Positions 1 to 64,000 of a stretch of DNA of 64,000 nucleotides are shown here, piece after piece. The notes under the pieces are model-generated. The model did not search any database and was not told the origin of the DNA. It was given only the letters and a program-made list of their open reading frames with translations. The first letter of the stretch is position 1. Each line of letters begins with the position of its first letter. The DNA is taken from assembly GCA_020746105.1 (NCBI GenBank), contig CM036618.1, positions 8,502,501 through 8,566,500 of the forward strand. Reading direction: 5' to 3'. Source of the stretch: Trogon surrucura. Its lineage: Eukaryota > Chordata > Aves > Trogoniformes > Trogonidae. Position numbers and translations under genes: made by a program.

Positions 1-331
1 AGGTAGCGCTGAGATTACTGTAGAGTTCATTACCCTTTATTTCCGAAACACATACAGCTGGAAAACTGAAGAAAAAGTAATTTATGGCGCAGATACGTCC
101 AGAAAGATGTCAGTCAGGATGGGGCAAATTGCCCGCTCTGCCCTTGCACCCCGGTTACCGCTGCCCCCCCCCGCCAGGGGCAGCCTCGCCTGGCTCCGCC
201 GAGGGAACGCCGCCAACCCCCCGCCCTCACCCGCGCCTGCCGGGCGCGGAGCCGGCACCCAGCGGCGCCCTCGGCCCGTGCCCGGCGGCCCCGGCTCCCT
301 CCCCTTCCTCCTGCCCGGGCGGCCCCCGCCT

Positions 332-344
332 CCGCCGCCATGTT
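332..344 (+). promoter_or_regulatory. YY1-type site spanning the first upstream ATG
   Basis: The bases CCGCCGCCATGTT match the complement of the YY1 core (AANATGGCGGC). YY1 sites of this kind often sit just downstream of the start site in TATA-less CpG-island promoters. If that holds here, transcription starts a little upstream of 332. The assignment rests on the motif alone. Confidence 0.5.
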
Positions 345-354
345 GTGGGGCTGA
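340..354 (+). other. Upstream ORF 1 (4 codons and stop)
   Basis: ATG TTG TGG GGC TGA lies in the proposed 5' UTR. Its start has a strong left context (GCCGCC before ATG, G at -3) but T at +4. If included in the mRNA it would be met before the main ITSN2 start and could lower its translation. Its inclusion depends on where transcription begins. Confidence 0.45.
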
Positions 355-2774
355 CACCGCCGCGGGAGGCGGAGGAGGTGGGAGCTCGCGCGGAGCAGGC
401 GCTCACGGGCAGCGCAACAGGTACAAGCGGGCGGGCGGGCGGCCTGCGGCGGCTCCGCGCCACGACCGGCGGGGCCCCGGCCCGGCCCGGTCCGCGGGGA
501 GGGCGGCCGGTGGAAGGGGAAGGTGCGGGGAGCGGCGGAGCTGTCAGCGGCAGCCGCCCCGCGGGGCCTGGCTGCGGGCCCGGGGCGGCGGGGCACGGCC
601 GGCCTCGGCGCTGCCGTGCGGGGACGCGCCCGTTCCTGTGAGTGCCGCAGCCGCCCGGGCGCGGGGAGCGGAGGAACAGCCCGGGTTGCTGTTAACGCCG
701 AGCGGGTTTATTTTATATTTTCCACCTCTCTTTTGAAAGGCGGTGCGGTTCGCTTGTTTTTCTTTCTCTTAAAAACAGCGTTTCGCCCGCGTTCCGCCGG
801 CTGGCTCGGCCGGCTCCCCGCCGAGGCCGTGCGTCCCCTCGGCCCCCGCCGTGCCCGGGGTGTGTGAGGGAGCCGGCCCGGACAGCGGCTCCGTCCCCCG
901 CGGGAGCCGCTCCAGCGTTTCTATGGGAACTGCTCTTCCCGGAAAGGCGGCTCCATCGCCCGGCTGGGCAGTTTGGCCGGTGGGCTCTGCTGGGGCGGCG
1001 GGAGGTGAGGCGGGAGTGCGGGCAGAGCTCGCTGCCTGCCCAGGGCAGCGCCCCGGCGAGCTGAGGTGACTCGGAGAGTCTCGGCTGAGAGAGCCCCGGT
1101 TTGTTGTGCCGGGTGGGGATTTTTGCGGTAGTAATTCAGAAAATAAAATGAGGCTGAGGTGCGGTGATTCGGTTCCCTAAACATCGTTATTTTGAATAGG
1201 TTAAACGCATCCAAAAGTTGACATCTGTCACGTAGCAGAACTTGAAACTAGCCTGGGCTTTAAGCAGTACCTGTGGTCTTTAACCTACGCTCGTAGCGGT
1301 TCTTTTCGACACTGCTTGGAAATTCCTCATCTAAAACACTGAAATGAGAAGTTACAAGCCGCTTGCCCTTGTGTTCAGGCTGTCTGTTGCGTAGATCTCT
1401 TTTTTTGGGGGTGTTTTTTGAACTGTTGGTCGCGTTTGCCTGCGGTGCCAGCGGCTCCCGCACTCGTGGGTACCCGGGAGAGCAGGGGAAGCCGCGAAGC
1501 GGGGCGGCTGTGCCGCAGCCTGGGGAGCATCGGTGGTGCATCAAACGGAGCTTGCTTTCAAGGATATTAAATTGTTCGCCTGGAATTTGCTTGAAATTCA
1601 AGGACTATATAGCTGTAGCAAATGTCTGTATCCAGTGATGCAATGGTGATGTTTAAAAATAACGAGTCAGCAGCTAGCTGGGCTTCATTCTACTGCTAAA
1701 CTTTGTTTATTTTTGTTTCCTTATTTCTCCTCTACCTTTCCTGTTTGCCTTGTCTATATTGTTTTATTCTGAGTAAGCTGGGAGGAGTGTTGGCACCACT
1801 GTACCTCCAAGAAGTTCAGACTGTGCTCTGTGTGATGTTAAGAGAATTGCACGCATCCCTGCAAACCTGGATTTAGGCTGCTCTGTGCTCTCTGTTACGC
1901 AGAAATTTTGATCAGATTAGCTTTCTAACTCAGTTGCCTAAATTAAAGTGAATATGCTTCTCCTTTTAATTACTACCCTGAGGGAATTGCATTTTTTTTC
2001 TTCTCCGTCTATGCCAAATGTAGGGTACGAGATGTGTCCCTGACTGAGTTGGTAGCTGCCACTGCGATACAAAGAGTATATTCCTATAGCACTAGCAGTA
2101 ACAAAAATGTGGTACCAGTGGCTTGTTTGTGCTAATCACCATGTGGGGTTTTCTACCATAGGCGGTGCTATCAGAGCTTTAGGTGGTGCTTGTTTTTTTT
2201 CACTGTTCTTGTGGACAGAGTGAGGTAAGTCAAGGCAGAAGTGACCTGTGCATGATTTTGAGCTGTGTTCTTAGGAGGGGTTAGTTTGGTGAGATTCAGG
2301 TATTACAGTGATTGTGGCCACAACAGTTCTTAGAGTTTGTTTGTTTTTTTTTTTAACAAATATTTCAGTTCTAGTCTTTAATATTGAAAAGTGAATTAAT
2401 TTCATGCCATAGTGAAGTAGCATATATGAAAAATGAAGCTGACTTCTGTAGGTGATAGTAATTCTTCATTGGAGCTGGTGGGGAAAATGGGACAGCGTTT
2501 GCAAAGTGAAAGGTGATGTACGTGCTTTGTTTGGGGCATTATTAAAAAGCTACATACCCCTTGAAAACAAATGTCTGTTAGGGAAAGACGTGATTAATTC
2601 GTGAAGAGCAGTGTAGCCCAGAGATTTAAAGTCTGGAGTTGTTCTCTTTGCCTTTTAAAACTGGTTGGACATCTTTATCGTTTCTGGCCTGTTTTCACTT
2701 GAAAGGGAATATCTCCAGTGTCTCCTAAAATAGTTTTTAATTACTTCCATTTGCTTTTATTTACCTAAAAGGTA

Positions 2775-3545
2775 GTCATAGAGTAATACAGTTTTGAAGG
2801 GACTTCTGGAGATCGTTTGGTCCAACCCTCACTAAAACCAGGGCCAACTTAGATCAAGTTGCTCAGAGCCGTGTCTCGTTGTGTTTGGACTATGTCCAAG
2901 GGTGGAGATCCCACAAACTCACTTGGGCAGCCCGCTCCAGTTTGGCATCCACGCTTGCTCGGAGTGCATCCCATCCCAGTGCCCGGATCGTCAGTGAAGT
3001 GGTTAAACAGTACTGGCCATGGTGTCAATGTCTGGGGAACATGATTAGTTACATCTAGATGGACTGTGGATCACAACCCTTTGAATCCAGTGGTCAAGCT
3101 AGTTTTTCATCCAGTTTACAGTCAGCCTATTCAAACTGTATTTCACTGATTTATCTGTAAACTGCTATGGGAGACCTTGTTGAAAGCCTTTGTAAAGTCA
3201 AACCAAGCTGGTCTGCCAGTCATCTCAGCACAGAAATGAGATGTGTGAGGCGTGGTTTATCCTGACTGGATGCGTGCTGGCAGTTTCCCATCACCTTTTT
3301 GTTCTTCAGGCATCTGTAGGTGGCTCCCCGGAGGATTTGCTCCATAAGCTTTCCAGGAACTGAAGTTGGACTTAATGGCCTTCTGTATTGTTGAACTGTC
3401 CCTCTTGCCCTTCCAGAAGATGGGTGTGATATTTGCCTTTTTCCAGTCATCAAGATCTGTGACCAGTCACCAAAGCCTTCCAAAAATTATAGAGCTTGGC
3501 CTTGCAGTGCCATCAACTGCTGTTCCTGGCAGCACTGTTGCTGTG
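2775..3545 (-). mobile_element. Degraded CR1 LINE, 3' part with RT remnant
   Basis: The left end resembles the reverse complement of a CR1 3' end. Further right, the minus strand still encodes a reverse-transcriptase remnant reading YRRPLSPTSVPGKLMEQIL at about 3310-3415, the CR1 ORF2 [13 protein letters not shown] motif region. Many substitutions and stops mark it as an old, dead copy. Both borders are approximate. Confidence 0.75.
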
Positions 3546-4742
3546 ATTTGTTCCATATATATGTATACAACTACTATACTTTCTTGTTTTCAGGTTATAT
3601 TATTTTGACTTCCAAAAGATGCTTCCAGGTCAGTGTAATGCTGCATATCTTGGCAAGGTGCGTTAGGTGAGGGATCCTGCCCTATTTTTAAGTTTTGGGG
3701 GGAAGCTTGACATAAATGGCATCCTTTAGTGAAAACTGTGAGAGCAGTAGATTGTTGAATTTGTGTGGCGTTGTTTTTAGATTGGAGGGCTCATTTCATG
3801 TAGCTGAATTGATGTGGGGAAAGTCAGTGGCCTTTCTTTACCTTTTTTGTTTTAGGTGATTATTGGTGATATAAAGATAACAAAGATAATGTAGAGCCAA
3901 TTAAAGAATTCTCTCCTTTTTTTTATGACTGACTGACCTGTTTCAAGCACTATTCCTTGTCTGTAAAACACTTAACACAAAGTGTACTTTGAGGTTCAGA
4001 GGTTGACCCTAGCTATGGGGTGAAATAAGGTAGTTACTGTATTCTTTTGAGCTTTAAAAATACGTTCTTACCCTTTAACTTCACCTTTTAAAATTGCGTT
4101 TTCCTTGTATACACTGGTTGGTGATAGATAACGCAATAGACTATTCTGGGCGGGCTTTTAGAAGTGCTAAACAGCTGTTTTTTATCACAATATTTTCAAA
4201 TGCTTAGTTGCCAATGTTGCAGATGCCTCTGGAAATCTTTTTGATTCCTGATCAGGAGGCTTATCTCTACATCTAAGTTCAAGTTCCTTCCAGTGATGGA
4301 CCAATGTAAGCTGAAATTTTAAGCCAGCTGTGAGCAGTACCCCTGGTAAAGCCTCGTCTTCTGTGGCATTGGTTGACTGAATCTAATCAGTTCTAAGTTT
4401 CTGTTGAAATTTTTCTCATGGTCAGTATGTTTAGAACATCTTTCAGTCATGGGGATTCCCTGGTGTTTAATCTCATTAGTGAAGTCTTTCTCCTCAATGG
4501 AGGCACTAAATTTGGTAGTGTCTTTTCTGCCTGGTTTCTTATTTTTATGAATCTTGCAGGCCGTTGAGATCCTTGCAGAGTCTCCCCTTCTGTTAAGTTA
4601 GGGTTGGGCGATGGAATTCATCAAAGTACACATTAACTGCTCATGTTTCATCCTCAGAAAGCCAAGCTAAGAATTGAAGCATGCTGGTTACTTGGTTCTT
4701 AGCATGTTACTCGTTTCATTAATGAACGTGTCTGTCACTTGG

Positions 4743-4760
4743 TTATTTATTTATTTATTT
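4743..4760. repeat. (TTTA)n microsatellite
   Basis: There are four and a half copies of a TTTA-type unit in intron 1. No function is implied. Confidence 0.85.
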
Positions 4761-7700
4761 AACAATAAGTCTTTAGAAAACAAGATAGGTGGTTTTATTT
4801 AAAGAGGCATCTTTGATTCCTCTTGCATCCACGCATGCTTTGTTTTATTGCCTGTTGCAAGACTACAGGCTGTGGTAACTTGTTTTACTGGTACTGTTGT
4901 GCCATTAGTGCTAAAGGCTCAAAAGGTGAGGATTAGGCCGCGGAGAAATCATAAAGTACAAGCAGAGCTGATGAAATCTCATTTCTCTTGAAATTCAGAA
5001 TGTCTAAGACTTTGCCAGTACAGGAATGTGGCTTGGCCAGGTTGGTTACTTGGATCCTAGAGCTGAAGTAATGGGTTGAATGTTACTACATGGATGAGAA
5101 TAGTGTTGCGTAACTCTTATTTTCAGAACACCACATGAAATTCAAATGATGTAGCGTGACGACAGTAGCAGCACAACACATCAGAATCACCTAATAGAGG
5201 ACAATTACCTGAGAACTATTTTAAAACATTTTTACAGATGCAGATAGTTGAAAATACGTGGTTGGTCCAGATAAGTCACAGCTTTGTAGGAACTGCAGTT
5301 CTCGAAGCAGCCAGTTTGACTTAAGACATTTTGTTGTTTCAGAAATAGCAGATAATAATTCTGAGCTGGCTCTTCTAGAGAATTTTCGAGGCAGATGCAA
5401 GTGGAGCTTGGGAATGCTGTGGCATCAGTTGGTGAGTGATAGCTGCACTTAGTGATTCAGCAGCATACACAGAAAGTAAAGGAAGAACAGGAAATGGGAG
5501 TTACTCTTGTTTCTAAAAATATTGCAATTGGAATGCAAAAAAAAAAATGACCTATTATGGCTGAACTAATAAATGTATGGAAAGTCAGAGCTGATTTTAA
5601 TAAGAATTTCAGTCTTACCTTTCAAAGGTCAAGAATTTTGCTGGTATAAATCTAAAACTCTGTTGCTTTTCCACTACACTCGTAGTGTAGTCATAATACT
5701 GTGAGTTTCTTAAGGTAAGACAAGTGTCCTTCTAACTGAGATACACATTTGCTTATAGGGACTCTTCATCATATTGCCATGTGTGTCTAACTCAGCCAAT
5801 AATTGATTCCCTAAATTCGTGAAATTAATTTGTAGTGGTCAGAACATAATCATCGTGTGCTGTAGTGCTCAGTTAAAGGTTAGGAGACCAGATTTCACCT
5901 GGATGCTTTGAAAGACTGTTCTTAGTAATATAACGCGGACAGGACTTGGGGCTGAGAGCAGAGCCCGAAGCAGGAGGAGGCTTCAGCTGGGGCAGGTGAG
6001 AGGTGCTGTGACCACGCTGCCTGGGTCCAGTTTGGGACCAGTGTGCCTCCTGGGGTTCCCAAACAGTGTGGGATTTCTTGGACCTCTGTTACATCCACAC
6101 TCTATCTTGCTTTGGGGAATGCATTTTTACCTATCTGAAATAATGTAATCTGGTTAATTTTTCTCTTTTTTTTTTTGGCTGCCTCATGCAAATCTTGGCT
6201 TTTTCTCCCATGAGATTTCTCTGGGTTTTCTTTCATCAAAGATAAATTGTGTTTTTGCTTTAAAGGCCTCTTGTGGCCTGTCTTGTGTTTGTCATCTCAT
6301 TCAGTTCTGAGAAGTTAAGCCCACGGTAGTTTTGTGCACCTGCCCAGTTTGAAAGCAGATAGCTAATATGTAAATACAAGTCTCACTGAATGTTTTAATC
6401 CCTATTAGTTTTACAAATAGCGAAAGATTGTTCTCTGCTGAGAAGACTGCCTGCATAATGTGTATCTTTTTTTATGCTTAGCTATAGCTTTCTTCTAGAT
6501 GTGCTGTATGTTTTACACTGTTGCCTGGGACTGAAGGCCAAGCAACAAGTTATGTAGCAGTTCTTGTATGGTAAGAAGAAGATAATATAAGAATTTTTCT
6601 GTTTTTTTTTTTTTCTTCTGTTAAGAGCCAGATTTTGCTTGTTCTTCTGATGGAAGGACAAGAGAAATTTCCTCTAAGATGGCAAGATTTCAAATGGCTG
6701 AGCTCTTCAGTAATATGGTCTGAATGTTTCCAGTCATAGTTGAAGTAAGAAAGTAGCATGACAAAGAGAAAACTCATCAAAGATTTATATTTTGCTTAAG
6801 TCCACATTGACATAAATTAAGAGCCACAATGTGGAAGTGGGGAGGTTTCAAGGTGTGCGGACCTCGCTGAACAGCCTTGTAGGGCTTTTGTACAGTGCTT
6901 GCAAATAACTAGATTTGAGAATTGATAGGTCTCCAAACAGGATCTAGGAAAAACAGCATATGGAGTGAGGAGTCATGTAAATCAGAAAGTAGGAAGCAAA
7001 AAAGACAAGAATGTATTTTAAGTTACCGCCCATTCAGGAGCAAGTGTATCTCGCTCAGCTCTCCAGAAAGGTTATGGTGTGCAGCCTGGCCTTCCTTCTC
7101 GAAGGTAGAAGGACAGAGCTTTTAAAAAAAAAAATCTTAAGTGTCTGCCTTCTGTTTTCTTTCTCGTTTTTTTCTTTCCTTTTTTTCTTTTCCTTTTTCA
7201 GGAAAGAAAGGTGGTGATGTCTGCCTGTGTCTGAGATCAGGCTAGTGACTATATTCTTCCGAGGCGTGGCAGAGCTGGGTTCAGTTCCCGTCTTTTCCTG
7301 AGGAAGTTCGTGTATGTGTCTCCTGGGAGGAGGGCCAGGGATTTCAGCAGTGAGCTTCCTGAAGTGAGGTTCTCGTTCACTCCCTCAGAATTTCTTTGCA
7401 GACAAGAGTCAAAGCTGGAGGGGCATGGACAGAGCAACCTGTGGCTCTCTGGCTTAGTGGTAAAGAATTTCATGTAGGAGGTTGAAGTCCTGAGTTGGTG
7501 TTACTGTTCCAAACACTGTGCACAGGTTTCCTTAAAGGACTGTGCGATAAAATGTGGGAAAGTCTTCTCCTAGGAGGAAGGAAAGATCAGTTTGTCTCCA
7601 GTGACAGTGGGGAGAGTTCAACTGGGACTTGGAATTTTGAGTGTGTGCTTTCACACCTGAGCAGCTGTGTAAGAAAGGGTCGATACTGACCACGCAGTTG

Positions 7701-9319
7701 TGGTTTTAAACAGAAACAGAGATTCTTGTATTTTTGTGTGGCATCCTTTTTGCACGGTCAGGTCATTCAGAAAGCCTGTTAGTTGGGCAAAGTAGGCAGG
7801 AGGATATTTGTCAGACAAAAATATTTTTTTGTGGTCTATCTTAATCCTTCTTTGGAAGCAAGTAGCTCTATAGCAGTGAGCAAGGAAGGGACTTCATACT
7901 GTAGGGTTAAGAAATAAAATATTTAACACTTTTTTATTTTTTTTTCCTTGAAATGTCGAAATACGAAGGCTTGTAGTACTCTTGTCCACAGTATCAGAGG
8001 AGAGCAGGAAGAACTAGCGATCTGCGAGCTACCCAGGATCAGCCTCTTCGTTTCATTACTGATATTGTTCATTTGTTATCAGAGAGGGTGGAATTTGTGA
8101 AGCTGGCCACAGTACATTTTGTAAAGGCTGTGTTACTGTGCGTAACTCCACTGTATAAAGGAGATAAAATTCTTGGCCTGTCAAAATGTTGTGGGATTTT
8201 TGTGGGTTTTGTTTTTATTCTTTTAAATGATCTTTAATATTTTCTACCAGTACGTCTTGAACAAGAAGAAATTCTAGACTGTGCTGGTTTATAATGCCTT
8301 GCTAATGTTTATTATTCTTTGATTTTCAAGAGGATAATCCAAAAAAAAGCACAGAACAACTACAGGCCTATGGCACTGTCACTATTTGCTTCGCTAATGT
8401 GTAGTCTTTGTATTGTCCAGATCTACAGGTGTTACAAAAGAGTAAATTGGTCAACTAGTACTGCAGTCTCTGTCCTTGCTAATTGGTTCTTACAGCAAAA
8501 AACTGCAATATATCTTCTTGCTGTCCTTGAGAAAAGCAAAAGAGTAGTAGTGTGTCGACACACACTGCTTCTACAGTATTTGCTTTCTTACAGTCAAAAC
8601 TGGTGGGACAGAGCGTGGTGCACCAGACCTTCATTCCTGCTAAAACTATGTGGCTGTGGTTTTTCTGAGAAATATTTTGACCAAAAAAATCATTCAAATA
8701 TAAACATTAACAAAGATTGTGGTAAGGCTGTTCTTTGTAAAATGGCAATATGCCCACGATGGAAAAAAAGTATTTTCTTTTTCCTTTTCTCCTTCGATCT
8801 GCCCAGCTCTAATGTTTTCCAGTGCTTTCAGTATGGTTGTAAGGTGCTCCCTGCTTCTTGCAGTCTCCTCATTTCTTTTATCAGCTTTTATCAACTGTGT
8901 GAACACGGGGAGAGGAGCAGAAGTTGCAGTTTGGCAGGTCAGTTCGTGAAAACAATTAGCCCTTTAAATTTGAGACTAGTCAGATGGTTTGTTGACAAGA
9001 ACTTGCTGTTCTGCTGTTTAAACATAACATCCAAGTTTTCCTGTTTTCACCCTAAATGGCAGCAGGGCTTAATGTTGTCTGCAGCGTTCACTGGGATGTT
9101 TGGTCCTCTTTTTGTTACAACATGGATTTCGAACTGCAGCTGCCACGTTTTTTTATGAGTTCACCAAGAACCTCTCCTGGAACGTTTTGCAGATTATTTT
9201 CTATGAGATATTACAGTTCTGGTGGCCGTTTTTTTGGATCTGTGTCATACTTGGGATACTAATTTTAGTCTTGTCTTGAGTTCTGTTTCTTCAGTAAATG
9301 TTTTTGTATCTCATTGGGT

Positions 9320-9772
9320 TTCTCTGTAGTGTTGTGAAGTTCTTGGAGAGAACCAAGGAGAATCTCCATCCCTTATTGGATGGGGGGGGAAACATCACTA
9401 CTAAGGATGAGGAAAAGGCTGAGGTACTCAATGCCTCCTTTGCCTCACCCTTTAGTAGTCAGACTGGTTACCCTCAGGATATTCAGCCCCCTGAGCTGGA
9501 GGGCAGGGACAGAGCATGGAATATACCCCCCATAATCCAGGAGGAACCAGTTAATGACCTGCTACACCACCGGGACACTCTTAAATCTGTGGGGCCGGAC
9601 GAGATCCACCTGAGAGTGCTGAGGGAACTGGTGGAGGAGCTTGCGGAACGCCTCTCTATCGTTTGTCAGCCGTCCTGGTTAACAGGGGAGGTCCCAGATG
9701 ACTGGGGGCTTGCCAGCGGGATGGCCATCTGCAAAAAGGGCCAGCAGGAGGATCCAGGAAACTACTGCTTTT
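9320..9772 (+). mobile_element. CR1 LINE ORF2 fragment lacking its 3' end
   Basis: The + strand encodes a CR1 ORF2 segment upstream of and entering the reverse transcriptase: TTKDEEKAEVLNASFAS, then a KSVGPDEIH-like block, [11 protein letters not shown], and finally EDPGNY. Similarity stops abruptly after GNY at about 9772, just before the NYRPVSLTS motif. CR1 copies are usually truncated at the 5' end and keep the 3' end, so loss of the 3' side here points to a later deletion or rearrangement. Confidence 0.85.
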
Positions 9773-10663
9773 AACTTTGACATATGCATAATATCAAAAC
9801 CTTTGGGACGTACTATGGAGACACAGAAAATAGAATACTTGTTGAGGGCAAGCTGCATTCTTTGGGAAGGATTATTTTGTCATACCTTTGAAAAATATGT
9901 ATAGACTTTTGAGTTTACTGGGCTGCGTCCTCTTTCCCTAAAATATTGAATTGGAGGAAGTCATGTTGCAACGATACTTTTATTTTTCCATTTTTTAACC
10001 TGTTGATACAACTTTGGAATCTGTCACCACAGAATCACGAGTGCTTGGTGTAACTCTGGTGTCTTAATGAAACGGATGAGCGCAAAGGGACAGAACAGGG
10101 TCTTGGTGCTGGTGCAGCCTAAATCCTGTACAAGTCCCATTTATGATTCCTGGTTGCTTCTGCAGGGTAGTTTTCAGTATCACTTGTGGGAGCTAATGCA
10201 GGAGGCTTTTGGTGCCTTTTGATTTAGTATTTTAAAATACAACGAGATCTGCCTATAGACGCAATGGTGAGATGACAGAGCTAAATCATGATTTAATCAC
10301 ATTATGTTGGTGTAATATCCTCTCAGTACGGATCTGCTGGGCAATTCCGTCGTGTTTTTGGACCTAAGGTTGGTGCATCTACGTGGCAGTGCCTGTTCAG
10401 GCTGGATCGGCCCAGGCTTGGGAAACTTGGGGAATTTTCAGGTAGGCTGAAAAAACCCTGTGTCAATAATGCCCAGCCCACATTACTTGTGGGAGTGCTA
10501 TGCTTGAACAGAGCATCAAACAGTGTGGTACTAGAAACATCTGGGTTTGGACCCCTTCTTTTGAGAGGGCAGATGGTGGTATGGATGATAACTTGGGTGT
10601 GCTGTATTCAGTGTCTGACGACAGTTTCTAGGTCTGCTTGATGCGAGCTGTGAAACTTCAGTT

Positions 10664-11225
10664 ACCACGGAATGGTTTGGGTTGGAAGAGACTTTTAAAG
10701 ATCATCTGGTGCAAGCCCCCTGCCGTGGTCATGGACATCTCTCACTAGATCAGGTTGCTCAAAGCTCCATCCAACCTAACCTTGAACACTTAGAATGACG
10801 AAGCATCCACAGATTCTCTGACCAACCTGTTCCAGTATCTCGCAGCCCTGTTTGTAAGGAACTTTGTCCTTGTGTCCAATCTAAATCTACCCTCTTTTAG
10901 CTTCAAACTGTTGCCTCTTGTTCTGTCACTACAGTTCCTGGGAAAATCTCGGTCCATATTTCTTCTAAGTTCCCATATTGCAAGGAGGTCACCCCAGATC
11001 CTTCTTTTCTCCAGGCTGAACAACCGCAGCTCTTTTAAATCTTCATAGCAGAGGTGTTGCAATCCTTTGGTCATTTTTGTGACTTTCTCTGGACCTGCTC
11101 AGGCAGGTCTGTGTCTCTCTCACACTGGACACAGAACTGCGGCTGGAATCTCATGAGAGCAGAGTAGAAGGGGAGAATCACCTCCCCTGACCTACCGGCC
11201 ACACTTGTCTTGATCAGCCCAGGGT
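10664..11225 (-). mobile_element. CR1 LINE, 3' part
   Basis: The left edge begins with the reverse complement of a CR1 3' end (GGAATGGTTTGGGTTGGAAG). Similarity continues through the conserved CR1 3' coding region, and the minus strand reads TKGLQHLCYEDLKELRLFS and then KRRIWGDLL. It is a 5'-truncated, inactive copy. Confidence 0.9.
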
Positions 11226-11399
11226 GGATATTGGTGAAAGGTGGCTGCCTCTGTATGTAGATGTTGGTAACAGTGGGCTGCAGTTGTCCCAGCTGATGAA
11301 AATGAACCAGGAACGTGTGTGATGTGTTGATGCAAAGCTTTAATAAATAGGAAGGACGCTCACCACGCTAACGTGAGGGCTTTGGTGTACTTGAGACTC

Positions 11400-11580
11400 T
11401 AGGGACGTTGCCACTGGCACAGGCTGCCCAGGGAGGTTGTGGAGTCTCCTTCTCTGGTGACTTTCAAAACCCACCTGGGTTCCTCTGTGACCTACTCTAG
11501 GTCATCCTGCTCTGGCAGGAGGGTTGGCTAGATGATCCTTTGAGGTCCCTTCCAACCCCTGACATTCTGTGATTCTGTGA
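11400..11580 (+). mobile_element. Short CR1 LINE 3' fragment
   Basis: The last 180 bases of a CR1 copy: GCACAGGCTGCCCAGGGAGG, the TCCCTTCCAACC block, and the terminal ATTCTGTG-like octamer repeats at 11563-11580. It appears to belong to the same subfamily as the copies at 15988-16390 and 42034-42439. It lies in inverse orientation only 175 bases from the preceding CR1. Confidence 0.9.
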
Positions 11581-11854
11581 GAAGAGTTTTACGTGTTTTG
11601 TGTGCATGAAGCTGCCTGGGTACTTCTCCCTGGTCAGCAGTTGGGAGTTTAGAAAGATCAATCTAGCCCTTTCAGCAAAACCAAAGAAAGTGAAGTCTGA
11701 CTTTTCTGTAGCTTTAAGTTGCATTAAGTAGCTTAAAATATATCTTAAAAATATATCTTAACATTCTGTGATTCTTTGAAGATTTGGGGCTTTAAGTGCT
11801 AATCAGTTTGTTATCAGACTTGTATTGTCTGATAATTACATGACTTGTATTGCA

Positions 11855-12504
11855 AGGCTTCACCTTAATTACTGTGCTACTCTGGGCTCAACAATGTGAG
11901 AAGGATATAAAAATATCAGAATATATAAGGGCAACATAATATAATATAAATATAATAATATAATAATAAAAACAATAATATAATATATATAATATATAAA
12001 GATAATATAAAAATATATGTGAAATATATAAAATAATGAAAATAATAATATAAATACAATATAAAATAAGGGCAACAAAGGTGGTGAAAGGACTAGAGGG
12101 CAAGACTACGGAGGAACAGCTGGGGATACTAGTTTGTTCAGCTTAGAGAAGAGACTGGGGGGTGACCTCATGGCTGCTTACAGCTCCCTTTTGAGGGGGA
12201 GCAGTGAGGGAGGTGCTGGTCTCTTCTTTCTGATGATAGGAATGGCTTAAAGCTTCATCAAGGGTGGTTAAGATTGGATATTAGGAAAAAGTTCTTCACC
12301 GAGAGAGTCATCACACACTGGAACAAGTTCCTCGGGGAAGTGGTTGTGGCCCCAAGCCACCTGGTGATCCTGAAGTGTCTGGGCAGCGCTCTCCGAGGTA
12401 CGGGTTAGCTTTTAGGTTGACTTGTGTGGAGTCTGAAGATGGACTCGATGATCCTTGTGGGTCTCTTCCAACTTGCCTTATGCTACAGTTCTGTGTCTCT
12501 ATGG
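11855..12504 (+). mobile_element. CR1 LINE split by an AT-rich expansion
   Basis: The left part (about 11855-11917) resembles the CR1 segment that precedes the GAGGGCAACAAAGG block. Similarity resumes at 12068 with AAGGGCAACAAAGGTGG and runs through GAAGTGGTTGTGGCC to GATGATCCTTGTGGGTCTCT near the 3' end. The 3' half differs from the neighbouring copies, so this is another CR1 subfamily. The two halves are separated by about 150 bases of A/T repeats. Confidence 0.8.
11918..12067. repeat. AT-rich (TATAA/AATA) low-complexity tract inside a CR1
   Basis: About 150 bases contain almost only A and T in ATA/TAA units. The bases AAGGGCAACA occur at 11927-11936 and again at 12068-12077, near the left end of the tract and just after it. 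This suggests that a short segment of the host CR1 was duplicated and then expanded with A/T repeats. Confidence 0.85.
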
Positions 12505-14707
12505 TAATTACACATTTAAAAAAAACCAAAAACAACAAACCAAAACTAAAAGCAATCTGAAAATAAGAGAAAAAGGTATGCTGGAGGAAAGATAAAATGT
12601 GTAGCTTTTACCCAATAACACCGTAAATGTAGAACAGGTTGCACATGGGTGAAAATCTCCGTCAATGCAGAGCGTTGATTCTAGGGATGTTCTCCGGCAT
12701 CGTGCTTCTGCGTCGTGGTTTCAGGTTCTCTTTTTAGCCCTCCTTGACACAAGAGCTTTTGCAGAGAAACATGCTGTAGAAATGTTTAACAACACTGGAA
12801 GCATTTTTCAGGAAGGCTATATATAGATTTCAAGTGTCTCTTGGTAGGTTGCTGGTAAGGCCTGGGAAGGGATGCTAGAAGCAACCTAAAAATAGTCCAA
12901 TTTGTTTTAGAATTCATGGCTTGGAATAGATCCCGGCTTCCTTTTTTCATCATTCTGCAGCTGGTACCTAATGTCACACCGAGAGATCATTTGGACTGGC
13001 CAATCATTCCATTAACTTTTTTTTTTTTTTTTTTTATTATATGTGAGTGTATATACACAAACTTATGTATAATGTATATAAAAACCCCTGGAATGTCAAG
13101 GGTCTTAATGATACTGATCTATAATGTGTGAGATTTAAAAAAAAAAAAAATAAAATTTAAACACCTGTTAGTTTCTCACTGCAAGATAACTTCACTTAAA
13201 ACTGTTCTTCATTAGTTTGTGCACAACTGGGTGTGCACGTGGCCGAGGTTTGCAAATGACCCAATGAGAATAAATAATTTGTGGCCTATTACAATAGTGG
13301 GATTTTAGGTATTATTTATAGGATCTGTAAATAATAGTACGAATAGTACCTAAACATGCAGATAAATATAAGAATAATGTTGTAAAATATATATAGAGAG
13401 GATTGTTAACAGCTGATTCCAGACATTTTTATTTTTATTGGAGAAATGTGCAATAGATCCAAAAATTGTTCTCCTGTCCACACATGGAAGCAGAGTGCTT
13501 TCCAGTTGTGTGATTTTCGTACTGACATGTGCAGGACTTCTCTTGCAGGGGGAGGGAGTGTGGAGGATGTGATGTTTCTATACTTAGCATTAAAATCTGT
13601 GATTGTATTGAGAGGTGAAGGCTTTTTGTGGTGGTGGTATCTGAAGAGGTATTTGAGATGTGGGATTTTTTTGTATATTTTTTTTTCCTTCAAGTTAAAC
13701 TGAAAATTTCGTTTTTGTAGCTGCATCCTGAATGATAGTTTTTTTCCACAGAGAGCACAGGATAATGATGTATAAATTTCAACATTTAACTAAAATTATT
13801 TTATTAAAATAAAAAATTCTCTGCGTTTTCTTAGTTCTACATTTGCAAAGGGGTGCTTATGCTTATCCCTCATAAGTATTAGTGACTATTTTGCAATTCT
13901 AAAGAATTAATAACATTAATACAGGTACTCTTGAAAGGATGGGTGTTAGAAAAACAAAATGTCTTAATACTCTGATATTTAGTATGAAAGTATCAGTATT
14001 TGTTGAGATTTCTTTAAATGCTGCCTTTGAGTTTTTATTCTGGGGAGAAGGCTTAATTTTGTTGTTTTGGTTATGAAAAACCGTCTGACTCCAAATTTTT
14101 ATAAGGACAAGTCATTTTTTTCAGAAGACATCCTGTAAGAGTGTTTTCTTTGTAAATAGTGCATGGAATGGATGGATTTAATAATTTAATAAAATAGCAG
14201 TGGAATGGATGAGTTTGAATAACAATTGATCTTCCCCTTTTCTCAGCAGTAGTCAGTTACAGAGCTGTGCGTTGAACTTTATTTTTTTTATTTTTTTTTT
14301 TGGTGATACGCATAAATATTTACCAGGGAGAGCGGGAAAAGGTCTGCTGGGACCCGCGAGAGGGCTGTTCCCCACGCCATATGTTCCAACACGTTGTCAA
14401 CTGTTTGTGTACATTATGCAGCAGTTGCTGAGCAGTTGGTACTGTTTTCCTTTAAGAATGTGCCGCTAGGTTCAGGACTGCTCTGGATACTGTATAAAAA
14501 AAAAAAAATAGAGGAAAAAAAAAAATTAATTCCTCCGCCCCCTCCCAAATGTAAATTTAGCTTGTTCAGCAGCAGCCTGAAGCCCAGCATTGTTGGCTGT
14601 CGGAAGTGTGAGCTGAAGGGGACAGGCATTCCCCCTGCTCAGCGGGAGCGCAGAGCCGCGTTTTGCCCTTGTTGCATTATTAATGGCCCGATGTTTTTAT
14701 GTTGCAG

Positions 14708-14740
14708 ATGGCTAAGAGCTAGCAAGGCATATTCAGGACC
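14708..14740 (+). other. ITSN2: 5' UTR part of ITSN2 exon 2, with upstream ORF 2
   Basis: Exon 2 starts after the TTGCAG acceptor. Its first three bases are themselves ATG, opening a second tiny upstream ORF, ATG GCT AAG AGC TAG (14708-14722), which ends 18 bases before the main start. Ribosomes that translate it could reinitiate or bypass. The main start at 14741 has A at -3, and a second in-frame ATG at 14744 has A at -3 and G at +4. Confidence 0.7.
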
Positions 14741-14771
14741 ATGATGGCTCAGTTTCCCGCAGCCCTGAACG
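14741..14771 (+). CDS. ITSN2: ITSN2 exon 2, coding part
   Basis: Encodes [10 protein letters not shown] plus the first base of the next Gly codon, and ends at a strong donor (G then GTGAGTAG). Start choice: two consecutive ATGs in good context, with the N terminus known for ITSN2. Leaves phase 1. Confidence 0.95.
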
Positions 14772-17700
14772 GTGAGTAGCTCGGGTCGGTTTGTTCAGGC
14801 AGGGCTCGGAGCACCTGCCTTTATCCTTTGCTTTATTTGACCGCTGATTTTAGTACCTGCAGCAGCGTTACGGGCGGTTTGCCGCAGATGGCTTCCCGTA
14901 GCCTGACTCGTGCTGTAAGATTGGGAGAAATTCCACAGAAACATTGCTGCAGTGCAGTTTGGAGTACGGGCACACGCCTGGAGCATCTAGGAATCGCAGG
15001 TTGTTGAAAGGGGTTGAGGAATGTGTGACCTGAACTGTGAACACTGTCTGACATCAAGCCGAGAATATGTTAAGTAATAGTTGATTAAACTTGCATAGCT
15101 CTTCTGTTACGTAATTGAGCACGAAATGTGTTTCATTTGCTATATTACACTATTTATTTTAAACCAGAATATTTGCATGTGTTAAGCAATTTGCTGCATC
15201 GATGAAAGTCATCAGCCTTTCTCAAAAAAGAAAGAAAAGAATTTTCCTCTTGATTCTGTGCCCCATCTGCTATAGAAACTTTCGGATTCGTTTCTTAAGT
15301 GTTTCCTTTCAAAGACACATGAGATTTGAAAGCTTAAAATTGTTTGTGCATGTATGTATGAGTTGGAGCTCTTTATTTGTAGAGAAGGCTTATTTGTGAA
15401 GACACAATTTGCTGAGAAATTTCATGTTTACATGTTGTTGTTTACAGTGTTGATCAAAATGAAGAGATGAATGTAGAAGCAATGCTTTGCACTTTTCATG
15501 TTCCAGATAGGGAGTTTTTCTCTCAATAAAAATAGGAAAATAGATAGAAGAAAAAGTATTTATCTTGTTTATCTGTGAAGGTTACTGCAGGACTAAGAGG
15601 TCTTTATTTAACTCATTTAGAAAATCATCACTGCTGAGACAAATTGGGAATGGGGAAGGGTGTTTTGCAGAAAAAACATCATTCAGGTTTTAAATTAAAC
15701 CTCTGTTTTACACATCTGTCACGTGCATAAACCATTTTGTGAAAATATATTCTGTGCGGTCAACACCTTTTTTTTTTTTTTTTTTTCTTTTTAATACAGT
15801 CAGCTGCAGTTTGTTCCAGACTTTGTTTCACAGAGTTAACAATAACAGAGAAGTAAAAGGATTAAATATATTGTACATGATAGGCAAAGACCTGAATGCC
15901 AGGTTTTTCTTGCACTTTCTTGGACATAATGAAAAAAACAATTTTAGGGGATTTTTTAATTGCCCTTTTCTCCTCAAAATAAAAAGACAGAATCACAGAA
16001 TGTTAGAGGTTGGAAGGGACCTCAAAAGATCATCTAGTCCAGTCCCCCTGCCAGAGCAGGATCACCTACAGCAGAGCGCACAGGAACGCGTCCAGGTGGG
16101 TTTTGAAAGTCTCCAGAGAAGGAGACTCCACAACCTCCCTGGGCAGCCTGTGCCAGGGCTCTGGCACCCACACAGTGAAGAAGTTTTTTTTTCTGATATT
16201 TTTGTGGAACCTCCCATGTTCCAGCTTGTATCCATTGCCCCTTGTCCTGTCATTGGACATCACTGAAAAGAGCCTGGCTCCGTCCTCCTGACACTCCCCC
16301 TTGACATATTTATAAACATGAATGAGGTCACCCCTCAGCCTCCTCTTCTCCAAGCTAAAGAGACCCAGCTCCTTCAGCCTTTCCTCAGAAGGGATCTGTT
16401 CCACGGAAGCTCTCTTCACAAAGGATAGAAGTTCATGTACTCTGCTATCTCCGTGGTTGATTTATGCCTAAACTACTTGATGTCTTTTTGGTTTGTCTTT
16501 TTACTCCTTGGTTCTGTTGGAGGGTTGCAGGTGGGTTGACAGTGCTGAGCAGGTACATGCCTTGATCTCAGAAGTCTTAGTTTGGGAGAGCAATCCTTTC
16601 CTTACCCGAAATCCCTCAGGCAGTACTGCCCCTCTCGCTCCAGAGGAGCGGTGCCAGAAGATGAAGCGTCTCCCCTCATGGAATTTTACTGTGTTGAAAA
16701 AACCTAGTAAGAGAGCGGGAGAGAGATACCAGGCAATAGTTAAACTCTTCCTCCTCACAGATTATTTGAGTGACTGTGTTTTGTTTTGCAGTTGTATTTC
16801 TTAGCAGAATTGATGAAATTTCAAACAAGTTGGGTGTGAGAAAAGATTAGTTTTGACATGATTTCTGGATAAATACTGAGCAACCTTTGCTGTTGAAATT
16901 GTTCTTTAATCCGTGTTCTTCTTCCCTGCTACTACCCACCACTGTTGTCTGCGTTCGAAGTAGATCGCCTGGATTTACCACTCATTGCTCACTGGAAACC
17001 TCTAATTATGTTGTTAGGCCTTGGTAATGACTTCAAACCTGAGATGAGGAATGAGGTTCTGCGTGAGGCAACTACACCATTAGGCATTGCTGCAGCCTAA
17101 TTGCCACTGGCTGCCTGCCACACCTTCCTGTTAGCAGAGGGATTGACCCTTTCCTTTTGAATCCTGCTGGGGGAAACAGTGTTTTTCTTCAGGGGAATAA
17201 AACCTCTTATTCTTATCAAGCTTTTAGTTGATTGGTAGTGTTAGGCATGAAGTAGTTTCTGTTTCGGGATTATTTTTGTCATTGAGCGTTACAGAAAAGC
17301 GAGCGATCGCGTGGAGAGGATGCGTGTGCGAGTGTGTGGGTTTTAAGACACAGGGTGACGAGTTTGAGAACTGCAAGGGTCAACTGACAAAGCACCATAC
17401 TCAAATAGTCCCAAACAAATAAATACGGAAATTACTACAACACTTTATTTACCAACCCGAGCAGAGAACTGGAAGTCTGGGCAGGACCTCAAGAAGGAAG
17501 GGTGACGCTCGTGTGTTTGAGTTCCAGTCGAGAGACTTGCGTTTGCTGAGGGCACCTTGAGCTGTTCCTCAGAATATACCTCTGAGGTATAAAGAGCAGG
17601 CTCCCAACGCTGTCCTGCCTCAGCATGTGGCTGGTGGCCAACCTGGGTGTGATACCGAGAACTGGCATGTTCCTTTCTAATTACGTGGCCACATGTAAAC

Positions 17701-20700
17701 GGCAACTTGTTGAGACGTTGTGTGTTCCAGGGCGCGTGCTCTTGCCAGATCATCGACCTTTCTTCTCCAAAGTCATGAAGGGACGCAGTGAACAGAAAGG
17801 AGTTCCCTTGGACTCTCTATTTCTCTCCAAGGTGACCTTTGTGGATGTCATACTAATAGGGTGGAAATTGGAAAAGGAAAAAGCAACACTTAAAGAGTGC
17901 ATGTTCTCCATCTGGGCAAAGCTTAGGAATTCATCCTAATTATTACAAGAGCTTTTGGAAATGGCATTTAGTTACACTAAATAACAAATGCCTTAATTGT
18001 ATTTCTAAAGGAGTTAATATACTTACCAGCAACAATAGTTAAAAGGATAAGGGCCTTAATAAGTTAAAATGTACTTAATTTGTCTCTGTGATTGCTGTCT
18101 TGTATCACAGAGCAAGAAGTAGCCTTCGCTGCCACAGAGTGCCTTTTTTTACAACTGGAGAGCAGTTGCAAGATGTTGCTGTTCTTCTCACTCCCCTTCT
18201 TGCAGACTAGATGGTTTTGGTTTGTTTTTTTCCAGAGTTTAATATCCATGCTGATGCTGCATCTTGGCTTTGGAGATGTAATCTTGCCGGTCCAGCCGGA
18301 ACAAGGAAAGCGGTGTTTGCCGATCAGTATCTTTCACATTGTTGCCTCAAGTATCACTGGAATTTTTGGGCTGTGCTTTTTTTGTTGTTATGTTTTTATT
18401 TGTCCTTCCTCTTCCCTCCTACCACCTGTTTCCTCTTGATACCATTTTTTTTATGGTGGTGAAGGAAGAGATCTCCGATATACCAAGATGAAAAAAGTAA
18501 TACTTGTAACTAATTTCACATGTTTTTCAACCTTCCTAAGTCAAACTGGACTTTATGCTGCTGTGGGTAGAACTGAGTTTTGTGTCCCCACACATAGGGG
18601 TGTTGGAGCCTCGGGTAGGCATGAATGGTTTGAGTGAGGTCCTGGGTCCACTGATGTCAAGGGTAAAACACTCACTCACGCCGAGTTCTGCTGCGTCTTC
18701 CCCTTTAAAAAAAGTCTGTCTCAAGGTCCATGGTCTGAATTTTTTGGAATTAGGGGGAACCCTGGTCATCACAGTTCAATTAGAAACTACTTGCATGCAA
18801 CCTGACTCCTAACCTTGACTGAACTGTGGATATGGAAACTGTAGACTTGGATATCAACAAGGGTAGATAAAGATACTAACCTGAATTATACCTTGCAAAG
18901 AAAATATCAGAACTTGTTCTTCCATCTAAAAAGAAAAGGAAATTCTAAGGCAAGGACAAGTTTTTCTTGTGTCCTTACTTCTAAATTAATCCTTCCTCTC
19001 ACTGTTCAATGAGGACGGTGGTGTCAATTGATAGGGAGCAAAATTCATGTGCTCAAGGCAGAGGGGCATATGTATATCATCCACTATCACACCCTGCAAA
19101 ACCTCGGATTTCCAACTGGGTCTGCAGTATTGTGTGTTTTCTTTAATCCTGACAGGTCAAAAATAGCGCTGTAGGATTGTGGAATACAAAGTGTCTTATT
19201 TAATTGTGAAGGTAATATGATTTCTGTGGAAGATGTAAGAGAAGGTCTGGAGAGGAAGAAATAATTAGACATGGAGATAAATGTTAAATGGAATAAATGG
19301 AATTCAGCTTTTAACAAAGAAAGGTTGCACCTTCAGTAACTGAATTTGGTAGACAAAGTGTAACAGATCTCATGTCTCATTACAGAGATGCGTTACAGAT
19401 CCTATGGCCTCATTAGAGAAAACTGGCTAAAAGGGAGAGAAAAATGCCAATTTTCAACCAGGTTGTTGTGATAGTGGTATTCTTAAAGGATTTTTATCTT
19501 GAGACCAGTTGTTGTTGTTAATGGCAACATGATTGGTAAAAAATATATGGTGATTAAATTGTTAGATGACACAAACTTTTCCAGCCAAAACTGCACAGTA
19601 TGAGCTGTGTATCATTGCTGACTTTTCATCATATTTCTGTAGTGCTGTCTTCAAATAGCTTTTTAGTCATACCATTATGGGCTAGAAGAAGTTTTGCTGT
19701 ATGCTGGGAACTCGGCGAGGTTAGCTGTGACTAAGGAGGAAGGCAGCCGGACGTATTAGATGATCCCATAACAATTATGTGATTTGGGGGAAAGGAAATG
19801 CATCCTAAAACGTGGTGAGTGAACTAAGGAGTACTGTGTGCAATTGCATAAGGCACAGGTGAGACAGCTTGTGGGATATAGGGTGGAATTTGAGTTATCT
19901 GCTTAGGAAGGGAAAAAAAACCCAGGAAGTGTAATAGATGCAGAGCGAGGCTTCCGTGTAATTCAGAAGACATGAATTAAGTGTTGAGAAAGACTAAAGT
20001 TTACCGAAAGAAAAGCTCACTGTTGTGGGGGTTTTCTTTTTTTTTTTTTTTTCCCTTTGTTGTATTTACTTTGCAGTACACAAATTTGCCCTTTATTTAT
20101 TATATAAACATTGAGGCAGAAAAATAACTTTAAAGTACAATGTTTGCACAAGGTTAAGTAGAGGTGAGTCAGCTGTTGGTGCACTTGGTCTGGAAATGGG
20201 AATGGTTCTGTCAGCAGTCAACTTCTGGACCGTGCTTGAGGAAAAAGTCCAATCACCTCATGGCAGAGCTTGCATTTTAGGAAGGAATTCAGGTATTAAA
20301 TTTTCCTGGAGTAACAGCAGTCTGAACATGGTGACCTTGGAAGCCCCTTCCAACCCAATGGTCCTAAAGTGTAAAAAAATAAACTAAATAAAAAATTAGG
20401 TAATAACCTAGTGAAGATTAGTGTTGGATCTTCATTCATTAGCGTACTTTAAGCTTATAGCTGCTTTGTCTTGCTGCGATTTTATTTTGAAAATATCATG
20501 TGCTAGCTTTTATGAAGTAAATTTACACTAAGTAGGGAACTCAGGATGGTTTTTATCTGGAATAATGCAGGCTGCTTTATCCCTTTTAAATGTCATTGAG
20601 ACTTCCTGTTGGGTTTGGTGGGGTTTTTTTTAATACCTATAAAAAACCTGAACAAAAACCATGAAAAGATCTACAAATGCTTCCCCAAAATGGAGCTGGA

Positions 20701-23700
20701 GAACCAAGGACTTAAGTGAAGGGAATTGGAAACATAAATCTGTCACGTGGCTGAGTTTCAAAAGGGTTTCACTCTAAAAAATTTTATGTCCTTGAAAGTT
20801 TAACTCCCCAAGTTTGGGAAGTGTACTACTCTGATAAACCACGTCGTGCGGTTGTTGCAGTTCAGGGTTGGTGGGCGTTGCGTGAAGTGGCGCCGTCTTC
20901 ACATCGACTCAATTCCGTGTCATCTGTGAGCATTGTGGCCACTTTGAGCAGGCCATGCACGGTATTAATTGGTATTGGCAGAGTGAGTTCAGGTTTAACC
21001 CACTAATTATAATGGCAAGAACAAACACTTTTTTAGACATTATGATCTGCCAAATGTGTTTGTAGAATGCTGGGCTGCTTTAATTAGGAATCTTGTCTGT
21101 TCAGGCATTTCGATACACTGCATCAGTTCTTTAGGACGTGTTTTTTCCTACAATGGAACAGTAACCTTAAATCATAATGGAGGTAGCTAGAAGAGGTGGA
21201 ACCCTGGAAAGCTGGACCAATATCAGTGTTCACAGGACTAGCATTCTTCTCGAGTACCTTCAGAGAAGATAACTTGAAAACAGTTGCAGTTTAGTTGGAT
21301 GTGCCATTCGCTGTGTGCGAGTCTCAAGAACAGGTAAGACTAACTCGTTACCTGGAGCTGTCTTAGGACTGTTTATTGAAGTAATTTGTTTTAAAGCTAT
21401 ATTTTCATTTTTCCTACTTGGCATATTTTAAAGCATGTGCCAACATTTTCCTCTACCTTTCTTCTTGTAACCCTGATTCTGTGTTTAATGGTGATCTCTG
21501 CAGTACAGCTTTTGTTTCTTTAGGAAACGTGTATTTCCTGAAAGTCGTGGTTTCACTGTTATCAGAGAACTCTGCACTTGGTACAGCGTGTGCTGATACT
21601 TGTATAACAGCACAGAAGAGAGTATGCTTCTGTTTTCTTAAGAACTACAGGTAAAGTTTGCTGTACAGCGAATGATAGTGTTTTCATAACGCTGTATTTC
21701 ACAAGAAATCTTCCAAGTTTGGGAGATAAAAGATGCTGTTTAGAGAAAGGACAGCTGAGTTGATAGAAATCTGTAAAGCCGTGTAGGAAAGGCTAACAAG
21801 AGGAAGAGTATTTACTGTTTTTTCCTACCTGAAAGGAAAGCGATACCTAGTGAAATTACGGAGCCTAAGGCAGGCAGAAGAAAACGGGTGGGCTGGTTGG
21901 TTGATTGGCTTGTCCCTGATAATGAACAACTCATTTTTGGGACTCACTGTCTGAAGATGTTTTGAAACCAAAAGTTCCGAGCACATGGAATCAAAACTTG
22001 AGGAGGAAAGATCTATACCATGGCCATTAAATTCACGCTTTTTTGGCTCCAGAAGTCTGCCCGATGACTGATTTCTGACAGTTGAGAGACTGTGCTAGCC
22101 AAAGAACTCTTCTCCTGAGGCTATTCTGTAAGCAGCCCTATGAGCTACTATGGAAGCAGGGTTAGGGACTATGGTATAAACAGATACCAAAGGTCATAGG
22201 GACATAAATTAGTCAATTTTTAATTTATTATTTTTAAAATCAAACTCTTCAGTGTGCTGGGAGAGTAGCATTGCATACTGGATGTAGTTGGCAGGTTCTG
22301 CTAATGAGTAATTTAACATTATAAGGAGTATTGTTTAAACAAACTCTCTTACTCTTGCTTTTATCACCTTTGTACTTTATTCCAGCTTGCCCTGCTTGTT
22401 TTCCTTCTGTGAGGACTAAGAAATTACAGAGGAGGGTAGCAAGAATAATTGAAGATACAGAGCAGCTTCCATATGAGGAAAATTTACACTGACTAGGACA
22501 TTTCAGTTTGGAAAAGAAGTGGTGGGGATGGTGGATACATTGGATATCACCTTCTCAAGGTTATTTGTCATTGTATAGGAAAGGGAACATTAATTAATCA
22601 CTGATAAGACAAGAATTAACCAGTGTTGAATAAAAAAAGCCATCGACAAATACCAAACACACATAGAGCGCTTTGCACAGTGTCGAGTAAACACTGAAAG
22701 GCGTAGGAAGCTGTGGATGCCCAAAGGTTACTTGCATTCCTCGAGCAATTAGACATAATTGGATTTTCCTACCAGTAATGAGGTACCACCTCTGGTTCAG
22801 GAGCTACGCTAGGGGCTGAGAAGACATCCTGGGGAGGTACCATGGGCTTGCCTCAGCCCATTGCTCTGTACCTACTGGGCTGGTGGGGTCATTATTGTAT
22901 TTTGTTTCCTGATTTTTTTTAATTTATTTCCTGAATTAATTTAATTTTATTCCACAAGTCATTTGAGAAATACCTCTTCATTTTCCTTCTCTCACATACT
23001 ACCTGTGAAATTTTTATTTTTTTTTTAAATTTGGTAGCTTTTATGTTTTCCTCTTTCCTTTCAAGTCTGTGTCCCAGTTTTCCATTGTAAATATATCCCA
23101 TCAGCCTTCCTCCTGGTTCCAGACTTCCTCCTCACATCTGATAACCTGGAAATGTTATTTTTACTCTAATAGCCAGATAAGGACTACAAAAATTATTCAA
23201 GGATCTACCGATATTCCTTGAATGGTTTTCCTTCACCTAATTTCAAGGTTCATTTTGCATCCTCTTGCCTGATATTTTTACTGCCTGCATTTGTCCTGGT
23301 GTGGAAAGATTTACTAGCTACCACAGATGGAAACTCACCTGAATCTTATTAGTTTTGCTGCGTTTCACAGAGATTTGGTAGGCAACAATTTTGTAAATTT
23401 TTATTTAAGTTGTAGGCTTTCTTTGTGAATGCTGGTGAGCAGTAGTGTAAAAAAATACTTATTTTCAGAAGTAGGAAAGCTTAGTCTTAGCTCTGGTGAG
23501 CTGCTTCTTCAAACACGGTGACTAAAAAGTTTTATTATCCTCATTGAAGACTATGATCCTATGCAGGTTGACAGGAGTTTACACAAACAAGTCTCTGACT
23601 TGTCCTAAACTGAAGGGTGAGCGTATATTATATTCCATCTTCTGTGCCATGCTGGGAAGGAAGGCTGTGGAGGCTGTCACCTGGAAATCAGCTTAACCTC

Positions 23701-26700
23701 ACAACACCTGGGGACAGGTCTTGCAGCTGGTAGGGAAAAATTTGGCAAGTAGACTTGTTTTATGTCTAGATAACACGGCTTACTTTGAACTCCTCATTCC
23801 TTTCATTGGAAAGTTTCTTGTTGGTGACACTTTCTTCTTTCTATTTTTTTCCATGTCTAAAATCCATCCCAAAGTATTGATTGCAGGATTGGGGCAGCAT
23901 TTGTTCTTCTGTACTCAGACTGGTGAGGCTGCATCTCAAGTACTGTGTTCAGTTTTGGACCCCTCACTACAGGAGAGATGTTGAGGTGCTGGAGTGGGTC
24001 CAGAGAAGGACAACAAAACCAGTGGAGGGCCTCGAGCACAAGTCTTACAAGTTGCAGCTGAGGGAACTAGAGGAGGCTCAAGGGAGACCTTATCGCTCTC
24101 TACAGCTACCTGAAAGGACAATGTGGTGAGGTGGAGGTTGGTCTCTTCTCCCAAGTAACGGGCTCCGTTTGCTCCAGAGGAGGTTTAGAATGGATGTTAA
24201 GAAAAGTTGGACCTTAACCAGCAAGGTTGTTAAGCATTGGAACAGGCTGCCCAGGGCAGTGGTGGAGTCGCCATCCCTGGAGGTGTTTGAAAGCCGTGTA
24301 GATGTGGTGCTCAGGGACACGGTTTAGTGGTGGACCTGGCAAGTGCAAGGTTTATAGGTGATCTAAAAGGTCATTTCCAGCCTAAATCAGTTTAAGATTG
24401 TGGGCAAAGATGTGCCGATGTAATTGGATAGAAGAATGGGCTTGCTTCATGTGCTGCATCAGTGTTATTAACTCAGCAAGTGATTTCAGTGGCATTATTT
24501 TTCCAGAATTAGGCAGAAAATACTTTATTGCTAATTTTGAATCTTGTTATAGGGATTGGATAAGCCAAATCTGTGTGCCAATGCCTTCCCATAAGTATCC
24601 AGTGTGAGTTTACCAACATTATAGGTTACAGTAACTGCAACTTTTTATGAGAAATAGAAAGCTCTTTTCATTAACACTTGAGAAAATACTGTTACAAAAA
24701 ACTAGTGTAAAAGGTAGCTTACTAATGTGTGGTTGAGAGTACTGCTATGTTTATACACGTTTCCTAATGTATTTTTTACATTAGTAGAGCTCTCACAAAA
24801 CTTTTAAAAAAGATGTTTACATGTCTTCAAGTAAAATTGATTGTAATTTGTTGTCTGTGTTTTACTTTTTTTTATGAGTAATATTTTGCTTGACTGTTGT
24901 GTTGCTTTTGTTTCAGTAAAGCTTGGCAATAACTGAATTAAGAAGAATAAAACGTGTAGTTGTAATGAGCTAAATGATTCTGCAGTTTTTGTAAAGTACC
25001 GAAATACTATCCTGTTGTTATAAACTGATAGTTTAAGTGCTTTGGAATCATCAAGTTATGCTGTGAAATACAGAAAATAAGAGGATCTGCTGTCAGCATG
25101 GACAAGGCTATTATGTGTCTCTAAATTGCTTTAGGGATCTTTCTAAAAGCAAGGATTGTGTTTCTACATTGAGATCACTGCATGGCACAGAAAGTTGAAT
25201 GTTTTTCCATTATCGATAAATTTTATGTATTGAAGTGGGGGATGCTAAAGACCATATCTTCAGGCAAAATACTGCATCGTGTGGAGTTCTGCTTCTCTTT
25301 TGTAGGAGCAGGTGGTTGGTTTAAACAGGCCCAGTATTTTACTTCAGTGAACTACTGAACCTAAGGCTTCCCAGTACACCAGAATATCTAGAAATCCTGT
25401 TCATAGTGTAGAGAATGAGCTTTATCCGCGTTCTCTAAGCGTGCTCTTCTCGGCCAAGTCTCTGTAGCCTGTCGCTGTTTGACAGGCAACTGTTATTTTT
25501 GGACAGCACGTCAGTGGCACTTGGGAATCTTAAAAAAAAAAATTCCCTTGGCTTCCTTGGGCGCAATTCTTGTAATTCTGGTGAAAATACAGTATTGGAG
25601 GAGAAACCTGTTTCCCTCTGTTGACCGCGCTTTAGCTATCAGTGTTTCCTTTTAAATGCGTATGCTTCAAAGAAGCTGCTGAAGTTTTTGTTAGGCTTAG
25701 ACATTACCCCTTTCCTCTGGCTTAATACGCTGAGAGCCTCTGTAAAGTATTTCTGGTAGGACAAGTAGTAGCAAGATTTATGTGTTGTGAAAGGAGGTTG
25801 CACGTGGCTCCTGCAGTGGCCTGAGAACAGGGGAGCTGGGAATAAGCGACGAGTTCCTCAAGGAAGAGCAGGTGGTGCTTTTGGGACGGACCCAAAGCCA
25901 CCACAGCAGTGGTTTGTAACGTATTTGCACACCTAAAGAAGAATAAACTCTTATTATAGGTCAGCATTTTCTGCGAAGTTTGATATAAAGAGTCAACAAC
26001 AAAGGAGGGTGGTAAATATTGAAAATAGCAATAACACTGATAAGGGAATCTGAAAGTTGAGACTAATGGTAAAATGTTCTGTGTATTTTCAGACTCCTGG
26101 CGTGTTTACTCGCCACTGAGGAAAAATTAGAAGTATGATTCTGTGATCTCAGTTGGAAGCATTAAATCTGATCTGTGGTAAACTTCTGTACAGACACAGA
26201 CTGGAATGATTAGATTTATCCCAATATATCTTAAATCAAACAGCTCTTCCGAGGCTCCTAATGGGGAGGGTAATGCGATTGCTGGTTCCATTAAGGAAAA
26301 CCCCTTGCTGTGCAGCTTGAGGCATGCTGCTGCGTATCTCTGTTGAAATTTCCCTGTCTTTAAACATGGATATAATATTTATTTAGGGTTATTATGAAGC
26401 TTAATGCTAGTTTTTTGGATGGTTAAAAAGGCAGTGGTGTGATCTCTCATCATATTGTTTTATGTGTACAAGGAATGCACTTTGAAGCAGCTTTATTATC
26501 TCTGTGGAGCTAATTAACTTTCTAGGTCGTAGGAGCGTAGTTTTTATTAGAGAAAAACAAGCAATGCCTATCGAAAAACAAACACAATTCTGTGGAGAAC
26601 ATGAGAAATGACTTAAAATTTTCCACCAGTGAAAAGTTGCATTTATTCTTTTCAGTAGTAGTACTGCTCTCGCTTCAACTACCTGTTGCCTGTAGGTGGT

Positions 26701-29700
26701 ACTAACCAGTGGCAGAGGGTCTTAGAGAGCATTTTCAAATCTAGTTACTTTTCTTCTAGGATTTCTTCTCCCCCTTTTCAATGGCAGTTCACCGTTTCAA
26801 GGAAAGAACAGTGTTTGTTTCCATTTCTGATGTTGGCAGCCCATCAAAGCGAGTCCTTTGTTTTCTTCCGAAGATTATCTGCCTGGTGCGGTGTTGTAAA
26901 GACATTTCTGGAGCTCTCTTAGCAAATGCTGTGATCCTGCCGTAAAGAGACGCTCATATTCTCTTGGAGAATGTAAGAGACGCTCTTATTTAAAATGACC
27001 TTAAAGAAACAGAAAATACTGCTTAATCCCCAGTATAGTCACTTGTTTCCAATCCTATAAAATTGTGAGTGCTGCCACATGGAATTATGTATATTTGCTC
27101 CCTGCAGGGTGAGGTCAGTATGTATTGCAGTCATCTTTAGGGAAGTCTTGAAGGTATGTTAAAATGATTTTTAGCACCAGGTTGTTTGTACAGGTCTTTG
27201 CCATTCCATATGTGATTTCTATGTGGGTAGAATCTGACTTTGAACTCTGGAATGTGTTGTAAAGCTGTGGAATGGGCAAATAAAGGAGCTTTCTCTGTTG
27301 GTTTTTTGATCTGGTGCAAGGAATCTATTGTGACATTTTTGGACCTTGAGTCCAGGTTTCCCGTGTTGGATCTCAAGAACACTTGCCAGTCCTGACAGTT
27401 ATCCAGAGTCTTCTTTGAAAGTACCGGCCTTCTCTAGACAGGATGGTTTGACATCTGTCTTCCAAAACCATTACTAATACAGAAATGTGCTTTTTCATGA
27501 ACCAAAAAACGCAAGTGAAGGCAGTAGTTGCTCTATTCTAGGGAAAATCACCCAAGTTCAGCATTTCTTGAGTTTTGATTCCTAAAAAAAGAAGTGTACT
27601 CTAATACAGTGTTAGCTTCATCCAGGTGGGTATTGTTTTATGTATAAAGTGGTGAGATTGCAAAGTAACCTCTTTGGAAAATAATGATTTTAGAATTGTA
27701 CTTTCTTTTCCTCCTTCCAGAACTGCACTATCTACAGCTGGGAAAAAATATTTATCTCTTAAAAATCTCCGAGAAGTTTAAGCTAAGTTGGAAAAGTGGT
27801 AATGTACTGTTCACTGGCTGCAGTAAAGCCTGTCATCACAGCATGTAGAGGCAGCTGTGTTTTGATTTCTGATTCTAAACTGATCTATAAAAGTGTCGTA
27901 GTTCACTGCTGCTTGGTGCCAGCTGAGAATCTCTGGAGAGCGAAAGGTTCACCGCTGCCTCATCAAGGAGATTCAAGAGCGGTGTCAAAGAAGGAGATGC
28001 CTGCAGCTTGGTTCTGTGATTCGTGTATGGTTTGCGTGAGTAAGGGCTGGGGCTGTCAGGAAGGAAGAACAACAACGTCTCTGGGCAAAACTGGTTTCTC
28101 CCTGCAGCTGGATCTGGCTTACGGGCAAGACATTTCTCAGCTCTGGGATTGAAGGTGCGTTAGTACAAAAAAATGTTGAGCTAAGCCAGATAAGTTTAGA
28201 TGATGCATCTTGGATGGCAGATGTTTAACTCTTCCTGCAGCTTTTTTTCTTCTAAGAGGAGCAGTTTTCCCTCTGTCACAGTTCAGCGTGCCCAAAACTT
28301 AGTTTGTAAACCAGGCAGTCTAAATTTTCTCAGCAGCTGTGCTGAGTTTTACCACTGGTGTGGTAGCTTTGGGAAGCAGCCACAGTATTTGTGAGGACTG
28401 TAGCATGTTTTGGTGGTGATTGCACGGGAGAACTGAGTTTCAAACTAATTTTGTCTGTGCTAAGTCTTTATTGTGATGATCTTGGTTGTCCTGTAAGTAA
28501 AAACAGCAATTACTTTGAAGAATGGTTTTGTGACGCGCTCTGTGGAATTGCCAACACCTTGTGATCCCCGTCGTTCAAAGTGTTAATTGCAGATAGACTG
28601 ATGTGGTTTTCTTACTTGGTGTTTTGAGGAATCTTAATTTATGTGACACTTTCTGCACATGGATTGTTCTTTTCTCATTTGTATCACCGAATGGCAACAT
28701 CAAAAGAGTCATGAGCACCTGGTTAAGCTAAAATAAGCACTCGCGGTGCTTTAACCTTACCTCTTGTGCTATGCTCTTTCATTTCTGTTGCATATTGGGG
28801 CAGGAGGTAGAAGAAAACCCAACTCCTTTAAATAAGAATTGTTGGATGGGGCTTGAATGCCCACACTGTGAATCCCTACCATAAGTATCGGGTGGGGTTT
28901 TTAAATTTTTTTTTCCTTTAAACAAATGCTTTCATTGTGCAATGGTTATTAATGTGTGCTCATAAAACAATGGTCTATTCTAGTTCAGCCTCAGAATGGC
29001 AGATGCTTTATTAAATGATGTTAGGTTAAAACTTAGTTTTCTGGGACTTTGCTCAGTTGCAGACAGCTGGCTAACTGGGGAGGTCCCGGTGGACTGGAAG
29101 TTGGCAAATGTGACACCCTTGGACAGAAGGACCAGAAAGGAGGATCCGAGGAACTACAGGCCTGTCAGCCTGACCTCGGTACCGGGAAAGGTTATGGAGC
29201 AGATCAGCCTGAGCGCCATCACACACCCGTACCGAACAACCAGGTGATCAGGCCCAGCCAGCATGGGTTCGTGAAAGGCAGGTCCTGCTTGACCAACCTG
29301 ATCTCCTTCTATGACTGAGTGACCCACCTAGTGGATGAGGAAAAGGCTGTGGATGTTGTCTACGTGGACTTTAGTAAAACCTTTGACACCATTTCCCACA
29401 GCGTTCTGCTAGAGAAGCTGGCTGCGCATGGCTTGGGTGGGTGTACTCTTTGCTGGGTGAAAGACTGGCTGGATGGCTGGACCTGTAACGTGGTGGTGAA
29501 TGGAGTTAAATCCAGTTGGTGGCAGGTCCTAAGTGATGTTCCCCAGGGCTCAGTGCTGGGGCAAGTTTTGTTTAACGTCTGGATGAGGGGATCAGCTGCA
29601 CCCTTAGTAAGCTTGGGGGTGTCACAAAGTTGGGTGGGAGTGTTGATCTGCTGGAGGGTGGGAAGGCTGGAAAGCTGCCTAGTGGAAAAGGACCCGGGGC

Positions 29701-32700
29701 TGTTGATGGACAGTTGGCTGGACATGAGCCAGCAGTGTGCCCAGGTGGCCAAGGAGGCCAATGGCATCCTGGCCTGATCGGGAATAGTGTGGCCAGTAGG
29801 ACCAGGGCAGTGATTGTCCCCCTGTACTCGGCACTGATGAGGCTGCATCTCAAGTACTTTGTTCAGTTTTGTCCCCCTCACTCCAAGAAAGACACTGAGG
29901 TGCTGGAGCGTGTCCAGTGAAACTGGTGAAGGGTTTCAAGAGTCTTTTATTGGGAGGAGCTGAGAGAATTGGGGTTGTTCAACCTGGACAAGAGGAGGCT
30001 GAGGGGAGACCTTACTGCTCTCTACAGTTACCTGAAAGAAGATTGTAGAGAGGTGGGTGTGGGTATCTTCTCCCATGTAACAAGCAATAGGGCAAGTGGA
30101 AACAGCTTCAATTTGTGAACGGGAAAGTTTAGTTTGGATATTTTACCCTTGCCCAAAGAGGTTGTTAAGCGTTGGAACAGGCTGCCCAGGGCAGTGGTGG
30201 AGTCTCCATCCCTGGAGGTATTTAGCAGCCGTGTAGATGCGGTGCTCAGAGACATGGTTTATTGGTGGACCTGACATGGCTTTTCCAACCTCAACGATTC
30301 TATGACGAGCACCAAAATTCTCGCCATCAGACTTGAAGAGGTGTGCTGACCTGAAGGTAATGCTTTTTCTCTAGGTTCTAATCCTTGCTAAAAAACCCCA
30401 ACCCCCACGTTGCTTTACAAACTTACCTCCTAAGGAATCACAGCTTTGGAAGGACTTTGTTTGGATACTTTGTTTGCTTCCCCTGCCTCTCCCTCCCATC
30501 TCATTTCTAATTGGATTTTAGTACACATTTTCATTCAGCTTTCTAAGTCAGAAGGTGCTCTGGATGCACGTCTTAAACATCTTCAGTTTTGGAGACTGAG
30601 AGATGGGGCTAAGATTGTCTGAACTGAATGTGTTTTCTTTGAGTTTATGTTTACTAAGGGTGTCTGTTGTTATCTATTTACTTTTAATTCCAACAGTCAA
30701 ATTAGGTGGGAGGAGGTCTGCTTTAGGTTTGAAGACTTACTACCTTATTTTCTTCCATTCCCTGCTCCCCGAGAAAAAAACAGTTAAGAGTGGACCTTTG
30801 TGGAATTAGTCACCAGTCTCTGTCCTTGAGGATAGGGAAAATCAGAAATTCTTTTCCTTTGAAAACAAATTATTAGCAAGTTTGTCTTTTCGAGATACAC
30901 GTTCAGTCTCCCGGAACATTCACGTGATGATACTTTTGATAGCATGATAGTGATAGTAACTGCTTGCACTGCCTTGCTAGGACTATGCTAGAAGCATGTT
31001 TTGCTATCGTAAGGTGGGTTGTAGTCAAAGTTATTTTTAAAAACATAAATTTATGCTTGCAAGACACCTGTCATGGAGGAGGTTGCTGAAGAAATGCTTT
31101 TGCCTACTTAATCTGGAAATGAATGAACTGTACTAACAGCATCACTATGGCAGTAGAGCGTGCATATAAAGGCTTTTTGTTATGGCTGCACCAATTATAT
31201 TATTTCTTTATTTATTTATTCTCTCGGCTAGGGTCAGCAGTGTGGATACCTGGTGGTAAAAGTCAGTGCTGCTGGAGATGAGGTGTGATGAGCAGTCGTA
31301 CCCGGCGTGATCCACCTTTTAGCGAGTTCTGTGGTGGTCCCAAGGTTATCAGGACAACGGGAACCCTCCTGCCCCCAGCACTGCTGCGTGTCGCAGAAAA
31401 GGGGTCACGGTCATTTGAGCAAAAGCGTGCAAAAATCTTGAGCGCAGGAAAAAATAGTGAGATTGTTGGGGAGCGATAATGAAGGCAGAAATGAGAATGA
31501 GAGATGGATGCTGGTCTCGAATGTGATGTCAGTTGTCACACAGCTACGGGTGTGAGTCTGGTGATTCAATGAACTGCAGAATTTTAGCACATTTGGGACG
31601 CCGCCGTGTAGACCTTTGAATTTTGTAGCTGCAGAGGAAACATAGTTTACCGGTTGATATTCAAAGAGGTATTTTGCTGAAGTATATTAGGAGAGTTGGT
31701 TGCCGTCTTTCTTACTTTGTGACGTATTTATATGACTCAGTATTTCAGTGTGTGTATCAACAAGTTTCAGTTCGTACACACACGAGGAGAATGAGAGTCT
31801 TAACAAGACCTTCTGAAGAGGAGACGTTAAGTCTTTTTGGAAGACGTGTTTGCATGTATGGATAAATACGGATGAGGGATGATTGTCGTCGTTATTAATG
31901 TGTCTGTTGGCATGTACATCAGCTTGCAGTCCCTTCGCTTTGTTATTCCCTGAAAAGCAGTGAAAAGAAGCTGTTGAAATTTTGTAGATGTAAAACTTTG
32001 AAATTAGGTTTGTGTAGGAGAAGAGGAAGCATTTTACAGTAACTTTCTTTCAAAGTGCTGTGCTTTCCACAGCAACTTGTTAGTATCTTATTGGAAGAAT
32101 TATTTATTCCCTTGACTGTCTTTTAGTGAGCAATACAAATATTTGAAGAACAGATTATCAGTTCTTTTTGAAGTGCTAATCCTCAATAAAAAGTATTTTT
32201 CAATGTGTTTTTTTTTTAAGTAAACTTTTAATGCTGTTTTGGGGTTTCTGTTCAGAATTTTGCCTAATTCTTGCATTCATTCATATGAAGAATTAGATAC
32301 TTGTCAAGAACTTCCTGACTAAAACTTCCTCCTGCTTAAAAAACAAACCCAGTTATTTCTGCCAAACTGCTTTTCCTGCAGAGGACGCACACCCTGACCT
32401 TTATACAGCAGGTTGGAGCGTTTCTGAAAGTCACTTCTGGTTCTACCTGGTGGATCAGCACAGCTCTGTAAACACGATTATTCTCTGCAATTTGTCTTTG
32501 TTAATTTGAGGCTGTCAATTTTTTTAATTATTTTGAAGCATTGAAAAATGATAAGTTGAAATTGTGTGTCGATTTAAAAAAAAAAAAGAAAAAAACCCCC
32601 CAAATAATCAGAACAACAAACAACCAGAATGCAGAATGCTGCTCCTTTGTCACACTAAACCAACGTATTTTTGTTAGAAGTCTCGGTTTTTATTTTTAGA

Positions 32701-35700
32701 GTATTGGCAAGACGAAGCATGAGTCGTTTTGGCAGCTGTGGGAGAACCTTTAAGTGACATTGAATGCCATTTGTTTGTGGGTGAGCTAGAGGAGCCGGTG
32801 GTTCACACAGGGTAATGGCGAGCAACGCGCATCCTGCCTGGGCTGTGAACAATCGGCTGCGGCAGGAAACTGCTTTGCCCCAGCTTGGAGGGACGGACGA
32901 CAGAGCTTGTCTGAAAGCCGAGCTTACAGCAGTGTCGCAGAGCAGTTGTCTGGGCTGGCGCTTGCACATCTGGGAAGCAGGTTTGTGTTTCATAACGTCC
33001 TTGCCAAACTGGTAGGAACTGGGTGTGTCTACATCTAACTTTGTCCCTTGAGAAGCCAAGCTTTTCTTTTCTTTTATTTTTAAAGGTCTTCAGTCTGGTT
33101 CCTTGATAATTCTTTGGTTTTGTTTTTTCAGGAGGTCCAAACATATGGGCCATCACCTCTGAGGAGCGGGCCAAGCATGACAAGCAGTTTGATAGCCTTA
33201 AACCCACAGGAGGCTACATTACAGGTTGGTCTGAGGTTCTGCATTACACATTAACTTCTATGTACACAAAGGTATCTCTGTAAAACAAGTTGGAAAACTA
33301 CATACTATTTCCAGCCCTTTGTTGTGCGACTAATAACCATTCTCTCAGGCAAACAGCCACAGGGTTATTCCTAAACTTCTGCAAGCTTTGGGCTAAAGTC
33401 TGGGACAGGAACGCTCTTTTATTAACCCTCTCACTGCTGCAGCGAGTGCTTGCGGGCTGTCATTCAGCCTAGTTTCAGAAACCAAAGAGTATCAGGCAAG
33501 ATCTGGGCTTGGATGGGAGGCTGCCAAGGAGCACTTACAGTAGCCATTGTGGCAAGTGGTGCCGGAGACACTGAAGTGGCTCTTCTCTGACTGAACAGCC
33601 TTAGAGCTGTTAGATGTCTTTGTTTTTGGGGGAGGAGGCAGGGAGAGAGATGCTGACAGCTTGTCATTGTTAATGACTGCTTGATATTTATTAACCCTTG
33701 AGCTTTCCACAAGTTCTGGGTGGGCTCAGGGCACCTCGCTGTCGCTTCCACTTGAATTCAGCTGCTTCTCCTCTGAAACAATTGAGTTGTGTTGCTGCAC
33801 ACCTCAGAATTTGCACTTATTAAATTTAAGAATCTGCTTGTGACATCAAGAGAAGGCTTGATTTCACTGGCAAAAATGGCTTAGTTTAAGAATATTTAAG
33901 TGTGTGGCTGTGCACTAAAGACCAGACCTGATCACTCCTGCCCTCCTACCTACTAATGCCCTATATAGTGACTCCCCTGCCCCTGCTTTTCCTCATTTTG
34001 GCCTTAAAAGAGACCAGAGGAAAGAGTGGGAAGTTGTCTGTTTGGAACATGCACATCTTCTGGTGGAGTGACACGAAACTCCTGCTTTGACCAGACAGCT
34101 CTGGGAGGGTGGTGTTTGCCACCAGCTGAAAAGAAGCAGACCTGGGGACTGCCTTGGGGACCTCTGGGCTCTTACTTGCATGTGCATCTGCCGCCTTCGT
34201 TAGTTGTTTGGCAAGTGCTTGAAATGAAAGTCTGTGTGTGAATACAAGGGAAGAAGGAGGTAAAACAGTAACTTGAAGTCTTAGCTTTAAGCATCTGTAA
34301 TTCAGTCATAGGTAAGCATGAGCGCCGCTGCCTGCGTTTTATCACGAGGTCGTGTAACAGCGCGATCAGTACTGATCCATGTGGAACTTGGCGTGGAATT
34401 GCACAGCAGTTCCCTTTACCTTCTTGAGGTACTGAAATAGTGGATGGTCTCTGATGGAACAGAGTATTATTTGGGACACAATATTTTTTCCAGTTTATCT
34501 AGAGAGGCAGTACCAGCTAAAGTTAGATTGGATGAAGGAGAGGGCAAGAAATAGCATGCACATCCTTGCCTGTAAAAGTAATTGGGTCAGGACTGAGTTT
34601 TTAGTCATTTTTACTTCTTTAAATCTTGTATCTATTAAACTGTTAGCAGTTGTTCTTCGTGGCCTGTTAAAGCTTTTTGTAGCTATTTAAAATCACTTCT
34701 CGTAGCAAAGATTGAGGATTACAGAATACACGGGTATCCGACAATCACTGTCACCAGGGCAGGAGTTAGGTGGTATGAAACTGGAAAGCTTGGCATCTAG
34801 TGCACTGGTTCCTTGTGAAAATCCGTCCCACAGCAGAGTGTTGAGGTCTTCCGAAAATCGGTGTCTCTAGTGTAAAAATCTGTCTTTATTTCTTGTTTAT
34901 TACAGGTGATCAAGCACGTACCTTTTTCTTGCAGTCAGGTCTGCCAGCCTCAATCCTTGCTGAAATATGGTAAGGAATTCTTTTCTTTTTTTAAAATTTT
35001 CTTTCTTTTATAAGATTGGAGATGCTGTCTTTGGTATGTCGTGTTGTCTCAAAGAGGCTTTCCGCAGTCAAAGTAGGAGTGTTGTCTGAATCATTGTTTT
35101 AATAAATTTAGAGGAAGGATGGAGTCCATATGTGTACCAACACTTAATTAAAAAGAAGTATCTTTTAAAAATCTTTCTTATGATGTTAATTCAAATTGGA
35201 TCCCATTGAGCACAGCTTTTTTAAACTATAGTAAGTGCTTGAAACATAAATTGCAAGGCATTTGTAGAGGGGAGTGCTTGTTAGACTGCCACAAAGGTCA
35301 TTGTTAACCCTTATCTGTATGTGTTAAACAGTAATATGAGAAAGGAGGCAAGAAATAACAATAAAGCGTTAATAGTATGGAAAAAGTGGTAAATAATGGG
35401 TTGATGAATTGCTGGAGATACAAGTTGGATGATGTTTGAAATACCCGTAACCACTAAAAAGGTGACATTAAGTGTAGGAAGAACTATATGGTACTAAACT
35501 GGGAGTGGTGAATACGCTGGACGTAGAAGATAGGAAAAAAATCTAAAGCCACGGAATCTGTTAGCAGAAGGTCAGTTCTGTTATATTGTAAGATACCAAC
35601 CGATGCTGTAATACAGGAACTGGGCAACGTGCTGTTCCTCACAGCATCTGTGTGGTGATTGCAACACTCGAAACACATTTTCTTCTTTGTATCTCGCCAG

Positions 35701-38700
35701 TCTTCACTAGAACCTGTGTTCATTTGGGTTTATTTGGTGCTTATCAGAATACATGTGTGCTCAAAGACACGTGGTGGAGACTCATAATAATTAAGAACAA
35801 CTCACTTGTGAAAGAATACGAAAGAAATGCAAAGTCTTTCCTTCAGACATTTGAAATGCCTCGGAGAGTGTTAAGGACACTTCTGCATAGGGCCTTTGGG
35901 TTTTATACTGAATATACTAAGAGAATGAGAGGGAAAATGCAGCTTAATATTAGTCTGATTTTTTGTTTTTCCTTCAAATTTTATTTACATTCCTGTGCCT
36001 GGGCCTTGCATGTTTAAGTATTAGTAAGATTTCATATTTTCTGCCTCACCAGAAGTTTTGTTTGTGTGTGCATGGTTGCATGCATTTCCTGTTGTATTTC
36101 AGTTTATTTGGAAAAGTGTCAAAGGAAGACAATGTGGGTATCATGCTTAAAAAACCCTCAACTAATTGTGAATTAATGAGGTTTTTATAGTGATACGTAA
36201 TGCCTTTAGCAGGTTTCTGCATCCTCCTGTATCAGATTCTTGCATTAATTCCTTACATTACCAGATATCAATTTAAAATAATTAGTCTGGCTAGTAGCTT
36301 TGAAAAAAACCCATAGCAGAGGCACGTAGCAAAGGCAACGAGTGTATCCACTGAGCAGGAGACTGCTGCTTACCCAGGTGCCTTCCTGCTTTCTCAGGTG
36401 TAAGCTGTTGGAAACACAGCAACTTTTAAAACTGATCTCTGCAGAAATCTACTAATTGGGTAGTCAAACTTGTGTTTGAATCTTGTCAAAATTAGAAAAG
36501 CTACAAATGGTTGCGATGAGTTTCGTCTTGTACAAAACCAACAAATAAATGTAATACAAAATCATCTTATTAAGTGAAAAAAGTTAAATTTACATTTCTT
36601 CTTTATGGAATATATTACAATTTGTTGTTGTTGTTGTTTTTAAGGACACTATCAGACCTGAACAAGGATGGAAAAATGGATCAGCAGGAGTTTTCTATAG
36701 CCATGAAACTCATCAAGCTGAAATTGCAAGGACAGCACTTACCTGCAGTTCTCCCTCCTGTTATGAAACAAACTCCAGTATTTTCACCGCTAATGTCAGC
36801 TCGCTTTGGTACTTATGAATATATAATTACTTAGTGTGCAGAGGTAAAAAAACACAGTTAATTGCAGACAAATACAGTCATTAATTTTACCACGACACTT
36901 GTGTGAATCACTGGAAAAAAACCCCAGGGATAGGAAATTCAGTCATGTTCTTGACATTTTTGATAATAACATTCTCTGAAGACATTTGATAATAAACCTT
37001 CTGTTGAATTTTGACATGAGGTGCAAGAGGGCCATTCACATCTGCCATCTGACTTGCAGGCCTTCTGCTTGTACCGGTGGTCTTTTTTTGTCTCCCTCCT
37101 ACTCACTCAGCTATATATACTTGGGGTTTTTGCAGTTAAACTTGGCAAAGGTCAAAGTTTTGGTAGAACACTTATTTAAAATATTTTCTTTTCCAGAATT
37201 AATCAGATTGTCTATTTTGGTTACATGGTGAATTGAATAGCATTTTTTAATGTGTTTTCTTTCCTTTCTGGTGGTGTTTTGAGATTCAGCGTGTATCTGT
37301 GGTTAATTTGTTGTCTTGTGGAACAGCGTATTCATAAGGACTTCAGCTGGAGCAGAAAATTAGTGCATACTTCTATGCTGAAATTAAATGGATACTCATG
37401 TTAATTACATACATGATTGAAAATACTTGCCCATCGCTAAGTCTTGTGTATTTCCGTACAAGTCCAAGGGACCTTGACAGTCTTGAGAAATGAGCCAGTG
37501 GAAACTGCATGAGGTTCAGCAAGTCAAAATGCAAGGTCCTGCACCTGGGTCGGGCCAGTCCCAGGCACAAACACAAACTGGGTTCAGGGTGGGTTGAGAG
37601 TAGCCCTGAAGAGAAGGATTTGGGGCTGTTGATAGAGAAGAAGCTCAACATGAGCCGGCAGGGCGCTCATGCAGCCCAGAAGACCAACCCTGTCCTGGGA
37701 TGCATCAAGAGGAGTGTGGCCAGCAGGTCAAGAGAGGTGATTCTCCCCGTTTACTCTGCTCTTGGGAGACCCCCACCTCGAATACTGTGTCCAGTTCTGG
37801 TGTCCCCACTGTGAGAGGGACATAGATCTGTTGGAGCGTGTTCAGAGGAGGCCACAAAGATGATCCAGGGGCTGAAGCACCTCTGCTGTGAGGACAGGTT
37901 GAAGGAGCTGGGATTGTTCAGTCTTGAAAAGAGAAGAATCCAGGGGGACCTTATAACTGCCTTCCCATACCTGAAGGGAACCCACAGGAAGGCTGGGGAG
38001 GGACTTTTCACGGGAGTGTCCACAGATAGGACAAGGGGAAATGGGTTTAAGTTGAAGGAGAATAGATTTAGATGGGATCTTAGGAAGAAATTCTTCAGTA
38101 CGAGGATGGCAAGACTCTAAAATAATTTGTCCAGAGAAGCTGTGGCTGCCCCCTCCCTGGAGGTGTTCAAGGCCAGGTTGTATGAGATGATCTCTAAGGT
38201 CCCTTCCAACATAGGCCAGTGTATGACTCTTTGATTTATAGGTGGCTAAGGCTGACATACGATGACTTCCCTTTAACCTGCCATCAGCTCATCTCCATCC
38301 TGTTGTCTTCCACAAGATTCAGCCAGTAATTCAAGTGCTCTTGCTTGTTTCAGGCAACTGCCTTAAACCATTTGTGAGGCTTGGTTCCCTGAGTATGGAC
38401 TTGTCACCTGTACAGATTCTTCCAAGGTCAATGCTTGGAAGACACTTGGCTCAGAAACAGAATCAGCTTTTCCCCATAGAGGATTGTCACAACTTTTGAG
38501 TTGTGTTGTAGTTGTTTCTCAGGGGCCAGAAGTGGGAAGGCTTATTGCAGAACTAATTATAGCTGTGGTTACAGGAAACTATATCTTGTTCTTTTGTGGA
38601 ATACTAGCTACATCTACCTTTAGAATAAATTGCTTGTAAGAATTATTTTTGAATATATATATATATATATATATTCATGTTCTTTGGTGTATTTTCCTCT

Positions 38701-41700
38701 CTGAGCTGTCTTGTCTAAACGTGAGAGAAAATGTAAATATTGCACGTGAGCATCTATTTTAGCTTGTTGTATCTCCGGATGCAGGTTGCTTTGTGTAGTT
38801 TCTCCCTAGCATAAAGGACCCGCTGTCATTTCGGATCTTCTATGATGTTAAATCATGAATTGTTGGATTTTGTTCTAGGAATGGGTAGTATGCCAAATCT
38901 GTCCATGCCAACATCTGTGTCTACGATCACACCGTTAGCCCCCATGCCTCTGACCTCCATGACTTCCATTCCTCCTCTGGTTATCGCTGCTCCCCTGGTG
39001 CCTTCTGTCAGTACCTCCTCGTTGCCAAACGGAACAGCCAACCTTCTGCAGCCTTTGTCCGTACCTTTCTCTTCGAGTGAGTATAGTGTGGTCCAGTGCT
39101 TACTTTCCAAATTGTGAATCTTATTTTCTCCATGGCTAATTTCAGACAGGAATGCTGATTACTTGCATGCGGGTTAAAAAAAAAAATATGTTTTTTTTCC
39201 CCAAAGTGCCCATTAACTAGTTAGAACCAGCATGATAAATCTTAACAACATGGCACTGATTAGCTTTTCTTACTTCTCTCAATGCCTTGAGTGTTTATTA
39301 CAAAGCATTACCTTGTACCCAGTTGCTTTACATTTTGTTTTTGTTTGTTTGTTTTGTTTCAGCGCTGCCTCATACTGGTTCTTTAGGTCCCATGACAGGA
39401 GGGTTTGGTGGTAGTAGTATGCAGAAGGCACAGTCACTGATCGATTTAGGATCTAGCAGGTATGAAAGTTAAGTTTAAAATGGTTATATCTTTAGTATGC
39501 CTTCCCAAACTTATGGAGCATTTCTGTTTTCAACGTACATTCATTTAAAACTAGACCGCATAATGTGACCTGCTGAGTCTGAGAATAGTTTGTCTTGCTA
39601 TGCATAATAAATAATATTTTCAGAAAATCTGACAGAGCTATCTAAAGTAAGTTCAGAAGCTCAAATGAGAGAAAGTGGTGCCAAAAAGAAGAGAATGTAC
39701 CTCGTTAGTAATTAGGAGTAAAACTTGCCAAGTAGTTATAAAAGCAACGTGTATGGATTTGATGTGCTTATTCATTATAGTGGGCACCATGTAATTAGGA
39801 GGCGTGTGAGAATAGTATTTGTTACAAATATTTCTGTGTGAATTTGCTTTACGTATAATAGAAGATTTATGAATCTTTGGAATCAGCCGCAAATCAGAGC
39901 TCTGCATAGTTCAAGTGAGGGACTAGGCTTGTCGGTCCAATTGGGCATCCAGGGAATGGGGTCCTAAAAGGCAGCCAGAGGGGCACCTCAGCCCCAGCTC
40001 AGTGCCAGGTGACTCAGAAGGTGCTTCCACCTCTTTGCTGCTGATACAAGGCTGAGGGAGCTGGGATTGCTCAGCCTGGAGAAGAGAAGGGAAGACTCTG
40101 GGGAGACCTTATAACTGCCTTCCGGTACCGAAAAGGAACCTACCGGAAGGCTGGAGAGGGACTTGAGTGTCCAGCCATAGGACAAGGGGAAATGGATTTA
40201 AATTGAAGGAGAGTAGAATCTTAGGAAAAAATTCTTCAGTCCGAGGGTGGCAAGACTCTGGACTAGATTGCCCAGAGAGGTTGTGGCTGCCCCTCCCTGG
40301 AGGTGTTCAAGGCCGAGTTGGATGAGACCTTGAGCAACCTGGTCTAGTTAAGGGCATCCCTGCCCGTGTCAAGGAGGTTGGATTAGATGATCTCTAAGGT
40401 CCCTTCCAACCTATGACAATCTATGATTCTGTGATTTAGGATGAAAGCGTGTTTAACTTCGGGCTTCTTATACAGAGGAATCCTGTAATCAACTTTTTCT
40501 TTCCTTTTTTTTTTTTTTTTTTTTTTTAGTTGGAAGGCTTTCCTTTGCTTGTAATGTTGCAGAGTGGTTCTTCAGCATTGCTGTTGACAGCATTTTCACT
40601 ATCCTGTTATCTAATTCCATGCGCAGGATATCTATCCAGCATCATGCCCAAAAGGCTTTGTTTATATCAGCATTCTTTACTTTATTGCCTTGGATAACAC
40701 TGCAAATAGTTCTTTACTTGACAGAGTAGGGGATTACCTTAAACCAGGCAGGCTTGGATCCACTTGGTTTTGTCTGATCTTCAAAGAAGGGACACTGAAA
40801 GTTCTGGGAGCTGCAGGGAGAAATTTATACGTATAACTAAAAAAATCCATCAAGCACTGATCTGCAGCAACTGAATGAGTTGGAAAAGCTCAGGCTGTCA
40901 TTGTCACTGATGAAAAGAATAGGTGGAGGTGTGATAAAATGGCTTCAGCGGTTTTAGAAGCTGCTTTTGGTTGTGAGTTTATCATTTTTATGCTTATAGT
41001 TATTCATTTGCATGCCCCTTAATGTTACTTAAACATCTGCCCAGTGTTTTAGAGCCCTTGTAAACATTCTTGTGAAACTTCAAATGTTTTTCTGTGGTGT
41101 CCTATAGTGTTATTTTGCAGTAGCGGACTTAGGAATTATGTGGCATAAGTGCCTGTGATACCAAGGGAACAAGATTGTGAAATCAAGAGTTCCCTTTTAG
41201 ATATGTGTCCCTACTTTTGCAGTAAAATTCCGTATTAATCATGAAAATACTTACAGCAAGTTAGCAGAGGTCAAACTTGATGGAAACTGCTTCGTATTAA
41301 CAGAATATGTTATATATTTTTGGTTCCAATGCCTGTTTATTAAGCTAAGTAACTTAGAGTTCTCTCTCTTTAAATTGTATTACAGTTCAAATTCTTCCTC
41401 TAGTGCTTCACTAGCTGGGAATTCACCAAAGATTGTATCCACAGACTGGGCGGTTCCTCAGGCCTCCAGATTAAAATACAGACAGAAATTTAACAGTCTT
41501 GACAAAAGTATGAGTGGATATTTATCAGGTGAGTATGGCATTTGATATGGAGGGGGGGGAAACCAGCAGTGTTTTCTGCCTCTGAAACCTTGCTGGCAGA
41601 GGGATGGAATCCCAGCTTGGAATTTGACTTTCATGTGAAATACAGGCTGAAATCGTTGATATTCAGACCTGTGCAAGGTTTCAGCTGCTGGTTCTGGTCA

Positions 41701-44700
41701 GCCAAGAAATGGGAACAACCATCAGTTTGTTGGCTTGGGCTCTGTGTTAGACCGCAAGGAGCCTGAGGATGCAGCAGGCTCCCCAGGTGGACTGGGGGAG
41801 CTACAGCAGCAGTAGAGAGGAAGAAAAGAGTGGCAGTGGTGACATCTAACCAGAAGGGCCCAAGAACTGTAAGGCTGGCCAAGTTAGCTCTGTGAAGTCT
41901 GCAGTCATTTTTCAAGCATCACTGTTGGGACTGAGACTCTTTCTTACGACTTTGTAAAGTGGACACCTCACCATCATTTTTGTGCTGTGTGCTCCTCCAT
42001 ATCTGCATCTCCCTTATGTGTCTGCATCTCCCTGATGAGGAAAGGCTGAAGGAGCTGGGTCTCTTTAGCTTGGAGAAGAGGAGACTGAGAGGTGACCTCA
42101 TTCATGTTTATAAATATGTCAAGGGGGAGTGTCAGGAGGACGGAGCCAGGCTCTTTTCAGTAATGTCCAGTCACAGGACAAGGGGCAATGGGTACAAGCT
42201 GGAACATAGGAGGTTCCACAAAAATATCAGAAAAAACTTTTTCACAGTAAGGGTGCCAGAGCCCTGGCACAGGCTGCCCAGGGAGGTTGTGGAGTCTCCT
42301 TCTCTGGAGACATTCAAAACCTGCCTGGACGCCTTCCTGTGTGACCTACTGTAGGTGATCCTGCCCTGGCAGGGGGACTGGACTAGATGATCTTTGAGGT
42401 CCCTTCCAACCCTTAACACTCTATGACTGTGACTCTGTGCATTAGTAAATGCTTAGATATTTGCGCTTTATCTTTTCCAAGAAAAGTTTGGGAAGGACAC
42501 TGCAGTACTGCAGCTGTTGATTGGAATTTCTCAAAAGAAATTTAAGAGAGCTGTTCATTCCCTGTTGATTTTCAGTGATGTTTGTGCTGTGCCGTGGCGG
42601 TACGGTAGTTTCAAAAGACTTCGCACAAAGTTCATACAGGAGTAGTTTTCTGAAAGTTCTTGTCAAACTGGATTGCTCACTGTAATGCAGGGAGTAGAGC
42701 GCTGGGCAGGCAGTTAGATGATGTAAATTCAGTTTGTGTGTCTGTAGCCGACTAGATTTCCCATTTCAAATAAGCATTTTTTAAGCTTCTGCCTCCTCGC
42801 CTACAAAAAAGGAGGACAATTCTCTCTTTTGAGAAGGGGACTCGGTGTGTTATGTGTTGTTCAGTTGACTTTGGGCTGGAGGTTTCACTGACCTGCCTAA
42901 AATGATATTTAGTTCTTTGCTATCAAAGGAAAGCCGACAGCTTTCCAGGATGCCAGCTCGAGCTTTAGGTAGGCGGTCAGCTGTGCTTTTGTAACAGCTG
43001 TGGGGATTACCATAAATATGCATTTTTCATGTCAGCTTTTCTGTTAGGTGCTTCAAGTGGAAAAAAAAAAAGAATACAAGAATACTCATATCTTTATTGT
43101 GTTCGGGTTGTAATGCCTTTTGTTCAGCCTGGAAGTAAAGTCAACTGTCAGGCACTGATGAAAATGGATTAAATTAGTATTAAAAATAAACATGCCCCAG
43201 TTCATGACCCATTTCTTTTTTTTTTCTTTTTTTTTTTTTCTACATGAGAATCTTTGTTCAAAGTGTTTATTTTTTTAAAAATCTTTTACACTTTCACATA
43301 GGATTTCAAGCAAGGAATGCCCTTCTGCAATCAAACCTTTCACAGACTCAGCTGGCTACAATTTGGTAAGTTTAGCTACTGATTATGATTTCAGTGCATT
43401 TATGGTGTGAAGAGAGAAAATATCCCTTCATAATTTCTTATACAGTAAAGTACACCATAGATCTGAAATAATAAACTGAAACTAAGCTACTTCTTAAACT
43501 AATTTGGTCATTAGTACATTTTCAAAAGACATCTTGACTTAATGTGATTAATTTTTTCACTCTGTTATTAAAGTCCATATAATAGTATAGATATTAAATT
43601 CAGTTTCTGATTCAGCGATGCACTGGTTTAGCAGAGAGGAGGATTTGTTCATTTGAAAAGTAGGATTCCAAAATCAAGCGTGTTAGTTGTAAAATATGGA
43701 GAAACATTAAAAATGAAGTAGCTGGTCACGTTTGTAGAGTTTTACTGCAGTTCCCATGAAGATATGTGCATTTCAGACATTTTTTAAGACTTGCCTTTAC
43801 TGTGGTGACAGCAATGGTTACAGTAGTATTAAAGCTGGAATAATCTGCCCTGCTAGATAGGATAGTTTGGATTACACCTTTGGACATAGCTCGGCTGATA
43901 CACCTGAAAATATACTGGCACCGCAGAATTCACAATAACTCGATGCTTTACATCCCTTCCTGAGTTCCATTTCTTCGTCATCTTTATCCCAGGGCGGTCA
44001 CTTGTTTGTCTCTGAGAGCAGCAAGGTGAAATATTCCTTAGATTCATTCAGCTTGTTTGGTTGCACGCTGTGAAGGTGAAAAAGGGAGTGTCGGGTTGTG
44101 TTCCTCTGGAGTGTGGGGAAATAAAACCGGTCTGGAGGGACTGTTTTCCTCCCGGTGCCTCACCTGAGGGTATCAGTAGCTGGGGTTTGGGGAGTCTGTG
44201 TACCCCTGTAGAGAATTAACAGCCCAAGTTTCTCTTTTGCCCAAAATAAGGAATTACCACCATTTCTGCCAGGGTCCTGCATTCATGGTAATGACTATAA
44301 AACGGGGCTGTCAGGTGTGAATAGTGCTGGTCTATGAACACACAAAAAATCTTGTTTCGTCATGTCCTGCTTTTGTTTTTCACTGGGGTATGTGTGGGGG
44401 TGTTGGCGATTTTTTTTATTTGCTTTATTGTTTCCTTTTTGGTTCTAGTAAGGTTTTCATTAACTGCTTTTTCCTTTGTTTTAACAAGCAATTATTTTAT
44501 TAAGCATTTGACTTCAGTGCAGTGTAAGGACACATTCGTGCGGTTGCATCTACATAGATAGTTCTCTGAGAAAAGTTCCTGCTTACTTGCCTGCATCTCT
44601 GGAAACATTTCACTTGTTTCCCACCCACGCAGCACCCCCTACCTCCCCAGTGTTGTGTGGGAAGCATTTTGCAGGCTCATGGTATGCTCGTGCTGTTTGC

Positions 44701-47700
44701 TTTCTCTGAAGGGGTAGGTGATCCTTTTCCTACCCGTTGCAGAGGACTCTGGGGCAGCTCCCATCTTTTCCTGCGCAGTCGAGGAGGCACAAGGTGGGGA
44801 GGGAAGAGAATTCTATGCAAAGATTCCTATTGTAGAATTTGATGTAATTTTATGCAATGTTTTGCTTTGAAAAAAATATCGAAAAAGTGGTTTCTAACAT
44901 GTTGAGCTGGTTAAGAACAGTCCTGATTTCTTTTCCCAGCTCTTCTCTTGGTGATGCAATGAATCAAGAGATGTCTCAGCCTCTCCTGTCCTTTTTGCTT
45001 TATTTTAGGAAAACATATGAATAGCAGTACTTCATTAAACAGTATCTGCCTTGATCACCTGTTCATGCCATTAATTGTAGTTATTTTTGTCAGAACATTT
45101 CACAGGAATTTCTTTTAAGAAGTTCCTTTTCAGGGGAATCTCTTCTAAAAATGATTTTTGCAATAACTCTTTCAGCTTTCGTTTGTGAGGGACTGTGATG
45201 TTTGGTTCTAATTAGTATTGCTGTTAAAACCATTCAGGTCGTTGGCTGATATTGATGGAGATGGGCAGCTGAAAGCTGACGAGTTTGTGTTAGCCATGCA
45301 CCTAACTGATATGGCCAAAGCAGGACAGCCTCTGCCACTAACTCTGCCTCTTGAACTTGTGCCACCTTCTTTCAGGTATGTATCTCTGAGGACAATGAAA
45401 CAGAATGTTATTTTACATGTGTGTATATATATATACATGTATATATATATATGAATAATATTATTTTTTACATATAAAAAGAAAATAACTGTCTTATTTC
45501 CTCTAACAACGGTGGTGTGGGGTTTTTTTTTTTCCTCCAGGAGTGGAAAATATACTGAAAATATAAATGGAACTCTGCCATCTTACCAGCCTGTACAAGA
45601 GGAGGAGCCACAGAAAAAACAGCCAGGTAAAATAGGGTTCGCGTTCTTGATGGATAGCACTGTCTTTCAAGGGCGCAGAAATCTTCAGAAAGTGGAGAAC
45701 GTAATCAAGTCCCTAGAGAGCTTCATTTCAGGAGGTAGATCCCTTTTAACTTGGATGGTAGGAACGTTGTTAAGTGGATGTAGTCAGCCTAGTACAGCTA
45801 ATAGATTTGAGAAAGCAGAGATAGGTGCTTGGTTTTAGCTGTTGGAAAGGAAAAGTGTGCTGATTAATAATGTATTTTGGGAAAGAAATCAGACATGGCC
45901 AAATACTGCCATGCTACTGCAAATTTTTTTTTCTGGTTGAAAGTTCCCAGCGTTACTTTGTTGTGGACGTTTGGAAAGCAAAGGCTTCCGGTGTAGTTTA
46001 ACTCTCTGCAAACTCGAGGCAATTTGCACGTAGCACAGATTCTGCTATTGACTCCCTGATGCTACCGGCAAAGGTGTCTTATGTGCACACTGCAAGACAG
46101 GACTTGCCTTTTCTTTGAGAAGGGTTGTTGCCAAAAGCCTAAACCATTCCTTTGTATCTCTTTTTATGCTATACGGCACTAATGGAGCTTGATCCTGTTT
46201 TGTTTTCTGCTTTTTTAAACTCCAGGATCTCTTACAGCCAACACCCTTAAAAACTGAGTGCTTTCTCTGGACATTAATGTTTCTTTTAAGAGAAGATAGT
46301 CTTTTCCTAGCTTATAAAAGCTGTTTGTTTAGGTTTCCTCTAAAACGCAAATAATTTTATACTAAAACTTTTTTTTTTTTTACCCCCAATTGGACCAGAT
46401 GTAGGAAAATATGGTATTTTTGAAAAGAAAAATAACGCTTTAACAAATACAGGATGCTTGTATCATCCGTGACCCAACAAACCTGAGCTTGCCAAAACGA
46501 AAGTGTCTATCTTTAGTGGCATAACTGAGGTACAGAAATAACTACCTTTCCTTACTTCAGTGACATTTGAGGACAAAAGGAAAGCCAACTATGAGAGGGG
46601 AAATATGGAGCTGGAAAAACGCCGTCAGGTCCTGTTGGAGCAGCAGCAGCGAGAGGCTGAACGGAAGGCTCAGAAAGAAAGAGAAGAACAAGAGCGAAGA
46701 GAGAGAGAACGTCAGGAACAGGAACGGAAAAGACAACTCGAAATGGAAAGGCAGCTGGAGAGACAACGAGAGCTGGAAAGACAAAGGGAAGAAGAAAGGA
46801 GGAAAGAAATAGAAAGACGGGAGGTTGTTTTCTTGAAATTGTTTTTTAATGCTTTAAAGGAGTGTGTCCACTTGACAGAGCATTCGGGGTTTGAGTGCTG
46901 GCTGTGGTTCTGCATCCTCTCATGGCTGTTGGCGGGTTGTCTTGGAGAGCGAGCATCGTTTGTGTCTGAAAACCTCGTGTCTGTTACAAATGAATCGAGT
47001 GTTGGTGGAGGCTGAAGATTTTCAGATACTTCGTAGGACAGATGAGGTTTTCTTGGACAGTTTTCTTGCACGTATGCACAAAATCTGTGTACCAAACAAG
47101 ATTGTGCTGAATTCATGATTGATATTATTTTGACAGTTGAACTTGAGACAAATTTGCTTCTACTTGGCGTCTCAGCGCATGAATAAGACTTGCACATAGT
47201 TCCATGAAATGCTCAAAACTGGTTATGAGCAGTATCTGTCAATGTGCTCGTTTATGGGCAGTATTCCAAGCTAAACAGACTCCCTGTCTGAATTTTGTAG
47301 CTTCTTTTCATCCAGTGTTAGGAGCATGGCATGAAGAATCTTACAGGATCACTTCCTTTGTTCTTTGATGCTGAAGTATGTAAGAGGACTTTATGGAAGA
47401 CAATATGTTGTGCTGCTGTTAGGCTGTTTAGAAATCGAGCACGTTATATTACATCATAGTCTTCTGAGTTCTGCTTCTTCGTTGTAATTTAAGGAAATTT
47501 TTTTGCAGGCAGCAAAGCAAGAACTTGAGCGCCAGCGACGGTTGGAATGGGAGAGGATTCGTCGCCAAGAACTTCTTAACCAACGTAACAGGGAACAAGA
47601 AGAAATTGTCAAGTTGACCTCTAAAAAGAAGAGCCTTAATCTTGAATTAGAAGCCCTGGTAATACAGAAATTCCACTACACATCTTGAAATACAATATTT

Positions 47701-50700
47701 TAAAGTGTGCAAATCTTAGTATTTACTTTAATGGCCCACTGGGAGTTTCAGTCTGGTTTAGGTGAGGAAACTAAACCAGGTATTTTGGGTGGGTTTAAAG
47801 AATTGATCATGAACGAATCTGCCCACAGATTTAGCGGAGAAGCGATTTTGCCACGTGTGGTCCCATTTGTTTTTGATTTCTTACTAGACGGACAAACATC
47901 AGCAAATCTCGGGCAGGTTGCAAGACATTCGAAACAAAAAGCAAATTCGAAAAAACGAACTGGAGGCTTTAGATAGGAAATATGACCAAGGAATTATGGA
48001 AGTCAAGCAACTCCAGCAACAGCTTCAGGTATGTAACTTTCTGCTAAGCTTTTAGTTTTCCTTTGCTTCCTATTTTGTGTTACCATAATGCTACTGGCCG
48101 GGAATATATCCCCGTAGGGAGGAACACTGGATCAATCTGGTAATAACAGAGAGAGGAAATGGGCAAGGCCATCAGCATTGCAGAGATTTTTAGTTTTATT
48201 TATGGTGTACAAGGAATGATTGTAGGTACTACAGCAAGCTCTGCTAGTTGAGCAAGGCCAGTTGTCAAAACCTCAGGTGTTCTTTTATGAACTGCTAATA
48301 GTGACTTGTCTTTTAATTACAAATTCCTTTTTGGCTCCAGACTCAAAATTTTTATGAGGAAGATTTTCCTGTATGCAAAACAAGTTGGTATTTGGGTTAC
48401 ATTATCTTGCAGCTCTTTTTCATTTTTTCTCTCTCTTTGAAGAGAAAGCTGTGCATTATTTCAAATCGATGGGCTAGCATAAATCATCCTCTATTGTATT
48501 TTGATGTAATGCTCCTGTGTGTCAGGGAAAACTTCTTTTTGTGTTCCTGTGTGTCTCAGAAAATTACTGTTTTATGTTAACCTCTGGGGGGTTATATGTT
48601 CTCATCATAATATTTATGCTTTTAGTGTATCTGTTTATTATTTTTTTCCGGCTGTGTTAATGTTTTGGGGTCAAAAAATAATCAGTTTTAATAGTGTTTA
48701 TGTTGAGAATACAGAAGTAATTTTTTCCTCTACCCTGTAATGATAACTTGCATTCACGTTTCATTAACGTGAGTTGAAGTTATGTTTGAAAATTCACCGA
48801 TTTTTGCTTACTGATTTATAAACAATGTTAAAAATTTGTTATGTTCTCTTCAATATCTACAGGAGCATCAGAATAAACTGATCTGTTTAGTTCCTGAAAA
48901 GCAGTTGTTAAGTGAAAGAATTAAAAACGCTCAACTCGAAAACACTCAGAGTAAGTGTCTTCAGATGAACTGTCTTCTGTTTGCGTTGCTGGCTTTTCAT
49001 CATGTCCTAAAAAAAAAAAAAAGGAAGAAAGCGCTGAAAGATACAGAGGTGTTAATCACACCCTTACTTTTCTATCTTTTCAGTTAGTGTCACCGTGGCA
49101 TTGTGTCCTCTGCATTCCATTATTTTGTTCATGTTCTAAATAAGGGACAAATAAATATTTTTGCAAGAAAGCACAGGTTTTGCTTGAAACTTTGTTTACT
49201 CAGACTGTACAGCCCACAGATACTACCACACTTTGTATTTTCCTGGTAGTGTAAACTCAAGGGAGTTAATTTCTGTAAAATTTACACTGGTCTTTACATC
49301 AGATTACACTTGAAGTCCCTATCTAGAGAAACATGCTATGGATTGATCTGATTCTCTATATATTACATTTAGTGCCTGTAGGTCTCAGATGTTGGGACCG
49401 TTTCTGCTTTGTGTAATCTAGGAATTTTTGTGAGGAGAGAGGTTGGGAATGTGTGTATTTTAGGAAAATAACCAGTGAAAACAGAAATCCTTATGAAATT
49501 GCTTGTCTTCCCTTATGCAGGTACAGGAATCAGTTCAGTGCACAAGAAGTCCCTAGAAAAGGAAGAATTATGCCAAAGACTTAAGGAACAATTAGATGCC
49601 CTGGAGAAAGAAACTGCTTCTAAACTTGCTGAAATGGATGCATTTAACAGTCAGCTTAAGGTACATATATTATCTAAGTCTTACACTGGTAAGGAGTATC
49701 TTTATTTCTTCCTCCAGTCATAAAGAGTGGTGGCACTTCCGCCAGGCTTCCAAAAAGCTTTCCTAAACTTCCAGTGTCAAATAAGAATTACCAGAAGTCT
49801 TGGAGTAAATAATGCAGTAGAAATGCACTAAAACTATTGCTAACATACTAAAATACAGATCTCTTGCTATTGCTTTGCATGAATCAACTGTAGCTCACCC
49901 TCAACTTTCGCCCTCTAGAATTCATTCTGACTTGGAATTGAAATTTTTCAGGCCCTTGGCTACTATTTTTCGATTGTGGACTGAACATTTACCTTCTGTT
50001 GAGAGAAGTATGTGGTTTCACAGTACGTCCTACAAGATCTCGTAGCAGACTTGGGTATTATCCTAAAAGTAAACGTAGGCCACTAATTGGTGTAGAAGTT
50101 AGGACATACTGGCCCTGCAGGCATTTTTGTTGGAGGCACCCATTGACTTCTCTGAAAACACCGGCAACTCTCAGGCAGAATAGCAAGGACCCACTTGATT
50201 TACCAGCTCACTCCCAGTGGTGCTGGTGTGAACTTTATTCTTAAGCAATGAATTTTTGCTTGGCCAGTGTGAGGGCGCTGTGCTCTCCAACAAAAAAAAA
50301 ACAACGGAAAGAAAAAAAATTGGAATCGTTTAGGGAGTTTCTTTTTAAAAAATGGCTGCGTGTAACACACGTTTTTGGTTACTTGGTTGTTGCATGGCTT
50401 GCTGTGTTCAGTGGCTGCATCCACAATTCAGTCTTCCCTGAAATATATTTTTCAAAATGCAATGCAAAGATTAATTGGCTTTTTATCTACCTTATCTTAC
50501 AGTGTGAGAATATGGATGATTCTGTTCTTCAGTGCCTTTTGTCTCTGCTAAGCTGTCTCAACAACCTCTTCCTCTTACTTAAGGTTATTTTCTAATCTTT
50601 GGTTCTTTTGGTTTTTAATGATTTCGCATTTTTTCTCTGCTTACCCGTTCTGTTTGGATGTACAACTTCTATTAAATAATTCTCCTAAGAGAAAAGCGAT

Positions 50701-53700
50701 AGGCTCTTTTTCTTTCTGCTAGCTTTTACGTGCTCTTAAAGACTTAAAAATTTCTTACCTGCTTAGAAATCCACAACTGCAAAATACTGATAAGCCATTT
50801 TATTTCTTAATAGACTATGTTCACTATGTAGCTTTACCCACATATTTTTCTTCTTAGTTAAGGTAATGTCAACCAAAACCATACTGTCTTAGATGGAAAC
50901 AGTGCCTTCCCCACTCTTCCATCTGTTGCTCTCTACCATATCCATATATCTTAAGCCGTGAGTCAGGTTATATGAGTTCTCATCCAAGTTTAAAAGTCTA
51001 GAAATAGCATCAGTATCCAGAATATGACATATGGCAGATGACAGGGCAAATGCAATGCTGTTAAACCTCCAGATTAACCCAGTACTAAAACCTACTTGCT
51101 GTTTGTCCTCAACGCTGCTTTTGTCTGCTGGGGTCAGAAATCTGGCTTTGAGAATAACATACAAGGAAAAAAAAAATCAGAATTAGTTAAATGACCTTTC
51201 TGTTTTGCATAAGGGATATCCTGTCCTTAAGCCAAAGATACAACAGTTCTTATAATGCAGGTTTGTTTCTTCAATTTCTATGCAAAATGAGAAGAAAAGA
51301 TATTCTCCAACAAGGATAGTCGATTGCTTGATTTAGTTTGTTGCTACAGAGACTTCAGCTGACACAGAAGTCCTCTTATCTTTCCCGTTTCGTATAAATT
51401 GCTGAGTATCTCTAAGGCAACTGGAGTATTGGTAGAGGTGCATATTGTAGTGGGAATAGATCATTCTTGCTTAATTTGCATTTATGAGATCAGATATGAA
51501 AAGTCAGGGCATACCTGTTGCGTTGCTCAGTGTGTATCAATAGGAGTCCTGGAAAAAATAATGTAGTATCTCACAGGTGTTGTGTAACATGGTGAAGTGC
51601 AATCTGAAGTAATTCTATTATTGTTGATTTTTCTTTTCTGTAAGTTAAATTATCCTGAAGATACATGCTGGTTTTCTGCTTTGAAAAAGTTTGTTATCAG
51701 AGAGATGGAATAGGATGTGTTCAAAAGAAGAAAAGTAAAATAGTGAAGTTTACAAAAACAGGAAAACTCCAGTCTGAGTTGATGTCTTTAGGCTATGGCT
51801 TGCTACAGTGGTAAGCCTGCAGGATATTTTTACTCAGTTTTTCTGTTTTAAATATGGGACCAATCATTCAGAAAGCAGTGCAAAAGCGAGCACCCTACCG
51901 AAGGGGCGCATGCTCAGGTTTATGGTGTTGTGTTGACTTTCAGTTGAAATCTGCCTCCATGTAGTTATTTAAAATACGCGTCATTGCCTTCTGTGTCCTT
52001 AGAGAACGTTGTGTTTGAACACTTCATTTTCTGTCCTCCTCTGTCGTATTTACCATTTCCGTCGGGCACATGACTGGAAGGGCTCTTTGAAAGCCTAAGT
52101 TACGTCAAAGGCTTTGCAAATCTGCCATCTCCTTTTATACTTTTTGTTTATTTGGCTTTCTTTACAGTGACTTCCAAGGACTATTAATAACTTTAAGATT
52201 ACTTTGTCCATTTATATTAAAACTTGGATCGCAAAACATTAAAATGCCTGGATGCTTTTCTCGAAAGATTGGCTTTGTTCCTTTTGATCTACATCGCTGT
52301 GTTTCCTCCTTAGGACCTGAGAGAAAGTTACAGTACGCAGCAGTTAGCTTTGGAACAGCTCCACAGGATCAAACAGGACAAAATAAGAGAGGCAGAGAAA
52401 AGAAGAGCTGAACTTGCACAGAAAAAGCGCCTGGAAGACGAGGCTGCAAGGTACCGTGTTTGAATGTATCAGCTCTGCAGTTTTTAAAGCAAAAGGATGC
52501 AGTGGGGACTTCAAGGCACTGGCTGTAATAAGCAGGAGGTCTGCTCAGTAAAAATATGTCCTACAGACTTGCCTCAAAGAAAGCATTTTATATGGAGCAC
52601 TACTACTGATATAAGATGCTTTGAATTTCCTTTTTCCCATCTGTTTTTACCTTCTTTTTAAAAAAGAACTGCGCCTTATAATTCAGATAAACCCAGTAGT
52701 CACTTTTGCCGATAAGATTTTTAGGTTCTTTAATAGATAATCCTCATGCATTTTATATTTTCTGCCTTGTTTTGCTCACCTTTCTAAGATCTGACCTATT
52801 TCCTTAAAAGCGCTCCTGACTGAGTAGGTACGAGTTCTGTGTCATGTATGTCCAGACAGCTGTGAGATTGATACTTAAGACAATAGGGAGGGCATTGGCT
52901 CCTTGATTTCTGTGTTAATCTTGAAAGCTTGATGAGTGAGCAGGCTCTGAGTTTTAAATTTGATTCCTGTTTGAGGAGGGCAATGAGAAAATGCAAATAT
53001 ATGTCTGAGAGGGTCGTCCTTTCATGTGCATGCTCCTGGTTTTGCTCAGCCCAGCCTTGTATCGAGCACTCAGACTTAACTGTTGTCAACTCTCGGATTC
53101 TCATGGTCATGTTCCCCACTAGTTTTGTTTTCTTTTGTTTCACTGATTAAGAAACCATAGTTTCTAAGGTTTGATTCTGCCTATCTTGAAGTTGCCACTC
53201 TGCTTTTCCTCCCTCCAGACTTTGTGCTCTCAGCTGCCTGTTTCATGCTTGGCAGCCCTGGATGGAAAGGGTGCCAGAGAGAGGGTGGCTGGGTGCTCTG
53301 GGTGGGAAGTCCTCAGCTCTGAAGTGGCTTTGGTGTACTAGTTTTGACTTCTGCTTCAGAGAATTGCTGCATTTTGTCTTTTTAATTTGAGGGAGATTTT
53401 CTTTTTCAAGGGTTGGTGTTTGTTTTGATGATTTTTAACGAAGCAGAGCTAATGACCTTGTAGTGTGATTCATGGTCTTAAATCATGACAGCATTTTTCT
53501 GTGACACCGTGATGGAGTTTCATAATACTTTGGACAGTCCCTTTAAGAGAGTGATATGCCACGTGTATAATGACATCCCATCAATTTTTTCTGTTGAACA
53601 TAACCATCTGATAGAGCAACAGTCTTACTGCACATACTGCTGCTTAGCTTCTACTAGATCCTCTCATGTGGCTGAAAACACAATAAAGTGACCATCAGAG

Positions 53701-56700
53701 AAGTGGACCTCACACAGTGATTTGATGAAGCAGTCTCGTCTAGGCATGGTCCCTCCTCAACAACCCCTTCAGAAGGTGGCCCAAAGCATTAGGTTCGCTC
53801 TTTTCAGAAGAAAGATCTTGACAGCTACAACATAATGATTTTTAAGGATGTTGAACTGGATAATAACTTCTTTGGAGAGACGAAGCACAGAATAAAATCT
53901 GAATAATTTCAGATAATACAGTCAGCTTTCAGGATTCAGTCCTCTGAAGAGTGTGGCAGTGGTGGCGATAAGCATGTTGAATAGATTACAACTGCTGAAG
54001 GCAAAAAATTGAAGCAACATACCTCAGTATGCAGTGGCTGTTTTAATGTATGTACCAGAGTGAGATTTTGTTACTAATCTGTTTGGGTATCTTAGTTTCC
54101 AGTTGTGAGATTTGGATACTACCTTGGTGGACAGCTTCAAACCACCTTTGTTCAGTTAACAGATCACTTCTTGGGCATTGGGATGTAGCTGAGCAGAAGT
54201 GCTCACAGCAATATGTAACCAAGTGTTTCTATACAAAGAATTTTAATCTATTTGCTATTTATATGTGAAATACACTGATAGTCCTGTTAAGACATGGTCT
54301 CCTGTGGAAGAGCCTGATTGCCCAGAGAGAAAAGTAGTCGATATCATAGACTCAGCCTTGCTTAGAAGTGCGTTTGATTGCTCTGTGAACACAATCTCAT
54401 TCCTGTTTACCTGAATGTTCGCCCACCCCTCTGTCGTTCTTTCAGAAAAGCAAAAAGGGAGAAGGAGAGCCGATGGCAGGAAAATATCCGAAGGGAAGAG
54501 GAAGAGAAAAAGAAACGACTGGAGGAAGAACGAATGCAGGAAAAAGTTCAAGAAAAGCTGAAAGCTGAAGAAGCTCTGATGAGAGAAAGGGAAAACAAAC
54601 AACAGCTTCATGCAGAGGAGGAGAAAAATAGGCAAGCCATGATATTCAGGGAGACAGAACAACAAAGGCAGAGGCAGCTGGAAGAAGATAAAAGAAAGCA
54701 AGAACAAATTGCAAGAGAAGCTGAAGAGAGGCGTAAGCAGAATGAAGAAATGAAGAAGTTGAAAGAAGCGACCAATTCTCAAGAGGTGGAGAAACACACT
54801 TCTGTATTAAACATAAATGAGAAACTTGCAGATCTGTTGAAACCAACAGAGGGTAAAAGTCTTAAGCCACCCTGGAAAAATGAAGGTAATCTTAGTCTGT
54901 TAGATTTTTGCTTTAATGGTTCTTCTTTTCCTGAGTGTTCATTCTTCAGAAGTATTATTGCTGTTGTGACGCTGTGGCAGGGTTATCGTCTAAAATATTC
55001 TAACAAAACCCCAACAACGTTTCGTGTCTTTAGGTATAGATCATCCTATTACCTTAGGCACTGAAAATCGATGAAAGTAACCTAGGACTCTGATGACAAA
55101 TCTTCTGTTGATCATGGCTAAGAAATAACAGATACTGGAAACAGCGACATTTTAGCTTTTTCCTATGTCCTGCCCTTTCTGTCATTAGAGCAGAATGCTA
55201 ATGTGGAGGAGTTTGGTGCAGTAATGAGTGGATGAGAATGTAACAGTCAGCAAAGTGATTTATTAACTTTGACATTATTTCTACATTACTCAATGCCTCT
55301 TACTAAAAACAAAGAACTGAAGCCATCCTAACTCTAGTTGTGGGACTTGGAAAAACACTGATTTAACAATATTTTCTGGTAAAGGCCGTTTTGATTAATT
55401 CCACCCTTAATTAATCCTTGTCAGTTTTTATTAGCTGCTTTTATCACCGAGTTCAGCAAGAACCAGATTGGAACAGAACTGAAAGATATTTGCACAGCTC
55501 ACCTATACCTTGTGAAATATTCGCTGTTAGCAACATCGGTGACAGACTGGGGCAGCAAAGATGCAAAGGAAATAGAAATGGTGGTGTTACAGGATTTCAA
55601 GTAAAATCTTCACACCTGCTGCTGAACACTTACTGCTGTAGCAGTGGTATCTTTTCAGCTGGGATGATGATGATTATGTTAGACAAGACTATTTTAAGAG
55701 ATTGGCCTACCCAAACCGGTTTGACCAGGAAAGATGAGAATATAAAGACGTAATTTTTTCACTTCGGAAGACAGCGCATTTTATCGCCTGTGTCATGGTT
55801 GCTGTGACGGGCACGTTAAACGCTTGCGCTGTGTGCATCCCATCGGCCTGTCGTAGTTCGGGATCTCCTTTGATACTTGCGTCGTGTCTTTGGGGCAAGA
55901 ACAGTTCTTCTGTTCTAGTTGCTTAGAATGGTAGGGTGCCAACTAAGTGCATATCTTGCAACTATACTGATATGGTAACTAGTTTTCTTACCCTTTCAGG
56001 CAATGCGGTTGGTGTCTCAGAGTCTAGAAATTCAGTTGCCTTGGTAAATTACAGAGCTTTATATCCATTTGAAGCAAGGAATCACGATGAGATGAGCTTT
56101 AATACTGGGGATATAATTCAGGTGAGGTTTGCCATTGACATTTAACTTGCAAAAACCCAGTCTTGCTTCCACAGCCATGAGATACACCAGGGTCTTAAGT
56201 GTCAGAACCATTACTTTGGTGTATTTTAAGACTTACGCAAAATTTATATTTGATTGGGGTTTTTTTTGTGGGGAGTTTTGTTTGGTTGGGGTTTTTTTAC
56301 ATTTGAAATTAAAATTAGTTCAGCTAAAATCTTTCAGTCTTATACACTTAGAGCTGTTGAGAATCTGTAGAATACCAATGATGAACTCTAAACAAACGTC
56401 CTGAAGCTGGTTGATCAGGAATGATGTAGTTCATTGTACGTGCAAAGGTTTGCCATCAAGTGCCCACTTGACATACAACTGTAGAAAATAAACATGAATG
56501 GCTACATAAAACGACAAAATTATTAATGCCATTTCAATTCAAATTAAACAAACTAGCTATTTATCAAATATATGTGAAAAGTTCTTAATTTTAGTACTGT
56601 TTTCTAATGTATTGTTACCATAGATTTCTACCTCTTATTGGCTGGTCCTTTATAAATGCTCCCTGGTGTAGTTTATTCTGTGTCCATTCTTTGTAGCACA

Positions 56701-59700
56701 TTTCTGGATTCAGCTGAATATGCTGTCTGTAATACTAGAGCAGGAGCATAAGAAACATCTTCTGTCTTCTCAGTTGAAATATGTGTTACTTCATGTAACT
56801 GCAATGCTTGTCAGCATACATACTTTTGAAAGAATGTGCATTCAGATGAACCTGTGAAAATTGATTTACAGCTGTGGTAATAAGCTTAATATGTACATGT
56901 CTGGACAAGGGTTAGGGCTAGACCAGCTACTAAACAAATTACAGATTATTATTAATAATAATAATATTAATAATACCAAACCAAGGCAGGTTCCTCCTCA
57001 TTCAGACTATAAGCCATATAGAGAGGTGACAGGGGAGAATCCACAAAGCAATGTGGTACAAAATATTAGAACACTTAAGTATTAGGCTTCACTTTAACAG
57101 TGTTAAATCATTTATTTGCATTTTCATACCGATGAAGCATGAAAGAGGGAAAAGGAGAAGTAGGTTTTGGGTTGGCTTCCTTCTCAGATATAATTGTGTC
57201 ATTTAACTGTTAATAATGTATTTTAGAAATAGGCTAACAGCTGCTACCTGCTCCTCCTCTTCTCATACCCCAAACCTCAACCAAGCTACCTAGCTGATAG
57301 TATTTGACAAGCTGCTAATTTTTAGCCAATTTCAACAAATTTGCTGATTAGCATCATAGTGGAGGCTTCAGTACTGCTGTGAATGTTTAAGGATGCTCTG
57401 CACCTAATTGTATAGTAAACTGCAGAATTTTTGGACGCAGTTTGGATGTAGTCCAATGACACAATTATATCTGTAAGCAGAACTGCAGCAGTTGTTTCCG
57501 TGCCCTGCTGGGCTCGTCAGCTGCCCCCTCTTGGCCACGTGTTTGGCGAAATACAGCTCGATGCATCATAATTTTTGGCAATCCAGAGCAGCGCCAGGTG
57601 TAGCCCATGATTCCCATCGTGCGTGGTTGGGACTTGTTTGAAAGAATATAACGTTTTTTGAGGCCTTTCTCTACCTGTGTCTAGAAACGGGGCAATTGTG
57701 TCGTCCCCCTGTTTCTTGGACAGGGTGAAATCAGCTCAGTTTTTGAAAGGGAGGAGAATGAAAGTGCTGATCCCCGTACGAGCGCTGCTCACGCCGCTTC
57801 ATTCGGAGCGTCAGCGGGTGCTGACGCACTAGATGCCCCGTTTGTTTCACGCTGCTCATTGCGTTTTCTTTGTATTTATCCTCCTGTCCCTAGGTCGATG
57901 AAAAAACTGTGGGAGAGCCTGGCTGGCTTTATGGGAGTTTTCAAGGACAATTTGGTTGGTTTCCATGTAATTATGTAGAAAAAATACCAGAAGGAGAAAA
58001 ATGTTTATCTCCGAAGAAGGCCTTACTTCCTCCTACCGTATCTTTATCTACTACCTCAGCTGCTTCGGAGTGAGTTTGTTGTGTTTGTGATAAAATTGCT
58101 GCTTCTGAATTTAGCTGACACGTGATGTTCTGCATAGATTCCTTGGGTGTTTGTTTTTAAAATCCAAATGCAGAAAACTTATTGAAGAACCTACCTGAAA
58201 GTCTTAACTTGGTAATTTTTATTTTAAAAGCACCTCAAGCAGAATAACTTCTTGGGTTCTTTCCATGTGGGAAGCAAATATTTGATACGATGCGAAGCGG
58301 CCTATCAAACACTTAAAATTATAACGTGTTAAATATGCTTGCGTTTAATTTGCAGACCACTTTCACCAAGTAAAACTACGGAAGAATCTGATTACCAAAA
58401 CGTACCTTTTTCTAGCCTGAATGTCACTACGGCGTGGCAACAGAAATCGGCTTTTACTCGCACTGTGTCCCCTGGATCTGTTTCACCCATTCATGGACAG
58501 GTACAGCGCGTGAGAGTGGAGAACTTACTGTATTTTAGATTCATGTTAATGAAACTAATTTAAAGAAAGAACAAACCAAAACACGGGTTTTCTAATACTG
58601 GGTGCACTGAACAGGCCAGAGGCTTAAGCTAATCTGAATTCTCCACTACTGGGCATCGACGTAACTCCCTGTATTTCCAGGGACTACTGAGCAAGAAGGC
58701 TCCTGCAGTATGTTTCATAATTCTACAATAATTTTCACCTCTAATTAGACACACGAGATATTTCTAACAAATAAGAAATGGAGTTGAGAGACTGTTCCTT
58801 AATCAACAGCTTGTATATGCCAATGTAAAAAAAAAAAAAAAATTACTGACCCCTCGCTTCGGAATGTAGTTGCTTAAGCTTCAATAAAAAAATACGTCAG
58901 TTCTTATCTGGTTTTGAGACTTGCACCAGTTTGGGGTAGTGTGCTTGGTCAGTATCTCCTTTTCTGTCTTAACAGGGGCAGCCTGTCGAGAACTTAAAAG
59001 CACAAGCACTTTGCTCTTGGACTGCAAAAAAAAGATAACCACTTGAATTTTTCAAAAAATGATATCATTACCGTCCTGGAGCAGCAGGAAAACTGGTGGT
59101 TTGGAGAGGTACATGGAGGAAGGGGTTGGTTTCCAAAATCCTATGTCAAGCTCTTACCTGGAAGCGAAATCAAGAAAGAGGAGTAAGCGTGAAAATTTTT
59201 TTTGTGGTTTATTTTTTGTTGTTGTTCAACAGTTGGCAAAAACAGGTGGTTTAGAATGCAAAACTCCTGCAGTGCTTTAAAGTGCAGAATATAAATACTG
59301 TTTGCGATTTACACAACGCCGTTTTAGGCTTTTATTATTTCATTCTGGCAAACCAAGTAATGTTGGGCTCACTACTGTGAGACTTTCAAGGCTGAGTGCT
59401 ATGAAAAATCAGTGGTGTTTGATTATTCATCAAGTGCCAGACTTTGTATTGGTTCGTTACTGGATCAGCTCTCTTGCAGGTGCCAATTTCTGAAGGTGCC
59501 AATTTCTAAGTGACCTACAAATAATTGTAACCTGGTAAACCACATCTTGCAGAAATAGTGTAACTTTTCTTTGCTTGGAAAGATCATTGTGTCTATTCCA
59601 ACGCTGCAAGATAACTAATTAGGTCGTAATTCAAAGTCTGGATACTGCTGGGATGGCTGCAGCATTGTGTGTGCATTGTTCTTTTCATGCTTTATGATAA

Positions 59701-62700
59701 AAGTTTGCAGAAAATATCTAGAATGGAAGAATTTAGACACCGTCTTTAATTTGTGCTTCTTTATGGTAGCGTAATTTGGGAATCTATCTTCTCTTTCAGC
59801 ACGTTCCAGATTTTTTTTTGGAAGCAGTGTGCTCTTGGTGCCATTCATATCTTAGATATCAGTAATACCTGTCAGGGAAGTCTTTGCAATTAATTCATAA
59901 GCAATACCAACTTCAAGATGACTGAAGTGAACTTAGTCTCTTCCTAATAAAGAGATATGCTCTGGCTCAGCCTTTTAGTTACTTAAACTTTTTTCTTCTT
60001 TTTTTTTTTTCTTTTGTGCAGACCAGAAGCTATTTATGCAGCTGTAAACAAAAAACCTAACCCGCAGCCTCATGCAGCAGGAGAGGGTAAGACAGCTTGA
60101 AATATACTACTTAACGATACGGTCTGTTTCTGCTCAACGGCCTGTGAGTAAGTTTAAATATATGACGAGTTTCTGAGCTGGCCTTTTAAAGCTTGTCCGG
60201 AAAACAGCCCTAATGCTGAACTAATGTTATGAGAATTCTTAACCAATAAGTTAAGTAAAGCTTATAACTAATTCAGGTTAAACATAGGCCTGGGTTTTGG
60301 TTTAGTTTTTATGACTTTTGCTTGAACATTGATTTATTTCTGAAAACATCAATATGCCTCCCACCCAGAAGCTGAGTTCTCTTCCTGCTGTTCTCTACTG
60401 TATTATGTGAGACTGTAGAGACATGAGAAGGGCTGTTTCATCTCCTGAGTGTGGATCACTCCCTTTCAATCAGTAGGGAGTAAAGAAAGCAAATATTACT
60501 GGAGAAACATTTGTGGGAAGCACTTTCTACCTTTTAATCTAGTGTATCTCAGCACTTCCCCAATTATATTAGAATTCCATTTGTTTGTTTTCATTTTCTC
60601 TGTGTTAAATAAGAATGGTTGTAGTCAGGTAGTTTAGGTGTGGAAGGTAGCTGCTTTCTGTGGAACACAGAGGTAAGGTGGGATGCTTCATGCAAGAGAT
60701 GAGTTTTCAAGCTGTGGTCTTCAGGCCTCTGCTGGCCTGCGGGGTGATCGTAGGGTAGTAACTCTCTCATTCATTTGTCTGTACTAAGTTTTGTACCTGC
60801 AATTCAGAGTTGCAAGCATGATTTGATTACAATCAAGCAAGTAGGTAGGCTGATCGTGTGAAGACACGATCTCTGTTCCAATCATCCTGATGAGCACCGA
60901 TAGCGAAGATGCCTTTACTTGCACCTCAGCCTGCTTTTATCCTCCCGCCTGAAACTGTTGTCTCCTTCTTTCTACGTGCTGTCTGCGCAGAGTACGTTGC
61001 GCTCTACTCGTATTCGAGCTCTGAGCCTGGTGACTTGACTTTCACGGAAGGCGAGGAAATCCTCGTGACCCAGAAGGAAGGGGAGTGGTGGACGGGAAGC
61101 ATCGATGGCAGAACCGGAATCTTCCCTTCCAATTACGTTAGACCAAAAGACCAAGAAGTGAGTTCGCATTCTGAGAGTTCACACGCGGTGCTTTCTCTCA
61201 GCTTCATTGTATTACTGGCAGTGGTACCTGGCTCTTAGTGATTTTCAGCAGAAATTAATGTGCTTGACAGAAAAACATAATTAGCTTGAGCGCTAAATGA
61301 GAGCTGTAGCCAGAGTGTCACACTGTCTGTCTCCAAACAGGATGTTATTTTGTTAAACACAGACTCAAAATTAAAATTTCCACGTGCTTTTTTTTCCCAC
61401 ATGCGTAAAGTTGGTGTAAACTCGACTGTTTTTATTGCACATTAAAAGACGATTGTTGTGTCTTTGTAGGCTTCTAGTAATGCTGGCAAAACTGGAACAA
61501 TAAATAAGAAACCCGGTAAGCGTGTGATAACTTTTTAACATTTAGGACTGTTTCTAAGTGGCCTTATGATTATTTAGGTTAATTGCAGTGTTTTAATGGT
61601 GGGTAATGGGCTTAGCTGCAAGAGATACGTACCAGGGTATTTTCTGTCCACATTGCTCTTACTGTAATGAAAAATAAAGCCAAATGCAATTGATGTATTA
61701 TCTTTTCAGAAATTGCTCAGGTTACTACTGCCTATGCTGCATCAGGAACTGAACAGCTTAGTCTTGCTCCGGGACAACTGATACTGATTCTGAAGAAAAA
61801 TGCTAGTGGATGGTGGCAAGGAGAGTTGCAGGTAGATATTGAAGGAGGAATAATTGTGACTTCATGAATGGCAAGGAAGTACAGTGTTCTAAAACAAGCT
61901 AGAAAGTCATTTTCATCTTGTGTAAACTATACTGGGGGGAAGAGAGGCTTTAATTAAATCTTGGGTTATTGGGGTTTTTCAGTTTTGGTTTGTTGGCTGT
62001 TTTTTGGGGGATTTTTTTGGTCACAGAAAATAGTAAAATAGTTGTTATTTTGACTTTTGGAGCCCCATGGATCTTGTCTATAGTAGCCTTGGTCTTTGCA
62101 ACTAGTACAAAAAGTTTAATTGTGATCTTAGCTCTATTTGTCGCTCTTTTCTTCAGCTAAATTTTAGCTGAATCTGCAGCGTTAGCCTGAATTTAAATGT
62201 GATACTTCCAATCCTGAATGGTATTCCCAATATTGGGATTGAACAGCACAACAGGAAGTTTTGTCCTCTTAATATTGCTCAGTTGGCCTTTCCCAAGGTG
62301 TTCTACAGCCATACACGGTCTGTTTTGAGCAAATACTCTTGATAAATCCAGTCTGTCCTCTCCAGCAGTTAGGACAGGGCTGATCCAGCAATTCAACATC
62401 TGTTTTTAAAACTGACCTGCTTTACAGATGCAGGAGGATTTAAGTGAGCAAGCTGAGAAATGGCTGCACTGATTTTCTGTGAATTAACAGCCGTGGAAAA
62501 TACAGTTGTTGTGTGTCCAACAAATAAATGCAGAAAACAATAGTTTGTATTTTAGGAAAAGTAAGCAATGTGCTGGTTCAGGAAGAAGCTTCAAAGAATA
62601 AAGAAAAAAGGTGGGGGAATTGAAGCTAAGATACATCAATTCTTGCTAGTTTAAATTTCTTCTTTTGTTGTAATACAGCTCACTCTGCCATTGCTACTTT

Positions 62701-63356
62701 TTGAGATGACTTTTACATCCTGACTTTCTGTGCGCTCTGAAGTGTATTTGTTTCTTCAGCGTGTGCAGAGTTCATCTCCACCTGTGGGACTAAAAAGGCA
62801 AAGACCAAAAACTGAGGAAATTTTTTTCAAACTCTCACGTGCTGTTCTGAGTAGGAAGTGGTATCAAATACTTAAGTCAGGATTTTCAGAAGTAGCTTAT
62901 GGTAGTTGTTACCTCTGTTCTGGGTATCTTTAGAGACTCCTGATACGGTGCATGGGTAGAATGTTCATAGAGCAGATTTTCAGCCCTACAATTAAACTGT
63001 GCACTGAAATAATTAACTGCAATTCCAAATTTTGCATTAATACATTTACCAAAACATACTGAGGTGCAACTTTATTTGAACACGTTTTATGCTTTAGCCA
63101 GTTTTTTTTTCTTTTTGAGTTCTATTTAGTCAGCGTTTGAAAGCCTAACTTTTTTAGCTTCTGTTGGCAAAACTGTGTGATATATTTGTTGCCTTTTTTT
63201 TCCAACCTGTAGGCTATTTGTTTACTTAACTGTTTCATAACCATTGTAAATGTTTACAGGCAAGAGGGAAAAAGAGACAGAAAGGATGGTTCCCTGCCAG
63301 CCATGTGAAATTACTGGGTCCGAGCAGTGAAAGAACCACGTCTGCTGCTCCCTCAG
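14741..63356 (+). CDS. ITSN2: Intersectin-2, spliced coding region in 26 exons, 3' part outside the window
   Basis: ITSN2 is a cytosolic endocytic scaffold acting at clathrin-coated pits. EH domains bind NPF-motif proteins, the coiled coil self-associates and binds Eps15-type partners, and SH3 domains recruit dynamin, synaptojanin and actin regulators. Exons 2-27 join with consistent phases to about 1194 residues: EH1 about 15-105 (Ca loop [13 protein letters not shown] at 67-79), linker with Met/Pro/Ser-rich exon 6, EH2 about 245-330 ([13 protein letters not shown] at 289-301), charged coiled coil about 365-790, SH3A 826-884, SH3B about 968-1022, SH3C 1051-1106, SH3D about 1122-1185. The start [10 protein letters not shown] and specific blocks such as [19 protein letters not shown] and [20 protein letters not shown] identify ITSN2 rather than ITSN1. 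SH3E and any DH-PH-C2 exons are beyond 64000. As given, exon 22 has one extra A (A8 at 59026-59033) that causes a stop at 59036-59038; residue numbers after that assume A7. Confidence 0.95.
15768..15786. repeat. T19 homopolymer
   Basis: Run of 19 T in intron 2, about 200 bases before a CR1 copy. A prime site for length errors. Confidence 0.9.
15988..16390 (-). mobile_element. Well-preserved CR1 LINE 3' fragment
   Basis: Starts on the left with the reverse-complement tail CAGAATCACAGAATG and ends at TTCCTCAGAA. The minus strand keeps a long frame reading [20 protein letters not shown] and [20 protein letters not shown]. It is very similar to the plus-strand copy at 42034-42439 and is cut at almost the same 5' point. 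The low divergence suggests a younger insertion than the other copies. Confidence 0.95.
20037..20052. repeat. T16 homopolymer
   Basis: Run of 16 T in intron 2. Confidence 0.9.
20328..20370 (+). mobile_element. CR1-like 3' tail remnant
   Basis: GGTGACCTTGGAAGCCCCTT followed by CCAACCCAATGGTCCTA resembles the last bases of several CR1 subfamilies. The piece is only about 40 bases, so the call is tentative. Confidence 0.45.
22428..22560 (+). mobile_element. Ancient CR1/L3-type LINE remnant
   Basis: GAGCAGCTTCCATATGAGGA, followed about 30 bases on by TTTCAGTTTGGAAAAGAAG, matches the old amniote CR1/L3 pattern (CTTCCGTATGAGGA, then TTCAGCTTGGAAAAGAGA). It is far more diverged than the bird-type CR1 copies nearby. 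A faint continuation may reach about 22890, where a block resembles the old 3' region. Confidence 0.6.
23885..24395 (+). mobile_element. CR1 LINE, 3' part
   Basis: Runs from CTGTACTCAGACTGGTGAGG through AACAGGCTGCCCAGGGCAGT and the terminal CATTTCCAGCCTAAATCAG. Together with the 3' half of 29055-30305 it belongs to a subfamily with the CGTGTAGATG(T/C)GGTGCTCAG block, distinct from the copies at 15988 and 42034. The 5' end is truncated and the frame is broken. Confidence 0.9.
29055..30305 (+). mobile_element. CR1 LINE with reverse-transcriptase remnant, internally deleted
   Basis: The largest repeat here. The + strand reads [19 protein letters not shown], then (after a frame change) [18 protein letters not shown], then [20 protein letters not shown] and [13 protein letters not shown], the CR1 reverse transcriptase in order. 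The catalytic FADD region is mutated (the frame reads SLGVSQSW at about 29610-29635). A segment is missing at about 29665, where the sequence jumps from the GGTGGGAAGG block to GCTGGAAAGCTGCC. An in-frame stop at 29317-29319 also interrupts it. It is a dead 5'-truncated copy with an intact 3' end. Confidence 0.92.
33132..33224 (+). CDS. ITSN2: ITSN2 exon 3 (start of EH1)
   Basis: The acceptor is TTTTTTCAG and the donor is ACAG then GTTGGT. 93 bases encode [20 protein letters not shown] and [12 protein letters not shown], the first helix of EH1. Enters and leaves in phase 1. Confidence 0.95.
33225..34905 (+). other. ITSN2: ITSN2 intron 3
   Basis: 1.7-kb intron of unremarkable sequence. No repeat or RNA feature recognised. 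Confidence 0.85.
34906..34969 (+). CDS. ITSN2: ITSN2 exon 4 (EH1)
   Basis: The acceptor is TTATTACAG and the donor is ATATG then GTAAGG. 64 bases encode [20 protein letters not shown], the second part of EH1 with its conserved LP-x-LAEIW core. Enters in phase 1 and leaves in phase 2, splitting the conserved Trp codon of the NPF pocket. Confidence 0.95.
34970..36644 (+). other. ITSN2: ITSN2 intron 4
   Basis: 1.7-kb intron with no recognised mobile element. Its acceptor tract contains a (TTG)5 microsatellite (36622-36636). Confidence 0.85.
36622..36636 (+). repeat. (TTG)5 microsatellite in the exon 5 polypyrimidine tract
   Basis: Five TTG units followed by TTTTTAAG sit directly before exon 5, so the repeat makes up most of the acceptor's pyrimidine tract. 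Confidence 0.85.
36645..36808 (+). CDS. ITSN2: ITSN2 exon 5 (EF-hand loop of EH1)
   Basis: 164 bases encode the rest of EH1: W63, the loop [13 protein letters not shown] (67-79), [17 protein letters not shown], then the start of the linker ending MSARF. The acceptor is TTTTTAAG and the donor is TTTG then GTACTT. Enters in phase 2 and leaves in phase 1. Confidence 0.95.
37460..38233 (+). mobile_element. CR1 LINE, 3' part
   Basis: The + strand begins in the CR1 ORF2 segment [20 protein letters not shown] and continues through [20 protein letters not shown], then the 3' region ending TCTAAGGTCCCTTCCAAC and a worn tail. It is 5'-truncated with several frame breaks. It shares its subfamily with the copy at 40018-40436. 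Confidence 0.92.
38653..38674. repeat. (AT)n microsatellite
   Basis: About eleven AT units in intron 5, some 200 bases before exon 6. Confidence 0.85.
38879..39076 (+). CDS. ITSN2: ITSN2 exon 6 (EH1-EH2 linker)
   Basis: 198 bases encode a low-complexity Ser/Thr/Pro/Met linker starting [20 protein letters not shown] and containing [20 protein letters not shown], an ITSN2-specific block. The acceptor is TGTTCTAG and the donor is TCGA then GTGAGT. Phase 1 on both sides, so skipping this exon would be in frame. Confidence 0.95.
39363..39459 (+). CDS. ITSN2: ITSN2 exon 7 (linker)
   Basis: 97 bases encode [18 protein letters not shown] followed by [13 protein letters not shown], a Gly-rich linker with the conserved [11 protein letters not shown] block. 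The 286-base intron before it holds nothing notable. Enters in phase 1 and leaves in phase 2. Confidence 0.95.
40018..40436 (+). mobile_element. CR1 LINE 3' fragment
   Basis: Runs from a worn CACCTCT block through GGAGCTGGGATTGCTCAGCC and GATCTCTAAGGTCCCTTCCA to the terminal CTATGATTCTGTGAT. Closely related to the copy at 37460-38233, 2 kb upstream in the same orientation. The left border is approximate. Confidence 0.92.
40505..40527. repeat. T23 homopolymer
   Basis: Run of 23 T in intron 7, 70 bases after the CR1 tail. Length is likely unreliable. Confidence 0.9.
41386..41528 (+). CDS. ITSN2: ITSN2 exon 8 (linker and start of EH2)
   Basis: 143 bases encode a Ser-rich stretch, then [20 protein letters not shown] and [17 protein letters not shown], the beginning of EH2. 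The acceptor is TATTACAG and the donor is TCAG then GTGAGT. Enters in phase 2 and leaves in phase 1. Confidence 0.95.
41529..43301 (+). other. ITSN2: ITSN2 intron 8
   Basis: 1.8-kb intron carrying a well-preserved CR1 copy (42034-42439). A 13-base unit TCTGCATCTCCCT is repeated at 42002-42014 and 42021-42033 immediately before it. Confidence 0.85.
42034..42439 (+). mobile_element. Well-preserved CR1 LINE 3' fragment
   Basis: Encodes [20 protein letters not shown] through [20 protein letters not shown] on the + strand and ends with CTTCCAACCCTTAACACTCT and a tail of GACTGTGACTCTGTG. It is highly similar to the inverted copy at 15988-16390. Confidence 0.95.
43302..43365 (+). CDS. ITSN2: ITSN2 exon 9 (EH2)
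   Basis: 64 bases encode [20 protein letters not shown], the second helix of EH2. The length and phases (1 in, 2 out, splitting a Trp codon) mirror exon 4 of EH1, a trace of the ancient EH duplication. The acceptor is TTTCACATAG and the donor is ATTTG then GTAAG. Confidence 0.95.
43366..45237 (+). other. ITSN2: ITSN2 intron 9
   Basis: 1.9-kb intron. I recognise no repeat or RNA feature in it. Confidence 0.8.
45238..45375 (+). CDS. ITSN2: ITSN2 exon 10 (EF-hand loop of EH2)
   Basis: 138 bases encode the EH2 loop [13 protein letters not shown] (289-301), [20 protein letters not shown] and the end of the domain. The loop keeps acidic residues at Ca-coordinating positions. The acceptor is CATTCAG and the donor is TTTCAG then GTATGT. 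Phase 2 on both sides. Confidence 0.95.
45376..45540 (+). other. ITSN2: ITSN2 intron 10, short, with TA microsatellite
   Basis: This is the shortest intron seen (165 bases). It carries a (TA)n run interrupted by CATG at about 45424-45452 and an 11-base T run just before the acceptor. Confidence 0.9.
45541..45626 (+). CDS. ITSN2: ITSN2 exon 11 (after EH2)
   Basis: 86 bases encode [20 protein letters not shown] and EEPQKKQP, the hinge between EH2 and the coiled coil. The acceptor is CCTCCAG and the donor is CCAG then GTAAAA. Enters in phase 2 and leaves in phase 1. Confidence 0.95.
45627..46560 (+). other. ITSN2: ITSN2 intron 11
   Basis: 934-base intron with nothing recognised beyond a T run at about 46370-46381. 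Confidence 0.85.
46561..46823 (+). CDS. ITSN2: ITSN2 exon 12 (coiled coil)
   Basis: 263 bases encode [20 protein letters not shown] followed by a run of Arg/Glu/Gln-rich coiled coil ending KEIERRE. The acceptor is CTTACTTCAG. The donor is GAG then GTTGTT, which departs from consensus at +3, +4 and +5. Homology and phase (0 out, joining GAG to GCA GCA AAG) still fix the border there. Confidence 0.88.
46824..47508 (+). other. ITSN2: ITSN2 intron 12
   Basis: 685-base intron. The reading frame from exon 12 stays open to a stop at 47013-47015, so retention would add about 63 residues before terminating. No repeat recognised. Confidence 0.85.
47509..47658 (+). CDS. ITSN2: ITSN2 exon 13 (coiled coil)
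   Basis: 150 bases encode [20 protein letters not shown], then [20 protein letters not shown] and [10 protein letters not shown]. The acceptor is TTTTGCAG and the donor is CTG then GTAATA. Phase 0 on both sides. Confidence 0.95.
47888..48028 (+). CDS. ITSN2: ITSN2 exon 14 (coiled coil)
   Basis: 141 bases encode [20 protein letters not shown], then [20 protein letters not shown] and QLQQQLQ. The acceptor is TTCTTACTAG and the donor is CTTCAG then GTATGT. Phase 0 on both sides, so skipping would be in frame. The 229-base intron before it is plain. Confidence 0.95.
48029..48862 (+). other. ITSN2: ITSN2 intron 14
   Basis: 834-base AT-rich intron. Nothing recognised. Confidence 0.85.
48863..48950 (+). 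CDS. ITSN2: ITSN2 exon 15 (coiled coil)
   Basis: 88 bases encode [20 protein letters not shown] and KNAQLENTQ, with the conserved LVPEKQLL block. The acceptor is ATCTACAG and the donor is CAGA then GTAAGT. Enters in phase 0 and leaves in phase 1. Confidence 0.95.
48951..49520 (+). other. ITSN2: ITSN2 intron 15
   Basis: 570-base intron with an A13 run at 49010-49022. No other feature recognised. Confidence 0.85.
49521..49660 (+). CDS. ITSN2: ITSN2 exon 16 (coiled coil)
   Basis: 140 bases encode [20 protein letters not shown], then [20 protein letters not shown] and AFNSQLK. The acceptor at 49519-49520 (ATGCAG) keeps the family length. A second AG six bases on would remove two residues in frame. 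Enters in phase 1 and leaves in phase 0. Confidence 0.95.
49661..52313 (+). other. ITSN2: ITSN2 intron 16
   Basis: 2.65-kb intron. I recognise no mobile element or RNA feature in it, so it is the longest repeat-free stretch of the 3' half. Confidence 0.8.
52314..52450 (+). CDS. ITSN2: ITSN2 exon 17 (coiled coil)
   Basis: 137 bases encode [20 protein letters not shown], then [20 protein letters not shown] and EDEAA. The acceptor is CTCCTTAG and the donor is GCAAG then GTACCG. Enters in phase 0 and leaves in phase 2. Confidence 0.95.
52451..54445 (+). other. ITSN2: ITSN2 intron 17
   Basis: 2.0-kb intron. Nothing recognised apart from short open frames on both strands that show no family signature. 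Confidence 0.8.
54446..54885 (+). CDS. ITSN2: ITSN2 exon 18 (end of coiled coil and linker)
   Basis: 440 bases, the longest exon here. It encodes a Lys/Glu/Arg/Gln-rich coil ([20 protein letters not shown] onward) and then a less charged linker with [20 protein letters not shown] and [14 protein letters not shown]. The coil-to-SH3A stretch looks longer than I recall for human ITSN2. A GTAAAA donor at 54853 would shorten the exon by 33 bases in frame. The acceptor is TCTTTCAG and the main donor is GAAG then GTAATC. Enters in phase 2 and leaves in phase 1. Confidence 0.93.
54886..55999 (+). other. ITSN2: ITSN2 intron 18
   Basis: 1.1-kb intron. Nothing recognised. Confidence 0.85.
56000..56121 (+). 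CDS. ITSN2: ITSN2 exon 19 (start of SH3A)
   Basis: 122 bases encode [20 protein letters not shown], then [20 protein letters not shown]. The SH3 signature ALYPF and the acidic RT-loop residues of the first SH3 domain are present. The acceptor is CCTTTCAG and the donor is ATTCAG then GTGAGG. Enters in phase 1 and leaves in phase 0. Confidence 0.95.
56946..56975. repeat. (ATT/AAT)n microsatellite
   Basis: Interrupted trinucleotide run (ATTATTAATAATAATAATAT and more) in intron 19. Confidence 0.85.
57808..57827. repeat. Perfect hairpin, 8-bp arms and 4-base loop, in a CpG cluster
   Basis: GCGTCAGC (57808-57815) and GCTGACGC (57820-57827) are exact reverse complements around a GGGT loop. The hairpin lies 66 bases before exon 20, within a stretch of about 60 bases holding some nine CpGs. 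Each arm carries a TGACG half-site. Confidence 0.8.
57894..58069 (+). CDS. ITSN2: ITSN2 exon 20 (end of SH3A and linker)
   Basis: 176 bases encode [20 protein letters not shown] and [10 protein letters not shown], completing SH3A with its binding Trp and the NYV end, then [18 protein letters not shown] of the linker. The acceptor is GTCCCTAG and the donor is CGGA then GTGAGT. Enters in phase 0 and leaves in phase 2. Confidence 0.95.
58356..58500 (+). CDS. ITSN2: ITSN2 exon 21 (SH3A-SH3B linker)
   Basis: 145 bases encode [20 protein letters not shown] and [18 protein letters not shown], a Ser/Thr/Pro linker with several SP sites and the family-conserved [13 protein letters not shown] block. 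The acceptor is TTTGCAG and the donor is GGACAG then GTACAG. Enters in phase 2 and leaves in phase 0. The 286-base intron before it is plain. Confidence 0.95.
58501..58975 (+). other. ITSN2: ITSN2 intron 21
   Basis: 475-base intron with an A15-16 run at about 58826-58841. Nothing else recognised. Confidence 0.85.
58976..59182 (+). CDS. ITSN2: ITSN2 exon 22 (SH3B), one base too long
   Basis: The acceptor is TCTTAACAG and the donor is GAGGA then GTAAGC. It encodes all of SH3[20 protein letters not shown] before and [20 protein letters not shown], then [18 protein letters not shown] after an A8 run (59026-59033). The exon is 207 bases, but the flanking phases (0 before, 2 after) need 206. Read literally, the frame meets TAA at 59036-59038, two codons after the run. 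With seven A the whole domain reads in frame, and the conserved sequence on both sides supports that. A homopolymer error is likeliest, but a real frameshift allele is possible. Confidence 0.9.
59183..60021 (+). other. ITSN2: ITSN2 intron 22
   Basis: 839-base intron. GGTGCCAATTTCT occurs twice in tandem at 59479-59491 and 59495-59507. No mobile element recognised. Confidence 0.85.
60022..60086 (+). CDS. ITSN2: ITSN2 exon 23 (SH3B-SH3C linker)
   Basis: 65 bases encode [20 protein letters not shown] and E, matching the family block [11 protein letters not shown]. The acceptor is TTGTGCAG and the donor is GAGG then GTAAGA. Enters in phase 2 and leaves in phase 1. Confidence 0.94.
60087..60990 (+). 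other. ITSN2: ITSN2 intron 23
   Basis: 904-base intron. The last 80 bases are open in the frame of exon 24, which creates a long open frame but no evidence of an alternative start. Nothing else recognised. Confidence 0.85.
60991..61157 (+). CDS. ITSN2: ITSN2 exon 24 (SH3C)
   Basis: 167 bases encode a complete SH3 domain in one exon: [20 protein letters not shown], then [20 protein letters not shown] and [16 protein letters not shown]. The ALYSY signature, the WW pair and the PSNYV end are intact. It is noticeably richer in CpG than its neighbours. The acceptor is CTGCGCAG and the donor is CAAGAA then GTGAGT. Enters in phase 1 and leaves in phase 0. Confidence 0.96.
61470..61515 (+). CDS. ITSN2: ITSN2 exon 25 (SH3C-SH3D linker)
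   Basis: 46 bases encode [15 protein letters not shown], a short spacer between the third and fourth SH3 domains. The acceptor is TTTGTAG and the donor is CCCG then GTAAGC. Enters in phase 0 and leaves in phase 1. Confidence 0.92.
61710..61831 (+). CDS. ITSN2: ITSN2 exon 26 (SH3D)
   Basis: 122 bases encode [20 protein letters not shown], then [20 protein letters not shown], the first two thirds of SH3D including its WW pair. The acceptor is CTTTTCAG and the donor is TTGCAG then GTAGAT. Enters in phase 1 and leaves in phase 0. The 194-base intron before it is plain. Confidence 0.95.
61832..63259 (+). other. ITSN2: ITSN2 intron 26
   Basis: 1.4-kb intron. Nothing recognised. Confidence 0.85.
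63260..63356 (+). CDS. ITSN2: ITSN2 exon 27 (end of SH3D)
   Basis: 97 bases encode [20 protein letters not shown] and [12 protein letters not shown], completing SH3D and starting the spacer towards SH3E. The acceptor is GTTTACAG and the donor is CTCAG then GTGAAA. Leaves phase 1. It is the last coding exon I can find in the window. Confidence 0.95.
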
Positions 63357-64000
63357 GTGAAAAAAAAAACGACTTAATGTTCCGTTTAGAGTGTTTTATG
63401 TAACTGCATCAATTGTTCAGATACTAGTCTGAATTACATAACCGGTGTAAATAGTGCTTTAAACGGCCGATTATGGTTGTGGTGTCACCCTGAAAGGTAA
63501 AACCTGAGTCAGAATCTGAGTCTTTTGACAGACTTGTCCGTTTGGCTTTTGCCTCTGTCCAAGAGTGGTAAAATCTCACAACCCCTTAATCAAAACAGTT
63601 CTTTGTAGGATCCCTCCCTAGTGTGCAACGGAAAGTCTCTGTCATACAAGAAGTTTATATCCAGAAAACCCTATTCTATGGCAAGAGCTTTTCAATTTTG
63701 CCGAATGCACTGAAGAGCCACGCTTTTCTCATTTGGAAACTCCCATGTTTCCAAATGCTGGCAAAAATCTCACAGAAAACTACGTTGACAAACACCTTTG
63801 GAATTACATAAACTGCTCCTTGTAAGGAGGGACGCTCAGCGGCAAATTTCCACTAGATTTTTCCCTTTGAATGGCTGGATACAAATGAGATTATTTGACA
63901 GGGAAGGAGCATTTTTTGGGTCTGCATGTTTACATGACAGTCTCCACAGCTGTGATTGGCTTATACAGCAGCTTCCTGGGTACTACTGGACAAACTTCCC
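63357..64000 (+). other. ITSN2: ITSN2 intron 27, start only
   Basis: 644 bases to the window edge with no exon, mobile element or other feature recognised. The exons for the fifth SH3 and the DH-PH-C2 part must lie further right. Confidence 0.8.

Follow-up and report, generated by a model that had tools for sequence, protein, structure and literature searches.

A single-base excess in an adenine run of the ITSN2 SH3B exon of Trogon surrucura is most likely a homopolymer miscount in the assembly

The window, i.e. the whole stretch of 64,000 nucleotides analysed here (C2:8502501-8566500, from an assembly of 1,165,559,148 bases in 164 contigs), carries on its forward strand most of ITSN2 (intersectin 2). 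The ITSN2 exons were located with a human ITSN2 probe in tblastn searches, and their limits were then adjusted by splice sites and phase. In the window this gives 26 coding exons at 14741-63356, together 3,584 coding bases, while the whole gene model comprises 38 coding exons, with a frame that is open apart from one lesion. The features of the locus are as follows.

14741 to 58500, + strand: 20 upstream ITSN2 coding exons, starting with the ATG at 14741; their joined frame is without a stop
58976 to 59182, + strand: ITSN2 SH3B coding exon, 21st in the model, one nucleotide too long (splice sites and phase chain)
59026 to 59033, + strand: run of eight As, exceeding by one base what the reading frame permits (sequence and phase chain)
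59028 to 59182, + strand: SH3B in the frame after the A8 run (SH3 domain by Pfam, ITSN2 SH3B by PDB match)
59036 to 59038, + strand: premature TAA, reached if the run is taken as written (translation)
60022 to 63356, + strand: five ITSN2 coding exons that follow the SH3B exon within the window, open in the post-run frame; 12 more lie past the window end
60022-60086, 60991-61157, 61470-61515, 61710-61831 and 63260-63356, + strand: these five downstream exons (phase chain)

The SH3B exon is the 21st coding exon of the model, and the label 'exon 22' given to it by an earlier, sequence-only reading presupposes one 5' non-coding exon. The gene was identified as ITSN2 from its SH3 domain, recognised by Pfam, and from the PDB matches of SH3B, the best of which, at 102.4 and 97.3 bits, are chains of Intersectin 2, versus 81.7 bits for ITSN1. 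This is further supported by the full domain order, recovered by tblastn with an ITSN2 sequence, which we take to be two EH domains, a coiled coil, five SH3 domains and DH-PH-C2. The donor of the coding exon 46561-46823 (GAG/GTTGTT, 46815-46830) matches the consensus poorly; phase and peptide nonetheless fit. Open fragments at 9298-9771, 23881-24324 and 41935-42351, several of them in one gene, resemble parts of a CR1-type LINE reverse transcriptase, suggesting a CR1-rich bird genome.

The A8 run at 59026-59033 has GC on its 5' side and GATAAC on its 3' side. Since the exon before the SH3B exon has phase 0 at its 3' end (58500) and the exon starting at 60022 requires two bases carried from the SH3B exon, a length of 206 nt fits, while the 207 nt found between the acceptor cttaacag and the donor gtaagc do not. 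The exon is thus one base too long for its flanking phases, as had been noticed from the sequence before. Translation also confirms the TAA following the run and the predicted end of the protein at about residue 980: the literal reading GCA AAA AAA AGA TAA stops after residue 980, with the TAA as codon 981 and the first stop of the frame. The frame starting at 59028 contains no stop in the 217 codons of the window, whereas the two alternative frames have 9 and 13, and 44 of its 47 aligned residues are identical to ITSN2 SH3B (PDB 1j3t). SH3B is therefore encoded in another frame after the run, as claimed, although the domain is almost perfectly rather than 'perfectly conserved'. The exon begins at a tandem-like acceptor (cttaacag/GGGCAG/CCT, 58970-58984), and use of its second AG would remove Gly-Gln and keep the frame.

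The remainder of the gene is open on both sides of the run. Before it, 977 codons are free of stops. After it, and including the next 60 kb of the contig, 785 residues over 18 exons read through to the normal C-terminus, ...DQKTLL followed by a stop; this number depends on the acceptor of one small exon, chosen by peptide match to the probe; with either of two other acceptors the frame is likewise open and has 778 or 776 residues. SH3E, DH, PH and C2 were located by tblastn with the same probe in the next 60 kb downstream. Within the window, 179 of 214 aligned post-run residues are identical to human ITSN2. We therefore see no sign of a pseudogene or fixed loss in the form of further lesions or relaxed conservation 3' of the break. 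A scan for adjacent tblastn pieces (at least 28 bits) in different frames found one frame break in ITSN2 and none in ITSN1. The gene is one base off and otherwise open, and such a single break strongly disfavours an old loss of ITSN2. When the SH3B exon region was compared at the DNA level with the 1.17-Gb assembly, two matches resulted, ITSN2 itself and ITSN1; as this search shows one copy and the gene is open, we reject a second ITSN2 copy or a pseudogene.

The A8 run is the longest homopolymer in the 3,584 ITSN2 coding bases of the window, where one run of 8, six of 6 and eighteen of 5 were counted. In the homologous exon of ITSN1 from the same assembly the sequence is GAGAGC-A7-GACAAC, in frame. 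Thus, the paralogue in the same genome has the length demanded by the ITSN2 frame. The 140-kb ITSN1 stretch contains a run of 201 N at about C1:103526984-103527184, a candidate assembly gap. In the window as a whole, A-runs of 8, 9, 10 and 11 occur 5, 0, 3 and 6 times; the absence of A9 runs looks odd, but these numbers are small.

The search for frame breaks was extended to other conserved domains of the assembly. A profile search with PF02214 (T1 domain) gave 44 matches and one frame-break pair, C6:98952824-98952979 and C6:98952939-98953118, which share a strand but not a frame. The two pieces join at a T10 run (C6:98952968-98952977) within ...NEFFF/DRNPSAF..., and the halves of the split Kv T1 domain match consecutive parts of the Kv2.1 domain 7re5_A (11-61 and 56-108). 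Judged from the sequence, T10 would be a second apparent +1 homopolymer break, located in a conserved potassium-channel gene; this break could itself be real. Three other PF02214 rows are weak and partial, with one in-frame stop apiece. With PF00001 (7tm_1) at least 152 matches were obtained (best 147 of 618 candidates scored), and this list of best-scoring candidates is biased to intact genes. Among the matches listed there are three adjacent pairs, each in a single frame. Twelve places with partial or interrupted 7tm_1 matches, chosen from a set with about ten further partial rows, were read by frame; they are compatible with introns, and none clearly shows a frame break within an exon. Among the genes and domain families covered, one more break like that of ITSN2 was seen, the T10, with none in ITSN1 and none among the 7tm_1 matches listed. 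Both breaks found sit in runs of at least 8, and the assembly is good in general.

Taken together, we consider it very probable that the assembly miscounts this homopolymer and that its eighth A is a sequencing or consensus error. The lesion is an indel of a length not divisible by three; it falls in a homopolymer, and the gene around it is conserved and otherwise open. The assembly would have counted one extra base in a coding A7 tract read GCA AAA AAA GAT, and we infer A7 in the animal's own DNA. Its ITSN2 would most likely be intact and full-length, with all SH3 domains and DH, PH and C2. A homopolymer indel error had already been named as the likeliest cause, and this judgement is supported by the single lesion in a gene of 38 exons, the rank of the run among the coding homopolymers of the window, the A7 of ITSN1 and the T10 break.

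A7 and A8 tracts also mutate in living organisms. From human figures we estimate the chance of a real frameshift per gene and haplotype at well under 1%. Frameshift errors, according to a passage in PMC13320880, affect 2.2% of BUSCO genes in VGP genomes and 4.9% in other genomes. Comparing these values, an error is favoured roughly tenfold over a real allele, a factor that is estimated rather than computed. Part of PMC8081667 describes short frameshift-causing indels as the commonest errors of CLR-based assemblies before polishing, and an excerpt of PMC7263694 reports homopolymer indel frameshifts in a woodpecker nanopore mitogenome prior to polishing. Similar cases are known from single bird genes. 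In zebra finch PCDH17, as presented in a section of PMC9516821, a small assembly error likewise breaks the frame of a conserved gene and was shown to be false, although it lies in a GC-rich stretch while the ITSN2 break lies in an A run. Anna's hummingbird TLK1 carries the same kind of false coding indel at an unpolished locus (in the part of PMC8081667 consulted). Reads or an improved assembly resolved the PCDH17 and TLK1 errors, whereas the ITSN2 case is known from the assembled sequence.

The main rival is a real truncating allele, which we regard as unlikely. The sequenced animal would be hetero- or homozygous for a recent replication slippage from A7 to A8, and the mRNA of this ITSN2 allele would probably be lost to nonsense-mediated decay. 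The premature stop lies 144 nt upstream of the next junction, a distance that fits the rule for such decay. A-runs are hot spots of slippage. A comparable run of eight As in human APC is linked to colon cancer, and replicational and transcriptional slippage are both deemed likely responsible in the portion of PMC5009743 concerned; it is a slippage-prone coding run as in ITSN2, but it results from a T-to-A change that leaves the gene length unchanged, while the A8 of ITSN2 itself breaks the frame. Mice without ITSN2 have been studied after infection and vaccination and showed impaired antibody responses (a passage of PMC5770159), suggesting that loss of ITSN2 is survivable, and loss-of-function variants are present in every individual (as stated in part of PMC5575292). 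However, all of the downstream sequence is open and conserved, which argues against an old fixed loss; a good fit is left only for an allele that is recent or rare, and the chance of a real frameshift in a single gene, by our own estimate, stays below the published error rates.

Far less probable is that the A8 is real and that the frame is restored during expression, by slippage of RNA polymerase from A8 to A7 or by ribosomal sliding or a +1 shift on AAA AAA A, yielding some full-length protein. Apolipoprotein B reportedly regains its reading frame at long adenine runs (Linton 1992 and 1997). The case of Linton et al. is said to concern a large gene whose frame is shifted by one base at a run of As, seen in the DNA and RNA of patients; it resembles ITSN2 in gene size and lesion, but ITSN2 is known from a DNA assembly alone. 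Slippage at an A8 would give only a minority of correct mRNA, which would be costly for a conserved gene. Ribosomes do slide along iterated AAA codons (according to an excerpt of PMC4363877). At the ITSN2 run, AAA in the P site could pair again once the ribosome has moved by +1, and a leaky site would account for the conservation downstream. In contrast, no stimulatory pseudoknot-free fold for programmed frameshifting is predicted at 59034-59134, where the 3' RNA fold is ordinary (z = -0.33; as good a fold or better in 59 of 200 shuffles), the ITSN1 paralogue keeps its in-frame A7, and nothing requires the A8 to be real. A search with Rfam gave no matches at gathering thresholds. Recoding has no positive support. 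Still more improbable is a stronger version in which A8 is the true germ-line state of the lineage, full-length ITSN2 would arise by slippage only, and a mixture with a protein of EH, coiled-coil and SH3A alone would be built in.

In a search for ITSN2 orthologues, viral_contigs contained no relative, and the one locus in genome_contigs was a bacterial SH3-like match; no vertebrate orthologue was found in either. Among the papers listed in a literature search, judged mostly by title and abstract, none deals with an ITSN2 frameshift in birds.

That unrecognised splicing (through a different acceptor, skipping of the exon or a very short intron located at the run) preserves the frame is the least credible explanation and is rejected on phase and stops: the tandem-like acceptor permits an exon shorter by 6 nt, but such a shift leaves the frame unchanged, skipping of the SH3B exon would join phase 0 to an exon needing two bases and break the frame, the AG after the run leads into ATA ACC ACT TGA with its stop, and conserved residues flank the run on both sides.

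If, as we favour, the eighth A is an assembly error, the finding is a matter of curation only: annotation pipelines would cut ITSN2 at residue 980 or add a false one-base intron, and scans for gene loss would count a false loss of ITSN2. If the A8 is real, the animal would carry a truncating allele of a gene active in B-cell responses and endocytosis, or this would be a vertebrate gene reliant on slippage.
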